Positions 1 through 64,000 of a stretch of DNA of 64,000 bases are shown one piece after another (the stretch's first letter is position 1; the number at the start of each line of letters is the position of its first letter). Under the pieces are notes generated by a model that searched no databases, was not told the origin of the DNA, and saw only the letters and a program-made list of their open reading frames with translations. Made by a program: the position numbers and the translations under genes. The DNA is from Deltaproteobacteria bacterium (GTDB taxonomy: Bacteria > Desulfobacterota > Binatia > UBA9968 > JAJDTQ01), in NCBI GenBank assembly GCA_026710965.1, contig JAPOQB010000272.1, positions 1 to 64,000 on the forward strand. The letters are read 5' to 3'.

Positions 1-141
1 CAGGGCGGCCCTTCTTCATCGGAGTGCTTCAGTTCAATTCGTTACCTCCTTGCACCGCTCCGACTGCTTCCGGCTGGAGCGACAGTTGCCGGGCGGGATT
101 CCCACCCGCTGAGGGATAGCGCCTTTCCACGGCGCACATCA
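1..141. other. intergenic edge; possible divergent gene start
   Basis: No complete gene lies here. Read on the minus strand there is an AGGAGG-type ribosome-binding site at about 44-49, and an ATG at 19-17 followed by codons for Met-Lys-Lys-Gly-Arg-Pro up to the window edge. A gene divergent from the first sugar operon may therefore start here, but the spacing between the site and this ATG is long (about 24 nt) and too little is visible to name it. Confidence 0.2.
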
Positions 142-171
142 TTGACAGCGTTACCGATTCGGTACCATAAC
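142..171 (+). promoter_or_regulatory. sigma70-like promoter with operator palindrome
   Basis: A perfect -35 TTGACA (142-147) is followed after 18 nt by a -10-like CATAAC (166-171). The spacer holds a perfect inverted repeat, TACCGA-T-TCGGTA (152-164). A repressor bound there would block polymerase, so this is probably the regulated promoter of the sugar ABC operon starting at 191. The regulator itself is not in the visible sequence. The hexamer matches and the palindrome are seen directly; promoter activity is inferred. Confidence 0.5.
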
Positions 172-190
172 AGCGGGACGGAGGTACTTG

Positions 191-1534
191 ATGTATCATT
201 CTTTTCTTTTTGCTGCACGGCGTGCTTGCAGCACCCGCGGCACGCGGGTTCCGACGGCGATCAGGGCGGGGGGAGTGATCCTTGCGCTGGGGCTGATCGC
301 GAGCCTGGCCTGGGCCAGTCCGGCCGGAGAGGCGGCAATGGACTCGCAGGAGGTCACCATTACCCACTACTTCGGCGGCGACTTGGGACGCGCCGGCCTG
401 GAGGAGATCTTTGGCACGTTCCACGACCAGACCGGGGTCACGGTGGTCGACAGCCCGATCGGTCACGAGGACTTCAAGGACGGCATCCTGGTACGCGCCG
501 CCGGCGGCAACCTGCCGGACGTATTCAGCTACTGGGCGGGGGCGCGGACGCAGTTCGTGGTCGACGGCGGCAACATCGCGGCGATCGACGACGCGTGGTC
601 GGCCAACGGCCTGGACGCGGTTATCGCCACGTCGGTGGCGGACGGCGCCACCATGTACGACGGCAGCCGCTACCTGGTGCCGTTCGGCTACCACTACGCG
701 GGCATGTTCTACAACGCCAAGGTGATGGCGGCAGCCGGAGTCACCGAGTTCCCGTCCGACTGGGACGGCTTCCTGGCGCTGTGCGAGAACCTCAAGGCGC
801 AGGGCATCATCCCGATCGCGCTCGGCACCAAGAACCGCTGGCCGGGCCAGTTCTGGTTCGACTACCTGCTGCTGCGCACCGCCGGGCCGGACTACCGCGC
901 CGCCCTGATGGCGGGCGACGCTTCCTACACCGACCCCGAGGTGCAGCGCGCCATGGAATTGTGGAAGGAACTGGTGGACGCCGGCTACTTCGCGCCCAAC
1001 GCCAACGCCGATGAATGGACCGACGCCTCCGACAAGGTGGCGCGCGGCGACGCGGCGATGACGCTGATGGGCACCTGGATCACCGGCTACTGGAACGGCC
1101 AGGACCTGATGGCCGGCGACGACTACGACTTCTTCGAGTTCCCGGCGATCGACGCCGGCGTTCCGAACGCGGTGGTCGGGCCGGTCGACGGCTGGCTGAT
1201 CTCGGCCAACTCCCCGAATCGGGCGAACGCCGAAGCGCTGGTGTCGTTCCTGGCCAGCGACGCCGAGGTGCAGGCCAAGTGGGCGCAGATCCAGGGCGCA
1301 CTGTCGGCCAACGTCAACGTGGACGTGAGCACCTACACGCCGGTTATGCAGCGGGCGCTGGAGGCGGTCGGCAACGCCGACACGTTCGCGTTCAACTACG
1401 ACCTGGCGACCACGCCGCCGGCGGCCGAGTTCGGCCTGGACATGTTCTCCCGGTTCATGGACAGCCCGGACGACTACATGCAGCACCTGGCCGACACCGA
1501 AGAGGGTGCCCGGGGAGTGTTCGACAGCCAGTAA
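191..1534 (+). CDS. sugar ABC transporter substrate-binding protein
   Basis: A 447-residue family 1 extracellular solute-binding protein that captures a sugar or oligosaccharide outside the membrane and delivers it to the two permeases that follow. The ATG at 191 is preferred over an adjacent TTG because GGAGG at 180-184 lies 6 nt upstream of it. The N-terminus is basic, then has a hydrophobic stretch ending near Trp-Ala-Ser-Pro, a plausible signal peptide. The mature part has the usual two-lobe pattern, with an NxLPD-type motif (GGNLPDVF) around residue 110 and a YHYAGMFYN segment typical of MalE-like proteins. First gene of a three-gene operon; the next gene starts 37 nt downstream. The exact sugar cannot be told from sequence. 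Confidence 0.9.
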   Translation: MYHSFLFAARRACSTRGTRVPTAIRAGGVILALGLIASLAWASPAGEAAMDSQEVTITHYFGGDLGRAGLEEIFGTFHDQTGVTVVDSPIGHEDFKDGILVRAAGGNLPDVFSYWAGARTQFVVDGGNIAAIDDAWSANGLDAVIATSVADGATMYDGSRYLVPFGYHYAGMFYNAKVMAAAGVTEFPSDWDGFLALCENLKAQGIIPIALGTKNRWPGQFWFDYLLLRTAGPDYRAALMAGDASYTDPEVQRAMELWKELVDAGYFAPNANADEWTDASDKVARGDAAMTLMGTWITGYWNGQDLMAGDDYDFFEFPAIDAGVPNAVVGPVDGWLISANSPNRANAEALVSFLASDAEVQAKWAQIQGALSANVNVDVSTYTPVMQRALEAVGNADTFAFNYDLATTPPAAEFGLDMFSRFMDSPDDYMQHLADTEEGARGVFDSQ

Positions 1535-1571
1535 CGAGAGTCGCTGGGTTGACAAAGGAGAGGTTGCGCCG

Positions 1572-2507
1572 TTGCAGAGTACGGCTCGCGCGGCTCGCGG
1601 CGCACCCTTCTCCGGCAGCCAGTGGATGAAGCAGAAAGAACGATTCTGGCGCATCGCGCTGCTGTTCCTGCCACTGGCGGTGTTCGGCGTGTTTGTCGTC
1701 TGGCCGCTGCTCGATACCTTTTACTACAGCTTCACGAACTGGAACGGCTTCAGCCGCGACTACCGGTTCGTGGGGCTGGACAACTTCGCCGGCGTGGTGA
1801 CCGACCGCCTGTTCACCAACGCTACGGTCAACACGCTGATCTGGACCGCGCTGGCGATCGTGCTGCCCACCGCCGGCGGCCTGACCCTGGCGCTGATGCT
1901 CGACACCCAGGTGCCGGGCGCCAAGGCGTTCAAGTCGGTGTTCTACCTGCCGATCTGCCTGGCCGCGGTGGTGGTGGGCCAGATCTGGATCTGGATCTAC
2001 CAGCCCGACTGGGGCCTGCTCAACGCCGCCATCACGGCGGTGACCGGCTCGCCGCCCGCGTTCGCCTGGCTGGCCGAACCGGAGTCCGCCCTCTACTCCG
2101 TGATCGTGGCCTGGTCGTGGCAGCAGATGGGCCTGGCGATGGTGATCTTTCTGGCCGGCCTCACCTCGATTCCCACCTACCTGCTGGAGGCGGCCGAGAT
2201 CGAAGGCGCCTCGCGCGGACAGCGCATCCGCCACGTGGTGCTCGCTCTGCTGCGCCCGGCCACCGTGGTGGCGGTGGCGCTGAGCGTGATCAACTCGCTG
2301 AAGGCGTTCGACATCCTGTTCATCATGACCGGCGGCGGGCCGTTCCACTCGTCCGACACGCTGGCCATGTACATGTACAGCGAGTCGTTCAAGAAGTACC
2401 GGATCGGCTACGGCAGCTCGATCTCGGTGATCCTGTTCCTGATGACGCTGAGCGTGATTACCGTCTACTTCCGCCAACTCAAGAAGCTGGACGAGCTGTA
2501 TGACTGA
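1572..2507 (+). CDS. sugar ABC transporter permease (MalF-type)
   Basis: A 311-residue inner-membrane permease with about six hydrophobic segments, pairing with the next gene to form the sugar channel. The EAA loop that contacts the ATPase is visible as EAAEIEGASRGQRIRHVVL in the second half. I chose the TTG start at 1572 because AAAGGAGAGG at 1554-1563 sits about 8 nt upstream; an ATG at 1626 lacks such a site but would give a more usual length. The last 8 nt overlap the next gene, indicating translational coupling. No ATP-binding subunit is encoded in this operon. Confidence 0.88.
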   Translation: MQSTARAARGAPFSGSQWMKQKERFWRIALLFLPLAVFGVFVVWPLLDTFYYSFTNWNGFSRDYRFVGLDNFAGVVTDRLFTNATVNTLIWTALAIVLPTAGGLTLALMLDTQVPGAKAFKSVFYLPICLAAVVVGQIWIWIYQPDWGLLNAAITAVTGSPPAFAWLAEPESALYSVIVAWSWQQMGLAMVIFLAGLTSIPTYLLEAAEIEGASRGQRIRHVVLALLRPATVVAVALSVINSLKAFDILFIMTGGGPFHSSDTLAMYMYSESFKKYRIGYGSSISVILFLMTLSVITVYFRQLKKLDELYD

Positions 2508-3417
2508 CGGCGCGACCGCCACGACCCCCACGACCCCCACGACCCCCGCGACCCCCGCGACCCCCGCGACCCCCGCGACGCCGCGGCGTCGGCGGCTGTC
2601 CGGCTGGACCGGCGTGCTGCTGGTGTGCCTGACGGTGCTGGCGCTGCTGTTCCTGACCCCGACGGTGGGGGTGATCCTGAGCGCCCTGAAGAGTACGCGC
2701 GACATCGCCTTCGGCACCCTGTGGGCGATTCCGCGCACCCTCGACCTGTCCAACTTCGCGGTGGCGCTCGCCCACCCGTCGGTCAAGTTCTACTTTGTCA
2801 ACACGTTCCTGGTAACCGCGCCGGCCACCGCCGGCTCGATCACTTTGGGCATCCTGGCCGGGTACGTGTTTTCCAAGCTGCCGTTCCGCGGCAGCGAGAT
2901 CCTGTTCCTGGTGATCGTGTCGGGGATGTTCTTTCCGCCGCAGATCATCCTGATTCCGCTGTTCCGGTTGTTCAACCGGCTCGGCCTGCTCGACACGCTG
3001 TGGCCGATGATTATCGTGCACATCGCCATGGGCATCCCGATCTGCACCCTGCTGATGCGCAACTTCTTCGCCACCGTGCCGGCCGCGCTGCGTGAAGCGG
3101 CCATCGTGGAAGGCGCCAGCGAATGGCGGGTGCTGACCGGGGTGGCGCTGCCGGTCAGCCTGCCCGCCCTGGCGGTGCTCGGTACCCTGCAGTTCACCTG
3201 GATCTGGAACGACTTCCTGTGGCCGCTGATCTTCACGCAGAGCGACAACAAGCGCACCATCATGCTCGGCATCGTGTCGCTGCGCGGCCAGTACACCGTG
3301 GCCTGGGGCGTGCAGGGCGCGCTGTCCCTGCTGGCCAGCCTGCCCACGCTGCTGGTGTTCCTGTTCTTCCAGCGCTACTTCATCGCCGGCATGACCATGG
3401 GGGCTGTCAAGGGCTGA
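2500..3417 (+). CDS. sugar ABC transporter permease (MalG-type)
   Basis: A 305-residue permease, partner of the preceding MalF-type protein. The ATG lies inside the end of the upstream gene. The membrane part starts near residue 35 and has six hydrophobic segments, with an EAA loop reading REAAIVEGASEWRVL. The ending MTMGAVKG is the conserved MalG-type C-terminus. The cytoplasmic N-terminus is odd: residues about 8-28 are a run of Thr-Pro-Thr and Ala-Thr-Pro triplets encoded by a 9-bp tandem repeat. This does not disturb the permease domain and is not a known feature of the family. Confidence 0.9.
   Translation: MTDGATATTPTTPTTPATPATPATPATPRRRRLSGWTGVLLVCLTVLALLFLTPTVGVILSALKSTRDIAFGTLWAIPRTLDLSNFAVALAHPSVKFYFVNTFLVTAPATAGSITLGILAGYVFSKLPFRGSEILFLVIVSGMFFPPQIILIPLFRLFNRLGLLDTLWPMIIVHIAMGIPICTLLMRNFFATVPAALREAAIVEGASEWRVLTGVALPVSLPALAVLGTLQFTWIWNDFLWPLIFTQSDNKRTIMLGIVSLRGQYTVAWGVQGALSLLASLPTLLVFLFFQRYFIAGMTMGAVKG
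2519..2577 (+). repeat. 9-bp tandem repeat inside permease gene
   Basis: About six to seven copies of a nonamer of the form ACGACCCCC, drifting to GCGACCCCC. Each unit is three codons, so copy-number change would keep the reading frame and only lengthen or shorten the Thr/Ala/Pro tail of the permease. Confidence 0.85.
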
Positions 3418-3424
3418 CCGCCGC

Positions 3425-3450
3425 GGCGCTGCAAGCGCCCGTTTCTTGTT
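3425..3450 (+). terminator. probable intrinsic terminator of sugar operon
   Basis: A perfect 6-bp stem, GGCGCT (3425-3430) and AGCGCC (3434-3439), with a 3-nt loop, followed by a T-rich stretch (TTTCTTGTT). It lies just after the last gene of the sugar operon and before the peptide-transporter operon. The stem is short, so termination may be partial. Confidence 0.5.
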
Positions 3451-3540
3451 GCAGATCCTGCCGCGAACATGCTACAGTTTCGTGCGCTCGTAGTAGCGGG
3501 CGCGAATCTCATAACAGTTTCCAATAAGGGGAAGACTTTG

Positions 3541-5406
3541 ATGAAAATGAAGACGCTCACTGGAGCGCTTGTGTTGGCGTTCGCGGCGACCGGCCTGTGG
3601 GGCCAGATCGGCGGCTTGCCGCGCGAAGAGAGCCTGATCATTCAGAACCCGGAGGGAGCTCCGTCGAACCCGGGCTGCTTCAACCTGTGGTGGGGCTGCG
3701 GCGGCGGCTGGTCGACCGGCCTGCACCAGCTCGCGCTCGACACGTTCTGGTATATCGACCCCAACGCGGGCGTCGACGGCGTAATCCACAACTCGCTCGC
3801 CGCCGGACCGCCGGAGTACAACGACGACTTCAGCGAGATGACCGTGTTCCTGCGCCAGGGCATCTACTGGAGCGATGGCGTGGAGTTCACCTCCGCGGAC
3901 GTCGTCTACACCGTCGAGTCGCAGATCGAGCATCCGGGCGCGACCTGGAGCGGCGCGTTCAGCACCAACGTCGAGTCGGTCCAGGCCATTGACGACTACA
4001 CGGTCCGGTTCATCCTGAAGGCGCCCAACTCGCGCTTTCAATCGGTGTTCTCGGTGCGCTGGAACGCGGCCTGGATCATCCCCAAGCATATCTTCGAGAA
4101 CGAAGATCCCACCACGTTCGAGTTCAACCCGCCGGTGAGCCTGGGACCCTACACGCTGCACAGCTACGATCCGAACGGTTCCTGGCACATCTGGGAGCGG
4201 CGCCCCGACTGGGAGCGTACCACGGTGGCCGAATTCGGCATGCCCGCGCCCCGCTACGCAATCTACCGGCACGGCATTCCCACCGACCGCCGGCTTATCG
4301 AGATGGTCAACGGCGACCTCGACATGATCCACGACCTCACGCCCGAGGGCACGTTCTCGATCGTGAAGCAGGACGAGACTGCCCAGGGCTGGTTCCCGGG
4401 CTTCCCGTATGCGCACCCCGACCCGACGCTCCCGGCCGTGGTGTTCAACACCCAGAACGAGAAGTTCCAGGACAAGCGGGTGCGCTGGGCGCTGGCGCTG
4501 ATGCTGGACGCGCAGACGATGTCGCTGGCCAGCTATCGCGGCGCGGCGACGTTCTCCGCCATCCAGGTGCCGCCTACCGGACTGCATCCGGACGACTACC
4601 ACGAACCGATGCAGGACTGGCTCGAGACGTTCACCATTGAGGCCGGCGGCAAGACCTTCCAGCCCTACGATCCCGAAGTGACCCTGCGCATCGCTGAAAC
4701 CGTCCGCCGGCAGTTCGACGGCGTGCCGGAGGACGAGCAGGCGATTCGGCGTTCGTTCGGCTACGGCTGGTGGGCCCAGAACCTGGAGGCCGCCGCGCTG
4801 CTGCTGGAGGATGCCGGCTTCGAGAAGCAGGGCAACAACTGGTATATGCCGAACGGCGAACGATTTACCGTCGAGTTGGGGTACAGTGCCGAGGGCGTGA
4901 TGAGCCGGCTCGGATCGATCATCGTACAGCAGTGGATCCAGGCCGGCGTCGACGCGACCAGCAGGACCGACCCGCAGCTGTGGGACCAGATGTTCATGGG
5001 CGAATTCGACGCCCAGATCGGCTGGTCGGTCGAGACTTGGGGCGGCCATCCCGACCTGTCGTTCTTCCTGGACAGTTGGCACTCCGAGTTCGTAGCCGAG
5101 CCCGGCGCCCGGCAGCCAGCGCGCAACTGGCAGCGCTGGTCGCACCCCGATCTGGACCGGATCATTGAGGAAATCCGCACAATCGACTTCAACGATCCGC
5201 GCGGCGTCGAGCTCGGGCAGGAGTTCGTGAGGCTCACGGTAGAGGAGATGCCGACCATCCCGATCATGTCGTACAACGTGTTCTCGGTGCAGTCCAACCG
5301 GTACTGGACCAACTTCCCGACCTCCGAGAACAACTACGCAAACCCGGTCACCAACTGGGCCAACGGGCGCTACATCCTGAACCTGATCGAGCCCGCGTCC
5401 CGGTAA
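3541..5406 (+). CDS. ABC transporter substrate-binding protein, family 5
   Basis: A 621-residue family 5 solute-binding protein (DppA/OppA type). Such proteins bind peptides, oligosaccharides or other bulky solutes. The ATG at 3541 follows AAGGGGA at 3526-3532. A signal peptide of about 21 residues ends near Gly-Leu-Trp-Gly-Gln. The family hallmark is visible in FLRQGIYWSDGVEFTSADVVYTVE (about residues 103-126) and in the central RVRWALALMLD block. It is followed by two permeases and two ATPases. The ligand is unknown; some close families in sugar-rich loci carry oligosaccharides, and its position beside sugar transporters makes that possible. Confidence 0.9.
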   Translation: MKMKTLTGALVLAFAATGLWGQIGGLPREESLIIQNPEGAPSNPGCFNLWWGCGGGWSTGLHQLALDTFWYIDPNAGVDGVIHNSLAAGPPEYNDDFSEMTVFLRQGIYWSDGVEFTSADVVYTVESQIEHPGATWSGAFSTNVESVQAIDDYTVRFILKAPNSRFQSVFSVRWNAAWIIPKHIFENEDPTTFEFNPPVSLGPYTLHSYDPNGSWHIWERRPDWERTTVAEFGMPAPRYAIYRHGIPTDRRLIEMVNGDLDMIHDLTPEGTFSIVKQDETAQGWFPGFPYAHPDPTLPAVVFNTQNEKFQDKRVRWALALMLDAQTMSLASYRGAATFSAIQVPPTGLHPDDYHEPMQDWLETFTIEAGGKTFQPYDPEVTLRIAETVRRQFDGVPEDEQAIRRSFGYGWWAQNLEAAALLLEDAGFEKQGNNWYMPNGERFTVELGYSAEGVMSRLGSIIVQQWIQAGVDATSRTDPQLWDQMFMGEFDAQIGWSVETWGGHPDLSFFLDSWHSEFVAEPGARQPARNWQRWSHPDLDRIIEEIRTIDFNDPRGVELGQEFVRLTVEEMPTIPIMSYNVFSVQSNRYWTNFPTSENNYANPVTNWANGRYILNLIEPASR

Positions 5407-5418
5407 CGATCTTGAATC

Positions 5419-5443
5419 GTCACCGGCTGGTTGAGCCTGTGAC
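5419..5443 (+). promoter_or_regulatory. intercistronic hairpin after binding-protein gene
   Basis: GTCACCGGCT (5419-5428) and AGCCTGTGAC (5434-5443) form a 10-bp stem with one mismatch around a 5-nt loop, 12 nt after the stop codon. There is no clear T tract. It probably protects the binding-protein part of the transcript or weakens read-through into the permease genes, giving excess binding protein. Confidence 0.5.
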
Positions 5444-5518
5444 CGAACCCGTCCCGAACCATGGGAGCCTGTCACGATTCGGCAGGTTCCCGTGGCCGGG
5501 TGCCGGGACCCCACCCGC

Positions 5519-6523
5519 ATGAGAACGTACGGTTTCTTCGTACTGAAGCGGTTCGGCCAGTTGCTGATCGTGGTGTTCCTGGGGGTGAGCGCGACCTTCT
5601 TCATTACCCACCTGTCGCCGCTCGACCCGGTGGAGCAGACCATGGGCCGCCTGACCCGGCAGTCCGGCTTCAGCCCTGAGGCGCAGGAAGCGATGCGCGC
5701 GGCGCTGACCGAGCTGTATGGCACCGACAAGCCGCTGCTTGAGCAGTTCTACAGCTTCTGGAGCCGCCTCGTGCGCGGCGACATGGGGCCGTCGCTGCTC
5801 GCCTTCCCGACCCCGGCGCTCCGGCTGGTGAAGCGCGCACTGCCGTGGACGGTCGGCCTGCTTACCACCACCGTGCTCATCACCTGGACCGTCGGCAACC
5901 TGCTCGGCGGGCTGGCCGGCTACTTCCAGAACAGCCGGCTCCTGAAAGCGTTCGGCGTGTTTGCCATCGGCGTGCAGCCGATCCCGTACTACATCGTCGC
6001 CTTCATCATGCTGATCCTGTTCGGGTTTCTGTGGCCGGTGCTGCCGATCTCCGGCGGCGCCGGGATGTTCGTGGAGCCGGGCTGGAACATCCATTACGCG
6101 CTGTCGATCGTGCATCACTCCATCCTGCCGGCGTCGTCGATCGTGGTGGTCGGACTCGGCACCTGGTTCCTGGGCATGCGCGCGCTGGTGTCGAATGTGG
6201 TCACCGAAGACTACGTAACCTACGCCGAATTTGGCGGGGTCGAAAGCCGCAAGATCGTCGGCTCGTACGTGATCCGCAACGCCATGATCCCACAGCTTAC
6301 CGCGCTGGCGATGGTGCTCGGCGGCGTGTTCTCCGGGACCATAATCACCGAGGAAGTGTTCTCCTATCCCGGCGTCGGCACGCTGCTGATCGACGCCGTG
6401 AACGCGGGCGACTATACGCTCGTGCTGGCCGTCACGTCGATCTCGATCGCAACCGTGGCGACGGCTATCTTCGTGATCGACCTGCTGTACCCGCTGCTGG
6501 ACCCGCGCGTGAGGGTCCGCTAG
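5519..6523 (+). CDS. ABC transporter permease, DppB/OppB type
   Basis: A 334-residue inner-membrane permease of the peptide/nickel/oligosaccharide transporter family. The N-terminus (LKRFGQLLIVVFLGVSATFF) is the typical first membrane helix, with long periplasmic and then clustered hydrophobic segments. The EAA-like loop (GVESRKIVGSYVIRNAMIPQ) and a YPGVGTLLIDAV motif near the C-terminus are classic for DppB. The ATG at 5519 is preferred since the typical homologous N-terminus begins there; an upstream GTG at 5492 is also in frame. Works with the next permease and two ATPases. Confidence 0.9.
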   Translation: MRTYGFFVLKRFGQLLIVVFLGVSATFFITHLSPLDPVEQTMGRLTRQSGFSPEAQEAMRAALTELYGTDKPLLEQFYSFWSRLVRGDMGPSLLAFPTPALRLVKRALPWTVGLLTTTVLITWTVGNLLGGLAGYFQNSRLLKAFGVFAIGVQPIPYYIVAFIMLILFGFLWPVLPISGGAGMFVEPGWNIHYALSIVHHSILPASSIVVVGLGTWFLGMRALVSNVVTEDYVTYAEFGGVESRKIVGSYVIRNAMIPQLTALAMVLGGVFSGTIITEEVFSYPGVGTLLIDAVNAGDYTLVLAVTSISIATVATAIFVIDLLYPLLDPRVRVR

Positions 6524-6527
6524 ATTC

Positions 6528-7385
6528 GTGTTTCACATCATCCGGGATCTGCTGCGCTTCAACCGGGAATTCGCCATCGGGGTCGCGTTCCTGGGGCTGA
6601 TCGTCGTGTACTCCCTGCTGTCGTTCGTCTCCCCCATTGACCCCGACATCCAGTTCATGGAGTTCCCGGACCTGCCGCCCTCCGGCGAGTACTGGTTCGG
6701 GACCAACTCGCGCGGCCAGGACCTGTTCTGGCAGCTCACCTTTGCTTTTCGCAATACGCTGGGATTCGGGATCATGGTGGCCGCGTTCAGTCGCGTCATC
6801 TCGATCACTGTCGGCCTGGTATCGGGGTACGTGGGCGGGGCGGTCGACCGTGTCCTGATGGTGATCAACGACGTGTTCGTCACGCTGCCGCTGCTGCCGG
6901 TGCTGCTGGTGTTTTTCTTCGTGCTCGGCGACAGCCTCAACACCATCAATCTGGCGCTCTTGATGGCATGCCTCGGCTGGCCGTTCGATGCGCGCCTGAT
7001 CCGCTCCATCACGCTCGGTCTGCGCCACCGCGAATTCACCCGCCACGCGATGTTCTCCGGGATGAGCCCGCTGAAGATCATGTTCGAGGAGCACCTGCCC
7101 TACGTGATGCCGGTGGTGTTCGCGACTGCCATGGCCAACATGCTGTGGGCGATCGGTGTGGAGGTGACCCTCGCGGTGCTCGGCTTCACCAACATCAACC
7201 TCGCCACCGTCGGTACCACCATCTACTGGGCCAACAACCACTCCGCCATGATAGTCGGCGTCTGGTGGTGGATCGTGATCCCGGTGGTGCTGGTGGTGAT
7301 GTTGTTCATCGGCCTGTACCTGCTCGCCGTCTCGCTCAACGAGTACATCGACCCGCGCTCCCGGCTGCGCAGGATGGGCGGCTGA
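6528..7385 (+). CDS. ABC transporter permease, DppC/OppC type
   Basis: A 285-residue second permease of the Dpp/Opp-type importer, starting at GTG 4 nt after the previous stop. An N-terminal helix is followed by the conserved extracellular signature FGTNSRGQDLFWQL (about residues 63-76) and a loop reading LGLRHREFTRHAMFSGMSPLKI that contacts the ATPase. The stop codon overlaps the ATG of the first ATPase gene. Confidence 0.9.
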   Translation: MFHIIRDLLRFNREFAIGVAFLGLIVVYSLLSFVSPIDPDIQFMEFPDLPPSGEYWFGTNSRGQDLFWQLTFAFRNTLGFGIMVAAFSRVISITVGLVSGYVGGAVDRVLMVINDVFVTLPLLPVLLVFFFVLGDSLNTINLALLMACLGWPFDARLIRSITLGLRHREFTRHAMFSGMSPLKIMFEEHLPYVMPVVFATAMANMLWAIGVEVTLAVLGFTNINLATVGTTIYWANNHSAMIVGVWWWIVIPVVLVVMLFIGLYLLAVSLNEYIDPRSRLRRMGG

Positions 7386-8413
7386 TGGCCGACGTGCTCA
7401 CCGTGGCGGGCCTCAAGGCCTACTACCAGACCAACTACTTCGGCGTGCAGCGCGAGGTGCGCGCGGTCGACGACATCTCGATCACGGTGCGCGCCGACGA
7501 GGTCTACGGCATCGCCGGGGAGAGCTCCTCCGGCAAGACCACGCTGATCAAGACGTTTGCCGGCGCCATTCACCCGCCGCTGCGCATCGTCGGCGGCTCC
7601 ATGCGCTACCGGTTCGACGGGCAGGAGATCGACCCGTACGCGGTCAGCGCCGAGGAGTTGAACCGCCTGCGCTGGCGGCACGTGTCGTACATCATGCAGG
7701 GCTCGATGAGCGTGCTGAACCCGGTGCGCCGGATCCACCGCAGCTTCGCCGACTTCGCCTTCAGTCACATGGACCTGCCGAAGGCGCGCTTCTGGCAGGC
7801 GGTGGAAGAACACCTGGAGCGCCTGTCGCTGAGTCCGGACGTGCTGCGCGGCTACCCGCATGAGCTGTCCGGCGGCATGCGGCAGCGAGTCACCATCGCG
7901 CTGGCCACCGTGTGCCGGCCCGGCTTCATCATTGCCGACGAGCCCACCACCGCGCTCGACGTGGTGGTGCAGAAGGACGTGCTGGCGCTGCTCGACGACA
8001 TTCGCCGCACGCTGAAGTCGTCGGTAGTGTTCGTGACCCACGACATGAGCGTGCACGCCAACATGGCCGACCGCATCGGCATCATGTATGCCGGGCGCAT
8101 CGTCGAGGAGGGCCCCACGCGGGCGCTGTTTACCGCGCCGAAGCACCCCTACACCGCGCACCTGGTGGCCAGCCTGCCGCGCATTGGCGACGCCACCCGC
8201 AAACCGGCGCTGGGCGGCCGCCCGCCGGCCCTGTCCGACCCGCCGGGCGGCTGCCGCTTCCACCCGCGCTGCCCGCTGGCCATCGACAAGTGCCGCACCG
8301 AGGTACCGCCGCTGGAGACGGTCGGAGCCGACCACCGCTCGGCGTGCTGGCGCAGCGCCGAGGTGGAGCCGCTGACGCCGCCGTCCGGCGCGTCCGGAGA
8401 GGAGGTGGCGTGA
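7385..8413 (+). CDS. ABC transporter ATP-binding protein, DppD/OppD type
   Basis: A 342-residue ATPase powering the preceding importer. The ATG overlaps the upstream stop (TGATG). Walker A is GESSSGKTT (residues 45-53; a Ser replaces the usual Gly in the middle), the ABC signature is ELSGGMRQR, and Walker B is IIADEPTTALD. The C-terminus carries the oligopeptide-transporter extension with the HPRCPLAIDKC cysteine motif seen in OppD/DppD, which in relatives binds an iron-sulfur cluster. It overlaps the next gene by 4 nt. Confidence 0.92.
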   Translation: MADVLTVAGLKAYYQTNYFGVQREVRAVDDISITVRADEVYGIAGESSSGKTTLIKTFAGAIHPPLRIVGGSMRYRFDGQEIDPYAVSAEELNRLRWRHVSYIMQGSMSVLNPVRRIHRSFADFAFSHMDLPKARFWQAVEEHLERLSLSPDVLRGYPHELSGGMRQRVTIALATVCRPGFIIADEPTTALDVVVQKDVLALLDDIRRTLKSSVVFVTHDMSVHANMADRIGIMYAGRIVEEGPTRALFTAPKHPYTAHLVASLPRIGDATRKPALGGRPPALSDPPGGCRFHPRCPLAIDKCRTEVPPLETVGADHRSACWRSAEVEPLTPPSGASGEEVA

Positions 8414-9327
8414 GCGCAATCCTGGAGGTCGCCCACGTCTCCAAGCGGTTCGCGATGGGCGGAGTGCTGTCGCGGCGCCACGTCGAGGCGGTGAACGACG
8501 CCAGCTTCGCCATCGAGGAGGGTCAGCCGGAGGTGTTCACGATCGTCGGCGAGTCCGGCTCCGGCAAGACGACGCTGGCACGCATGATGCTCGGCCTGGA
8601 GCTCCCCACCACCGGCGAGATCCGGCTGTCGGGGCGCAGTATGGCCGACCGCCGCGGGCGGGCCGCAAAGATCGAATTCATGCGCCACGCGCAGCCGGTG
8701 TTCCAGAACCCGTTCGAGGCGTTCAACCCGCTCAAGCGGGTCGACCGCTACCTGGACGCCAGCGCCCGCGTGCTGCTCGGCGCCCGCGGGCGGGGGGCAA
8801 TCGACGCCGCCATGGACGTGGCGCTGCACAAGGTGGGCCTGAGCCTGGCGGAGGTGCGCGGACGCTACGCCCACGAGCTGTCCGGCGGACAACTGCAGCG
8901 CGTCGCGATCGCCCGGGCACTGATCCCGAACCCGGAGATCCTGGTCGCCGACGAGCCGGTGTCGATGGTGGACGCCTCGCTGCGCATGTCGATCGTCAAC
9001 CTGCTGCGCGACCTGCGCGACAACCTGAACGTGACGGTGATCTACATCACGCACGACCTGGCCACCGCGTACTACATCTCCGACCGCATCATCATCATGC
9101 AGAAGGGCTACATCGTGGAGATGGGCCCGGCGCAGACGATCCTGGAGTCGCCCGAGCACCCCTACGCGCGCCTGCTCAAGGAGTCGGTGCTGCCGGTGGA
9201 CGACCCCGGCCGCGAGCGCGTGCAGGCCCCGGACCGGAGCCTTGCCCTGGCGGCCGCGGAGAACTCCGGCAGCGGCAGGCTGGTGCCGCGCACCGGCGGC
9301 CGCAGCGTGCGCATGAACGCGGAATAA
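8410..9327 (+). CDS. ABC transporter ATP-binding protein, DppF/OppF type
   Basis: A 305-residue second ATPase of the peptide-type importer, starting at a GTG in a GTGA overlap with the previous stop. Walker A is GESGSGKTT (residues 47-55), the signature is ELSGGQLQR, and Walker B is LVADEPVSMVDASLR, the form typical of DppF-like subunits. It closes the five-gene operon that begins at 3541; a convergent gene lies 24 nt beyond its stop. Confidence 0.92.
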   Translation: MSAILEVAHVSKRFAMGGVLSRRHVEAVNDASFAIEEGQPEVFTIVGESGSGKTTLARMMLGLELPTTGEIRLSGRSMADRRGRAAKIEFMRHAQPVFQNPFEAFNPLKRVDRYLDASARVLLGARGRGAIDAAMDVALHKVGLSLAEVRGRYAHELSGGQLQRVAIARALIPNPEILVADEPVSMVDASLRMSIVNLLRDLRDNLNVTVIYITHDLATAYYISDRIIIMQKGYIVEMGPAQTILESPEHPYARLLKESVLPVDDPGRERVQAPDRSLALAAAENSGSGRLVPRTGGRSVRMNAE

Positions 9328-9351
9328 CCACGCAGCAACGAAGCTCGGGGG

Positions 9352-10998
9352 TTACGAGTTGGGCTTGACCGGTGCCCGGCCGCGGACAAGGTGCCACTCC
9401 CGGTCCCCGGTCAGCTCTCCGAATGCCTCCTCGGTGCCGTCGGGCCATACCACGAGTACCGACGCATACGCCGCTTCGCCGAGACCAAAGTGGAGCGCCG
9501 TGTCGTTGCCGGCGCCGAGGCTCGAACCGCTCTTCACCTCCTGCATGCGCGGGCGCCCGCCGCCGGGCGTCACGTACACGCGTGCCCCTATTGCGTCGCG
9601 GTTGACCGGCGGTCGGCCTTCGAGCCGCACCGTCAGCCAGTGATTCGCTGTTCCCGCCAGCCCGGTGTTGCGATACAGGGTGAAGCCGACGTCAAAGTTG
9701 CCGACCACGAAGTCCACGAAGCCGTCGCGGTCGTAGTCGGCGTAGGCCGCGCCCATGGTCGGCTTCGGGCGCTGCTGCCAGGACGGCGGCGTGGCGTCGA
9801 CGTAGTTGCCGTAGCCGCGGTTGCGGTACAGCACGTTGGCGTGCGGAAACAGCAGCCCCGCCGACGAAGTGGAACTCATGAACCGCTCGGCGGCCCCGCT
9901 GGCCGCCAGGAACAGGTCGAGCCAGCCGTCGTTGTCGTAGTCGAAGAATGCCGTGCCCCAGCCGACAATGTTGCCGCCGCCTCCCCCTACCCCGGCCGCC
10001 TCGGTGGCATTGCGGAACCGCCCGCCAACGTTCTGCAGCAGCGTCATCGGTTCGCCCATGTCGGAGAAATAGAAATCCAGGTCCAGGTCGTTGTCGTAGT
10101 CGCCCACCGCGAGGCCCATGCCGTTGCGTACGGCGCCGGTACGCGTCTCGGCGGAGGCATCGCTCCAGCACCAGCCGCCGCAGCCCGGCCCGTCGTTGCG
10201 CCACAGCACGTTGCCGATCGGATGCTCGACCATGTCGTTGACCACGTAAACGTCGGGGTCGCCGTCGTCGTCGAAGTCGGCGAAGCTGGCCGCGAATGCG
10301 GCGCCGCGCAGCTTGTCGCCGAGCAGGGCGGAGACGTCCGCGAAGGTGCCGTCGCCGCGGTTGCGGTACAGCCGGTCGCTGGCCAGGGCGGCGGCGCGCT
10401 CGCGCGGGCACTCCGGGTAGCAGCGCCAGTTGGCCACGAACAGGTCGAGGAAGCCGTCGCCGTCGTAATCACCCCAGGCGGCGGTGGCGCCCTTGCCGGT
10501 GTCGCCTACCCCGGCGGCCGCGGTAACGTCGCGAAATCCGGCGCCGTCCTCGTTGCGGAACAGGACGTTGGCGCCGTTGGCTACCACATAGAGGTCGCGC
10601 CAGCCGTCGTTGTCGTAGTCGGCCCACACCGCGCCGCCGGTCCACGTTTCTGCCAGGACTACGTCGGCGGCCTGCTCCGGGATGCTGAAGGTGCCGTCGC
10701 CGTCGTTGCGGTACAGGATGCTCGGGCTCTGGCCGCCGGCCAGGAACAGGTCAACCCAGCCGTCGTTGTCATAGTCGCCCCAGGCCTGGCCGATGCCGAG
10801 GTAACCGCTGGTGAAGGTGTCGTGCACGAACTCGGCCCAGGAGCTGCGATGCGGCGCGTCGATGCCGGCCGTTTCGTTGGCATCCACGAACGCCTCCGGA
10901 GCCGCAGGCGCCTGCGCCGCCGCCGGCCACCCGGCCAGCGCGGCCGCTCCCAGAGCTGCCGCCATGAGTACGAGGCGCCCCGCCGATGCGCGCATCAT
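9352..10998 (-). CDS. secreted FG-GAP/VCBS repeat protein with ASPIC/UnbV end
   Basis: A 548-residue exported protein. The ATG at 10998 is followed by a basic start and a long hydrophobic Ala-rich segment ending AQA, a clear signal peptide; an upstream in-frame start would add 23 unlikely residues. The body is a series of calcium-binding-type repeats of the form GDYDNDGWVDLFL, building a beta-propeller as in integrin alpha chains. The C-terminal part (LTVRLEGRPPVNRDAIGARV) is the ASPIC/UnbV domain. Such proteins are cell-surface or extracellular and often found with carbohydrate-active genes; no catalytic role can be assigned. It is divergent from the sulfatase at 11082, with 83 bp between them. 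Confidence 0.88.
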   Translation of the reverse strand: MMRASAGRLVLMAAALGAAALAGWPAAAQAPAAPEAFVDANETAGIDAPHRSSWAEFVHDTFTSGYLGIGQAWGDYDNDGWVDLFLAGGQSPSILYRNDGDGTFSIPEQAADVVLAETWTGGAVWADYDNDGWRDLYVVANGANVLFRNEDGAGFRDVTAAAGVGDTGKGATAAWGDYDGDGFLDLFVANWRCYPECPRERAAALASDRLYRNRGDGTFADVSALLGDKLRGAAFAASFADFDDDGDPDVYVVNDMVEHPIGNVLWRNDGPGCGGWCWSDASAETRTGAVRNGMGLAVGDYDNDLDLDFYFSDMGEPMTLLQNVGGRFRNATEAAGVGGGGGNIVGWGTAFFDYDNDGWLDLFLAASGAAERFMSSTSSAGLLFPHANVLYRNRGYGNYVDATPPSWQQRPKPTMGAAYADYDRDGFVDFVVGNFDVGFTLYRNTGLAGTANHWLTVRLEGRPPVNRDAIGARVYVTPGGGRPRMQEVKSGSSLGAGNDTALHFGLGEAAYASVLVVWPDGTEEAFGELTGDREWHLVRGRAPVKPNS

Positions 10999-11081
10999 TG
11001 TGCCGTGCAAGGTACGGCCCCATCGTTTGCCGCTGCAAGGTGCTCCGTGGCAAGCGCCGTGTGGCATAATGCAGCATCGCC

Positions 11082-12557
11082 ATGAGAACGATCTTCATCA
11101 TCATGGATTCGCTGAACCGCCACTACCTGCGCTGCTACGGGAATGGATTCGCGATCACGCCCAACATCGACCGGCTGGCGCAGCGCGGGACGGTGTTCGA
11201 CAACCACTTTGCCGGCTCGCTGCCGTGCATGCCGGCGCGCCGCGAGATGCTGACCGGGCGGGTCAACTTCCTGGAGACGCCGTGGAGCCCGGTGCAGCCG
11301 TGGGACGAGTGCCTGCCGGCCATGCTGCGCGAGCAACGCGGCGTGTACAGCCACATGATCACCGACCACTACCACTATTTCCATTCAGGCGGCGAGGGCT
11401 ACAACACCATCTACAACTCGTGGGAATTTATTCGCGGCCAGGAGGGTGACACCTGGCGGCCGCTGGTCGAGGAGCCGTCCAAGCCGGAGGGGGCGCGCGG
11501 GCTGGAGGGGCCGTGCCGCTGGGGCTACTGGCGCAACCAGACCTGGGCTCCGATGGAACGCGACGAGGACTACTCGACGCCGCGCTGCTTCGAACGCGCC
11601 CTGGACTTCATCGACCGCAACCACGACGCGCAGGACTGGCACCTGCACCTGGAAGTGTTCGACCCGCACGAGCCGTTCGACTGCCCGGCGCGCTATCGCG
11701 AACAGTACGGCGACCAGTGGGACCGCTACCACTTTACCTGGCCGCTGTACGGCCGCCTCGATCCCGAGTTGGACGACGACGACACGGTGCGCCACATTCG
11801 CGCCTGCTACGGCGGCGCGCTGACCATGGCCGACCACTGGCTCGGCAAGCTGCTCGACAAGCTGGATCGGCACGGCATGTGGGAGGACACCGTGGTGGTG
11901 CTGACCACCGACCACGGCCACATCCTCGGCGAGCGCGGCTACTGGGGCAAGATGCAGATGGCGCTGTACGACGAGTTGGCCCACATCCCGCTGATCGTGT
12001 GTGCGCCCGGCGCCGCCGGCGGCGGCCGCGTGCAGCGCGCGCTGACCACCACCGTCGACCTGATGCCGACCTTCCTCGAACTGCACGGGATGGCGGCCCC
12101 CGACCAGGTACAGGGCCGCTCCCTGTGCCACCTGCTGGCCGCCGACGCCGACCACCACGAGGCGGTGCTGTACGGTGGCTTCGGCAAGGACGTGTGCCTG
12201 ACCGACGGCCGCTACCGCTACTTCCGGCAGGCGCTCCCCGACAGCTGGGTGCACCACCACACCATGATGCCGCGCGGCAGCCAGGACTTCCTGGCCGTGA
12301 ACCGGCTGCAGATGGAGTACGGCTACTTCCTCAAGTACCCGAGCGACCGCGGCTACCCGCAACTGCGCTGGCGGCAGCCCTCCGAGGCGGCGCTCGACGC
12401 CCCCGACTTCAACCTGCTGTTCGACGGCCAAACCGACCCCGGCCAACAACGCCCGCTCCGCGATGCCGCCGTGGAGAAGCGGCTGGCAGGCCTGCTCCGC
12501 GACCGCCTGGCCGCGTTCGAAGCCCCCGACTGCCAATACCAACGCCTCGCCCTATGA
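11082..12557 (+). CDS. sulfatase (type I, Cys-type)
   Basis: A 491-residue alkaline-phosphatase-superfamily sulfatase that would remove sulfate esters from sugars or other organic sulfates. The active-site motif C-x-P-x-R is present as CMPAR (residues 49-53); the Cys would be converted to formylglycine by a maturase that is not in this window. The N-terminal metal site reads FIIMDSLNRHY, and a second metal/catalytic block reads VLTTDHGHILGERGYWGK. No signal peptide is visible, so the enzyme is probably cytoplasmic, acting on imported sulfated compounds. The ATG has no strong ribosome-binding site. Confidence 0.9.
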   Translation: MRTIFIIMDSLNRHYLRCYGNGFAITPNIDRLAQRGTVFDNHFAGSLPCMPARREMLTGRVNFLETPWSPVQPWDECLPAMLREQRGVYSHMITDHYHYFHSGGEGYNTIYNSWEFIRGQEGDTWRPLVEEPSKPEGARGLEGPCRWGYWRNQTWAPMERDEDYSTPRCFERALDFIDRNHDAQDWHLHLEVFDPHEPFDCPARYREQYGDQWDRYHFTWPLYGRLDPELDDDDTVRHIRACYGGALTMADHWLGKLLDKLDRHGMWEDTVVVLTTDHGHILGERGYWGKMQMALYDELAHIPLIVCAPGAAGGGRVQRALTTTVDLMPTFLELHGMAAPDQVQGRSLCHLLAADADHHEAVLYGGFGKDVCLTDGRYRYFRQALPDSWVHHHTMMPRGSQDFLAVNRLQMEYGYFLKYPSDRGYPQLRWRQPSEAALDAPDFNLLFDGQTDPGQQRPLRDAAVEKRLAGLLRDRLAAFEAPDCQYQRLAL

Positions 12558-12602
12558 GAGGTGGTCAACCGACCCCCTTCCGCAGGACCGAGTGAGGCGC
12601 GG

Positions 12603-13442
12603 TCAACGGACGACGGCGAAGGTTGAGGCAGTGCCGGTGGCCGGCTGGTTTTCCAGGCGCGACAGGTAGTAGCCGACGTCGAACTGGTCGTCGCCGGTGA
12701 GGAATCGCCAGAACTTGATCCGGTTGACGATCTCCAGGCGATCCTCGTTCCCGTACCAGTCGTGGTCGCGCATCAGCACCCTGCCGATCTCCGGGTCGTC
12801 ACGGTCGGCCGTGTCCCACAGCAGCCGTTGCGGGACGGTCGGGTTGAGGCGCAGCTTGAACATGTACCGGGTCTGCCCTGTGTGGTTGGGCTGTGCGCAA
12901 TGCCAGATGCCGTGATGGACCACCACCACGGTGCCGGCCTTGCACACGATCGGGCACTGATTCAGGAAGTTGTGATAGCGGGCAATGTCGGACTCGCTGA
13001 CACGCCGGTAATGACTGCCGGGCAGAATCATGGTGCCGCCCATTTCACGCGGGGTGTCGTGCGGATAGTAGAAGAACTGGATGTCGAAATCGAGCCGCAG
13101 GTCGAGGATGTTGTCGGCGTGCCACACCTGGGCGATACCCCGTTCCGGCGGCACAATGTGGATGGCGTGGTGATCGAAGTGCGGATTCGGCCCCACCAGG
13201 CTGTGGATGACGCCTTGGATCTCCGGCAGCGAGAACACCGCGCGGATGCCCGGGTTGCGCGGCCACGCCTTGTCGAGCGTCGCGTCCGGGCCCCGCTCGG
13301 GGGATTCGACCGCACCGGATTCCATCTCGGCCAGCGCGGCGGCGTTCAGGTGCGCCGGCACCAACTCGTCGAAGCGCAGAAACCCGTCGGCCACGAAGTT
13401 GGCCATCTGGACACTATTGAGCAGGTGCTCTGGCGCTGCCAT
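12603..13442 (-). CDS. phytanoyl-CoA dioxygenase family protein (PhyH 1)
   Basis: A 279-residue Fe(II)/2-oxoglutarate-dependent oxygenase of the PhyH family, which hydroxylates unactivated carbons. The iron ligands look intact: an HxD pair in VWHADNILDLR near the middle and a distal His in HHGIWHCAQPNHTG, followed by an Arg that would hold 2-oxoglutarate. The start at 13442 has GGAGG six bases upstream; another ATG lies 6 nt earlier. Its start overlaps the end of the small upstream gene by 29 nt, suggesting coupled translation. Substrate unknown. Confidence 0.85.
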   Translation of the reverse strand: MAAPEHLLNSVQMANFVADGFLRFDELVPAHLNAAALAEMESGAVESPERGPDATLDKAWPRNPGIRAVFSLPEIQGVIHSLVGPNPHFDHHAIHIVPPERGIAQVWHADNILDLRLDFDIQFFYYPHDTPREMGGTMILPGSHYRRVSESDIARYHNFLNQCPIVCKAGTVVVVHHGIWHCAQPNHTGQTRYMFKLRLNPTVPQRLLWDTADRDDPEIGRVLMRDHDWYGNEDRLEIVNRIKFWRFLTGDDQFDVGYYLSRLENQPATGTASTFAVVR

Positions 13443-13737
13443 CGGCATCCTCCAGTTTCTCGAGAATGAACTCGTACTTGAGAAACGACGTATCGTAGCC
13501 CATGCCGGGATAGGCGGGAAACTGTTGCGGAAACTGAACCACCCGCCAACCGTCGCGCATCGCATCGACCACCGACGCATACGGCGGGTGGGAGGCGCTG
13601 CCGGTGGGGGCGCCGTAGCGGTTGTCCGCCTCCGGCACGTCCGGCCGCGGTGCGGCGCCGTCGTACAGCGACCAAGCCACTACCCGGCTGTTCAGATCGG
13701 AGTTGTGCAGGTACAGCACCAGGATTTTCTGCCTCAT
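13414..13737 (-). CDS. small protein of unknown function upstream of PhyH
   Basis: A 107-residue protein I do not recognise. It starts MRQKILVLYLHNSDLNSR, which would fit a Rossmann-like first strand, and continues with an aromatic-rich region (WRVVQFPQQFPAYPG) and an acidic end. No signal peptide or membrane segment is visible. The 29-nt overlap with the following PhyH gene and the 14-nt gap to the PIN gene upstream support a real, co-transcribed gene. It may assist the oxygenase, but that is a guess. Confidence 0.6.
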   Translation of the reverse strand: MRQKILVLYLHNSDLNSRVVAWSLYDGAAPRPDVPEADNRYGAPTGSASHPPYASVVDAMRDGWRVVQFPQQFPAYPGMGYDTSFLKYEFILEKLEDADGSARAPAQ

Positions 13738-13751
13738 CCGCGGGTGCACGC

Positions 13752-14159
13752 TTACAGGATAGTCCGAACGTGCGGGTATTCGACGATCTTGTCGTCCGAA
13801 GTGACCAAATCGCAATCGTGAATGCGGGCGGTGGCGACGATGATTTGATCAGCCGGGTCGCGATGAAACGATCCCGGCAAGCGAGTCGATTCAATGGCCG
13901 CCTCCGGCGTCAACTCCAAGAGCGTCACTCCCGGATAGGCAAGCGCCGTAGACATCCAATCCGGCAGTTCAGTGGGAAGCTCGATTCTTCCATACTCGTA
14001 AAGTTTCGCCACCTCCCAACAGGAGATGGCGCTTACGCCGATCAGATCGTCTTCATTGCGGCTGATGGCGGCATGCTGCGCGACGCTCAGCCGTCCGGTG
14101 TCGAGCGTCCACCACACCCATATGTGCGTGTCGACCACGATCACCTGCCGACAGCCCAC
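13752..14159 (-). CDS. PIN-domain ribonuclease, VapC-like toxin
   Basis: A 135-residue PIN-domain protein, a Mg-dependent RNase fold. The first acidic residue lies in VIVVDTHIWVWW (D10), a second in the ISCWEVAKL helix, and the third and fourth in the DPADQIIVATA block, followed by LVTSDDKI. This is the layout of VapC toxins. No small DNA-binding VapB antitoxin precedes it. Instead its start overlaps by 19 nt the end of a gene for a PD-(D/E)XK-like protein. The start could also be a GTG a few codons later. Confidence 0.85.
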   Translation of the reverse strand: MGCRQVIVVDTHIWVWWTLDTGRLSVAQHAAISRNEDDLIGVSAISCWEVAKLYEYGRIELPTELPDWMSTALAYPGVTLLELTPEAAIESTRLPGSFHRDPADQIIVATARIHDCDLVTSDDKIVEYPHVRTIL

Positions 14160-14659
14160 TCATCCTCGGCAACGGCGTCGTACGGGCGGTCATACCGATA
14201 CCGGGCACCACGGAGAGGATAGATTCTTCCTTTCGTTGAAATCGCAGCAGCGCGCCATCTAGGCTCACGGACCAGTCGATAGTGGGCATCGTATTCCAGG
14301 ATGTAGATCCGAGGCGTGGCGCTGTCGATGTCCACGACGCGATACAGCCTTGCCGCACGACTCTCCAGTGCTTCGTAGCACTGCTGGCTGGAAACCTTCA
14401 ATTTCCCCCACGAAATCCCTGTATCTTTGGTGCCCTTTACCTCGATCCTCTCAGTCTCACGGCCAACCGACACCCGCAGGTCTGCACCGTTGTTGTCCAG
14501 TTCTATGTTCACCTCACTCCCATGTTTTTGGTGGAGGTACATACGAACGATGTGTTCAGCCTTCTTGCCCGGCGAGCAATCGGCGATGGACCGCCGTTCA
14601 GATATGCTCAGGCGTACTTCAATCGGATCCGGGAGAACATCTCTGTTTACGCGTGTCAC
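14141..14659 (-). CDS. PD-(D/E)XK nuclease-like protein paired with PIN gene
   Basis: A 172-residue protein with a likely restriction-endonuclease fold: D60 in NNGADLRVSV and E73/K75 in RIEVKGTK give the D-(x)n-ExK pattern. The later text (SSQQCYEALESRAARLYRVV) resembles the DUF3883-type nuclease-like domains that follow such a core, but I cannot assign a family firmly. GTG start with GAGGA about 5 nt upstream. It overlaps the PIN gene by 19 nt in the place where an antitoxin normally sits. Base composition is lower in GC than the neighbours. It could be an antitoxin-like partner, or a nuclease co-transcribed with a toxin. Confidence 0.65.
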   Translation of the reverse strand: MTRVNRDVLPDPIEVRLSISERRSIADCSPGKKAEHIVRMYLHQKHGSEVNIELDNNGADLRVSVGRETERIEVKGTKDTGISWGKLKVSSQQCYEALESRAARLYRVVDIDSATPRIYILEYDAHYRLVREPRWRAAAISTKGRIYPLRGARYRYDRPYDAVAEDEWAVGR

Positions 14660-14722
14660 GGTGATCCTCGGGCCATAATGTACCAGTGAATCTCTCTCTT
14701 TCTCCAGCTCGCCGAAAATGCT

Positions 14723-17290
14723 CTAGTGCTCGTGGTGGGAGGCGTGGTCGTGCAGCGGGGTGTGCTGGTGGAACACGCCGTGGCGGTGCATGGTCTGGTG
14801 CAGGCGATTCCAGGCGCCTTCCAGGGTGGCGCGGAGCTGGCGGTAGCGGCGCGCGTCGGGGCGCGGGGCGATGGTGTCGACGTAGGCCAGGGCGCCCTCG
14901 ATCTGGTCGAGGATCAGGCCGGCATCGTGCGCCGAGAACGGGCGCGCGCCGCCTACCCTTACCTGCACTGCGCTGGTGTGGGCGGCGATGTCGTCGTCGT
15001 GCCCGCCGCGGTAGCTGCCGCGCACGCGCAGGGCCAGCCAGGACGAGTCCGCCATGCGCACGGATGCACTGCCGGAGAGGGCCAGCGCGCCGCCGGCGTC
15101 GACCTGTTCCGCCACGACGCCGCCATGGACCAACTCCACGCTCGCGATCGGCACGGCGACCGACTCCACGCGCCACTGGACGCTGACCGTGCCGCCGCCG
15201 GGAGGCAGTTCCACGGTGGCGCCCGGCGGCCTGCCCTCGACGGTCAGCTCGGCCAGCGGCCCCACGGTGACGAAGGTGTTGCCCGCGCGCAGCGCCGCCA
15301 TCCAGTTGTCGTAGGTGAACTCGAGCTCGCCGAGCTGCGTGTAGGTGCGCACGCCGCCCAACTGGGAGGCGGCGGCCATCTTGTCGGAGCCGCCCACCAC
15401 CGGCAGCAGGTAGCCGAGGTTCAGGTAGCGGTACCAGTCGGCGATTCCGTACGGGTTGAGTTGGCCTTCGCACGGGTTGAAGGTCATCATCTCCATGGCG
15501 TCCACCACCCCGAGCACGATGTCGGCGGCGCGCTCGCACTGCGGGTTGGGAGCGTGCGGCATCACCACCAAGCCGCCCTGCTGCAGGCAGCGGGTGGCCC
15601 AGTCCGCCATGGTCACCTCCTGCGGGTCGCCGATCGCCGACTCCGACGGCCCGCCGGTGCACAGCGGATGGATCATGGCGCCGGCGTAGCCGAGCAGGGA
15701 GATGTGGCCGAGCACCTGCATGCGGTTCTCGGTGCCCACCCGCACCAGGAACTCGCCGCTGCCGCCGAAGTCGCGCGCGCCCAGGGTGGTGGCGCCGTCG
15801 AAGTCGGAGACGTTGCTGAACATCTCGCCCCACTGGCTGGCCAGCAGGTTGACCACGTTTACGCCCTCGGCGGCACCTTCCAGCAGGGCGGTTTGCGGGC
15901 TCAGGAAGTGGACGTGGGTGTCGGCGGTCACCCAGCCGCGTTCACGCCAGCGCAGCACGCGCTCCAACTCGAAGGTCAGCTCCCGGGTCTGCGGCGTCAC
16001 GGTGACGCGGGTGCGCAGCGGGCGCACCTCGTAGCCGCGGCAGATCTCCACGAACACTTCGCCGAGCGGCAGGTCGGCTACACACTCGCCCGGTATGTAA
16101 GCGTATTGGTTGAGGCCGTTCACGAACTCGCCGTAGTTGTCCTCAAACCAGTTGCCGTTGACGGTGCGGTGGTTGCCCTTGGGCGGCAGGTACTCGCCGG
16201 CGGCGCCGTGCAGGTGCAGGCGCACCGCGACCGGTTGCGGCGAGCCGCGCTCGGTCACCGTGATCTTCACCGGGCGCTCGGCAGCCGCCACCGCCGATGC
16301 GTACGACGCGCCGGCCCCCTCCGACACCTCGCCGGCCAGTTCCTGAAGCGACACGGCGCGGTCGCCCAAGTACAGCTTGGCGGCGGGATGGGCGGCGTAC
16401 TCCACCAGCGCCCGCGCGGCAGACGCGGCCGGCTGCACGTTGGGCGTGCCGGAGCGCCACGCCGATTCGTCGTAGTCCAGCGCTCGGCGGGCGGAGATCA
16501 CCGTGCCGAGGTCGATGTCCACGCCTTCCAGCTCGCCGGCTCCGTTGAAGCTCATCCCCGGCGCAAGATCAACGACCAGCTTGCGGCGGGTGCCGGGGCG
16601 CAGCGGGTGATCGGTCAACTCGGTGGCGGCGATGCCGTACACGGCGCACGGCTCGCCGGCGGGCCGCAGCTCCACGGCGTCGATGGCGCGGTCGGGATGC
16701 GGGTTGGGCAGCGCGTACAGCCAGCCGCCCGGGCCGGCGTCGCGCCCGGAACCGTGCCGGGTCTCACCGCGGCCATACGCTGCCGCCGGGCTGCGCCCCG
16801 CCGCCTGGTCCTCCGCCGAAGACGCGATAACCTGATCGGCCAGCAGCGGAATCGCGGCAAACGGGCTGGCGCCCCAGCCGATGCGCGCCTGCTGGATGGC
16901 GAAACGGCGCCGGATGGCGTGCACGTGCTCGGTTCCATCTGCGTAGCGCAGCACGTAGTTGGCCACGTGATCGCCGAGTTCATTACCGTCGGCGTCGGAG
17001 TCGGCAAAGCCGGACAGGTAGGTGGAGGCGCGGTCGGCGACGTAGTGAACGAACACCAGGTAGCGCGCAGTAAGGCCGGCGGCGACACTGACCGGCTCTT
17101 CGTCCACCAGCACCACGTTGGCGGCGCCGGCCGGACCGAGGAGGAACGGGATGCCGCGAAATCCCTGGGCGCCGAAGGCCCGTTCCAGCGCGGGCGGCGG
17201 CGCGAGCGCGTCCGGCAACGCCGCTCGGTCGGCGTTGCAAGCATTGTTCAACGGCAGCGGCAGAAAGCGGTCCGATGCTGGTACGGACAT
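14723..17290 (-). CDS. CehA/McbA family metallohydrolase
   Basis: An 855-residue protein whose second half is a PHP-type metal-dependent hydrolase like CehA/McbA (carbaryl hydrolase family). The metal-binding start is WVTADTHVHFLSPQT (about residues 455-470); further His/Asp residues occur in VVMPHAPNP and VVGGSDKMAAA. The first half (about 450 residues) is a beta-rich region with no domain I can name. No signal peptide is visible. The natural substrate cannot be inferred; related genes lie in glycan- and xenobiotic-degradation clusters. It is divergent from the DUF4143 gene across 87 bp. Confidence 0.8.
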   Translation of the reverse strand: MSVPASDRFLPLPLNNACNADRAALPDALAPPPALERAFGAQGFRGIPFLLGPAGAANVVLVDEEPVSVAAGLTARYLVFVHYVADRASTYLSGFADSDADGNELGDHVANYVLRYADGTEHVHAIRRRFAIQQARIGWGASPFAAIPLLADQVIASSAEDQAAGRSPAAAYGRGETRHGSGRDAGPGGWLYALPNPHPDRAIDAVELRPAGEPCAVYGIAATELTDHPLRPGTRRKLVVDLAPGMSFNGAGELEGVDIDLGTVISARRALDYDESAWRSGTPNVQPAASAARALVEYAAHPAAKLYLGDRAVSLQELAGEVSEGAGASYASAVAAAERPVKITVTERGSPQPVAVRLHLHGAAGEYLPPKGNHRTVNGNWFEDNYGEFVNGLNQYAYIPGECVADLPLGEVFVEICRGYEVRPLRTRVTVTPQTRELTFELERVLRWRERGWVTADTHVHFLSPQTALLEGAAEGVNVVNLLASQWGEMFSNVSDFDGATTLGARDFGGSGEFLVRVGTENRMQVLGHISLLGYAGAMIHPLCTGGPSESAIGDPQEVTMADWATRCLQQGGLVVMPHAPNPQCERAADIVLGVVDAMEMMTFNPCEGQLNPYGIADWYRYLNLGYLLPVVGGSDKMAAASQLGGVRTYTQLGELEFTYDNWMAALRAGNTFVTVGPLAELTVEGRPPGATVELPPGGGTVSVQWRVESVAVPIASVELVHGGVVAEQVDAGGALALSGSASVRMADSSWLALRVRGSYRGGHDDDIAAHTSAVQVRVGGARPFSAHDAGLILDQIEGALAYVDTIAPRPDARRYRQLRATLEGAWNRLHQTMHRHGVFHQHTPLHDHASHHEH

Positions 17291-17377
17291 GACGCCATCA
17301 TATCAATTTGTTGTGACGATGACTCGACAACACACCTGCAATGGTTTGCGGTATGATGAAAACTATTGGGGATAGAC

Positions 17378-18595
17378 ATGCGAACAATCGATATACCGAG
17401 CTACATTACCCGTCCGATCTACGTCGAAAGGATGAACCCGCTGGTCGGGATGGACGTGATCAAGGTGCTCGTAGGGCAGCGGCGGGTGGGCAAGAGCTAC
17501 CTGCTCTACCACGTCGTCGACATGATCAAGGAGCGCGATCCAGCGTGTCCCATCCTGTACATCAACAAGGAGTTGACCGCGTTCGACGACATCCGCACCC
17601 ACGCCGACCTCCTCGACGTCGCCGGCAGGCAGCTTGGATCATCGGGGCGGGGCTGTATCCTGATCGACGAGGTGCAGGAAATCGACAACTGGCCACGCGC
17701 ACTGCGAAGCCTCGCGGCGGAGAAGCGGTTCGACATCTACTGCACGGGCAGCAACGCCGAGATGCTGTCCGGCGACATCGCCACCCTGCTGGCCGGACGC
17801 GCTATCGAAGTGCCGGTGCGGGGTCTGTCCTATGGGGAGTTTCTGGCATTCCATCGGCTCGAAGAGAGCGATGAGTCGCTGCAGCGCTACCTGCGTTACG
17901 GCGGACTCCCCCACCTGGTCGATCTGGAACTGACCGACCGCGTCGTCTACGAGTATCTCGGCAACCTCTACCACGTCATCCTGTTCAAGGATGTCGTTGC
18001 CCGGTACCGGATTCGCAACTTCGACTTCCTGGAGCGGCTGGTCCGATTCCTGGCAGACAGCGTCGGCAGCCTGGTCACCGCCAAGCGGATCAGCGACTAC
18101 CTGAAATCGCAGCGGGTACGAATCTCGCCCAATGCGGTGCTGGACTACCTGGCGCACCTGTGCCACGCCTGCTTCCTTGCCAAGATCCACCGCGCGGACG
18201 TGATCGGGCGGCGCATCTTCGCGATCGGCGAGAAGTATTACTTCGAGGACCTGGGGCTGCGCCACGCCGTCAAGCCGTTCGTGCAGCAAGACATCGGGAA
18301 GGTGCTCGAGAACCTGGTCTACCATCACCTGCGCGTATGCGGCTGGCAGGTAACCACCGGCCGCCTCGACCGCCGCGAGATCGACTTCGTGGCAACCCGT
18401 CCGGGGGAAACCCTGTACGTCCAGGTTGCCTATCTCCTGGCCGACGAGGCGACCCACGCCCGCGAACTCGGCAACCTGCTTGCGATACCGGACAACTACC
18501 CCAAGATGGTCGTTTCGATGGATCCCGTCATCGGCGCCGGCCACAAGGGCATTCGCCACCTTCACATCCGCGAGTTCCTGCTGACCGCCTGGTAG
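17378..18595 (+). CDS. AAA ATPase with DUF4143 domain
   Basis: A 405-residue protein with an N-terminal P-loop ATPase (GQRRVGKS, residues 33-40) and Walker B in GCILIDEVQEIDNWPRAL. The rest is the DUF4143 region with the nuclease-like motif RREIDFVAT near residue 335. The ATG at 17378 follows GGGGA by 5 nt. Such ATPases are widespread single-gene, often horizontally moved accessory genes of unknown role. It stands alone, convergent with the epimerase gene 33 nt downstream. Confidence 0.88.
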   Translation: MRTIDIPSYITRPIYVERMNPLVGMDVIKVLVGQRRVGKSYLLYHVVDMIKERDPACPILYINKELTAFDDIRTHADLLDVAGRQLGSSGRGCILIDEVQEIDNWPRALRSLAAEKRFDIYCTGSNAEMLSGDIATLLAGRAIEVPVRGLSYGEFLAFHRLEESDESLQRYLRYGGLPHLVDLELTDRVVYEYLGNLYHVILFKDVVARYRIRNFDFLERLVRFLADSVGSLVTAKRISDYLKSQRVRISPNAVLDYLAHLCHACFLAKIHRADVIGRRIFAIGEKYYFEDLGLRHAVKPFVQQDIGKVLENLVYHHLRVCGWQVTTGRLDRREIDFVATRPGETLYVQVAYLLADEATHARELGNLLAIPDNYPKMVVSMDPVIGAGHKGIRHLHIREFLLTAW

Positions 18596-18628
18596 CGCGT
18601 CGGAGCGCGCCGCCTTGGACGCCGCAGG

Positions 18629-19669
18629 TCAGTGAACGAGGTTGGCCAGGGAGCCGGTGGCCTTCTGCCACGCGTCAATGATCCGATCGTAGAAGGGAAA
18701 GTCGTCGCTGCTCTCGAGCTGGCCATGGGCCTCCAGCCACTCGACCGTCCGGCGGGCGCCCTGCACCCACGGGACGGTTACGCGAAAGCCGAGATCCCGT
18801 CTGGCCGCCGTGTTGTCGAACAGGTTGTTGTAGCTGAAGTTCACCTCCGTAAACATGGCCTGCTCCGGCGCCATGCGCACCAGCGCGCCGGTGGGGATGT
18901 AGACAAACTCCGGCGGTTCGGCGCCGATCGCCGCGGCGATGCCCCGATGATACCCTTCCCACGTCAGCCACTCCTCGCCGGCCACGTGATACCCGCGCCC
19001 ATAGGCGTTCTCGTTGCCGACGGCGCCGGCGAAGGCTACCGCCACGTCGTCCCGGTGGCAGGTGGGCCAGAAAGACCTCCCGTTGCCGTGCACGATGATG
19101 GGCTGCCCCTTCCTCAAGCGGTCCACGTGATAGTTTCCTCGGCCGAGCGCATGCAGGAGATTGTTTCCGCCTTCGCCGTAGGTGTGCCCCGGACGGATGC
19201 TGGTCACTGCCAGGTCGCCGCGCTCGTGGGCGGCAAACAGCAGTTCTTCGCACCGCGCCTTGTGGTAGCCGTACATGAACTTCTTCGAGGGCAGCTTCTC
19301 GGCGGCCTCGGTGATCGGATAGGCCGCGGCGGGCTTGGTATAGACATCGACCGTGCTGCAAAAGACGTACTGCCCCGTGCGGCCCTTGAACGCACGAATG
19401 GCGCTTTCCGCCTCGTCAGGCAGATAGCAAACCATGTCGATCACGCAATCGAACGTGCCGGCCTCCGCCATCTGATTCTCGAACGCGGCGAACGCTTTGC
19501 GGTCGCCGCCGATCGTCGTGCAGACGCCCGCAACCTGCGACGGGGTTCGGCCTCGGTTGTAGAGAACAACCTCGTACCCTTGCTCGATCAGTGCGCGGCT
19601 GATTCCGGTGCTGATGATGCCGGTGCCGCCGATTACGAGAACACGCTCTGCGGGGTGCTTTTGCGGCAT
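18629..19669 (-). CDS. NAD-dependent epimerase/dehydratase family protein
   Basis: A 346-residue extended short-chain dehydrogenase. The nucleotide site is VLVIGGTGIISTGISRALI near the N-terminus and a YHKAR-type Tyr-x-x-x-Arg (YGYHKARCEE) replaces the usual YxxxK; relatives with this change exist among RNA-binding-type epimerases, so catalysis may differ. The ATG at 19669 starts 2 nt before the end of spacing with the previous gene (stop at 19672), marking it as last gene of the minus-strand operon that begins at 23897. It probably modifies a sugar imported by that operon's transporter. Confidence 0.82.
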   Translation of the reverse strand: MPQKHPAERVLVIGGTGIISTGISRALIEQGYEVVLYNRGRTPSQVAGVCTTIGGDRKAFAAFENQMAEAGTFDCVIDMVCYLPDEAESAIRAFKGRTGQYVFCSTVDVYTKPAAAYPITEAAEKLPSKKFMYGYHKARCEELLFAAHERGDLAVTSIRPGHTYGEGGNNLLHALGRGNYHVDRLRKGQPIIVHGNGRSFWPTCHRDDVAVAFAGAVGNENAYGRGYHVAGEEWLTWEGYHRGIAAAIGAEPPEFVYIPTGALVRMAPEQAMFTEVNFSYNNLFDNTAARRDLGFRVTVPWVQGARRTVEWLEAHGQLESSDDFPFYDRIIDAWQKATGSLANLVH

Positions 19670-19671
19670 CG

Positions 19672-20691
19672 TTACGGCAGCATCCAATCAGCGCGCTGCT
19701 TGAACTCAGCTTGCACCGCGGGTCGCCACCGATACACGGCCGCCTCCCCAAGCGCGTCATCGAACCAGTGATTCGTCTGCGGATTGTCCTGAACGAACTT
19801 TCCGCCCCAGCCGCCTTCGTACGGCTTTTCAGGATCGTTCACGCCGCGAACGGCGCTGACCAAGTGCAGGTAGGAGGGTGTGTCTCCCTCCCATACGCCG
19901 GGCGTTTCGCTGTTCCACCCGCTTCTTGGGTACGTGGCTCCCAAGGGGCCGTGCCCGTTACGCAGGTGCTCATTGGTCCACTTCAAGTCGGACAGCGCTG
20001 TCTCGGAGCCGGAAGAATTCCAGAACATACCCCGGTAGTTCTGCTCCGACAGGATGATGAACAAGCTGGGGAAGGTGTCCAGGAGCCAATCCGTCGAATT
20101 GTCCTGTCGGCAAATCAAGTACAGTCTCAGTTTGCCAAGGAACCTGGTGAACTCTTCCGTGGTTCGCGTGTGCCGTACCTTCCAGATGGCCTGAGCCACC
20201 TCGCATGTCCCACCCCACACACAGACCCAAACCGGTCGCGGGTCGGGCCGGTCAACCACCCGGACGATCGCCTCCGATGCTTCCGTATCTTTTCCTTCAC
20301 CGATCAGAGTGTCGAGCGGCTTTCCGTCCCGGCCGAAGTAGGTCGAACCCCAAGCGCCGTCTAGCCCCTGCCAGGTTATCGCGCGCAGCGCGTCCGCGGT
20401 GGGATACCGGAAGTCATGTCTGGCCAGATTCGGCTGGACTTCTTCATACACGTCGAGGACATCCAGGATGTTCCGTTTTCGCGCTATGTTGGCGAGGCTG
20501 CCCGCGGAAGCGACGAGACCTTCCAGATCGAGGTCGTTGGTGTACAAGAGAAGCCGGATCAACGACTGGACATCATCCGGGTCCGAATACATTTCACGCG
20601 GTTCGCCCTCTTTGTAAGTTGAACCGGGGCGGACGTTGATCGGCGGAAAATCGGTCATCGCGATTATCCGCGGTGCTGATGAGCGACTCAC
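19672..20691 (-). CDS. DUF1593 nucleoside-hydrolase-like protein
   Basis: A 339-residue protein matching the DUF1593 pattern, a fold related to nucleoside hydrolases. The N-terminal block RIIAMTDFPPINV, followed by a MYSDPDDVQSLIRLLLYTND segment, supplies the acidic calcium-binding cluster. The GTG start at 20691 lies 1 nt after the upstream permease stop; a Met 11 codons later is an alternative. No signal peptide is visible with this start. Its place between transporter genes and an epimerase suggests it cleaves an N- or O-glycosidic bond in the imported substrate. That role is inferred. Confidence 0.8.
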   Translation of the reverse strand: MSRSSAPRIIAMTDFPPINVRPGSTYKEGEPREMYSDPDDVQSLIRLLLYTNDLDLEGLVASAGSLANIARKRNILDVLDVYEEVQPNLARHDFRYPTADALRAITWQGLDGAWGSTYFGRDGKPLDTLIGEGKDTEASEAIVRVVDRPDPRPVWVCVWGGTCEVAQAIWKVRHTRTTEEFTRFLGKLRLYLICRQDNSTDWLLDTFPSLFIILSEQNYRGMFWNSSGSETALSDLKWTNEHLRNGHGPLGATYPRSGWNSETPGVWEGDTPSYLHLVSAVRGVNDPEKPYEGGWGGKFVQDNPQTNHWFDDALGEAAVYRWRPAVQAEFKQRADWMLP

Positions 20692-20692
20692 C

Positions 20693-21538
20693 CTACCCCT
20701 TCACACCGGTCATTGCGATGCCACTCGTGAGGTGCCGCTGGAACATCAGATAGATGATCAGCGTCGGCAGGCTGACCATGGTGGCCGCCGCCATCAGCGG
20801 GCCAAACTCACCAATGAGGCGTTGCTGAAGCAAACCAAGACCCAGTTGCAGAGTAAACTGATGCGGCTTGGTGAGGTAAATCAGTGGATAGACGTACTGA
20901 TTCCAGACCATGAAGGTCGAAAAAATCGACATTGTGACGACGCCAGCCTTGGCAAGTGGCAGCACAATCTTGACGAACATCCAGATATAGCCCATGCCAT
21001 CTACCTTTGCCGCATCGAAGTAGTCGTTGGGAATGGTGCCGATGAACTGACGCATCATGAAGGTCTGAAAGCCCTGCCCGATAATCAGCAAGATTACCGG
21101 AATGTAGGTGCCGGTGAGGCCCCAGCTCGTCATCATGAGGAAGCGCGGTATCATGTCTACTTCGGTTGGCACGATCAATCCGGCCACAATCAAAAGGAAG
21201 CAGAAGGTGCGCAACGGCCAGCGCATTTTGGCAAACGCAAATCCGCCCAGCGAGCTTACCATTACCAGCAGGAACACGCTCACTGCCGTGATCCAGAAGC
21301 TGTTTGCAAACATCGGCAGCCAGTTCAACTCGTTCCACATGGTCACGTAGTTTTCGAAAACCCAACGCTCCGGCAGAAGCGTCGGCGGAAAGCGCACGAT
21401 ATCGGAGGGCACCTTGAACGACGTCGTGACCATCCACACGAACGGCCCAACAAAGAAGAACAGAAACGCCACGCAGATAAGAAGCCACAAGAAGTGACTG
21501 ATACGCCTCTGTATCAAGTAAACGCTGTTTCGATACAT
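20693..21538 (-). CDS. sugar ABC transporter permease (MalG-type)
   Basis: A 281-residue permease of the second sugar ABC system. Six hydrophobic segments are visible, with the EAA-type loop DAAKVDGMGYIWMFVKIVLPL and the family ending GIAMTGVKG. It lies 15 nt after the MalF-type gene and 1 nt before the DUF1593 gene. Confidence 0.9.
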   Translation of the reverse strand: MYRNSVYLIQRRISHFLWLLICVAFLFFFVGPFVWMVTTSFKVPSDIVRFPPTLLPERWVFENYVTMWNELNWLPMFANSFWITAVSVFLLVMVSSLGGFAFAKMRWPLRTFCFLLIVAGLIVPTEVDMIPRFLMMTSWGLTGTYIPVILLIIGQGFQTFMMRQFIGTIPNDYFDAAKVDGMGYIWMFVKIVLPLAKAGVVTMSIFSTFMVWNQYVYPLIYLTKPHQFTLQLGLGLLQQRLIGEFGPLMAAATMVSLPTLIIYLMFQRHLTSGIAMTGVKG

Positions 21539-21553
21539 AGCCTATCCCCGTTC

Positions 21554-22480
21554 CTACTTTTCGTACGACTCGGGCAGCACCTTGTACTGAACCACGGTAA
21601 TGAGAAGCACAATGAAAAAGAATATCGCGGCCTGTGCCGACGCGCGTCCCCAGCGGGCAAACTGAAATGCCTGCTCGTAGATCTGAAATGAAACGGTCGT
21701 AGTGGAGTTCAGTGGACCACCTCCAGTGAGCAGCAGGATCGGCTCAAACAGCCGCATCGAGAGGATGGTCGAGGTGATTACCACGAAGTAAATGGTAGGC
21801 ATGAGCAATGGGATCGTGATTCGCCAGAACATCCGCCACGAACCGGCGCCGTCCACGGTGGCGGACTCATAAAGCTCGCCGGGGATGTTCTTGATGGCAG
21901 CGAGGAAGATGAGCATGTTGAGGCCGACATTCCAGAATCCCAGCACCGCCACCGAGGCGAGCGCCGTGTTCGGGTGATAGAACCACTCGAATGTTGGGAG
22001 ACCGAGAGATGACAGGGTAACGTTTGCCAAGCCGTAGTTGTTCGGGCTCAGGACCCAAGACCAAACCTGTACGGCCGCCACGATGGAGACGACCACCGGC
22101 GTGTAGTAGGCTACCCGGAAGATGGCCTTGCCGGCGTACTCCTTGGAGACCAGCATGCCCAAAACGATGCCCAGTACGACAGTGCCGGGCACATACATGG
22201 CCGCATACAGAAAGGTATTCAGGAATCCGCGAATTGCGTATTCGTTGCGCAGCACAAAGAGGTAATTGCCCAACCCGTAGAACTTTTGAAGCGGGTCCAG
22301 TAGTGATCCTCGATAGAGACTGAGACCGATAGAATACAGAACCGGGTAGTACTTGAAGATAACGAGGTGCAGAACAACGGGCGCCGCGAAAAGGATTCCA
22401 AACAGCATTTCCTGGCGCCTCGCGGTGAGCCCCGAACGTTGCTCCGCTACCAGCGCCGTCTGACTGACTCCGCTTCCCAC
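21554..22480 (-). CDS. sugar ABC transporter permease (MalF-type)
   Basis: A 308-residue permease, partner of the MalG-type protein. The GTG start at 22480 has AAAGGAG about 8 nt upstream. The ATPase-contact loop reads YESATVDGAGSWRMFWRITIP. It is separated from the binding-protein gene by a strong hairpin (22506-22538), which probably lowers permease output relative to the binding protein. No ATPase gene is present in the operon. Confidence 0.9.
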   Translation of the reverse strand: MGSGVSQTALVAEQRSGLTARRQEMLFGILFAAPVVLHLVIFKYYPVLYSIGLSLYRGSLLDPLQKFYGLGNYLFVLRNEYAIRGFLNTFLYAAMYVPGTVVLGIVLGMLVSKEYAGKAIFRVAYYTPVVVSIVAAVQVWSWVLSPNNYGLANVTLSSLGLPTFEWFYHPNTALASVAVLGFWNVGLNMLIFLAAIKNIPGELYESATVDGAGSWRMFWRITIPLLMPTIYFVVITSTILSMRLFEPILLLTGGGPLNSTTTVSFQIYEQAFQFARWGRASAQAAIFFFIVLLITVVQYKVLPESYEK

Positions 22481-22505
22481 TGGTCAATCTCCTTTCCGAA
22501 AGAAA

Positions 22506-22538
22506 GCGCCTGCCCGCGATGTGTACGCGGGCAGGCGC
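22506..22538 (-). terminator. strong intercistronic hairpin / attenuator
   Basis: A perfect 13-bp stem, GCGCCTGCCCGCG (22506-22518) with CGCGGGCAGGCGC (22526-22538), around a 7-nt loop. On the minus strand it is followed by a pyrimidine-rich TTTCTTTC. It lies between the binding-protein stop (22572) and the permease start (22480), so it is best read as a partial terminator or RNA-stabilising element. Confidence 0.75.
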
Positions 22539-22571
22539 CGGTTTCCATTATCTCACTGGCAGGCGAGATAC

Positions 22572-23897
22572 CTACCAGACCAACTCCTGAATCGAGATGA
22601 ACTCGTCCAACTCCTGGCGATTCTCGCTGAACACACGCGCGGCATGCTCCTTGAAGTTCTCTACCGACTCGCGCGGAGTCATACGACCAAGGAGCACATT
22701 TTCCACCACGGCAGGCTCTTGTGAGCGTACGTCAAGGCGCGCCGGGAAGACGTGAAACCGCCGCACCGGGCTCTTCAGCAGGTGATCCACCATCGCCGCG
22801 TAGGTGGGATCGTTTCGGTACCGATCCAAATTTTCGGCGTATGCGGGATAGCCGGTGTTGATGATCGCGTAGTCCGATGCCTTGTTCTCCACCAGCCACT
22901 TCATGAACAGGTAGCTCTCACGCGGATCCGCCGAGTTGAACATGACGTGCAGTCCGTTGTAGCCGGTGCTGATCCGAACCGTGTCCCCGGCCAGCGGCCC
23001 GCGCGGAATCGGAAACAGCCCGATGCGCAGATCGGGATTTATTGACTGCTCGCCCGAGAACCCGCTGGAACCGATCTTCATGGCGATCGTCTCGTTTTCG
23101 AAGCCCTGTTCACCGGCGAGCATCTGTGACGTTCCCGTCCACGTAACCCCGCGCGGGATGGGCATGACCTCCAACTCGTTGACCAGCCGCTCGATCCACG
23201 CCACTCCGCCGATCAACTCTTCCTTGAATGGTGCGTACTCCGACATGTCGTCGTTGTTCCAGTCGCCGCCGTTCGCGAACATCACTTCCTGCAACAGCCA
23301 GTCTACCGAGTCCGCCGTCACGCCCCACTGGACGGTCTCCTCGCCTTCGCGAATTGTCAGCGCCTCCGCCCACTCTTCGAATTCCGCCCAGGTCTGCGGT
23401 GGATCGCTGGCATCGAGGCCAGCCTCTTCGATCAGTCGCGCGTTGTACATCACGGCTCCGAGACCAAAGGATATCGGCAGCGCGATCACCTTGCCGCCGT
23501 AGTTGACCGACCGGCGCGCAGACGGCATGAACGAATCCGAGTCCATCCCGATCTCGTCGTCCAGCACGAATTCCTTCAGGTCGTAGATCGAATCCAGGCC
23601 GAAGAACCACACCGTGTTGTGGTTGTAATGCAGAATGTCCGGCCCCTGACCACCGGCAATCGCCGTCGCCATCGCCTCGTTGCTGTCCGGGCGCTCGACC
23701 AACTTGATTACCGGACCGCTGGACTGAGCGTTGTACTCGTCCACGGCTGCTTGTATGAACGCGACCTCCGGCTGCGAGGCAGCGAACCAGTACGTCAACT
23801 CCTCAGCGCTGGAGCCGGACTCCTCCGCGGCGGATGCAAATGCCATCGCCGCCGTGACCAAAAGCATCAAAACGAATACGATACTTCGTTTGATCAT
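22572..23897 (-). CDS. sugar ABC transporter substrate-binding protein
   Basis: A 441-residue family 1 solute-binding protein. The ATG at 23897 sits 6 nt after AGGAGG. The signal peptide (MIKRSIVFVLMLLVTAAMAFA) is followed by an acidic AAEESGSSAEE stretch, a style common in spirochaete binding proteins. It has a promoter of its own at 23924-23952 and heads a five-gene operon (binding protein, two permeases, DUF1593 protein, epimerase). The ligand is unknown; co-regulated neighbours point to a pentose or nucleoside-like compound. Confidence 0.9.
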   Translation of the reverse strand: MIKRSIVFVLMLLVTAAMAFASAAEESGSSAEELTYWFAASQPEVAFIQAAVDEYNAQSSGPVIKLVERPDSNEAMATAIAGGQGPDILHYNHNTVWFFGLDSIYDLKEFVLDDEIGMDSDSFMPSARRSVNYGGKVIALPISFGLGAVMYNARLIEEAGLDASDPPQTWAEFEEWAEALTIREGEETVQWGVTADSVDWLLQEVMFANGGDWNNDDMSEYAPFKEELIGGVAWIERLVNELEVMPIPRGVTWTGTSQMLAGEQGFENETIAMKIGSSGFSGEQSINPDLRIGLFPIPRGPLAGDTVRISTGYNGLHVMFNSADPRESYLFMKWLVENKASDYAIINTGYPAYAENLDRYRNDPTYAAMVDHLLKSPVRRFHVFPARLDVRSQEPAVVENVLLGRMTPRESVENFKEHAARVFSENRQELDEFISIQELVW

Positions 23898-23923
23898 ACA
23901 CACCTCCTATCGATGTTCGGGTG

Positions 23924-23952
23924 ATCATAGACTCGACTGTTTTCGGTGTCAA
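23924..23952 (-). promoter_or_regulatory. sigma70 promoter of second sugar operon
   Basis: Read on the minus strand: TTGACA (23952-23947), a 17-nt spacer and TATGAT (23929-23924), a near-consensus promoter. Transcription would start around 23917, leaving a leader of about 20 nt that contains the AGGAGG site. The -35 box overlaps the last codons of the upstream kinase gene, so the transporter operon is separately transcribed. Confidence 0.8.
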
Positions 23953-25493
23953 GCGTTTTCTTTGCCATTTGCGCCATTGGCAAACGGCCGCCGTCCCGGA
24001 ATGTCATCCGGACGCAACCTGGCGCGCTGCACGGCTTGCAGCCAGTCCGCGTAGCGTTGTTCCCGCTCGCCGGCGGCCAGCGCGGGCTCGAAGCGGCGTC
24101 GGGCGACCGGAAGCGCGCCGATCTGACCGGTTTCCTGCCACACCCCGGTCGCCAGACCCGCCAGGAACGCCACACCAAGAGCAGACATGTCCTGGTGCGG
24201 CGCCGCCAGCAGCGGAACGCCGATCAGATCGGCAAGGGTCTGCATCAGAAAGTCGCTCTCGCTGCCGCCGCCGTCGAAACGCGGCTGCAGGTCGGCCAGC
24301 GGGGTCCCCACTACCGCGCACGCCGCCTCCAGCACATCGCGCACCTGGAATGCGATGCTCTCTTCGGCGGCCCGGGCAACGTGCGCGCGGGTGGTATCGC
24401 GGCTCATTCCGGCCAGCACGGCAGAGGCGCCATTGTCCCAGTACGGTGCGCCCAACCCGCTGAATGCCGGAACGAGGTACACTCCGCCGCTTCCGGCTAC
24501 CGAACCGGCGAGCCGCTCGATGGTGTCGATGTCGTCGAACAGCTCAAGTCCGTCGATCAGCCATTGGATGGTGTCGCCGGCCGAATGCACGTTGCCCTCG
24601 AGCACGTAGTCGACACGCTCCTCGAGTCCAAACCCGATCGAGCTGACCAACCCGGGGCCGGAATCGCGGACCTGCCCGCCAACGTTCATCATGATCGAGG
24701 AGCCCGTGCCCACGGTTACCTTCACTTCGCCGGGCGAGAAGCAGCGCTGCCCGAACAGAGCGGCGTGCGAGTCCCCGGCGATGCCGGCAATCGGTACCGG
24801 GTCCGGCAACGCGCCGTCCGCGGTTGTCTCGCCGAGCTGCCCGCTCGACGGAACCAGTTCGGGCAGCATCTCGACGGGAATGCCGAAGTGCGCACACAGC
24901 TCGGGGGCCCACCGCCGCTGCCGCAAGTCCAGCAGGAGCGTACGGCTCGCATTGGAGAGGTCGGTGACATGGACGCTGCCGCCCGTGAGCTTCCACACCA
25001 GCCAACTGTCGATGGTGCCGGCGAGCAGCTGGCCCGATTCGGCCTTGGCGCGGGCGCCGGGTACGTGTTCCAGCACCCACCGTATCTTGCTTGCGGAAAA
25101 AAACGGATCCAGAATCAGCCCGGTGCGCTGCCGGAACAGGTCTTCGAGCCCCGCCTCACGCAGTTCGCGGCACGTTTCGGAGCCGCGCATGCATTGCCAC
25201 ACTATTGCCGGGTACACCGGCCGGCCGGTGTTCCGGTCCCAGACCACCGCGGTTTCGCGCTGGTTGGAAATGGCCACGGCGGCGAGCGACCGGGCGTCCA
25301 CCGCGCCCCGAACCAGTTCGCCGATCACTGCGACGACGTTCCGGTAAATCTCCTCTGCATCATGCTCGGCCCAGTCCGGACGCGGGTGATGCTGCCGGTG
25401 AGGCCGCGCCGCCCGCGCCACGACACTGCCCTGCTCGTCGAAAACCACGCCTTTCGTGGACGCGGTGCTCTGGTCGAGGGCCAGGACGTGCAT
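23949..25493 (-). CDS. FGGY-family carbohydrate kinase (glycerol/xylulose kinase-like)
   Basis: A 514-residue sugar or polyol kinase. The N-terminal ATPase-fold motif LALDQSTASTKGVVFDEQG and the FGGY-type blocks NQRETAVVWDRNTGRP and GGGSESDFLMQTLADLIGVP are all present. The overall text is closest to glycerol kinase, but the cluster (isomerase, split transketolase) argues for a pentulose or similar sugar; the substrate is not decided by sequence reading. It begins 6 nt after the isomerase stop. Confidence 0.87.
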   Translation of the reverse strand: MHVLALDQSTASTKGVVFDEQGSVVARAARPHRQHHPRPDWAEHDAEEIYRNVVAVIGELVRGAVDARSLAAVAISNQRETAVVWDRNTGRPVYPAIVWQCMRGSETCRELREAGLEDLFRQRTGLILDPFFSASKIRWVLEHVPGARAKAESGQLLAGTIDSWLVWKLTGGSVHVTDLSNASRTLLLDLRQRRWAPELCAHFGIPVEMLPELVPSSGQLGETTADGALPDPVPIAGIAGDSHAALFGQRCFSPGEVKVTVGTGSSIMMNVGGQVRDSGPGLVSSIGFGLEERVDYVLEGNVHSAGDTIQWLIDGLELFDDIDTIERLAGSVAGSGGVYLVPAFSGLGAPYWDNGASAVLAGMSRDTTRAHVARAAEESIAFQVRDVLEAACAVVGTPLADLQPRFDGGGSESDFLMQTLADLIGVPLLAAPHQDMSALGVAFLAGLATGVWQETGQIGALPVARRRFEPALAAGEREQRYADWLQAVQRARLRPDDIPGRRPFANGANGKENA

Positions 25494-25499
25494 GCCGGC

Positions 25500-26471
<972 letters not shown>

Positions 26472-26499
26472 GTCTCTCCTCCTTGCATGTCGGATTACC

Positions 26500-27483
26500 T
26501 CAATCTTGTGGGCACGCCAGCAGCCGGCGCATCTCGCCGGCGATCCCCCGCGGCGAGATGCCGTAGTGCGACAGGATCTCTTCCTGACTGCCGGTCACCG
26601 TGTACTCGTCCGGAATGCCCATGATCCGAAAGGGCACCTGGACGCCTTCCTGCATCAGCAGCGCCGCACACTGCTCGCCGAGCCCGCCGTGCACCGAGTG
26701 CTCCTCAACGCACACCACGGCGCGCACCGACCGGGCCGCATCCAGAAGCGCGGCGCCGTCGAACGGGCGAATGGAGTGCATGCATAGAACCCGGCACGAG
26801 ACCCCATCCTCCGCGAGGGCCGAACGCGCCGCCATGGCGCGCCACACCGTCTCGCCGGTGGCCACCAGCGCGGCATCCGAGCCCTCCGCGATGCACTCCC
26901 CCCGTCCGATCGAGAACCCGCAGGCGCCCGCCGGCAGATCCGGGACCGGGCGCTTGCCGAATCGCAGGTACAGCGGGCGCGGATGGTGGAGCGCCGCCAA
27001 CACCGCCTCGCGCGTCTGCCGGTTGTCCGCCGGCACCACGATATCGAGGTTGTTCAGGGCCCTGAGCGATGCAAAATCGTTCAGGGAGTGGTGGGTGGAG
27101 CCCAGGGCGCCGTAGCTCACACCCGCACTGATCCCCACCAATACCACCTTGTGGCCGGAGTACGCAACGTCGTTCTTGATTTGCTCCAGCGACCGGGTGG
27201 TGAGAAAGCACGCCGGCGAGACGGCAAATACCGTATGGCCTCCAGCTGCCAGCCCCGCCGCGACGCCGACCAGGTTCTGCTCCGCGATCCCGAGCTCCAC
27301 GATGCGTTCCGGGAGCTCGGCGGCGAACTCCACGAGCCTGCCCGACCCGCGCGAGTCGCTGGTCACCACCAGGACAGTCGGGTCGCGCCGTGCCGCCTCG
27401 AGCAGCGTCTCGGCAAAGACCTCCTGGTTCGGACGGACGGCCGGTGGAGCGGGAGCCCGCCCGCCATTGAGTTGGCTGCTCAA
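26500..27483 (-). CDS. transketolase C-terminal subunit
   Basis: A 327-residue protein covering the pyrimidine-binding and C-terminal domains of a split transketolase. The pyrimidine-domain glutamate lies in ERIVELGIAEQNLVGVAAG, and the C-terminal domain shows CVEEHSVHGGLGEQ. It overlaps the N-terminal subunit gene by 4 nt. Split transketolases are common in sugar-catabolic operons, moving two-carbon units between sugar phosphates; a DXS-like activity is less likely given the context. Confidence 0.9.
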   Translation of the reverse strand: MSSQLNGGRAPAPPAVRPNQEVFAETLLEAARRDPTVLVVTSDSRGSGRLVEFAAELPERIVELGIAEQNLVGVAAGLAAGGHTVFAVSPACFLTTRSLEQIKNDVAYSGHKVVLVGISAGVSYGALGSTHHSLNDFASLRALNNLDIVVPADNRQTREAVLAALHHPRPLYLRFGKRPVPDLPAGACGFSIGRGECIAEGSDAALVATGETVWRAMAARSALAEDGVSCRVLCMHSIRPFDGAALLDAARSVRAVVCVEEHSVHGGLGEQCAALLMQEGVQVPFRIMGIPDEYTVTGSQEEILSHYGISPRGIAGEMRRLLACPQD

Positions 27484-28319
27484 CCGTGCGCCACCTGCAA
27501 CTCGGCCTCCGCGCTCTGCAACTCCTGCAACGCCAGACGGTACTCATGTTCGTTCGGGACATGGTGGTGCCAGCCGGCCTGGCCCTCCATGAAGCTCACA
27601 CCCTTGCCCTTCACGGTGTGGGCGAGCAACAGGCTAGGCCGTCCCGGAGCGAAGGGAATCTCATCGAACGCCGCACGCAGTTCCGTGATGTCATGGCCGT
27701 CGCACGTGCGCACTTCCAGGCCAAAGGCAGAGAACCGCTGCGCCAGCGGCTCCAGGCCCATCACGTCCTCGGTGCGCCCGCTGATCTGCAGTCCATTGCG
27801 ATCGACGATTACGACCAGGTTGTCCAGCCCGTAATGAGCCGCCGCCATCGCCGCCTCCCAGACCGACCCTTCGGTGAGCTCGCCGTCGCCGAGCAACGCG
27901 AACACGCGGAATCGACGACTGCTCCTCGCGCCGGCCAGCGCCAGCCCGGTGGCCACCGACAGGCCGTGCCCGAGGGCGCCGGTGTTGTGCTCGACGCCAT
28001 TGACCTTGCGGGTCGGGTGGCCGACAAAATGTGACTGGTAGTGGCTCAGCGTATGCAGATGCGCATCCGGGAAGAACCCGCGGTCGGCGAGGACGGTGTA
28101 CAATGCCTCGACGCAGTGCCCCTTGCTGTGGATGTACCGATCGCGCGCCGGGTCGGCAAAGGTAGCGGGGGCGACGTTCAGCACGTCGTTGTACAACACG
28201 TTGAGAATGTCGATGCACGACAGGCTGCCCCCGGTGTGGCCTGCCCCAGCCTCCTTGATGATCCGCAGCACCATCCGGCGGTAGCGGATCGACGTCAGAG
28301 CCAGCTCTCGATCCGTCAT
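27480..28319 (-). CDS. transketolase N-terminal subunit
   Basis: A 279-residue thiamine-diphosphate-binding half of the split transketolase. The cofactor motif is GDGELTEGSVWEAAMAA through VIVDRNGLQ, and the N-terminal GHTGGSLSCIDIL and HSKGHCVEALY segments carry conserved substrate and cofactor histidines. First gene of the minus-strand transketolase, isomerase, kinase operon, divergent from the DeoR regulator. Confidence 0.9.
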   Translation of the reverse strand: MTDRELALTSIRYRRMVLRIIKEAGAGHTGGSLSCIDILNVLYNDVLNVAPATFADPARDRYIHSKGHCVEALYTVLADRGFFPDAHLHTLSHYQSHFVGHPTRKVNGVEHNTGALGHGLSVATGLALAGARSSRRFRVFALLGDGELTEGSVWEAAMAAAHYGLDNLVVIVDRNGLQISGRTEDVMGLEPLAQRFSAFGLEVRTCDGHDITELRAAFDEIPFAPGRPSLLLAHTVKGKGVSFMEGQAGWHHHVPNEHEYRLALQELQSAEAELQVAHG

Positions 28320-28348
28320 CTGTCATGCACCTCTGAAATCCGCAGCCT

Positions 28349-28428
28349 ACCGTAAACGAATCGATGGTGATGGTCAACCTATTGTTGCTTGTTGCTCTTC
28401 GTTCCACCTATGGTATAGTGACCTCCAG
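28349..28428. promoter_or_regulatory. divergent control region between transketolase operon and deoR-type gene
   Basis: On the minus strand TTGACC (28377-28372) and TACGGT (28354-28349) are spaced by 17 nt, a weak promoter for the transketolase operon. On the plus strand TATAGT (28414-28419) lies only 9 nt before the regulator ATG, with no ribosome-binding site, so the regulator message may be almost leaderless. Between them is an exact tandem heptamer, TGTTGCT TGTTGCT (28383-28396), a possible operator for the DeoR protein. Function is inferred from position. Confidence 0.45.
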
Positions 28429-29241
28429 ATGGCAAACAGGGTGATTTCGAGCAAGGGGCAATCAAATCTGCTTGGCCAGCGGCGGCGGGTGAGGATCCTC
28501 GATCTGCTGCAGGAGGAGGGTAGCGCGCGGGTCAGCGAACTCAGCCGGGTGTTCGCGGTTTCCGAACCGACGATCCGGCAGGATCTGGACCGTCTGCAGG
28601 ACGATGGCCTGATCGTGCGCGAATACGGCGGCGCGTTCCTCAAGAGCACGCCCGACCAGGTGCGCAGCCTCAGCCTGCAACACACCGAGAACATGCAGCG
28701 CAAGAGCGCGATTGGGCGCAAGGTCGCGGAGTTTGTCAGTGACGGCGACACCATCATCCTGGACGCCGGTTCCACGGTCACCGAGGTCGCCAGGAACCTG
28801 GAGGGCAAGCGCGGCCTCACGATCGTCACCAATGCCCTCAATATTGCGTTGCTCCTGGGAGGGCACTTCGGATTCGAGGTCATGGTCACCGGCGGGGAGT
28901 TCAAGGGTCCGACACTGTCGCTGACCGGCGAGAAGGCTGCCGCGTTCTTCGACAAGGTTCACGTGGCCAAGCTGTTCCTCGCCGCGGGCGGAATCTCGTT
29001 CGCCGCCGGCCTTACCTACCCGGGATTCAGCGACATCTACGTGAAACGCGCAATGATCGCTTCGGCACGGCAGGTGTTTCTGGTGGCCGACTCCACGAAG
29101 CTCGGCAAGTCCGCCCTTGCCGCGCTCGGTGGGCTGGACCTGATTCACACCTTCGTAACAGACGACGGCATCGGTGCCGACGAGCGCGCCGAGTTCGAGC
29201 GCCGCGGTATCGAGGTCGTGGTTGCCGCGGTCGACAAATAA
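28429..29241 (+). CDS. DeoR/GlpR family transcriptional regulator
   Basis: A 270-residue repressor-type regulator. The N-terminal winged helix reads RRVRILDLLQEEG and VSELSRVFAVSEPTIRQDL, typical DeoR recognition text; the C-terminal DeoRC domain (GDTIILDAGSTVTEVARNL, later LVADSTKLGKSAL) binds a phosphorylated sugar. It sits divergently beside the transketolase operon and upstream of the nucleoside hydrolase, so it most likely controls both in response to a sugar phosphate. Confidence 0.9.
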   Translation: MANRVISSKGQSNLLGQRRRVRILDLLQEEGSARVSELSRVFAVSEPTIRQDLDRLQDDGLIVREYGGAFLKSTPDQVRSLSLQHTENMQRKSAIGRKVAEFVSDGDTIILDAGSTVTEVARNLEGKRGLTIVTNALNIALLLGGHFGFEVMVTGGEFKGPTLSLTGEKAAAFFDKVHVAKLFLAAGGISFAAGLTYPGFSDIYVKRAMIASARQVFLVADSTKLGKSALAALGGLDLIHTFVTDDGIGADERAEFERRGIEVVVAAVDK

Positions 29242-29322
29242 CCCGCCCCGGCGAACGCGCCTCCGGCACGTCGGCCTGAGCGGAATCCGCAAGTACAACG
29301 CGTGAATAAAGGAGAAGATTTC

Positions 29323-30225
29323 ATGCACTACGAGTTCCCGGACGACAAGAAGATTCGCGTTATCGTGAATACCGACGCCAAGAATGAAGCGGACGATCAG
29401 TACGCTATCGTACACGCGGTGCTTACGCCCGCGTTCGAGCTGCACGGCGTAATCCCGGCCCACTTCGGGACGGGAAAGTCCGCGCACAGCCTCCGCGACA
29501 GCCACGACGAGACCATGCTGCTGCTTGATCTCATGGATCTCCGCGAGCAGGTCCACGTTGCCGACGGCGGCGAGCACGCCCTGCCCGACGAACACACGCC
29601 GGTCGATTCGCCGGGCGCGCGCCTGATCGTCGAGGAGGCTCTGAAGGACGATCCGCGGCCGTTGCACGTCGCCTTCTACGGTCCGCTTACCGACATGGCG
29701 TCGGCACTGCTTCTGGAGCCGGCGATCGAATCGCGCGACGTCGTGGTGATCTGGATCGGTGGAGGCCCGTGGCCGCTGGGGGGCCGGGAGTACAACCTGT
29801 CCAACGACATAGGCGCCGCCAACGTCATCATGCGGTCCGGGCTCACCGTGTGGCAGATTCCGCAGAACGTGTATCGCCGGATGCCGGTAAGCTACGCGGA
29901 GCTGGCCGAGAAGGTATACCCGTGCGGCAAGATCGGCCGCTACCTCGTCGACCAGCTGGTGGAGCACAACTTGATGACGAGGCCGTCCGCCATGCCGTAC
30001 CGCTCGCTGGGCGACTCCCCGTGCGTGGGCGTAATGATGTACCCGGCCTGCGGAGCCTGGAGCTGGCGTCCGGCGCCGGAGTTCGAGCCCACGATGCATT
30101 ACCGTCACACTGGAGAGAATCGGCCGATTCGCGTCTACGAGGACATCGACGCGCGTTTCATCCACGAGGACTTCTTCGCCAAGGTCAAGCGCTTTGCCCG
30201 CGAACGGAACGAGTACGAGGGATGA
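29323..30225 (+). CDS. nucleoside hydrolase family protein
   Basis: A 300-residue member of the inosine/uridine-preferring nucleoside hydrolase family, which splits nucleosides into base and free pentose. The calcium-binding aspartate cluster appears as VNTDAKNEADDQYAI near the N-terminus, in place of the usual DTDxxxDD; the first Asp is replaced by Asn, so activity may differ. The ATG at 29323 follows AAAGGAGAAG. It sits 81 nt after the DeoR gene. Confidence 0.83.
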   Translation: MHYEFPDDKKIRVIVNTDAKNEADDQYAIVHAVLTPAFELHGVIPAHFGTGKSAHSLRDSHDETMLLLDLMDLREQVHVADGGEHALPDEHTPVDSPGARLIVEEALKDDPRPLHVAFYGPLTDMASALLLEPAIESRDVVVIWIGGGPWPLGGREYNLSNDIGAANVIMRSGLTVWQIPQNVYRRMPVSYAELAEKVYPCGKIGRYLVDQLVEHNLMTRPSAMPYRSLGDSPCVGVMMYPACGAWSWRPAPEFEPTMHYRHTGENRPIRVYEDIDARFIHEDFFAKVKRFARERNEYEG

Positions 30226-30311
30226 CAGGTGGGCTGTCGACACGATGTCGATAGCGAATACGCCGACGAATATCTGCGGTAGCACGGTCCGGACCGGGAC
30301 GCGGGTCTGAT

Positions 30312-31082
30312 ATGTCTGCGAAGACGGTCGTGGTTACGGGTGCGAGCCGCGGAATCGGACGAGGCATTGCGCGGCGGTTCGCGGCGGACGGGGCGCGAGT
30401 CGTCGTGAGCGCGGACGAAGATGCCGTGCACGAGGTCGCCGAGGAAATCAGGGGAGGTGGCGGTGATGCCGCCTCCCTGGTTTGCGATGTGACCCAAAAG
30501 GGCGATGTCGACCTTCTCTACCGGACCGCTTACGAGCGCTACGGCTCGGTGGATATCTCCGTGCAGAACGCGGGCGTCATTACCATCGCCCGCCTTGAGC
30601 AGCTCGACGAGGCGGCGTGGGACCGGATCATGGCGGTGAACACCAAGGGAGTGTTCCTGTGCTGCCAGGCCGCGGCGGCCTACATGCGCAAGAGTGGCTG
30701 GGGGCGGCTCATCAATACGGCCTCCGGGCAGGCGCGCGACGGGTTCATCTACACGCCGCACTACGCGGCGAGCAAGATGGGGGTGGTAGGCATCACCCAG
30801 AGCCTGGCGAAGGAACTTGCAACAGACGGGATCACCGTCAACGCTTTCTGCCCCGGAATCATCGATACCGAGATGTGGGCCTACAACGACCGCGTCTGGG
30901 GAACATTGCTCGGCAACTACGGGCCGGGCGAGCTCATGGCCGAATGGGTCGAGGGCATTCCCATGAAGCGGGCGGGAACACCCGAGGATGTGGCCGGCCT
31001 GGTTGCCTTCCTGGCCTCGGACGATGCCGCCTACATCACCGGCCAGACCATCAACGTCGACGGCGGCCTGATCATGTCGTAG
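30312..31082 (+). CDS. short-chain dehydrogenase/reductase (SDR)
   Basis: A 256-residue classical SDR. The cofactor motif is TGASRGIG (residues 9-16), the NAG motif is VQNAG, the catalytic Ser and Tyr/Lys lie in LINTASGQARDG and HYAASK, and the C-terminus ends in the usual ITGQTINVDGG. It probably oxidises or reduces a sugar or polyol of the same pathway. Confidence 0.9.
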   Translation: MSAKTVVVTGASRGIGRGIARRFAADGARVVVSADEDAVHEVAEEIRGGGGDAASLVCDVTQKGDVDLLYRTAYERYGSVDISVQNAGVITIARLEQLDEAAWDRIMAVNTKGVFLCCQAAAAYMRKSGWGRLINTASGQARDGFIYTPHYAASKMGVVGITQSLAKELATDGITVNAFCPGIIDTEMWAYNDRVWGTLLGNYGPGELMAEWVEGIPMKRAGTPEDVAGLVAFLASDDAAYITGQTINVDGGLIMS

Positions 31083-31140
31083 GGAGCGCTACCTGATCGG
31101 CGTGGCCCAAGTGGCGAGCGGCGTGCGATGATGGCGCGCG

Positions 31141-32331
31141 ATGAACCACGTCGAAATCAAGTACCAACCGGAGCGCACGCTCACCTATCTCGGCAGCCCG
31201 ACCGTCGCGCGCCTGCCGGACGGTGCGTTGCTCGCCACCCACGACTACTTCGGCACCGGCTGCCCACGCAACCATGAAGGGGAGCAGGGCCTGACCAGCG
31301 TCTACCGGTCGGAAGACGACGGCGCGAGTTGGTGCAACGTGACCCACGTCATGAACGCGTTCTGGAGCAACCTGTTCGTGCACGGCGGCGCGGTCTACCT
31401 GCTCGGCACGTCGCAGCAGTACGGGTCGATCGTGATCCGCCGCAGCGATGACGGCGGGTTCTCGTGGACGCATCCGGAAGACCACGGCAGCGGGCTCCTG
31501 TTTCCCGGCGGGCCACACCGCACTCCGCCCAACTACCACTGCGCGCCGGTCGCGGTGCTGGTGCACGAGGGGCGCCTGTACCGTGCGTTCGAGGACTGCA
31601 ACCCCATGCACTGGGGAATCGGCTTCCAGGCGTGCGTGATTTCGGCGCCGGTGGACGCGGACCTGCTGCAGGCCGCCAGTTGGCGCATGAGCAACAAGCT
31701 GCCGTTTCAGCCCCGGTGGACCCTCGACGAATGGGGAGAGGTCAGCCTGCCCGGCTGGCGCGAGGGAAATGTGGTGGCCGCCCCCGACGGCCAGTTGTGG
31801 GACGTGCTGACCTTCGAAGCTCAGCCCCTGGCCCAGGATGTCGCCGCCATGGTCAGGATCGAAGACGAGGGCCGGCGGCTGAGTTTCGACCCGTCCATCG
31901 ATGCCGGCGCTGCGGGCGGCTTCATCCCGTACCCCGGCGGAAAGGCCAAGTTCACCCTGCGCCGCGATCCGGTGTCGGGCACCTACCTCACCCTGGCCAA
32001 CGTGGTGCCGGACCAGGAGTGGCTGGTGTCCCGGTGGCGGGAGTCACAGCAGAAGGGCGTGCACCTGCATCAGCGCCAGCGCAACGTGCTGGCGCTGTGT
32101 GCGTCGGACGACCTGTGCCGGTGGCGGGTGGTGAAGACGCTGCTGGAAGACGACAGCGGGCTGCTGCCGGAGGACTCGCTGCGGCTTACCGGCTACCAGT
32201 ACGTGGACTGGCAATTCGACGGCGACGACCTGATCTACGTGGTCCGCACCGCGTCGCGCGGGGCGCGCAACTTCCACGACTCCAACCGCATGCTGTTCGG
32301 TCGCGAGCGCGGTTTCCGCTCCCTGCTGTAG
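31141..32331 (+). CDS. sialidase-fold (BNR/Asp-box) protein
   Basis: A 396-residue protein with a predicted sialidase-type beta-propeller. Two Asp-box motifs are visible, SEDDGASW (about residue 58) and SDDGGFSW (about residue 103). There is no signal peptide, and I see no proof of the sialidase catalytic set, so the true substrate may be another glycoside. It is the last plus-strand gene of the catabolic island, convergent with a PhyH gene. Confidence 0.75.
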   Translation: MNHVEIKYQPERTLTYLGSPTVARLPDGALLATHDYFGTGCPRNHEGEQGLTSVYRSEDDGASWCNVTHVMNAFWSNLFVHGGAVYLLGTSQQYGSIVIRRSDDGGFSWTHPEDHGSGLLFPGGPHRTPPNYHCAPVAVLVHEGRLYRAFEDCNPMHWGIGFQACVISAPVDADLLQAASWRMSNKLPFQPRWTLDEWGEVSLPGWREGNVVAAPDGQLWDVLTFEAQPLAQDVAAMVRIEDEGRRLSFDPSIDAGAAGGFIPYPGGKAKFTLRRDPVSGTYLTLANVVPDQEWLVSRWRESQQKGVHLHQRQRNVLALCASDDLCRWRVVKTLLEDDSGLLPEDSLRLTGYQYVDWQFDGDDLIYVVRTASRGARNFHDSNRMLFGRERGFRSLL

Positions 32332-32353
32332 CGGTACCGGGACGGAGCTCCGG

Positions 32354-33289
32354 TCAGGTCCAGGGGTCCAGGCCCAGCAGCCGGCGCCCGAGGCGGTCCA
32401 GCTTGGCGGGCTTGCCGTGGCGCTGCTCCCAGTTGCGCGGATCGCCCGGCCAGCCGCTCGCCGAACGCTGCTCGCGCCACGCGGCGATGCGCCCGCGCCG
32501 CTCCTCCTCGCTGCCGCGCGCGGCCGGAAACATGGAGATGTACTGGGCCAGGCGCGGGCGGTCGGACGTGTTCTCGCCGTTGCCGTGCGGCAGCAGCGAG
32601 TTCCAGATCAACAGGTCTCCGGCTTTGCCGGGAATCGACTGCACGTCCAGGCCGGTGAGGTCAGGGAAGCGCGCATCGCGGTCGGCGGGCTGGGTCGTGG
32701 CCCAGTCGGGAAAGCGCCGCGGAAAGCCGGGCACACACTGGAAGCCGCCCTGCTCCGCCGTAGTGTCGGTCAGATAGAGAACGCCCTGCACGCCGCACGG
32801 GATTGGATCCTGCAGGGTGTCCAGGTCCCAGTGGATGAAGCCGCCGTGCTGCCACTCGGGGCGGTCGTCGCGCACCGGCGGCTTCATGTTGGCGCGGTCG
32901 AGGGTGACCCATAGCTGCTCGGTCTGCCAGATGTCCACGAACGCCTGGTAGACGCGCGGGTACTGGCGGTTGTCCCACAGCTCCTGCTGCTGGTAGACCT
33001 CCACCATGCCGGCGCGCGAGATCGGAGACGCCTCCCCGGTGGCCTCGCGCGGCGCCGTGCGATACCAGCTTTCCGAGTCGCCTTCGTCCGCTTCCATGAA
33101 GCGCCAGATCAGCTCCACCATGGCGCGCAGATTCGCGCGCGGAACGGCGTCGGGGACCACCACGTAGCCCTGCTCGGTGAACTGTGCCAAGTCCGCGTCG
33201 CTGAGCACCCCGGTGCGTACCCGCCGTTCGGCGGAAACCGTTTCGTGGGGCAGCTTCATCACCTCGGGAACGGTCGCCACGTCCGTCAC
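32354..33289 (-). CDS. phytanoyl-CoA dioxygenase family protein (PhyH 2)
   Basis: A 311-residue 2-oxoglutarate-dependent oxygenase. The iron ligands are HWD in GGFIHWDLDTLQ and a distal His in SLLPHGNGENTSDRPR, which also supplies the 2-oxoglutarate Arg. The GTG start at 33289 overlaps the stop of the upstream dehydrogenase (GTGA), so the two are translationally coupled. The substrate is probably shared with the dehydrogenase but is unknown. Confidence 0.85.
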   Translation of the reverse strand: MTDVATVPEVMKLPHETVSAERRVRTGVLSDADLAQFTEQGYVVVPDAVPRANLRAMVELIWRFMEADEGDSESWYRTAPREATGEASPISRAGMVEVYQQQELWDNRQYPRVYQAFVDIWQTEQLWVTLDRANMKPPVRDDRPEWQHGGFIHWDLDTLQDPIPCGVQGVLYLTDTTAEQGGFQCVPGFPRRFPDWATTQPADRDARFPDLTGLDVQSIPGKAGDLLIWNSLLPHGNGENTSDRPRLAQYISMFPAARGSEEERRGRIAAWREQRSASGWPGDPRNWEQRHGKPAKLDRLGRRLLGLDPWT

Positions 33290-34311
33290 CGTACCTTGAA
33301 GCGGGAGATGATGTCTTCGACCCAGGCGTGGTTGGCATCCACCGTGCGCCCGGCGATGTGCGGCGTGTGCACGACGTTGTGGCGCCCGAGCAGGGGTGAA
33401 TCGAGCGGCACCGGCTCGCCCTGCCGGCGCCCCGGCGCAGTGGCGAACACGTCGGCGGCCAGGGCCAGCTCGTCGTTCAGGACGCGCCGGTACAGGGCGT
33501 CCAGGTCGCAGATGAAGGCGCGCGTCACCTGCACCACCAGGCAGCCGCGCGGCAAGGCGTCGATCAGTTCGGCGGTAATGATGTGATAGGTCTGCTCGGT
33601 GGGCGGCAGCATCGGAGCGAACACTTGCGCGTCGCTGACCAGGTCGTGCAGCTCGTAGCGGCGCTCCACCTTGGCCAGGGTGAACGCCGCCTGCGCCGCG
33701 AACGGGTCCCATACCGCCACCTCGGCCCCCATCGCCCCGCACCAGGAAGCATAGCGGCCGCCGATGTTACCGATGCCGGCCACCCGTACCCGCTTGCCGG
33801 CGATGGTGCCGTTGCTAAACCGCGTGTCGTCGCACATCTGGACGCCCGGCTGGCCGGGCCGGCCCACCTCGGGGAAGTAGCGCCACGTCTCATGATCCTG
33901 CATCATCGCCGCATAACGCTGGGGAATGCGACGCAGTGCGCAGATCGTCAGGCCCAACCCGACCTCGGCTACCGACTGCCCCCAGTACAGGTCGGGGCGG
34001 TGCGGAATGAAGCGCACGCCGCGCGCCTCCGCGGCCTCTACCCCATCTGCCGACATTGACCGGGTGCGTTGGTAATAGCACTCCTCCAGGGCGGCAAACG
34101 GTTCCAGGTCCTGTGCGTCGCCGGGAAACCCGAGCACGGCCAGCCGCTGCACCGATCCCGGATCCGGCACCAGAGCCGGCACCCGCGCCTCCGCGTCCTC
34201 GCTACGGTACAGCTCACCGCCGCCGTTCTCCTGCCAGCGCCGATGCCAGTAGTCGGCCACAAACGGCCACATCCGTTCGAAGCGTTCATGCACGCAAATC
34301 ACCGATCTCAT
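33286..34311 (-). CDS. D-isomer-specific 2-hydroxyacid dehydrogenase
   Basis: A 341-residue NAD(P)-dependent dehydrogenase. The nucleotide-binding motif is VAGIGNIGGRYAS, the substrate Arg lies in VQVTRAFICDLDALY, and the catalytic His in VVHTPHIAGRT. The usual DVFxxEP glutamate appears as ADVFATAPG, so the Glu that pairs with His is missing at its normal place. It is the first of a two-gene unit with PhyH 2. Confidence 0.85.
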   Translation of the reverse strand: MRSVICVHERFERMWPFVADYWHRRWQENGGGELYRSEDAEARVPALVPDPGSVQRLAVLGFPGDAQDLEPFAALEECYYQRTRSMSADGVEAAEARGVRFIPHRPDLYWGQSVAEVGLGLTICALRRIPQRYAAMMQDHETWRYFPEVGRPGQPGVQMCDDTRFSNGTIAGKRVRVAGIGNIGGRYASWCGAMGAEVAVWDPFAAQAAFTLAKVERRYELHDLVSDAQVFAPMLPPTEQTYHIITAELIDALPRGCLVVQVTRAFICDLDALYRRVLNDELALAADVFATAPGRRQGEPVPLDSPLLGRHNVVHTPHIAGRTVDANHAWVEDIISRFKVR

Positions 34312-34558
34312 TTGCCCTGTTCTCCTTCCCGCGCACAGATCGCGGCCACCGCCGCCGCGCGCCGTCCGGCACCGATGCTATCAGGTTGCGTCTCACCGTG
34401 GCCATGCGAAACCGCCCGCCCCGAGCCCGCCCCGCCTACCCCACTCCGCGGCCCGAGCAGCCCGCGGCGAAATTTCGAACGGCTACTTGGAGGCGAACGC
34501 AGGCATCGAGCCCGGCGCCTCTTGCCGCTCGACGGACATCCGATGGACAGTTGCCGGC

Positions 34559-35587
34559 ATGGCGCAGATCAGGGTTGCGGTGGTCGGAACCGGCGGAATT
34601 GCCCGGCAGCACGGCGCCGCCCTGGCGAACAACCCGCATGCAGCAATCGTGGCGGCGGTCGACATCGACCGGGACCGGCGCGAGCAGTTTGCCGCGCGCT
34701 GGGGCGGCGAGCCGCTCGACCGCCTCGAACCGGCGCTGCAGCGGTGCGATGCCGTGTACGTGCTGACCCCGCCGGGGTTCCGCCGCGAGTATGCCGTGCG
34801 GGCGATCGCCGCAGGCAAGCACGTGTTGTGCGAGAAACCGCTGGCCATTAGCGTGGACGACGGCGCCGCAATTGTCGCAGCGGCGCAGCGCCAAGGCGTG
34901 ATTGCGGTGACCGGTTTCAACCAACGCTACCGGATCGGCTACGGGCGCCTCCACGATACCGCGAGGGGTGGCTCGCTCGGCAGGCTGCACCACTTCTGGT
35001 GCCAGCGGTTCGGCATGGGCGCTGGCGCCCTCGGAACGGCGCGCGGCAACAACTGGCGTACCGCCCCCGCGACCCTATGCGGCATGACGGTAGAGTCGCT
35101 GTCCCACGACATCGACCTGCTGCGCTGGATCATGGCCGACGAGGTGGCGGCAGTGAACGGCGCCACCTTCAGTACGGCCACCGACTTGGAGGGATTTGAC
35201 AACAACGCCCACGCGCTGCTGCAGCTGCAGAGCGGCGCGTCGGCGGTAATCAACGCGAGCTGGTCGAGCCGCATCGGATTCAACAGCCGCGGGGTGCTCG
35301 GCACACGCGGCACCGCGTTCGTATCCGGCACCGCCCTGGGCAACAACGGCATCTGGTGCAGCCGCGAATTCCACCGCAAGACCGACGACGACGAGTTCGA
35401 AGTCGTCGAGATGCTGCAGGACGACCTCGACGACCAATCCTACCGCCGCCAGACCGACGACTTCATCCAATCGATCGCGACAGGCCACCAGAACCCTGCC
35501 TCCGTGGCAGATGGCCACAAGGCGCTACAAGTATCCCACGCCATCCTGCAATCTGCCCAAACCGGCAAAACCGTAACGCTGGACTGA
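34559..35587 (+). CDS. Gfo/Idh/MocA family oxidoreductase
   Basis: A 342-residue NAD(P)-dependent sugar or inositol dehydrogenase-type protein. The N-terminal Rossmann motif is VVGTGGIARQHGAAL and the conserved CEKPLAI block supplies the catalytic Lys. The ATG at 34559 begins the Rossmann strand directly; upstream in-frame codons are unlikely coding. It is divergent from the hydroxyacid dehydrogenase across about 250 bp in which I see no gene. Confidence 0.87.
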   Translation: MAQIRVAVVGTGGIARQHGAALANNPHAAIVAAVDIDRDRREQFAARWGGEPLDRLEPALQRCDAVYVLTPPGFRREYAVRAIAAGKHVLCEKPLAISVDDGAAIVAAAQRQGVIAVTGFNQRYRIGYGRLHDTARGGSLGRLHHFWCQRFGMGAGALGTARGNNWRTAPATLCGMTVESLSHDIDLLRWIMADEVAAVNGATFSTATDLEGFDNNAHALLQLQSGASAVINASWSSRIGFNSRGVLGTRGTAFVSGTALGNNGIWCSREFHRKTDDDEFEVVEMLQDDLDDQSYRRQTDDFIQSIATGHQNPASVADGHKALQVSHAILQSAQTGKTVTLD

Positions 35588-35598
35588 ACAACGGCCTT

Positions 35599-35775
35599 AT
35601 GGAACGCAACTTCAAGATCATCATCGAGCAGCATGTAGCCGGGTACGTCGCATACCCGCTCGGCTTGAAGGGCATCGTTGTCGGGCAAGGCGACACATAC
35701 GATCAGGCCGTGTGCATCGACCACGAACTTGTCGCGTTCGGTCGTCGCGAGCCGCGTAAACCGGTCGAACCGGGG
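35599..35775 (+). pseudogene. HicB-type antitoxin remnant
   Basis: Starting at the ATG at 35599 the text reads MERNFKIIIEQHVAGYVAY followed by GLKGIVVGQGDTYDQAV, which is the N-terminal half of HicB-like proteins. After that the frame continues without the expected helix and runs into a convergent gene, so the C-terminal part looks lost or frameshifted. No HicA toxin gene is adjacent. Confidence 0.5.
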
Positions 35776-35830
35776 GACTCTCGACGGAGCAAGCCGGCTT
35801 ACCGTGCTCGCCTCCCCGTGCCCGCGCGTT

Positions 35831-36574
35831 TTACACGTCCAGAATGCAGCGAGCCGCCGCGTCCAGGCGGGCGTGCGTCTCGGGGCGGATAAGCTTGCGC
35901 TGATCGTTCTGCTGTTCCTGGTCGCGGCGGACGAACGCGGAGTGCAGCGCCCACCGGCGCACGCGGCTGGAATTGTGGGTGCCGCCGTGCCAGAGATGCG
36001 AATTGAATACGACCACCGTCCCCGCCGGCGCCAACAGCTGGATCTGATCCGGGTGCGTGTCCAACAGGTTGGCCATCACCACCGACGGTACCCTGCCGCT
36101 GCGGTGCGATCCCGGCACCACCCTGGTCGCCCCGCTGCGCTCGGTGAAATCGACCAGTGCCCAGATCGAGTTGCAGATGAAGTAGTCGCCAGGCTCCACG
36201 GCCCGGTCCCAGTCGACGTGGAGATCCTGCAGCCCGTAACCGGGACGGGCAATGCGGCTGTTTACCGAATGCAGCTTGAAGTCGCTCCCGAGCACGTGCG
36301 CCATGGCAGCCAGAACGCGCGGATGCGTGATACACACCTCGAACATCGGATCCTGGTGAATCACGTCGTCCAGCGACTCCACTCCCTCCTGGTGCTGTAC
36401 CGATTCTCCCTGCGCAATCAGTTCGTCCAGCCGCGTGCCCAGCCGCCCCGCATGCTCGCGGCTCAGAATCCCCGGCAGCGGCAGAAAGCCATCGCGATCC
36501 AACCTCCCCTTCTCTTCCCGCGACAGCGTATCGTCCCGCACTCCCAACTCGCGGAGTGCCTGCCTCATTTCCAT
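35831..36574 (-). CDS. phytanoyl-CoA dioxygenase family protein (PhyH 3)
   Basis: A 247-residue PhyH oxygenase. The iron site is HVD in LQDLHVDWDRAVEPGDYF and the distal His in NSHLWHGGTHNSS, followed by Arg. It is the last gene of a three-gene minus-strand operon after two glycoside-hydrolase-like genes (27 nt gap), suggesting that it hydroxylates a sugar-linked product of those enzymes. The substrate is unknown. Confidence 0.85.
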   Translation of the reverse strand: MEMRQALRELGVRDDTLSREEKGRLDRDGFLPLPGILSREHAGRLGTRLDELIAQGESVQHQEGVESLDDVIHQDPMFEVCITHPRVLAAMAHVLGSDFKLHSVNSRIARPGYGLQDLHVDWDRAVEPGDYFICNSIWALVDFTERSGATRVVPGSHRSGRVPSVVMANLLDTHPDQIQLLAPAGTVVVFNSHLWHGGTHNSSRVRRWALHSAFVRRDQEQQNDQRKLIRPETHARLDAAARCILDV

Positions 36575-36601
36575 GCGCGCATTTCCCGGCTGTCCAACGG
36601 C

Positions 36602-37975
36602 CTATGCGGGCTGCCTCGAGAGCGCGATCCGCGACAGCAGCAGCGCCTCCTCCTGCGCGAGGTCGTCGTCGCTCCGTGGGTTGAGCACATGATCGTAGAG
36701 GGCACTGTTGATCTCCCTGATCTTGCGGATGATGGCGACCCGGGGATTGCCGTGTTCGTCGTAGATGCCCTCCTGGGCGCCGTGCTGGTACCGCATGGCA
36801 CCCGACACCAGGTCATAGAGCGTCCGGCACACCGACAGCCCGCACACGCGCGGGTCTTGTACCACGCGCCTTATCATGAACTCGTACGACTCGGCCATCT
36901 CCGCGGCGGTGAGACCGCGCTTTCCGACGCGGGAATCGTAGCCATTCCCGAACACCTGATCGGAAACGAAGATCGGCTTTCCCGTTGCCTCGTACAACTC
37001 GTCGTGCGGCATGATCGGATTGACGTGCTGGGGAGTGGACACGTCCGAGTACCGGATCACCTCCCTCCAGGTGTCGACCTCGAACGAGGCCGCTTTGACG
37101 TACATGCCCAGGATGGTGTGGTTGTCGTCGTGCTTTCGGATCGCCTCGTATCCGACCTTGTAGGTCTGCACCGCCAGCGCCCGCACCAGCATCTCGAAGT
37201 CGTGTTTCTTGCGGGGGTCGGCCTTGGCGTAATCGCGCTCCGAGAACTTGTTGAAGTGGTCGTCGTAGTAGACCACTTCGGTCGTCTTGATGGCGTTCAT
37301 GTCGGTGCACGAAGTGCCGTAGATGTCGTTGAATGCGGCAACGTCGCCGCGGTACTTGTCAACGAGCAGATTGCCGAGCGCCGTACGCCCGGCGCTGTTC
37401 GGGTGCGACGCCATGATGGTGTTGATCCATCGGTTCATTTGCACGAAGCCGCCGAACCCGTAGAAATAGCCGATCAGATACGGGTTTTCCTTGTGCCGGC
37501 CGCAGGTGTTCTCGGCGCGCCGTTCGACAAGATCGACGTGGTAGTTGCTGAATATGTCCTGCCGTTCCTGGTCGAAGCGCAGCTCGGCAGGGTGTGGAAA
37601 CTGCCACACGCCGGCGACGAACGGGAACCGGTGCGCTACGAAGTACTCCTCGATGTGTTCAACGTCGACGAAGCCCTGCTTGTCGCGGCACGGACTGGTG
37701 GCGCCGGCCGGAGCGCAGTTGTAGCCAAGTTCCCGGTACTTCTCGAACCAGTCGTGCACCCACGCCTTCTGGTCGTAGCCGTAGTGATCCTTGACCGTCG
37801 TCTCATTGTCGCTCGAATAGATGTGGCTGATGCCGAGCGGGAAGAACCCGTTGCCCTCCGGATCGATGAACCACTCCCTGCCGTTTACCTTCTGCGGATG
37901 GAAATAGCCGGTGGCTTCGCCCTTGACCTGCTCGATTCCGCCGTAGCCGTCCATCGTGATGGTGCCCACTTGCAT
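36602..37975 (-). CDS. agarase-like glycoside hydrolase, paralogue A
   Basis: A 457-residue TIM-barrel-type protein. The N-terminus (GEATGYFHPQKVNGREWF, then IDPEGNGFFPLGISH) is the opening found in agarase-like glycoside hydrolases (GH50-type and relatives). A second conserved block is NPYLIGYFYGFGGF, the region where such enzymes carry catalytic acids. There is no signal peptide, so it is probably cytoplasmic and would act on imported oligosaccharides. It shares its layout with the upstream gene; the family call is from pattern memory, not a search. Confidence 0.65.
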   Translation of the reverse strand: MQVGTITMDGYGGIEQVKGEATGYFHPQKVNGREWFIDPEGNGFFPLGISHIYSSDNETTVKDHYGYDQKAWVHDWFEKYRELGYNCAPAGATSPCRDKQGFVDVEHIEEYFVAHRFPFVAGVWQFPHPAELRFDQERQDIFSNYHVDLVERRAENTCGRHKENPYLIGYFYGFGGFVQMNRWINTIMASHPNSAGRTALGNLLVDKYRGDVAAFNDIYGTSCTDMNAIKTTEVVYYDDHFNKFSERDYAKADPRKKHDFEMLVRALAVQTYKVGYEAIRKHDDNHTILGMYVKAASFEVDTWREVIRYSDVSTPQHVNPIMPHDELYEATGKPIFVSDQVFGNGYDSRVGKRGLTAAEMAESYEFMIRRVVQDPRVCGLSVCRTLYDLVSGAMRYQHGAQEGIYDEHGNPRVAIIRKIREINSALYDHVLNPRSDDDLAQEEALLLSRIALSRQPA

Positions 37976-37988
37976 TCTCCCTCGCGCT

Positions 37989-39116
37989 TCAGGCGCTACC
38001 CGCCACGCGGTCGTACAGCTGGTGGTTGAACTCCGTGATCAGGTCCAGCGCCTCGGTCTGCGGCTCGTCGAACCGGTCCTTCAACCCCGCCTGCCTGCAT
38101 TCGTTCTCAATGTAGCCGCACCAGTGCCAGCCTATCATGTGCGGCTCGGCAAAGCACTCGCCGGCCCACCGCGCATACTTCTGGCCGCGTTCCCGCTGTG
38201 TCGTAATGCCATGCGGATGATCCCGCCCCAGCGCCCGGACGTGAAAGGCCACGTCGGCATTGACCACCGGTTTCCCGGTGCGCCGGTGCCATTCCGATGA
38301 CAGTGCAACAAACCGTTCGATCGGCGGGAAGTGCTGAATCGACAGTACGTCGACGGCCGGTATCATGGCTTCAAGCACTACTTCCGGAAGCGGTCCTTGG
38401 CCGTTGTAACGATCGCCCAGGATCAGGTGGTTGGGATCGTACCGCCTGATCGCATCGTGGGTGACCTGGTAGTAGCGGGCGGAGATCTTGCCCAGTTCGG
38501 CTCTGCCGGACGCGGAGTTCATGTCGAACATCTCGGCCCATCCTTTGACACCGGAGTTCGAGTTCCTACCCCACGACGGGACGTCCGCGTAGAAATAGCC
38601 TATGAGCCACGGGTCGGCAGCCATGTCCACGCAGCAGTAGCGCGCCTGGAGGTCGCACCACTGCTCGAAATCGTCGCTGAACACATCCGGGAACCGCGGA
38701 TACCGGTTCCACATTTCAATCTCCGTGAACGGGATCGCGTGGCAGTACGGCATGCCCACCCAACGATACTGATCGTGGCGCCACGGCGGCGTGTGGGTGC
38801 GTTGCCGGACATGGACTTCCTGCGACCACCCGACCGTGTTGAATCCCCAGTTCTGCAAGTCGTTGCGCACGCCGTTCTCGCAGAACGACCGCTCGTCGCC
38901 GTACCTGCCGTTCCAGATGTGCACGTTGTCCGGGTACTTCAGGCAGGCCGAATCGATATGATTGACGCCAACGGACAGGAAGCCATGGCCGTCCGGGGTA
39001 ATGAACCACCATCTGCCGCCGATTTCTTCGACGCGGAAGAACCCGGTCGCCTCGGAACGGACTCGCGTGGTGCCGTCAAAGCGGTCTCTGCCACCACTGT
39101 GGCTCTTGTCGCTCAC
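37989..39116 (-). CDS. agarase-like glycoside hydrolase, paralogue B
   Basis: A 375-residue paralogue of the gene 13 nt downstream. The N-terminal SEATGFFRVEEIGGRWWF, then ITPDGHGFLSVGVNHID aligns with the opening of paralogue A, and DPWLIGYFYADVPSW with its second block. The GTG start at 39116 has GGGGA about 9 nt upstream. It is the first gene of the operon with paralogue A and PhyH 3, divergent from the AraC regulator. Confidence 0.65.
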   Translation of the reverse strand: MSDKSHSGGRDRFDGTTRVRSEATGFFRVEEIGGRWWFITPDGHGFLSVGVNHIDSACLKYPDNVHIWNGRYGDERSFCENGVRNDLQNWGFNTVGWSQEVHVRQRTHTPPWRHDQYRWVGMPYCHAIPFTEIEMWNRYPRFPDVFSDDFEQWCDLQARYCCVDMAADPWLIGYFYADVPSWGRNSNSGVKGWAEMFDMNSASGRAELGKISARYYQVTHDAIRRYDPNHLILGDRYNGQGPLPEVVLEAMIPAVDVLSIQHFPPIERFVALSSEWHRRTGKPVVNADVAFHVRALGRDHPHGITTQRERGQKYARWAGECFAEPHMIGWHWCGYIENECRQAGLKDRFDEPQTEALDLITEFNHQLYDRVAGSA

Positions 39117-39363
39117 TGCTGTTCCCCTTTTTCCACGAGCGAGTGCCGCCGGACCAGCATAACCGGCATCGAGCGACAGCAAGCGACGAGCGATTCCGTA
39201 TCCGGCTGTCGATACATTATCTCCCAAAGCGGATAGCATGAACAAGCTGCTGTCTCTCACAGGCCAGCCGGACTCTGCATCGTCTACCGCCCGCCGTTTT
39301 AGCATTGGAGGACTTGTTGGGAGAACCACGACCGAACGTACTGAATAACGACGCCGCCCTGCC

Positions 39364-40179
39364 GTGCCAGGAATTCGTCGGCCGGGAGTTTGCCCCGTGG
39401 AAGTCGAAACAGTAGTCGTCAAGCGGCGCCAAGGGGTGCTGCCGGGCGGGTCGTACGTCAATCCCGAGTTCGTGTTTCACCTGGTCCTGGCCGGCGACTT
39501 TACCATGCATGTCGAAGGCCACTGTCACCGAGTACGTGAAGGCGACCTTGTCATGATCACGCCCAACGCTCTGCACGCGGTACACCACAACAAGGACGCG
39601 GACATGACGGTCGTGCACTTCCATGTCCGCGGCGGCAGCTTCGTGGCGGCACGGATTGCACCGGTAATCTCCATACCGGCGCAGCGGTTCCAATCGATAC
39701 GGGAGCTCAATCGGTTGCTGCGCGAGGAGTGGCAGCAACAGAGCGTTGGCTCGCGCATTACCTGCGACGGCCTGGTACAGGCAATATTCGGCCTCGCCAT
39801 GCGCCTCTCGCCGGAGCGTCACCAGCCGCCACTGCCGGCTCCGGTGGCGGCGAATTGGCGAGTCGTCCGGAACGCCGTGGGGTTCATGCACGACCGCCTT
39901 ACGGATCCCACCTTGTCGGTTGCCGCGGTTGCCGAGGACATCGGCATTTCGTACAACCACTTCTTTCGGCTGTTTCGGAGCTACACCAACGAGAGTCCCG
40001 GACGATACATCAAGCGAATGCGCGTGGACCATGCCAAGGAACTCATGTTCAACGCTACCACCAACATCACGGAGTCGGCACTGCGGTCAGGCTTTGGCAG
40101 CGTGCAGTCGTTCAGCAAGGTATTCAAAAAGCTGGAAGGCGTTTCGCCGCGATCGTGGCTGCAGTCATCCGGCAGATAG
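39364..40179 (+). CDS. AraC family transcriptional regulator
   Basis: A 271-residue regulator with an N-terminal cupin sugar-sensing domain (GDLVMITPNALHAVHHNKD) and a C-terminal double helix-turn-helix (VAAVAEDIGISYNHFFRLF, then ATTNITESALRSGFGSVQSFSKVF). The exact start is uncertain: a GTG at 39397, with CGGGAG about 9 nt upstream, is at least as good. It is divergent from the glycoside-hydrolase operon and convergent with the third sugar ABC operon, and may regulate both. Confidence 0.87.
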   Translation: MPGIRRPGVCPVEVETVVVKRRQGVLPGGSYVNPEFVFHLVLAGDFTMHVEGHCHRVREGDLVMITPNALHAVHHNKDADMTVVHFHVRGGSFVAARIAPVISIPAQRFQSIRELNRLLREEWQQQSVGSRITCDGLVQAIFGLAMRLSPERHQPPLPAPVAANWRVVRNAVGFMHDRLTDPTLSVAAVAEDIGISYNHFFRLFRSYTNESPGRYIKRMRVDHAKELMFNATTNITESALRSGFGSVQSFSKVFKKLEGVSPRSWLQSSGR

Positions 40180-40207
40180 CCCGCGCTCGGATCAGTCTGC
40201 CAACGGA

Positions 40208-41083
40208 CTAACCCTTGAGGCCGGAGAGGACGATGCCCTGGGTGAAGTAGCGCTGCAGGGCGATAAACACCACGAGCACGACGGAGGTCATCATCATGGC
40301 GCCGGCCATCAGCAGGTGCTCGCGGAGTTCGCCGCCGGCGGTGGCGAGGGTGCGGAAGTACTGCAACCCCAACGCCAGGGTGTACTTCTCGTACGTATTG
40401 AGTACGATGATGGGCCAGAACAGTTCGTTCCAGCTCGCCAGAAAGGTCAGGATCGCCAGGCTGACCGTGACCGACTGCGACAGTGGCATGAGAATGCGGA
40501 CGAAAATGGTCAGGAACCCGGCGCCGTCGATGCGTGCCGACTGGTCCAGGTCGTTCGGAATGGTCAGGAAGAACTGCCGGAACAGGAAGATGCCGAACGC
40601 ACTCCCGCCAAAGAACCACGGCACCCACAGCGGCAGGAGCGTATCGAGCCAGCCGAACTCCCGGTACAGCAGGAACCGCGGGATAACGGTAACCTGATGC
40701 GGCAGGATAAGCGTGCTCAGGACGATCAGGAACAGGATCCCCCTCCCGGGGAATCGGAACCGCGCAAAACCGTAACCGACGAACGAACTGGACAGGAGGG
40801 TTCCGACCACGCTGAGCAGCGTCACCGTGGTGCTGTTGATGAAGAAGCGCCCGAACGGAGCCGACGTCCACGCGTCCCGGTAGTTCACCCACTGCGGCGC
40901 CTCCGGAAACCAAGTCGGGGGGAAGATATACAGCTCGCGAAAGGTCTTCAGGGAGGACAGCGCGGCCCACAGGAGCGGCAGCCCGAACAGTACTGCGAGT
41001 ACAACCGCGACGGCGTAGATCAGAAACCGGGAAGGCAACAGGCGGCGTTGCGTCAGGGTCCCTCCCGCCGTCATGCTGACCAT
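40208..41083 (-). CDS. sugar ABC transporter permease (MalG-type)
   Basis: A 291-residue permease of the third sugar ABC system, with six hydrophobic segments, the loop QSARIDGAGFLTIFVRILMPL and the family ending GIVLSGLKG. It starts 1 nt after the MalF-type gene stops. No ATPase gene follows. Confidence 0.9.
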   Translation of the reverse strand: MVSMTAGGTLTQRRLLPSRFLIYAVAVVLAVLFGLPLLWAALSSLKTFRELYIFPPTWFPEAPQWVNYRDAWTSAPFGRFFINSTTVTLLSVVGTLLSSSFVGYGFARFRFPGRGILFLIVLSTLILPHQVTVIPRFLLYREFGWLDTLLPLWVPWFFGGSAFGIFLFRQFFLTIPNDLDQSARIDGAGFLTIFVRILMPLSQSVTVSLAILTFLASWNELFWPIIVLNTYEKYTLALGLQYFRTLATAGGELREHLLMAGAMMMTSVVLVVFIALQRYFTQGIVLSGLKG

Positions 41084-41084
41084 G

Positions 41085-42065
41085 CTAATCGTGCGCCTCC
41101 GTGGACTCGTAGAACACCCACCCCCGCGACGACCGCATGAACAAGAATGTCGCCAGCAGCACGACCGCGAAAAAGAACCAGGCCAGGGCCGACCCGTAGC
41201 CCATGTCGAAGTCCTGAAACGTCCTGATGTACAGGTTCAGCACGTAGGAGAGCGTCGAACGTCCCGGCCCGCCGAGCTCGTGCTGCTGCCCCTGCGGCGC
41301 GCTGGCAATGTAGGCAATCTCGAACATCTGCAGCGCCGTGATGCCGGCGATCAGGGTGTTGAACAGCACGATCGGCGAGATAATCGGAACGGTAATGGAA
41401 ATGAACTTGCGCCACGCGCTCGCGCCGTCGATCTCCGCCGCCTCGATGTATTCGTTGGGTACTCCCTGCAGCGCGGCAAGAAAAATCAGCATCGGGCGCC
41501 CGCCGATCGCCCCCCACAGGCTGATCATGGCCAGGGCCGGCTTGGACCAGCGCGTGCTGCCCAGCCAGCCCGGACCGTCCACCCCGACGATCGACAGCAG
41601 GTAGTTGAACAGGCCCACCTTCGGCTGCAGGATCCACATCCACAGGAACATCGCCGCCACTATCGGAGTAATGGACGGCAGGAAGAACACGGAGCGAAAA
41701 AACGTGCGCCCCCGGATCTGCTGATTGAGCAGCATGGCGCACAGAAGGGAACCGATCACACTCGGCGCCACGAACATCAGGCTGTAGATCAGGGTGTTCG
41801 AGATCGACGTCCAGAACAGTTCGTTCTGCAGCATGCGGGTGTAGTTTGCCAGGCCCGCGAACCGCGGCGCTCCGAGACCCGAATAGTGGGTCAGGCTGAG
41901 CCACAGCGAATACAGCATCGGCACGACAAAAAAGGCAGCCATGCCGAGCAGCCAGGGCGAGATGCAGAAGTAGCCCGTAAGGGTCTCTTTCCGCTCCAGG
42001 CCAAGGCCCTTCGGTCGGCTGCCGCGTTGCGAGCCGTGCCGTTCCTCCACTGCGTGGTCTGTCAC
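41085..42065 (-). CDS. sugar ABC transporter permease (MalF-type)
   Basis: A 326-residue permease; a short cytoplasmic N-terminus precedes six membrane segments. The ATPase-contact loop is EAAEIDGASAWRKFISITVPI. It lies after a GC-rich hairpin that separates it from the binding-protein gene, and pairs with the following MalG-type gene. Confidence 0.9.
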   Translation of the reverse strand: MTDHAVEERHGSQRGSRPKGLGLERKETLTGYFCISPWLLGMAAFFVVPMLYSLWLSLTHYSGLGAPRFAGLANYTRMLQNELFWTSISNTLIYSLMFVAPSVIGSLLCAMLLNQQIRGRTFFRSVFFLPSITPIVAAMFLWMWILQPKVGLFNYLLSIVGVDGPGWLGSTRWSKPALAMISLWGAIGGRPMLIFLAALQGVPNEYIEAAEIDGASAWRKFISITVPIISPIVLFNTLIAGITALQMFEIAYIASAPQGQQHELGGPGRSTLSYVLNLYIRTFQDFDMGYGSALAWFFFAVVLLATFLFMRSSRGWVFYESTEAHD

Positions 42066-42086
42066 AAACGCTCCTGTTGCATGGAA

Positions 42087-42119
42087 AGCGGCCGGGCGGC
42101 GAAGCGCTGCCCGGCCGCT
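42087..42119 (-). terminator. strong intercistronic hairpin / attenuator
   Basis: A perfect 11-bp stem, AGCGGCCGGGC (42087-42097) with GCCCGGCCGCT (42109-42119), and an 11-nt loop, followed on the minus strand by TTTCC. It lies between the stop of the binding-protein gene and the permease start, the same arrangement as at 22506-22538. Confidence 0.7.
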
Positions 42120-42136
42120 GTTTCGAATCTTGGCCG

Positions 42137-43438
42137 CTAACTGGCGGGCGGTCGGTCCACTACCTCCTGCGCCTTGCGAACGACATCGGGCAGGGTCTCG
42201 TCGAGGCTCGATTCACCGACCCATACGCCTTGCAGCCCGCTCGCGATGGTCCTCATGACCTCCTGCGTACGGTGATTGGCCGGTTGATGCGCGGCCCAGG
42301 ATTCTCCGAGTCCCGTGGCGAACACCTGGAAGTGAGCGTCGCCCTTCACCTCGTCGCGCCGGATCACGTCATGGCGCGCGCTCGGAAAACCGGTATTCTT
42401 CCACAGGTCGAACGCCCCGTCCTCGGAGCACGCCAGGGCTATAAAGCGGAAGGCCGCGTTCTTATGCTCGCTGGCCGAATTGATGCCGAGGACATCGACG
42501 TGTATCTGCTGCCCGCGGGCGGGATTGGATCCCAGGCCATACGGATGGGGCACCACCCCCCACGCATCGCGGCTCTCCATCAGGTTGGTGAGGCCGCTGC
42601 CGACCCAGAACCCGCCGGTTGCCATCGCGATCTGACCGGCCGCGATCATCGGGTTGATCCCGCCTACGATGTCTTCCGGCGAAGGAGTAATCCGGTGGGT
42701 GAAGATGGCATCCACCAGGAACTGCAGGGCGGCGCGTGCGTCCGGCTCGCCCAGCGTTACCGTGGTGCCGTCCGCGCTCAGCGGGTCGCCCCCGAACGCC
42801 CTGGTGGCGGCCTCGAAGCCCCAGTAGTTGAGCGGCGTGGCGTAGCCATAGATGCCCTCGTCGGGCCGTGCGATCTGCTTGGCCGCTTCGAGAAGATCCT
42901 CGTAGGTCCACTCGGCGGTCGGGTAGTCGACACCGGCCTCGTCGAACATCGCCTTGTTGTAATACAGGCCGTACCAGCCGGGGTGCACACCCCAGGGCAG
43001 CCCATAGAGGTTGCCGTCGAAGGTGAGCGCCTCGACGGTGGACGGAAAGTAGGCGGCCAAATCGAAGCTCTCCGTGGCGACCAGTTCCTCCAGCGGTTCG
43101 TATACGCCGGAGGCCGCGTAGCTGTTGAAGCCCTCGATCGAGGCAGTCCAGAACGCGTCGCCGAGCGTCCCGCCGGCGATCAAGGTGTTGATCTTGGTGG
43201 CATACTCCGGGCCCGGGAAGTGTTCGGTCTTCACCGTGACTGCCGGGCCATGCATCTCGTTGAAGATGTCTCGCATGCGATCGAAGTGATCGCCCTGACT
43301 GCCGACCCGTCCGTGGAACCGGATTTCTACCGGTTGATCGGAGCCACCCTCTTCCGCGCCGCTCGCAACTGCGATGAAGGGCGCCGCAAGTATGGCAAGC
43401 AATGCCAAAACGACGACCTTGGTCCCTGTGATCCGCAT
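42137..43438 (-). CDS. sugar ABC transporter substrate-binding protein
   Basis: A 433-residue family 1 solute-binding protein. The ATG follows AGGAGG. The signal peptide ends at the VASGAEEGGSDQ region, again an acidic start of the mature protein. It has the typical NTLIAGGTLGDAFW and NLYGLPWGVHPGWYGLYYN blocks. It heads the third sugar operon (binding protein, two permeases); the AraC gene downstream is convergent. Confidence 0.9.
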   Translation of the reverse strand: MRITGTKVVVLALLAILAAPFIAVASGAEEGGSDQPVEIRFHGRVGSQGDHFDRMRDIFNEMHGPAVTVKTEHFPGPEYATKINTLIAGGTLGDAFWTASIEGFNSYAASGVYEPLEELVATESFDLAAYFPSTVEALTFDGNLYGLPWGVHPGWYGLYYNKAMFDEAGVDYPTAEWTYEDLLEAAKQIARPDEGIYGYATPLNYWGFEAATRAFGGDPLSADGTTVTLGEPDARAALQFLVDAIFTHRITPSPEDIVGGINPMIAAGQIAMATGGFWVGSGLTNLMESRDAWGVVPHPYGLGSNPARGQQIHVDVLGINSASEHKNAAFRFIALACSEDGAFDLWKNTGFPSARHDVIRRDEVKGDAHFQVFATGLGESWAAHQPANHRTQEVMRTIASGLQGVWVGESSLDETLPDVVRKAQEVVDRPPAS

Positions 43439-43471
43439 ATCTGGTTACCTCCTATGCCGATGATCAATCCT

Positions 43472-43492
43472 TCCTACCATAGCACCGTAGGA
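43472..43492. promoter_or_regulatory. inverted repeat upstream of third sugar operon
   Basis: TCCTAC (43472-43477) and GTAGGA (43487-43492) form an inverted repeat, with a -10-like TATGGT on the minus strand inside it (43481-43476). A matching -35 is not clear. It may be an operator for the operon starting at 43438, but the evidence is weak. Confidence 0.3.
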
Positions 43493-43534
43493 GCGACCGA
43501 AACCCATGCAGAAAGTACCAAGAGTTGTCCAAAA

Positions 43535-44581
43535 CTACGCGCACGAGGGTGCCGCTACGGGTTCGTCCCCGGACCAGTCGAACACGACTCCCAGGTATTC
43601 GTCCTTGCGGGTGCGCAGGCCTTCGTAGGCCGCGGGAGCATCTGCAGGGCTTACCACGTGCGTGATCAGCTTGTCCATCTGCAGCTTGCCGGTCTGCTGC
43701 AGCCACCACGCGACGCGCGAGTTGCGCTCCAGGGAGTGCTTGGTGTTGGGGTCTTGCATCACCGGGTAGCGCCACTCGTGCGCGCCCTTGAGCGTGACGC
43801 AGCCGCGCGGCCACAGGTGCACGCCGCTGAGCAATTCCGTGAGGTCGCCCTGCACCTCTCCACGCGGACTACCCAGGAGAATCAGCTCGCCGCGCTTGGC
43901 CACCCAACGCATCTCGGCGACGATCGCACGCGGAGACCCGGTGGCGTCGATCACGGTGTCGACGCCACCGCCGCCGGTCATCTCCCTGATGCGTTCGGCG
44001 GCGTCCTCCCGCGAGGCGTCAATGGTCTGCTCTATGCCACAATTCCGGGCGAGCTCGATGCGGCCGGCGCTGACGTCCACCCCGATCACGCGGCCGCCCT
44101 GGATCTGGGCAAGCTGGGCGGCCAGATTGCCCACCGGGCCGAGACCGGCAACCGCCACGAAGTCGCCCGCTTCGATGCTGGACACCCTGATACTGGTGAA
44201 CGCGACCGATGCGAGCCGGGTCATCGGGGCGACCTGCAGGTCGATGCCTGCCGGCACCGGCACCAGGAAGTCGCCGAGCGTCCTTCGATTGTAGGACTGG
44301 TGGCCGCCGTAGTGCAGCACCACCTCACCCTCGCGCAGGCCGGTGACGGCGTTGCCCAACGCCACGACGCGTCCGACCGCGGCGTAGCCCGGCACCCGCG
44401 GGAACGGGAACCACGCTTCCGTACCGGAGAGGCACGCGAGCTCCGTGCCCGCGCTCACCGCCGAGTACAGAGACTCGACGATCAACTCGTCAGCGCCAAG
44501 CCCATCCGTAACGACCTGTTCCTGCTGCACCTCCACCGTCTGCGGCGCGGCAAACACAATCCTGCGATTACTCCTCTGCAT
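43535..44581 (-). CDS. zinc-type alcohol dehydrogenase (MDR family)
   Basis: A 348-residue medium-chain dehydrogenase. The N-terminal GroES-like part has VPGYAAVGRVVALG, and the Rossmann domain has VAVAGLGPVGNLAAQLAQ. The classical structural-zinc cysteine cluster is not evident, so it may be a zinc-poor member such as a threonine- or sorbitol-dehydrogenase-like protein. The ATG at 44581 follows TTGGAG. It lies 96 nt upstream of the third sugar operon and could share its control. Confidence 0.82.
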   Translation of the reverse strand: MQRSNRRIVFAAPQTVEVQQEQVVTDGLGADELIVESLYSAVSAGTELACLSGTEAWFPFPRVPGYAAVGRVVALGNAVTGLREGEVVLHYGGHQSYNRRTLGDFLVPVPAGIDLQVAPMTRLASVAFTSIRVSSIEAGDFVAVAGLGPVGNLAAQLAQIQGGRVIGVDVSAGRIELARNCGIEQTIDASREDAAERIREMTGGGGVDTVIDATGSPRAIVAEMRWVAKRGELILLGSPRGEVQGDLTELLSGVHLWPRGCVTLKGAHEWRYPVMQDPNTKHSLERNSRVAWWLQQTGKLQMDKLITHVVSPADAPAAYEGLRTRKDEYLGVVFDWSGDEPVAAPSCA

Positions 44582-44820
44582 CTCCAAGTCTCCATTCCAT
44601 TTGAGATGGTGCAGCGCGTGAGATGGTGCAGCGCGCGGCACCGGCGTCGGGCCCGGCCACGCACCCTGGTAAGCGGCCGGCACCGCAGCCAAGTGTAGCG
44701 ACGACAGCCTCACCAAGACAGCCCTTCTTGTCAGTTTCTCTCGCGATGGAGCCGGACTCGACGAGCACCGGGCCGTGGCGGCGGGTGTTGCGCCAACGGC
44801 GCGCGCGGTAAGATGGGCGG

Positions 44821-46368
44821 GTGGCGAAGCGCAGACTGCCTATCGGCATACAGACGTTCCGCAAGCTACGGGAACGGAACTGCTACTACGTCGACAAGAC
44901 GCCTTACCTTGCACGTCTCCTCGACGAAGACACCCACTACTTCCTGTCACGGCCCCGCCGGTTCGGCAAGAGCCTGTTCCTGGATACGCTGAAGGAGCTG
45001 TTCGAAGGCAGCGAGGAACTGTTCGCCGGGCTGTACATCCACGACCGCCACGACTGGTCCGAGCGCCATCCGGTGGTGCGGCTGAGCTTCGGCGGCGGTA
45101 ACTTCGCCGGGCCGGACGCGCTGGAAGCGAACGTCATGGAGCAACTCGCCGGCGTCGAACGGCGTCTGGGAGTAGTATCCGACTACCTGACGGCAGCCGG
45201 CCGCTTCGCGTATCTGCTGGAAGCCCTGCACCGGCAGACCGGCCAACGGGTCGTGGTGCTGGTGGACGAGTACGACAAGCCGATCCTGGACATGCTGGAG
45301 CAGCCCGAGCCGGCGCGTGCCAACCGCGACTACCTGCGCGGCTTGTACGGCGTGATCAAGGACAACGACGCCCACGTGCGCTTTACGTTCCTGACCGGCG
45401 TCAGCAAGTTCTCCAAGGTCAATTTGTTCTCGCAGTTGAATAACCTGACCGACATCACCCTGGATCCCGAGTACTCGTCGATCTGCGGGTACACGGAGGA
45501 CGACCTGGACGCGGTGTTCGCGTCCGAGTTCGGCGGCACGGACCGGGAGCGGGTGCGCGAATGGTATAACGGCTATAGCTGGCTGGGCACGGAGAAGGTG
45601 TACAACCCCTACGATGTGCTGCTGTTCTTGCGCCGCCGAAAATTCGCCGCGCACTGGTTCGAGACTGGTACACCATCGTTCCTGGTGGACAAGCTGTTCG
45701 AACGCCGCGTCTCGTCAGTGTCGCTCGACGGAATGCTGGGAACCGAGGACCTGCTGTCGGCGTTCGACGTGAACAAGATCGGCACCGAGGCGCTACTGTT
45801 CCAGACCGGCTACCTGACCATCACGGAAGAACGGGAACTGGGCGGCAAGGCGCTGTACCGCCTCGGCTACCCCAACCGGGAGGTGCGGCAGGGCCTGAAT
45901 GAGCATCTGCTGCGCCACCTGGTCCAGGATTCAGACCAGCAGACCGCCAACAGCATCCGCTTGGCCCGGCTGCTGGAGGCGCACGACTGCGCCGGCCTGG
46001 AGGAGCTGTTCCACGCCTTCTTCGCCAGTATTCCCTACCAATGGTACACCAACAACCACATTGCCCACTACGAGGGCTTCTACGCCAGCGTGTTCTACTC
46101 CTACTTCGCCGCCCTCGGCTACGACATCGCCGTGGAGGAGCCGACCAGCCACGGGCGCCTCGACATGGCGGTGCGCACCGCCGGCCAAGTCTACTTGTTC
46201 GAGTTCAAGGTGGCGGAGATGGCGCCCCCGGGGTCGGCCCTCGCCCAGCTGCAGCAGCGGCGCTACGCCGACAAGTACCGCGCCACCGGCGCGGCCATCC
46301 ACCTGATCGGCATCGAGTTCAGCCGCGCCACCCGCAACATCACCGCCTTCGAGACAGCCGACGCCTGA
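44821..46368 (+). CDS. AAA-ATPase with PD-(D/E)XK nuclease domain (DUF1703 type)
   Basis: A 515-residue protein of the AAA-ATPase-like/DUF1703 family, abundant in spirochaetes and Bacteroidetes. The N-terminal block (LPIGIQTFRKLRERNCYYVD) and P-loop SRPRRFGKS (residues 43-51) are characteristic; Walker B is VVVLVDEYDKPIL. The C-terminal nuclease motif reads GRLDMAVRT and YLFEFKVAEM. GTG start. Its role is unknown and may relate to mobile-element or defence functions. It stands alone between metabolic genes. Confidence 0.88.
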   Translation: MAKRRLPIGIQTFRKLRERNCYYVDKTPYLARLLDEDTHYFLSRPRRFGKSLFLDTLKELFEGSEELFAGLYIHDRHDWSERHPVVRLSFGGGNFAGPDALEANVMEQLAGVERRLGVVSDYLTAAGRFAYLLEALHRQTGQRVVVLVDEYDKPILDMLEQPEPARANRDYLRGLYGVIKDNDAHVRFTFLTGVSKFSKVNLFSQLNNLTDITLDPEYSSICGYTEDDLDAVFASEFGGTDRERVREWYNGYSWLGTEKVYNPYDVLLFLRRRKFAAHWFETGTPSFLVDKLFERRVSSVSLDGMLGTEDLLSAFDVNKIGTEALLFQTGYLTITEERELGGKALYRLGYPNREVRQGLNEHLLRHLVQDSDQQTANSIRLARLLEAHDCAGLEELFHAFFASIPYQWYTNNHIAHYEGFYASVFYSYFAALGYDIAVEEPTSHGRLDMAVRTAGQVYLFEFKVAEMAPPGSALAQLQQRRYADKYRATGAAIHLIGIEFSRATRNITAFETADA

Positions 46369-46491
46369 GCCCTCGCGTGCACCGGGGCGCCTCATCTCCT
46401 ATACATCTACACCGGCTGGGCTTGCTTTTCTGTTACTGGGAAACAATCGGAGCGCTGGGACCGTAGCGCCAGCGCGGTCTACCCAAGGACC

Positions 46492-47376
46492 TCACGCCAG
46501 CTCAGCTGATGCCTGCTCCAGCCGCGCCCGGTCGGGCTGGCGGTTGAAGTCCGGCGGCTCTACCGAACCCCGATAGTCCGGGATCAGCGGACCGATCTTG
46601 TCGAGCGCCTCCGCCGGCCACCCGGCGTGCTGGTGGTGGAACGCGTCGTGGATCCAGCTCTGCGTCGCTTCCTGCAGGTCTTCAAACAGCGGGTGGAACC
46701 AGATCGTGATCACCGTCCGGTACTCGCCGGTGGTGTTGGCGTGGGTGGCGTGGAACGTCCGGGCGTCGCCCACCACCAGGTCTCCCGCCCTGACCGGCAC
46801 GTCCACCTCGCCCGGGTAGTCGGCGAAGCGCGGGTCGTGCTCGTCCTCCATCCGGTTGATGTCCCTGGTGTGCGCGGTCCCCATCTCGTGCAGCTCATGC
46901 CACCGGCGGTGGCTGCCGGGCAGCAGCCGCAGGCAGCCGTTCTCGCGCGAGGTGTCGTCCAGGTAGTACATCAGGAAGATCATCGGCGAGTAGTCGCTGT
47001 AGGCGCGCGGGTCGTCCCACCACATGCAGTCCTGGTGCCAGTACAGCCGCGGGCTCGGCCCCGGCTTGCTGATGATCACCGCCTTCCAGAACCTGCTGCC
47101 GCCAAACCCCATCGCCTCCAGCGCCGCCAGCGCCTTCGGGTTGCCGACACACTCCGCCAGCCCCGGATGGTCATTCGAGTTGATCAGCGTCCCCGGCGAC
47201 CGCGTCGCCTCAAGCTGCTCCTCCGACAGCCCGCGCACCGCCGTCATGGCCACTTCGCGCGTGTGCCGAAGCGTGCCCGCGTCGAGCATACCCTCAAGGA
47301 CGCAATAGCCCTCACCAATCAGCTGCCGCGCCTTCAGTCCGAGGTCGAGGGCGGCCGGGGCGATGTCGGTACTCAT
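46492..47376 (-). CDS. phytanoyl-CoA dioxygenase family protein (PhyH 4)
   Basis: A 294-residue PhyH oxygenase. The iron site is HQD in RLYWHQDCMWWDDPR and the distal His in GDARTFHATHANTTGEYR. This is the fourth PhyH gene in the window and the most divergent from the others by eye. It is not in an obvious operon. Confidence 0.85.
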   Translation of the reverse strand: MSTDIAPAALDLGLKARQLIGEGYCVLEGMLDAGTLRHTREVAMTAVRGLSEEQLEATRSPGTLINSNDHPGLAECVGNPKALAALEAMGFGGSRFWKAVIISKPGPSPRLYWHQDCMWWDDPRAYSDYSPMIFLMYYLDDTSRENGCLRLLPGSHRRWHELHEMGTAHTRDINRMEDEHDPRFADYPGEVDVPVRAGDLVVGDARTFHATHANTTGEYRTVITIWFHPLFEDLQEATQSWIHDAFHHQHAGWPAEALDKIGPLIPDYRGSVEPPDFNRQPDRARLEQASAELA

Positions 47377-47413
47377 GCCGCCATGTTACTGGTACGGGCC
47401 CCCAGCGTCGCCG

Positions 47414-47440
47414 CCCCATCCGACCCATCCGACCCATCAA
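47414..47440. repeat. short 9-bp tandem repeat
   Basis: Three copies of a nonamer of the form CCCATCCGA (the last degenerate), in the intergenic stretch upstream of the PhyH 4 gene. It is similar in unit length and C-richness to the repeat inside the permease gene at 2519-2577. Confidence 0.6.
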
Positions 47441-47578
47441 GCGAACCTGCCGGTCGGCTGTCCGTCGGCGCATCGCCCGCGTACCGCTCAGCGGCGGATG
47501 TGCCGATGCGCCCACCAAGGAGTTGCTTGAACGGGTTCGCAGCGGTCATCATGAAGCACCAATGGCGAGCCATACGCG

Positions 47579-47824
47579 GTGAAGCATGAGATCATCATCT
47601 ACTGGAGCGTGGACGACAACGCGTTCATCGCCGAAGTCCCTGCACTGCCCGGCTGCGCCGCCGACGGCAGCACCTACCAGGAAGCTCTCGACAACGTACA
47701 GGTCGTCATCCGGGAGTGGATCGAGACCGCCAACGAACTCGGTAGAACGCCCCCCGAGCCAAAGAAGGCCGGCAGGACACCGACAAGGGATCGAGACATG
47801 CAAGGCACGTCTTCGGGCACTTGA
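47579..47824 (+). CDS. HicB-like antitoxin domain protein, orphan
   Basis: An 81-residue protein reading MKHEIIIYWSVDDNAFIAEV and LPGCAADGSTYQEALDNVQ, the HicB antitoxin N-terminal fold; the end lacks the usual DNA-binding helix. GTG start. HicA normally lies immediately upstream or downstream, but none is visible in the 200 bp before or 70 bp after. It may be a solitary antitoxin or a relic. Confidence 0.75.
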   Translation: MKHEIIIYWSVDDNAFIAEVPALPGCAADGSTYQEALDNVQVVIREWIETANELGRTPPEPKKAGRTPTRDRDMQGTSSGT

Positions 47825-47894
47825 CCAACTCAGGTGACGCTGGACGCTGGGAATTCAGATGACACCATGTTTACGCACCCGGTTTCTGGTGTGG

Positions 47895-50865
47895 TCAACC
47901 AGCGGCCAACGGGAAGCCTTGTTGTTGCTGCGTGAGGTAATGCCCGAAGACCAGCTCCGACTTCTTGGTGACCTCGTCCTCGGAGTACGATTCGGGTAAG
48001 CCCGTTTTGTCGCTGTAGAGAAAGTCGCGGATGGTTTGTTTCACTTGGTCACGCGTTGCCTGCTTCTGGTTCCAGTCGCGGATGCGGGTCAGTTGGTGGC
48101 GCAGTGTTGCGTAGAGGTCGACTGCGACCTGCTTGATACGGTCGATGTCTGCCGGTGTAAGGTCTTTCTTCTTGAGGAGATCGAACAAAGTCAGCGTCGG
48201 CTCGTCGAGGCCCTCCCGGAGAGCACGCTCCTGTTCATCGTCGAGCTTGGAGACGAACTTGAGCAGCGCCTCGAACGTCTTCTCGATCGTCACGCGGTCC
48301 TTCTCGCGATTGTAGTCGGCGACCAGTTGCTCGAAGTGCTGCTGGAAGTCGGTGCGCAGTGGGTTTTGCTCAAGCATCCGGGCAAGCCGCTTGTCGACGG
48401 CGGCCATCAGATTCTGTACGTGCGTGTTCTGTGTCGGGCTGCGGGCGAACTCCTGGCGCAGACGTTCGAAGTCGATGGCCGATATATCATATGGCGTCGA
48501 TGATTCCCGAATCTGTCCCGTGCCAGCGGGTGCTATGTATTCCCCGACGATGTCGTGCAGCTCGCGGATGATCTGGGAGATGTCGGCGTTGTCGCGGTCC
48601 GCCTGTAGGCTCTTGTAGACGATGTCGATCGCGTCATAGGCGCTGCGGAAGACATGGACCTCCTTCAGGGTCAGGCTTGCCCTGAACTTTCGGAACACGA
48701 TACGGGCCATGATCTCGAAGCGTTTCCGCGTCTCGTCGTTCTCGTTGACCACCTCCTTGGCGGCGGCAATGGCAGCGTTGCGCTCGAATCCGTCCTTCTC
48801 AATGATCTCCTCGAGCCGAAACGCCTTTGTGGCGAGGAACTCCCGCACCGAATCGATGGCCTCGGCCAGTTCGTCGAGCAACTCCTCATGGGGTTTCGCG
48901 GGAAGATCCTCCCCTCCCCCGTCGTCCGCTCCCGTGTGGCCAGCGAAGGTCGCAAGCGCGCGCCGGAGGTTCTTCAGGATGCCGCAGTAGTCGACAATGA
49001 GGCCGTTGTTCTTGCCTTCGTGCACGCGGTTCGCCCTTGCGATGGCCTGCATCAGGGTGTGCGCCTTGAGCGGCTTGTCGAGGTAAAGGGTGGCGAGGCT
49101 CTTGACGTCGAACCCGGTGAGCCACATCGCGCAGACGATGGCGACCCGGAACGGGTGGCCGTCCTTCTTGAAGCGCGATCACGCCAGTGTTTCCCGATCA
49201 GGCCGTGCATCCTGACGGCGGTGATCTTGTCGATGGCGATCAACATCGCCTTGCCGCTGTCCCACGCCGTGGTGTAGTGCGAGACGAAGTCCCGGGCGAC
49301 GGCGTCGAGGCGATCGGGGGCGGTGATGATGTGGTAGTCGCGCTTCAGTTCCCGTTCGAGCCGCTGCTCCACGTCGACGTCATCGGCTTCGAACTCGTCG
49401 AGCTTCTCCGCGATCCGCTCGTTCAGGCCGTCGGTGGCGACGCCAAGCTTTTCGCCACGCGCATCGTAGTAGAGAGGCACGGTGGGGCCGTCCTCCACCG
49501 CCCGCTGGAACCCGTAACGCGAGCCGTAGTCGCCGAACACCCGCCGGGTGAGTTCGTCCTCCTTCATCAGCGGGGTGCCCGTGAACGCGATGTAGAGGGC
49601 GTTGGGAAGGGCGTTGCGCTGGTTCAGCGCCATCCGTCCGTACTGGGTACGGTGCGCCTCGTCCACGATGACGATAATGTCGTCGCGCTCGGAGTAGGGC
49701 TCGCCGGGCACAACGTCCTGGTTGAATTTCTGAATCAGCGAGAAGACGTATGCCTTGTGCTCGCCGAGCAACCGCTTGAGGTGCCGGCCGCTCCCGGCCC
49801 GCACCTCCTCCTGCTCGCCGACGACACCGCAGCCGGCGTAGGTCCGGTAGATCTGGTTGTCCAGATCTACCGGTCGCACAGCACCAGGAAGGTGAAGTTG
49901 CCGCCGAGCTTGCGGTGCACCTTGCGGCTGAAGAACACCATGGAATAGGACTTGCCGGCCCCCTGCGTGTGCCAGAAGACGTCCAGCCTGCCGTCCGCGG
50001 TCTGCCGTTCCTCCACGGCGCGCACCGCTCGGGTCACGCCGAGGTACTGCTGGTTCTGAACGACCACCTTGACGAGCCTCTCGCCACTGTCGTCGAACAG
50101 GACGTAGTTCTCGAACAGGTCGAGGAAATTTGCCTTGGTGCATACCCCCTTGAGCAGCGTCTCCATGTCCACGACACCGGGTTCGTCTTCGTCGAGGCGC
50201 TTCCACTCGCGGAAGTACTCGAAGGGCGCCGAGTAGCTGCCGATGCGGGCGTCCACGCCGTTGCCGAGCACCGCGAACGCATTGTGATGAAACACGTGGG
50301 GGATGGTGTCCCGGTAGTCGTCGAGGTTTTCTTCGTAGGCGTGGCGAACGTTGCGGTGGATGCTCTTCAGTTCCATGAACAGCAGCGGAATGCCGTTCAC
50401 GAAGCCCACCAGGTCGGCGCGGCGGCGGTAGAGCGGCCCCTTGATCCACAACTCACGCACCACGAGGAAATGGTTGTTCTCCGGATCGTCGAAGTCGAAC
50501 ACGCGCAGGGTACGCGTCTCCATACCGCCGCGCAGGTCCCGATACGTGACCTTCACGCCGTTGCGCAGGAGACCATATTTCTCGTGGTTGGCCTGCAGCG
50601 TGGACTGAGCCGCGCTCACTTCGACGATGGCGCGGATGGCGTTGTCGTAGGCCTCGGCAGGCAGGCCCGGATTGTTGACCTCCAGCGCTTGCCGAAGGTA
50701 GCGCGCAAGCACCACCTCTTCCTCGCGCGTCCGACCCAGCGTCCCATCCGGCCCGAAGGTCTCGCTGTTGTAGGCGTAGACGGACTGCCAGCCGAGCCGT
50801 TCCTCCAGGTACTCGGCGGTGGTTTGCTGGACGAGGGTGTCTTCGCTATAGAGCGCCGGGCTCAT
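47895..50865 (-). pseudogene. hsdR: type I restriction enzyme R subunit, broken
   Basis: The motor/nuclease subunit of a type I restriction system. The ATG at 50865 (MSPALYSEDTLVQQTTAEYL) follows GGAGG. The nuclease motif is in RADLVGF and LLFMELKSI, Walker A in HTQGAGKSYSM and the DEAH box in IVIVDEAHRTQYG. The frame breaks twice: near 49872 a single missing base separates VLCDR from DLDNQIYRTY, and near 49175-49190 the text jumps from YHII...GKHWRD to KKDGHPFRVAIVCAMWLTGFD, where about 90 residues usual for the family are absent. The third segment then runs cleanly to 47895. The enzyme cannot be full length unless the assembly is wrong. Confidence 0.85.
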
Positions 50866-50956
50866 CGGGCCTCCATCGTCCACACCGGGAGCCTCGGACC
50901 GCTTCGGAGTCACCACGACTACGCCATCGCCCGCCATGCCGAGCGTAGTCGTGCGA

Positions 50957-51834
50957 TCAGATCAGTCGTCTTGGCGAAATCGCGCACCGCAAGGTCGAAT
51001 CCCGACGCTGGTTCAGCAAGTAATTCCTGCCAAATACAACACATGCACGACCTACATTGCCTGTTAAAGATAATTGTATATCTCCAGTTTCGAGAGCGCA
51101 ATGCTTCTTCATTTCCTCTGGTAAGAGATTAGTCTTTGATGGGCACTCGGGAACGAACTGAGCATCATGAACGTTCTTGATGGTGACAATTCCATACTTC
51201 CCATCCTGCTCGTACGTTTTGCTCTTGAACGCGAATCCTCCAAGAAAACTGAACAAATCAGCATAAGCCTTTCTCTCCCATCCCTCCGGAACACCATCGA
51301 TGATCCTCGTGCTCTCATGGCCGGGAAAGCCGAGCCGGACGAACCACTCCCGGTATAGTTCGCCCGCCGCTTGTTCCAGCAGTACAATTCTCCGCCGGTT
51401 GTTTTCGATCAGGTCGTCGTAGGCGGACAGGATATGAGTGATGCGTTCCTGGCAGGATCGATCTGGAACGCGCACGTTCAACCTATGCAGAACATTGCGA
51501 TCAACGCCAGGCACTGCTGCTTTGTCGATCCTGTAGTCGCAAATAGCGTCCTTCAAGAAATATGAGACGAACTGAGGGTCATTCCCCTTGAAGTCGGTTA
51601 CGTAGAGTGCCGTGTTGAGAGGCCAATATGAGCGCCGCAAGAAAAGACCTCGCCAAGCGTGCCATATCGACCGGTTACGACACCCGGCGCATCGGACTTG
51701 GACGCGTTGTGGAACCCGGTAACGCCGGAGGAGGAGACAATCGGAACCTCTCCATCCTGCCGACTATGCGTAGGGAGATCGTGACCACGCTTTAGGGTCA
51801 TGACATCGCCAAGCGTGCAATTCGTCCATGTCAT
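50957..51834 (-). pseudogene. hsdS: type I restriction specificity subunit, broken
   Basis: The DNA-recognition subunit. It starts at 51834 (MTWTNCTLGDVMTLKRGHDL), the first target-recognition domain. A one-base shift near 51640, at a run of four T (minus strand), separates GRYGTLGEVF from the expected WPLNTALYVTDFKGN. The central conserved region (LSAYDDLIENNRRRIVLLEQ) and the start of the second recognition domain follow (LTGNVGRACVVFGRNYLLNQ), but the protein ends about 13 residues later. Most of the second recognition domain and the distal conserved helix are absent. Confidence 0.85.
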
Positions 51835-51897
51835 GTGCTAATCTGCCAACTGTAAGAGATCGCCGGCGGCCGTCCTACTGCTTGTCCCACCAATTCT

Positions 51898-52963
51898 TCA
51901 GGTTCTCTCGTCCGCATCACTGAGCTCCGCCTCGATCTCCTCGATGGTCGGCATGGTGCCCTTGAGGTCGTTGGGAAGGACCTCGACCAAGCGCGTTTCC
52001 CAGTCCGCGACACCGAGGGGCTTGGCGAGGTCGCGTAGGGCGTACTCGACAACCATCCGGTCCTTGCCCTTGCACAGCAGCAGGCCGATGGTGGGCGCGT
52101 CGTCGGGGTGGCGCATCAGGTCGTCCACGGCGGAGAGGTACAGGTTCATCTGGCCGACGAAGGAGGGGCTGAACGGGACTGCCTTGAGCTCGACTACGAC
52201 GTAACGGCGGAGTTGAAGGTGGTAGAACAGCAGGTCCACGCGAAAGTCGCTGTCGCCGACCTCCAGGAGCACCTGCCGGCCGACGAAGGAGAATCCGGCA
52301 CCCATCTCCAGCAGGAACCGCTGGATGTGGTCCACGAGACCCTGTTCGAGCTCCCGTTCCGTACGCGGTTTGGCAGTGCCGAGGAAGTCGAACAGGTACG
52401 GGTCCTTGAATGCCTGCGTGGCCAGATCGGAGTCGGGCGGCGGCATTGTCCGGGGGAAGTTGGTGACGGCGCCGCCCTGGCGCTCGTACAGGCGCGCGCG
52501 GATCTGTAGCTCAAGTATCTCCCGGCTCCAGCCCTGCTCGATGGCCTTGCGGGCGTACCAGATGCGCGTCTCGGGGAGGTCCAATTTGTGCAACAGGGCC
52601 AGATTGCTGCGCCAGGGTATTTGTGCAACGGTGCGTTGCACGATTTCGCGCTCGGGCCATGCTGCGGCGAAGGCGCGCATGTACTTGAGGTTGCGGGGCG
52701 AGAATCCGCGCATGTCCGTAAACGCCTGCCGGAGGTCGTGCGATGGTCCCGGCGCCCCAGCCTTCCCGCTCTTGGCGGGCGAGAATCGCCTTGCCGATAT
52801 CCCAGTACAGCAACACCATCGCCTCGTTGGCCGCCAGCACGACACGCCCGCGCTCGGTGCGGACGCGCTCCTTGATCTCACCGAGCAGCGCAGCGTAATC
52901 AGCAGGCAACGCTGCTTTTCCCGGCGGTGCCGGGATCGACGCGCCGGTGCGCCGACGTCCCAT
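51898..52963 (-). pseudogene. DUF1016 (YhcG-type) PD-(D/E)XK nuclease, frameshifted
   Basis: A DUF1016 family protein, often found inside type I restriction loci. The N-terminal half starts at 52963 and contains YAALLGEIKERVRTERG through YWDIGKAILARQEREGWG. The frame then shifts near 52740, apparently through loss of about 11 bases, and the rest continues as HDLRQAFTDMRGFSPRNLKY to the end at 51898. The C-terminal nuclease motif DFRVDLLFYHLQLRRYVVVE with ELK is intact. The start lies 15 nt after the hsdM stop. Confidence 0.82.
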
Positions 52964-52977
52964 GGTCTTGCGCTCTT

Positions 52978-54318
52978 TCACAGCCCCAGCGCCTCGAAGT
53001 TCCGCTTGATGGTCGCCGCCAGTTGGACAGACTCCGCGTTGAGCACGTCGAGTTCCGAGTGGATGTCCCGCATCGTCTGGGCGAAGTCGAAGTTCTCGTC
53101 TTCTTCCTCCGGCGCGACACCGACGTAGCGCCCCGGTGTCAGGCTCCAATCGTTGCCGGCCAATTCGTCGTGGCCGACCAGCTTCACGAGCCCTTCGACA
53201 TCGCGCAGGGCCGCGTCCGGAAACCGCTCCTGAAGCCAGCGTGCCTGCAGCCAGAAGTAGCGCGGCGCTCTGAGATGCTCGACCGCGCCGTCGCGCGCTT
53301 CGCCGACCGCTTTGAGCGGGCTGCCGCGGCCGTTCCGGCGCCCCTCGGTCACGCGCGACAGTAAGCGGTGGAGGTGATCGGCCTGACGGATCAGGTCGCG
53401 CCCTGCTTCTGCCACGGGCTGGGCCTGGGCGGCGAACGCCGTGAGCCCGGCGTTGTCGCGGCGGGCCGAATCCCATGCGGCGCGGAGTTCGCCCGCCGCC
53501 GACTCGAAGGCGTCGAGGTCGTGGGCGAATGACTCCCGCGCGTTGTCGAACTCCGTCAGGTTCTGTGCGCGGTCGTCGAAAAGCTCGCCATCGGCACACG
53601 CCGCGGCAGCATCGGCAAGCGCGTCAGCCAGGCGGCGAACGGGCGGTGCGGCGTTGCCGGCTGCGTCGACCATGCTGTCGAGGTGCTCGGCCACGAGGGC
53701 GAGGAAGCGGTCGCCCTGGCCCCTATAGAGCCAGACGATGGCCGCCAAGTTCTTCTGCTGCTCCGGCGTGAAGTCGTAGATCTTGCGCGTTACCTTCCGG
53801 TGGACGTTGCGCGCGTCGATCATCAGCAACTTCCCCTGCCGCTCGGCGGGTTTGGCCTTGTCGAGGAACCACAGCTCGCACGGCACCGTGCGCGTGTAGA
53901 AGAATCCGGAACGGATCGCCATCATCACGTCCAGGTGTCCGGCCTCGATCAGCTTGCGGCGCATTTTCGCTTCCTCGCCGCCCGCCGACGACGCCTGCGA
54001 GGACATCACGAACCCGGCCCGGCCGCAGTCGTTTAGGTAGCTGTCGAAGTAGGAAATCCACAGGTAGTTGCCGTTGGAGACCTTGCCCTTCTTGTTCACG
54101 CCAGGCAGGGCATACGGCAGGCGCGGGTCGTTCTTCACTTTCTCCGCGTCCACCTCGTCGACGTTGAACGGTGGATTGGCCATGACGAAGTCGCACTTGC
54201 CGAACAGTTCGTGCGGATCCGGCAGGAAGTACTCGTTGCTGGCGAAGTTGGAGTTGGCCCGTAGGTTGTCCGCGCTCGACCAGAGCCGTTTCTCGATCTC
54301 GCCGATGTGTTCCAACAA
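52978..54318 (-). pseudogene. hsdM: type I restriction DNA methyltransferase, internal deletion
   Basis: The modification subunit, starting at a TTG at 54318 with AGGAG upstream. The true HsdM N-terminus is present (EIEKRLWSSADNLRANSNFA, then SNEYFLP), but at residue 33 it jumps in frame to DPHELFGKCDFVMANPPFN. The intervening 200 or so residues of the family, including the SAM-binding motif I, are missing. The catalytic NPPF motif therefore sits at residues 48-51. The rest of the C-terminal half continues normally to 52978. Without motif I methylation is not expected. Confidence 0.82.
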
Positions 54319-54763
54319 TGTGCTCCTGCTCAAGATTCCCGAGTCCGCCGATCGGCCGGTCCGAGACCGTGTCAGGCGTGATGACCGGATGGCGCGCGCG
54401 CTCGACGCAACAACCGGTAGTCCATTATGGCCCTGATCACCTGTCGCCGTCGCCCCCGAACTCGGTAGCGGTAGCATTGTTTTGGATAGGACCGAGATAT
54501 TGAGACGGTGCGAGGCAGACCCGCCACACCGACGGATGGCAAACAAGAATAAATCGCGAAAAAGATGCGTGCACCACTTGACGCGGTTTTCGGGGCGCGT
54601 ATCGGCTCACTACGGCGCGCGGCGGACCCTCCGACGCTCTGAAAACAGCTTGGCCTCCGTGGACGCGGCAGCGCCGCGCTGAGCGGCCTTCCGGGCGCTG
54701 TTTCGTCGCCTCCAAGGACTCGTTCGAGTCGTCTATTTTCAATCCCGTGATATACTTACGCAT
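54319..54763. other. gene-free stretch at accessory boundary
   Basis: About 445 bp between the hsdM start and the HNH fragment. I see only short unlikely frames, no clear promoter and no repeat beyond chance. It marks the junction between the decayed restriction locus and the run of truncated elements. Confidence 0.6.
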
Positions 54764-54979
54764 ATGCACGACACGCCCTTTCCCACCCCTTGGTCCACGG
54801 TCGCCGCGCTCCCCGACTACCTGCTCCTGTCGCAGACTTCGCAGCTTGCCCGCCACGAGCAGGCGCTGCAGGTCCTGGTGCTCGACCACCTGCGCGAGAT
54901 TGAAGTGCGCCGCCTCCACCTGCCCCGTGGGTACGGCAGCCTGTACGACTACGCCATCATTGAGCCTATTTGTAAATAA
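54764..54979 (+). pseudogene. HNH endonuclease N-terminal fragment
   Basis: A 71-codon frame whose second half (LVLDHLREIEVRRLHLPRGYG and SLYDYAI) matches the start of a family of HNH endonucleases that begin with a helix-rich domain of this form. The expected continuation and the HNH motif are absent. At about 54960 the text breaks into an AT-rich stretch with a stop, so this is a 3'-truncated gene. Confidence 0.55.
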
Positions 54980-55220
54980 TATAATGTTTTACGCGCTACA
55001 CGAATATCCCGTTATTGCTTTCGCAACCCCTTGGTGGTTTCCGAATATCCTTGACTCGCTTCGGTCTGGCGCCGGGACGCGCGCTGAGCCGGTCATCATG
55101 ACTGTTGAGACTGCGCCGACTGCGGCTGCCACGGCCGCGCCCACGTCCCTGACGTTCTACGCGACATAGGACACCGTCAACCGGTACCAAGCCGGCGTGC
55201 TGATGGGACAGATACCGTCC

Positions 55221-56385
55221 CTAAAGTGTCACGGCGAGGTTGCCCATGCTGCGAGCGTGTCCGGGTGCTCCTCCCCAAGCACACGCCGTCGGGCCTCAAA
55301 CACCCGCTCTTCGAGTTCCCGGGCACCAGCACGGTCGCCATGCGCCCTGAGCATCGCGGCGAGGTTGCCCATGCTCGTGAGTGTATCCGGGTGCTCCTCC
55401 CCAAGCACACGCCGTCGGGTCTCCAACACCCGCTCCTTGAGTTCCCGCGCGCCGACGTGGTCGCTTTGGTCACCGAGCGTCACCGCGAGGTTGCTCATGC
55501 TCGTGAGCGTGTCCGGGTGCTCCTCCCCAAGCACACGCCGTCGTACCTCCAACGCCCGCTCCTTGAGTTCCCGGGCCCCAGCATGGTCGCCCTGCGCCAA
55601 GAGGGCCACCGCGAGGTTGTTCATGCTCGTGAGCGTGTCCGGGTGCTCCTCCCCAAGCACACGCCGAACAGTCTCCAACACCCGCTCCTGGAGTTCCCGC
55701 GCGCCGGCATGGTCGCCCTGCGCCAAAAGCACCATAGCGAAGTTGCTCGTGCTCGTGAGAGTGTCCGGGTGCTCCTCCCCAAGCACACGCCGTCGGGCCT
55801 CCAACGCGCGCTCCGCGAGTTCCCGTGCATCCTTATGATTTCCCTTCTGACTCAGAAAGATAGCCACGCGACTCAGCAACCGAGCAAACTCGTAAGTATC
55901 GATATGGTAAGCCTCATGGACCCGACCAAGTTGAGTAACGTGCTCTACTAGAGCCTCGTAACGCGGCCAGTCATGTGGGCAATAGGGGTCATCCGGACAA
56001 ACATTATCAAGCATCCTATAGAAAGCCATGCGGTCTTCAGCCGCTGCAATTCGTGTGCGTACTACCTGTTGAGTCAAGCGGTGAAATAACAACGCATGTC
56101 CGCCATCATACGACCTAATCAGAATGCGCTTGGCCAATCCATAGCGACGTAATTCTCCCACGACATGGTTCCACTTCAAGCCGTCGCCCACCGTCTCCAT
56201 AAACATACTCGGAAGCTGGTTACCAGCTTCGCGAAACATCCATTCCGGTATCGGTTCCGAAGCCGCAAATGCACAAATGCGCAGCACTAACCGGGATCGC
56301 TCAGAGACCTTATCGAATGCCAGCGACAATGTCATAGCCAACGAAGGTTCGTAGTCAGCCTTCCGACCAACGATACGAGAGGACG
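55221..56385 (-). pseudogene. STAND/NB-ARC-type protein with TPR repeats, 5'-truncated
   Basis: The visible protein starts inside the winged-helix part that follows an NB-ARC-type ATPase (MTLSLAFDKVSERSRLVLRI) and continues into five to six tetratricopeptide repeats of 42 residues containing RRVLGEEHPDTLTSM and NNLAVALLAQGDHAGARELK. The ATPase part itself is missing: the text meets IS256-type sequence at about 56385. Near 55250 a one-base shift separates the last repeat from its natural ending. Proteins of this architecture are signal-sensing or defence-related ATPases; this copy is broken at both ends. Confidence 0.75.
55229..55850 (-). repeat. 126-bp tandem repeats coding TPR units
   Basis: Five near-identical 126-bp units (about 55256, 55382, 55508, 55634 and 55760 onward), each carrying GTGCTCCTCCCCAAGCACAC at the same place. 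They encode 42-residue TPR units. The high DNA identity between units shows recent amplification. Confidence 0.88.
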
Positions 56386-56390
56386 CAACC

Positions 56391-57640
56391 AGGAATGGAT
56401 GCAGCAGATGCTGGTCGACGAGGTGACCGAATTCCTGGGGCGCGCGAAGCATCAGCCCCGCGTGGTGGACAAGCAGGGATTCCTACGCTCATATCTGCCT
56501 ATAGGCGCTCCCCATCACGTGATCATAACTTCGCCGTGGTCACCTCCTGGCGCACAAAATCAATGCTTTGTTTGCGCCCTTGGCCTGCTCCTTGAGTTGT
56601 GAAAGGATCGGACCAGCTTGCGTATCGGAGCGGCTACGGTAAGCCGAGGCGGCTGACGATGAGTAGCGGGTGCGCGATGTGGATGAACGGTTCGCGAACC
56701 GATTGCTGCCGCTGTTCACGCGCCGCACCATGAAGTGCAAGATCTGCTGCCGGATCTGTATCTGCACGGGCTGGCGAGCGGTGACTTCGAGCTGGCGCTG
56801 AGCGGGCTGCTGGGCGATCAGGCAGCGCTGTCGGCAAGCACGGTGGCGCGGGTGAAGGAATGCTGGCAGGCAGAGTACAGCGAGTGGAAACAGGGCGGGA
56901 TCGAGGACGAGATCGTGTACCTGTGGATGGACGGCGTGTACCTGAAAGCGGGGCTGGAGAAGGAGAAGGCGGCGTTGCTGGTGGCCATCGGAGTGAACGC
57001 GGACGGTCACAAGGTGGTGCTGGCGGTGAGCAGCGGGTACCGGGAGTCGACGGCGTCGTGGAGCGGGCTAGCTGAGAGCTGAGGGCACGGGGGGATGAAT
57101 GAACCGCGTCTGGTGGTCGGGGACGGCAACCTGGGGCTGTGGAGCGCGTTGCGCAACGTGTTCCCGGGAGCCGCGGAGCAGCGCTGCGGGAATCATCGAG
57201 TGGTGAACGTGTTGACCCAGGTGCCCAAGCAGCGCCAGGGCGAAGCGCGCGAGCAGCTGACCAAGATTCCGTATCAGCGAAGCGAACCGCAGGCACGACA
57301 GAGAAGCGAGTGTTTCAGAACTGGTGTGTTGGCCACGGCTATGAGCGGGCCGCCGAGCTGATCGACGAGAACTGGGAGCAGATGGTGACGTTCTACCAGT
57401 TTCCGCGTGGCCACTGGCGGCACCTGCGAACCACCAACGTGGTGGAGTCGCCGTTCGCGGCGTTGCGGCTGCGCACGGACGCGGCGAAACGATTCAAGAA
57501 GGTCGCCAACGCGACCGCCGTGGTATGGAAGATGTTGTTGGTCGCCGAACGCAAGTTCCGGCGCAGCAATTCGCCCGAGCTACTGCCGGCCGTGGCCGCT
57601 GGGCAGCAGTATCACGACGGCCTACCGATCAGAGGAGGCC
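56391..57640 (+). mobile_element. IS256-family transposase remnant
   Basis: Broken transposase of the Mutator-like IS256 family. Pieces in order: EWMQQMLVDEVTEFLGRAKH, an unrelated stretch of about 120 bp (56500-56620), YRSGYGKPRRLTM, then DLLPDLYLHGLASGDFELAL through GYRESTASW, PRLVVGDGNLGLWSALRNVF, and finally GHWRHLRTTNVVESPFAALR with the C-terminus near 57600. The frame shifts several times between the pieces, so it is inactive. Terminal inverted repeats were not recognisable. Its left part cuts off the TPR gene. Confidence 0.8.
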
Positions 57641-58042
57641 AACACCAAGAGACGCCGCCTGATCTGTTTACACACCTCTTGACGGAACCCCTCCAGGTGG
57701 GGCTTACGCCACAAGGGAAATCGAACTTCATGTTGCGGCCCGCGTGCTTGCTCCCCGCTTTTCGCGGCTCTTTCCGCCTCGCAGGCTTTCGACACCCCGC
57801 TCTCGGGCACAGGGGTTTCCACCTGTCACCTGGGGCCTGCTACCCGGTGCTCCGACGCTTACCGGGACGGGACGACCTATCACCCGTTTGAGTCATGCAG
57901 CGTGACATAGTCATCTGTCACCCTTCCGGGCTGCCAATCGCTGCATCGCCATACCACGGGTTGACTAGATGCGGTCTGGAACGTAGAATCCGACTTGTCC
58001 TGCTCATCGGTGCTGAATCATTCTGTTCTGGGGAGTTGACAC
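57641..58042. other. unassigned stretch between IS256 remnant and alpA
   Basis: About 400 bp with an open plus-strand frame reading RPACLLPAFRGSFRLAGFRH and SPGACYPVLRRLPGRDD. Its pattern resembles short frames that recur at repeat or mobile-element ends in other bacteria, but I cannot name the element. No tRNA, promoter or inverted repeat is evident. Confidence 0.4.
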
Positions 58043-58279
58043 GTGCCTGCACAGTTCCATTCTGGTGCATCACCGACACCGATCCTCCAAGGCTATCCGG
58101 TAATCCTGCGAACGCGAGCGGTGCTGGAGTTGACGGGTCTGTCGCGTACTTCGTTATGGCGACGAGTACGAACTGGCGAATTCCCGAATTCAGTCCGGCT
58201 CGGGGGTCCGAACTCGCGCGCCGTCGGTTGGCTACGCCCGGATATCGAGCGATGGCTGGAGACTCTGTCGAAGACGTAG
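58043..58279 (+). CDS. AlpA-family regulator
   Basis: A 78-residue helix-turn-helix protein of the AlpA (prophage CP4-57 regulator) type: VILRTRAVLELTGLSRTSLW, then RRVRTGEFPNSVRLG and GWLRPDIERWL. GTG start with GGGGAG upstream. AlpA proteins activate excision genes of prophages and integrative elements. It is the only intact gene of what was probably such an element; no integrase is visible. Confidence 0.78.
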   Translation: MPAQFHSGASPTPILQGYPVILRTRAVLELTGLSRTSLWRRVRTGEFPNSVRLGGPNSRAVGWLRPDIERWLETLSKT

Positions 58280-58349
58280 ACCGCCATCGTGAGCGCACCG
58301 GGACTGGAGGGCACCCGCTCCCACACCCTCTTTCAGTCGGACGCTGTTC

Positions 58350-58515
58350 GCGCTCAGCCAGGACTCCTTCTCGAGATCAGGAATGACTTGCAGGTCTTGG
58401 GCTCGCCGCCGAGGATGCCCACCGCCTGCTCGGCCCAGAGCCCGGTGACGAGCCAGCGGTGCTGCGCGGGGCGGGCGGCGAGGCGATAGGCCGAGACTAC
58501 GGGGAGGAGGTTCAT
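58350..58515 (-). pseudogene. RepA-like AAA ATPase (AAA_25) fragment
   Basis: Starts at an ATG at 58515 (MNLLPVVSAYRLAARPAQHR) and reaches a Walker A-like GILGGEPKTCKSF, then loses similarity after about 50 residues. AAA_25/RepA ATPases belong to replication modules of phages and plasmids. The ATG overlaps the stop of an upstream frame, so an operon existed. Confidence 0.6.
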
Positions 58516-58635
58516 CGCCAACGAGCGGCGCCGCCGGCGGCGGCGGGAGACGCCGCGAAGGCTTCCAGGAACAGGTTTTCATCGAGGCGGTCGAGGTCAC
58601 GGTGGGCGGTGAGCTGGTCCCGAAAAATCGGGCAG
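58512..58635 (-). pseudogene. C-terminal fragment of upstream element gene
   Basis: A short frame ending LDRLDENLFLEAFAASPAAA and then a TGA that overlaps the ATG of the RepA-like fragment. Its upstream part is cut by the IS3 remnant at about 58636. Identity unknown. Confidence 0.4.
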
Positions 58636-58636
58636 G

Positions 58637-59156
58637 ATGTTAGAGTGTGTTCCAGGCTATGAGGAGGGCCAAAGGAATGGAGACGAAACGACGCCGACTC
58701 ACAGCCAAGGCAGCTACCGACGCGCTGCGCGGGGAGCGCACGATCCAGGCTATCGCAGCCAAGTACCAAGTGCATCCGAACCAAGTCTCAGGGTGGAAGC
58801 GGCAAGCGCAGGCGGGTCTTGAGGAAGTGTTCGCCGGCGCCACCAGCCGCGGTCAGAAAGACCATGAGACGATCGTGCACGACCTGCACGCCAAGATCCG
58901 CGAATTGACCGTGGGGCGCGATTCTTTATCGCGCGGGCTCGGGAGCTGAGCCGGGCCGAGCGAGTACGGATGATTGACAGCGAGCATCAGCGGTTGAGTG
59001 TGAGCCGGCAATGCAGACTGCTCGCCGTGAGCCGTTCGACGGTGTACTATCGACCGCTCGGGGAGAGCGCGCAGACCCTGGCGTTGATGCGCCGATCGAC
59101 GAGCTGTACCTGGATTAACCGTTCTACGGCAGCCGTCAGATGATGCGCACCTGGCG
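58637..59156 (+). mobile_element. IS3-family remnant (orfA and part of orfB)
   Basis: The first frame (58677-58949, 90 residues, METKRRRLTAKAATDALRG) is an IS3-type OrfA with a helix-turn-helix and the end KIRELTVGRDS. The following orfB keeps only its start (MIDSEHQRLSVSRQCRLLAV, SRSTVYYRPLGES) and then a stop replaces the residue before PFYGSRQM; the catalytic DDE core is absent. The left end may lie at TGTTAGAGTG (about 58637). It interrupts both the RepA-like operon and the DDE element on the other side. Confidence 0.72.
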
Positions 59157-59403
59157 GCCAATTCCCGCAACGCCGCCACCGGGTTCTGACCGGCGTTGCG
59201 CGCCGCCAGGTACCAGCGTTCGATGGTGGCCGTAGGCAAACTGCGTCGGCTCCCCGCTCACCGGGTGCTTCCAGGTCCGCGCTGCCAGCCGCTTCAGTTC
59301 CGCGCGCAGTTGGCCCCGCGCCGGCGGTGCTGCCAGCAACTCTCCAACCACCGCGAACCGAAAATGTGCCCACCGTTCGTGGACCAGGTTGTGTCGTCTC
59401 GCT
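59157..59403 (-). mobile_element. DDE-integrase-type transposase N-terminal fragment
   Basis: With frame changes the minus strand reads VVGELLAAPPARGQLRAELK, then HPVSGEPTQFAY and TIERWYLAARNAGQNPVAALR. This is the opening of integrase-core transposases that pair with a zinc-ribbon gene. It stops at the IS3 remnant, so the core is lost. Confidence 0.5.
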
Positions 59404-59559
59404 CATCGGTAACGCCCTCCAGTGCTGTCGAAAGCGTAACCGTAGCCGCCTGCTCGCTTGTCGCCGCCGGCCAACTTCTGCGGAATGCCCCCACGCCGCA
59501 GAAATATTGCTCGCTACGTCACCCCGCTCAACGGTCTCAGGAGAATCAGCAGGGCCCCC

Positions 59560-60170
59560 AGTCGCCCCGCCTCGTCACTGGCGAACGCACCAATAACGCA
59601 CTCGGCAGCGCTGCGGGCGTCATCGGCTGCGCGAACCGCCCCCGCGCCAACCGCCAATATGGCGTCTGCACGAACTCACTGCGCCACCACCGGCACCAGC
59701 GCTCCACCGTGCGCCGGCTCACCCCCACCAGTTCTCGCAGTCGCCCCACCCGCGTCGGGCTCGCTCCCTGCCGCAGCGCCGCCACCAACACCACGATCAG
59801 TCCCAGGTACACCCGCCGTCCCAGGAATCTCAGCGACGCCGGCGTCACCCGTTTGCGACACCCCTCTTCGGCACAACAGAAACTGAACCGGATATCATAC
59901 TCGGCTGGTAGCGCCACCCCCGCTGCGCGGCTTGCGCGCGAACGCCGCTGTGGGTTTCGGAAGAATTCCGGCCAGAATTTCCGGAACCCGCACGCGCTCG
60001 TGCAGCCTCCCGCCACACGCCGGGCAAACCTTGTTCCGGGCGGCCCTCGCCAGCTCCCGATCCGCCTCCAGCAAACTCGGATGGAACCTTGCGTCTCGCA
60101 GCAACTTGTGCCACAAAGGAGCCACCTCCTTTCCGTTGTTTCCACAGAGAAGGCGGCACCCTCCGGGGCT
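59560..60170 (-). pseudogene. zinc-ribbon/HTH protein of transposable element, frameshifted
   Basis: One frame gives LWHKLLRDARFHPSLLEADR and NKVCPACGGRLH (a CxxC zinc knuckle); after about 60 bp of different text the second frame gives EYDIRFSFCCAEEGCRKRVT, then RFLGRRVYLGLIVVLVAAL and a helix-turn-helix-like VSRRTVERWCRWWRSEFV. This conserved protein accompanies the DDE-type gene downstream. It is not intact here. Confidence 0.5.
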
Positions 60171-60216
60171 GCGTTGCAAGCCTCCGGAGGGGCCTTTCTT
60201 ATCCCAGCTCCTACCG

Positions 60217-60749
60217 CGCCCAGACTCCCCGCTCAACCACCTCGAAGTCCGTGCCCATGCTCACCCCCGTTTCGGCCCGGTCATCAAGCGCCGTCACCTC
60301 GTAGGCTCCACCTCCACTACTGGCGCCCATCCGATTGCCGATCCGTCCCGCGCCAGGGCCGCGAACAACGCTTCCTCGTCGGCCAGATAGACTACTTGCG
60401 GCATCGTTGCATCCGGCGGCCAAAAGTGCTGGCGGCTCTCAAGCGCCGCCGTCGCGCCGCCCGCCGTGATGGCGTAGCTGGCGCTGCCGTCGGTGACCAC
60501 TGCTTCCCTGGTGGCAACCCTGCGTGCCGGCAACAGGACTCCGTCCGCGTCGGTTATACCGGTCATCTCCAGGAGCCGCGCCTCGCCCGTTGTTCCGGCG
60601 TACACTCCCACGCGCGTCGCAGCGGTCAGGTCCTCGTAGCGCGCGAGCTGGTGCACCTCTGCCGCGCGCATCAGCAGCGACAGGCGAAACCTGATGTGGC
60701 CGGAAGTGAAGACTGCGGCCCCGCTGCAAGTAGCCAGATTAAATCCCAC
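60217..60749 (-). pseudogene. solute-binding protein family 3 fragment
   Basis: Reads YEDLTAATRVGVYAGTTGEA and LFAALARDGSAIGWAPVVEV, the pattern of family 3 (amino-acid-type) binding proteins. After a frame change near 60298 it ends YEVTALDDRAETGVSMGTDF and a stop. No signal peptide is visible and the N-terminal lobe is incomplete, so it is a 5'-truncated, frameshifted relic. Confidence 0.5.
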
Positions 60750-60995
60750 ACCGGGATGCCCCTACGAAAGACCGACAGGTCGCACCCTCTATGGCTTCGC
60801 GCGCCGTCCGCAGATCGGCTTCGAAGCCGAGATGGACATCGAATCCCGGCGCGTCAGGAGCACGATCCTCGCTGCAGTTCATCGGTTCGAAGTAGGCGTA
60901 GAAGCCCTACTTCAACTCCCTGCCTCGTTAGTGCATGCGCTCGCCGGATCAGCGACGATCAGGGCACAGCCCACGGCGGCGGATCCTGCTAGCGG

Positions 60996-62093
60996 CTACG
61001 TGTCTTGAACAGCGACCAACGCCGCGTTAGTCTCATCAAGCTCGGCATTGAGCTCCTCCAGACGCGCACGAAGCACAGATCGGTCTGCGGATGGCTTCGG
61101 TAATTCGCCCCGCCTTGGCGCGCCTGAGAGTGTCGAGATAATGATGTCCCGCTCCGTCTCGAGATCGGAGATACGCGTTCGAAGCGCCCTGGCCTCCGCT
61201 GCTCCGTAGATGCGCCGGCGGGCTTGCTCGTCCTCGCGCAGGCTCTTCTCTATTGCGTCGATACCGGCTCTAGTTTCGGGATGTTGGTCTGCCGCGACCC
61301 TCAGAAACTGGGCGAGTTGGTAGATGTGGAACGACTGTCCGGAGACTTCCCTGAACTCCTCGACAAGCTCTGGCCGTGCGCCTAGCCTCTTACCCCGATA
61401 GATCCACCACCAATCTTCCTTGGCGTCGTCGGAAATGAAGACGATGGGGCGCTTGTCAGCCTTGGCCTTCGCTAACATATCCTTCCAAATGATCAAATCG
61501 CCGAACTTGGCGTGCGGTCCGGCGTCCTTCTTGGTATCCATGTATCCTGGCGGGATCTTGTAGGCGTAGCGCTCCTCGCCTTCCTTCCTCAGCGCGTTGA
61601 GCCGCTCAGCGGGCCACTTCGCGCCAACGCGACCCTCAAGGAGGTCCGAGAGGCGTTCGACTGCGTTGGCGATCGCGTCCGCCGGATGACTAGCCTTATC
61701 AGCCTGCAGTCGGGCTCGAAAGTCCGTCACGAACCTGTCGAGAGCAGCCAGTTCCCGTTCCACGTCAATAACAGGATGGGCGCGGAGCTGGCGTAATCGC
61801 ATCCGCGCTTGGTCGAGCGCGTCCGTGCACTCTTTGACGACTTGGTCGTACGCGTCCCGCGCGCCGAACTCGACGTCCAGTCGGTTGCGATGGAATTCAA
61901 GGCCAACTTGATAGGGAATCCAAATGGAGTCCCTAAAGAGCTCAAAGAAACATAGTAGCTGTTCACGTATAATTTCGGGATGGCGGAGACAGTGGAGCAA
62001 AATATTGGCGTCCGGAACGAAAATGGCGTCGTTCCACATCGCCGAAAGCTGTTCGGGCTTCCACCTGTACCATCCAATGAATTGTTGTCTCAT
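60996..62093 (-). CDS. PIN-like (DUF4935) nuclease with coiled-coil tail
   Basis: A 365-residue protein with a PIN-like fold: the first acidic residue lies in IFVPDANILLHCLR (D28), further ones in FGDLIIWKDML and IVFISDDAKEDWWWIYRG. This long form belongs to the DUF4935/PIN_8 group, putative RNases found in defence neighbourhoods. The C-terminal 100 residues are heptad-like and charged (EKSLREDEQARRRIYGAAEA, then ERDIIISTLSG and RARLEELNAELDETNAAL), a predicted coiled coil. The ATG at 62093 lies 7 nt after the previous stop; an in-frame GTG at 62117 would overlap. Third gene of the helicase operon. Confidence 0.82.
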   Translation of the reverse strand: MRQQFIGWYRWKPEQLSAMWNDAIFVPDANILLHCLRHPEIIREQLLCFFELFRDSIWIPYQVGLEFHRNRLDVEFGARDAYDQVVKECTDALDQARMRLRQLRAHPVIDVERELAALDRFVTDFRARLQADKASHPADAIANAVERLSDLLEGRVGAKWPAERLNALRKEGEERYAYKIPPGYMDTKKDAGPHAKFGDLIIWKDMLAKAKADKRPIVFISDDAKEDWWWIYRGKRLGARPELVEEFREVSGQSFHIYQLAQFLRVAADQHPETRAGIDAIEKSLREDEQARRRIYGAAEARALRTRISDLETERDIIISTLSGAPRRGELPKPSADRSVLRARLEELNAELDETNAALVAVQDT

Positions 62094-62100
62094 CGCAACG

Positions 62101-62628
62101 CTATTCGATCCAGACAAGTCTTTGGATTCCGAGGCGCTCGGCAGCGTTCCGGATGAGCTCGCGTTGATGCGCCTCGGCGGTCCTCCCCGACTCGATCAGC
62201 ACCGTGCCGAATGCTTGAGCGTTGGGGTGCTGGTGTGCTCGTTCGAATACGGCCATGAGTATCGATTTCCAGTCGCGACTGTTCCCCCAGCAGACAATCC
62301 TACCGTCCAGAAGCCGCCGACCATGCGGCTTGATATAACTTGCAGACGTTTGGCCTGTGTCGGGTATCGACAGCGAGCGCCAGACGTCGCTCTCATGAAG
62401 TGATAGCCGCGATCTTTCGTACGGCTTAACAAGGGAGTCCTTGATGTACACCCGCACCTTTCTAGGGTCCATGAAGTGGGCGAGACGGCCGCCGATTTCT
62501 GGATCCCGCGTCCAGAGCTCGTAGTGCTTAGCCCGTTCGACGTCAGGCAGCTTCGACCATCCGAGAGAATCTGCTTTGTTCCACAACCAGGCATTTACTT
62601 CGTCACGAATGTTGTCGGGAACCATCAT
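62101..62628 (-). CDS. 175-residue protein of unknown family in helicase operon
   Basis: I do not recognise this protein. It is mostly alpha/beta with no membrane segment or signal peptide. Conserved-looking stretches are DEVNAWLWNKADSLGWSKLP, HFMDPRKVRVYIKDSLVKPY, YIKPHGRRLLDGRIVCWGNS and a C-terminal AERLGIQRLVWIE. The ATG overlaps the helicase stop (ATGA), so it is translated with the helicase, and the PIN-like gene follows within 7 nt. It is probably a partner of the two. A nuclease or adaptor role is possible, but no catalytic motif is certain. Confidence 0.78.
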   Translation of the reverse strand: MMVPDNIRDEVNAWLWNKADSLGWSKLPDVERAKHYELWTRDPEIGGRLAHFMDPRKVRVYIKDSLVKPYERSRLSLHESDVWRSLSIPDTGQTSASYIKPHGRRLLDGRIVCWGNSRDWKSILMAVFERAHQHPNAQAFGTVLIESGRTAEAHQRELIRNAAERLGIQRLVWIE

Positions 62629-64000
62629 TGGACTGCGCCTCTGTTGTGGGGCATCGGGAAATCGAACTCAGGAAGTTCGAGCTGGGGGTCTCCTTCGCGG
62701 GTGAACAGATCGGCCTGGTCCCGCAACCAATCGAGCATAAAGCTACCGGCACCCTCGTCTCGGAAACCTACTACACCGGGTAGCCGGAGCCTCTCGATGT
62801 TACCACGAGAAGCCGTTTCAAGCTGGATGACCTCCGCGACGCGGCGAAGGTCACTCACAAAGTCCAGAACAACCACCTTGTCCTTGTTGGGAGCCACGCG
62901 GAGGCCTCGGCCGAGCTGCTGGACGAAGATCCGACGACTATGTGTGACCCGCATGAACACGATCATATCTACGTCGGGGACGTCGACGCCCTCATTGAAC
63001 AAGTCCCGAGTGGTTACGATATCCAAACACCCCTTTCGGAAGGAGGCCATCGTTTGATCGCGTTCTCGCGCATCCATGTCGCTGGTGATCGACTCGGCCC
63101 GGAAACCGAAGAGCCTCAGCGTACCGGCGAAGCTCTTCGCATGCGCAATGGACGAACAGAAGGCGATAGCGGCGCGCCGCTTGTCTCTGTCGAAGGCGTC
63201 TCGAACCGACCTCGCGGCCTCCTCGTCGCGAGTTGGAAGCAGAAGCCGTCTGTTCAATTGGGAGATAGAGTAGCTGTAGCGGGACCGGGATCTAACGAAT
63301 TCCCAATCTATGTTATCGGCGAGCAGGCGATAGTCTGCCTCGCAAAGAAAGCCACGCTGGAGCCCTTCCGCAATACCAATCTTGATCACCGGCGGGCCCA
63401 GGAGATGGTCGATGTCGTACCGGTCTCCGCGCCATGGGGTCGCTGTGACCCCGCCGATCATCGCGCCGGACATGTGCTCGGTGACACGTTTGACCGTCTC
63501 CGAGCCTACGTGGTGTGCCTCGTCGATGAAGACCGCACCAAATTGAGGAATCTCGTCGATGCGGGAAGCCGCGCTTTGTACCGTGGCGAACGTAATACCG
63601 TCCCAATACGTTGGCGACTCGCCGCCAATCAACCGATGAGTTGATATCCACTTGGGAATCTGGTCCCAGAACGCACGGTGGAGTTGGTCGACGAGTTCCC
63701 TCGTACCGGCGAGCACAAGTGCACGACCGTGGGGGACGGCTTCGTCGCGGAACATCTGGGCGAGTGATTCCGCGAGGACGACAGTCTTGCCGAGGCCCGT
63801 GGCAAGGACGACTTGGCCGCGGCCCGTCTCACGGAGCGCGGCAACGAAGTTGGCGACGGACTCCTCCTGGTAGTCCCTGAGCTGGCGGCGCGACGGCGCG
63901 TACTCGGGACTGCGCGTAGCGATAGCCAACAGCGTTGCGGGTTGCAGCGTCTCGATTTCGATTCCCAGAGCACGCCAGCGCTTGATCGCGTCTCGAGTGC
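62625..64000 (-). CDS. SF2 DEAD/DEAH-type helicase, N-terminus beyond window
   Basis: The visible 457 residues run in frame to the window edge. Motifs in order: QLRDYQEESVANFV, Walker A ATGLGKTVVLAE, DEAH in VFIDEAHHVGSE, motif III TATPWRG, the helicase C-terminal domain with IVTTRDLFNEGVDVPDVDM, and motif VI QQLGRGLRV. This is the type III restriction/SSL2-like helicase pattern. The edge text (RDAIKRWRALGIEIETLQ) continues without a plausible start, so an extra N-terminal domain, perhaps a nuclease, lies outside. First visible gene of the three-gene operon. Confidence 0.9.
   Translation of the reverse strand, partial: TRDAIKRWRALGIEIETLQPATLLAIATRSPEYAPSRRQLRDYQEESVANFVAALRETGRGQVVLATGLGKTVVLAESLAQMFRDEAVPHGRALVLAGTRELVDQLHRAFWDQIPKWISTHRLIGGESPTYWDGITFATVQSAASRIDEIPQFGAVFIDEAHHVGSETVKRVTEHMSGAMIGGVTATPWRGDRYDIDHLLGPPVIKIGIAEGLQRGFLCEADYRLLADNIDWEFVRSRSRYSYSISQLNRRLLLPTRDEEAARSVRDAFDRDKRRAAIAFCSSIAHAKSFAGTLRLFGFRAESITSDMDARERDQTMASFRKGCLDIVTTRDLFNEGVDVPDVDMIVFMRVTHSRRIFVQQLGRGLRVAPNKDKVVVLDFVSDLRRVAEVIQLETASRGNIERLRLPGVVGFRDEGAGSFMLDWLRDQADLFTREGDPQLELPEFDFPMPHNRGAVQ

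Follow-up and report, generated by a model that had tools for sequence, protein, structure and literature searches.

The helicase, 175-residue protein and PIN-like nuclease encoded at the end of the window (the whole 64,000-nucleotide stretch analysed here) probably belong to an ATP-dependent restriction-modification (R-M) operon of the MORC type and make up its distal half, a judgement that extends to the mechanism outlined below. A sequence-only reading of the window had presented them as a three-gene operon; that limit merely reflects where the window ends. The window covers positions 1-64000 of a contig of 82,643 bases, which runs 18.6 kb past it. When the contig sequence was read past position 64000, same-strand genes were seen to go on upstream of the helicase, extending the operon by at least three genes. 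Judged by its predicted proteins, the locus is a six-gene example of the MORC/paraMORC kind of R-M neighbourhood described in 2008, not an orphan three-gene system. Its features are as follows:

60996..62093, minus strand: PIN_8, a DUF4935-type PIN-like protein of 365 aa (Pfam PF18476, 6.5e-53)
62101..62628, minus strand: MID, the 175-residue protein, of no known family, the invariant neighbour of the helicase
62625..64000, minus strand: the C-terminal 458 codons of the Mrr-SF2 helicase that lie in the window (ResIII and Helicase_C)
contig position 64304, minus strand: start of the whole Mrr-SF2 helicase gene (559 aa), with Mrr_cat at the N-terminus
contig 64301-66610, minus strand: GHKL/MORC-like ATPase of 769 aa (HATPase_c_3, 1.1e-10)
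contig 66611-66907, between the methyltransferase and GHKL genes: frameshifted remnant of an Eco29kI-type restriction gene
contig 66908-68119 (or 68140), minus strand: C5 methyltransferase (DNA_methylase, 1.2e-60)
contig 68116-68562, minus strand: Vsr (Vsr, 2.8e-26)

The earlier description of three tightly linked minus-strand genes, ending in a DUF4935-type PIN-like protein and beginning with a helicase whose N-terminus lay beyond the window, was accurate. The helicase stop codon ends at 62625 and the MID ATG lies at 62628, giving a 4-nt ATGA overlap. The MID stop ends at 62101, which leaves a 7-nt gap if PIN_8 starts at ATG 62093; most PIN_8 homologues align from this ATG and not from the upstream TTG at 62117. 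ATGA overlaps also join GHKL to the helicase and, provided that the methyltransferase starts at 68119, Vsr to the methyltransferase. None of the six remaining genes is truncated, and their motifs are intact. Relative to the BD2-11 homologue, L009, dN/dS is 0.16 for PIN_8, 0.14 for MID and 0.07 for the helicase; these low values, and the conservation of the genes in unrelated genomes, lead us to consider them real and under purifying selection. In L009 itself the GHKL gene has an in-frame stop (around position 2486), with the frame conserved beyond it. Over 20.5 kb the sequence is matched at 100% identity by the public contig MPNH01000001.1 (Spirochaetaceae bacterium bin103), which points to the same organism, or a nearly identical one, as the origin of the window.

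A scan with MID yielded 15 loci from genome contigs and 4 from viral contigs, and plasmid searches added loci from Ruegeria, Pseudosulfitobacter, Deinococcus and Rhodococcus; collapsing near-identical loci by hand left 21 non-redundant ones. In this set, where most loci were found via MID and some gene absences are contig ends, the helicase lies directly before MID every time (21/21), with GHKL in 20, the C5 methyltransferase in 20, Vsr in 14, an Eco29kI-type restriction enzyme in 12 and PIN_8 in 11. One locus, L025, has a fragmentary helicase and is missing GHKL. The conserved gene order spans Alphaproteobacteria, Burkholderiaceae, Deinococcus and Rhodococcus. A GHKL relative was also found on its own, on a Streptomyces plasmid.

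The sequence-only reading placed the operon beside a decayed restriction locus and mobile debris, and defence genes do lie on both sides of it:

contig 69643-74479, same strand, about 1 kb upstream: type II CBASS operon, complete-looking (CD-NTase, Cap2 E1/E2, Cap3 JAB, HNH-SAVED effector)
window 56735-57891, plus strand: Mutator-family transposase, broken into two frames
window 55229-56452, minus strand: tetratricopeptide-repeat protein with a C-terminal run of near-identical 42-residue (126-bp) repeats
window 51898-54546, minus strand: truncated type I HsdM-like gene (N6_Mtase minus its N-terminal part) and a DUF1016/YhcG-type PDDEXK nuclease, the decayed restriction locus of the sequence-only reading

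On the Deinococcus plasmid pDrdI (L007) a different type II CBASS adjoins the homologous locus. A functional link between the operon and CBASS was considered and rejected: the CBASS operons of the window contig and pDrdI are only distantly related, and we therefore read the adjacency as shared residence in defence islands.

Both ATPases have features of the MORC type. The GHKL protein of the window locus has intact ATP-binding motifs (ELIDN, DNGPGM, GLFGMGFN), an S5-type region and the MORC motif GhXhhpXXRhl, which its GIDFIRNGRKI matches at 10 of 11 positions; the match is exact in L007 and L018. Against solved structures, the GHKL profile found MORC3 (4.4e-7) and MORC4 (1.8e-4) nearest, with gyrase B far behind (0.5) and MutL not among the PDB matches listed. 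The helicase combines ResIII and Helicase_C with an N-terminal Mrr_cat domain (PF04471, 1.8e-10). Its closest PDB relatives are 7clg, RadD, XPB/RAD25 and a type I R subunit, making it a Rad25-like SF2 helicase with a restriction-endonuclease (RE)-fold nuclease inside a GHKL operon; the best PADLOC model for it, a type IV enzyme, matches the motor only. In the window copy, as in almost every homologue, the GHKL ATP-binding motifs, the Mrr D-QxK residues and the helicase motifs are intact.

From gene content, order, conservation, motifs and the enzyme remnant, we infer a mechanism of the following kind. The C5 methyltransferase would mark the host's own sites, and Vsr, as a mismatch nickase, would repair the T:G mismatches left when 5-methylcytosine is deaminated. 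Unmarked foreign DNA would be clamped or looped by a dimer of the MORC-like GHKL ATPase working with the SF2 translocase, whose Mrr domain would cut. MID may be an indispensable subunit, probably without catalytic activity, that links the ATPase to the motor or assists in reading DNA, and PIN_8 may be an auxiliary second nuclease in one clade; both roles are guessed from the gene context. A difficulty is that Mrr domains are frequently modification-dependent: this would be hard to reconcile with a methyltransferase encoded in the same operon, unless cutting is triggered by something other than its mark.

The window locus has lost the enzyme that might have been expected to cut. In sister loci, an Eco29kI-type enzyme (RE_Eco29kI, PF09517) is encoded between the methyltransferase and GHKL; the Ruegeria sp. 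YS9 version of the operon retains its GIY-YIG enzyme. The window locus lacks an intact RE_Eco29kI gene and has at this point a 297-nt gap with two collinear matches to the enzyme, joined by a frameshift. The gap was scored together with 300-base pieces taken from both strands of the contig, 1,099 segments in all; first to third place, at 45-47 bits, went to the gap and the two pieces that overlap it, the next segment reaching 32.7. No convincing Eco29kI remnant was found in the sister locus L009. Because the Eco29kI-type enzyme is gone, any cutting at the window locus must come from the Mrr-helicase, from PIN_8 or from both; on our best reading these are the remaining predicted nucleases, besides Vsr as a mismatch nickase.

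With its type II enzyme gone, the window copy may not restrict at all. The rival that survives best takes this further: cutting was really done by the Eco29kI-type enzyme, what is left at the window locus is a relic unable to restrict, and the other genes persist as modification or accessory genes heading for decay. The remnant itself and the decayed neighbours (truncated HsdM, transposase fragments) are consistent with such a history, as is the failure to find an intact Eco29kI-family gene elsewhere in the draft genome, a weak negative in that control genomes gave nothing either. We nevertheless consider it unlikely. As noted, the six genes left are complete and keep their motifs, 7 other non-redundant loci likewise lack an Eco29kI-type gene in the stretch examined, and the dN/dS of the three window genes against L009 is low, though a large share of that divergence may be older than the loss.

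Vsr is a protein of the repair type, as are GHKL ATPases, and RadD is a close relative of the helicase. The operon could on these grounds be a methylation-linked DNA repair module, in which Vsr, a MORC-like (MutL-like) ATPase and the helicase act on mismatches or damage at methylated sites; such recruitment is discussed, for versions that are not R-M systems, by Iyer et al. (PMC2292703). The distribution of the operon makes this improbable. It is rare and patchy (1/292 relatives, this being the window genome itself; 3/385 and 1/369 genomes in reverse searches with GHKL, seed genomes counted and MID adjoining each), homologous loci reside on plasmids and viral contigs, and the genes are linked to Eco29kI-type restriction enzymes and to CBASS.

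MID belongs to no known family. The sequence-only reading could not place it, and neither could we: it has no match in Pfam, PADLOC or NCBIfam and no credible sequence relative in the PDB, and the idea of a known domain was dropped. Its AlphaFold model (pLDDT 93) has five helices in the N-terminal half, followed by a beta-beta-beta-alpha-beta-alpha-beta C-terminal domain. Foldseek gave no confident fold match for this model, the matches being weak (TM about 0.3-0.4). Some were to restriction-endonuclease-like folds (4zqu CdiA-CT at E 0.046, with EcoT38I, FANCM-FAAP24 and RPB5 weaker) and others to viral models of the KilA-N type (viral matches reached E 0.0026 at best). The former are at most a hint of a restriction-endonuclease-like fold, and no PD-(D/E)xK catalytic residues are apparent in the MID alignment. 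We propose that MID is a structural or DNA-reading subunit. A point against the operon model outlined above is a GHKL-helicase pair without recognisable MID, found in helicase searches on a viral contig (L033 5513-9629), where the next gene encodes a different protein, of about 180 aa. It is possible, and we put this forward only tentatively, that MID founds a new family and is an essential subunit, without catalytic activity, of a restriction complex formed by a MORC ATPase and an Mrr translocase, a complex that can restrict without a classical type II enzyme and takes interchangeable accessories, PIN_8 in one clade and a divergent protein in others.

The accessories are the variable part of the operon. 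PIN_8 directly follows MID in 11 of the 21 non-redundant loci and is missing from the other 10. The three-gene order of the window is that of these 11 loci, and in the helicase tree all of them fall in one clade (100/97). In PIN_8 (model pLDDT 81) the PIN domain contains a large helical insertion and is followed by a coiled-coil tail, and the acidic PIN residues are conserved in the alignment; Foldseek returned coiled-coil matches only, and a profile search of the PDB turned up no relative. That PIN_8 is used is indicated by its occurrence in the whole clade and by the dN/dS given above. PIN_8 relatives are common outside the operon, so that it looks like a recruited accessory. On the Psychrobacter plasmid pA48P2 (4.2 kb; L048 1610-2857), PIN_8 is one of four genes and adjoins replication and mobilisation genes, which suggests that it can also act alone. 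In 7 other loci the gene next to GHKL belongs to a family of no known relationship, DIV265, never found together with PIN_8; three members scanned had no Pfam match. Members of about 220-265 aa, divergently transcribed, are encoded at:

L019 5107-5772
L022 5005-5802
L023 3151-3870
L044 6376-7092
L045 4355-5248

A further rival, in which the helicase, MID and PIN_8 are an antiphage system of their own that merely lies beside an R-M locus, is very improbable: the three are tightly coupled in the window and in the other PIN_8 loci, yet no locus was found with all three that lacked GHKL, which lies upstream in all PIN_8 loci and overlaps the helicase by ATGA in the window locus, and PIN_8 is absent from nearly half of the MID loci and occurs alone elsewhere. 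The suggestion of an antiphage-type operon of helicase, nuclease and small partner is upheld in that the genes are conserved and look like a DNA-targeting defence; as a self-contained trio, with no described relative, it finds no support.

The interest of the MORC-type operon lies in an always-present partner with no known fold and in the loss of the usual cutting enzyme. It has been proposed that the MORC chromatin proteins of eukaryotes descend from bacterial MORC-like ATPases, and in the literature searched we found no direct biochemical test, in restriction systems, of the DNA looping proposed in 2008. A compact, conserved operon that has a small invariant partner and exists in copies with and without the conventional enzyme would make this proposal testable by gene removal.

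Several known systems resemble the operon in part. Classical type II systems are not known to include a GHKL ATPase, a helicase or MID; the sister loci have RE_Eco29kI, the enzyme of Eco29kI-type (GIY-YIG) type II R-M, beside the same methyltransferase, where the window locus has its remnant. The sequence-only reading could match the trio to neither Hachiman nor type III restriction, and the domains fit neither. For Hachiman (HamA/HamB), no model was among the PADLOC matches listed for the three proteins, MID and PIN_8 having no PADLOC match at all; in contrast to type III (Mod/Res), with its Mod-type adenine methyltransferase that has target recognition and its C-terminal nuclease in Res, the methyltransferase here is of the C5 type and the nuclease domain is an N-terminal Mrr. 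Shedu, in which GHKL is fused to a DUF4263 nuclease, was also rejected, the GHKL protein having no nuclease domain in Pfam. The Shedu protein VcSduA (PMC12137116), with a GHKL (paraMORC3) domain thought to control its nuclease, protects against phage and likewise pairs a GHKL ATPase with a PD-(D/E)XK-type nuclease, which makes it a functional precedent, but it is a single protein with no helicase or methyltransferase. A second precedent is CglI and NgoAVII (PMC4267653), which cleave only when a helicase-like protein, separate from the nuclease, hydrolyses ATP. They share with our locus a C5 methyltransferase and restriction machinery dependent on a separate SF2 helicase-like ATPase; they differ in having a PLD-B3 nuclease, a helicase that bears a Z1 domain instead of a fused nuclease, and, as described, three genes with no GHKL ATPase. 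As described in the text that cites them (PMC9523054), mzaABCDE and related cytosine-methyltransferase systems also tie a GHKL/MORC-type protein to restriction-type genes, and the related systems in that text include an AIPR-family abortive-infection protein not seen here. No named system with this exact layout was found in the literature searched, which is weak evidence because many subscription papers and preprints lie outside its coverage.

The closest relative, which the sequence-only reading had not recognised, is the class described by Iyer, Abhiman and Aravind 2008 (PMC2292703): R-M neighbourhoods in which MORC/paraMORC GHKL ATPases occur together with SF2 helicases, cytosine methylases and Vsr. 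In one class the helicases are Rad25-like and fused to RE-fold nucleases. Predicted at that time and known since, this kind of system is biochemically little studied. The invariant MID-like partner, PIN_8 and the link to Eco29kI are features of our loci that go unmentioned for that class in the part of the paper's text available. What the window locus and the 2008 class have in common, to the extent covered by that text, is a GHKL ATPase with the MORC motif, a Rad25-like SF2 helicase with an N-terminal RE fold (here Mrr), a C5 methyltransferase, Vsr and a sporadic distribution on mobile DNA.
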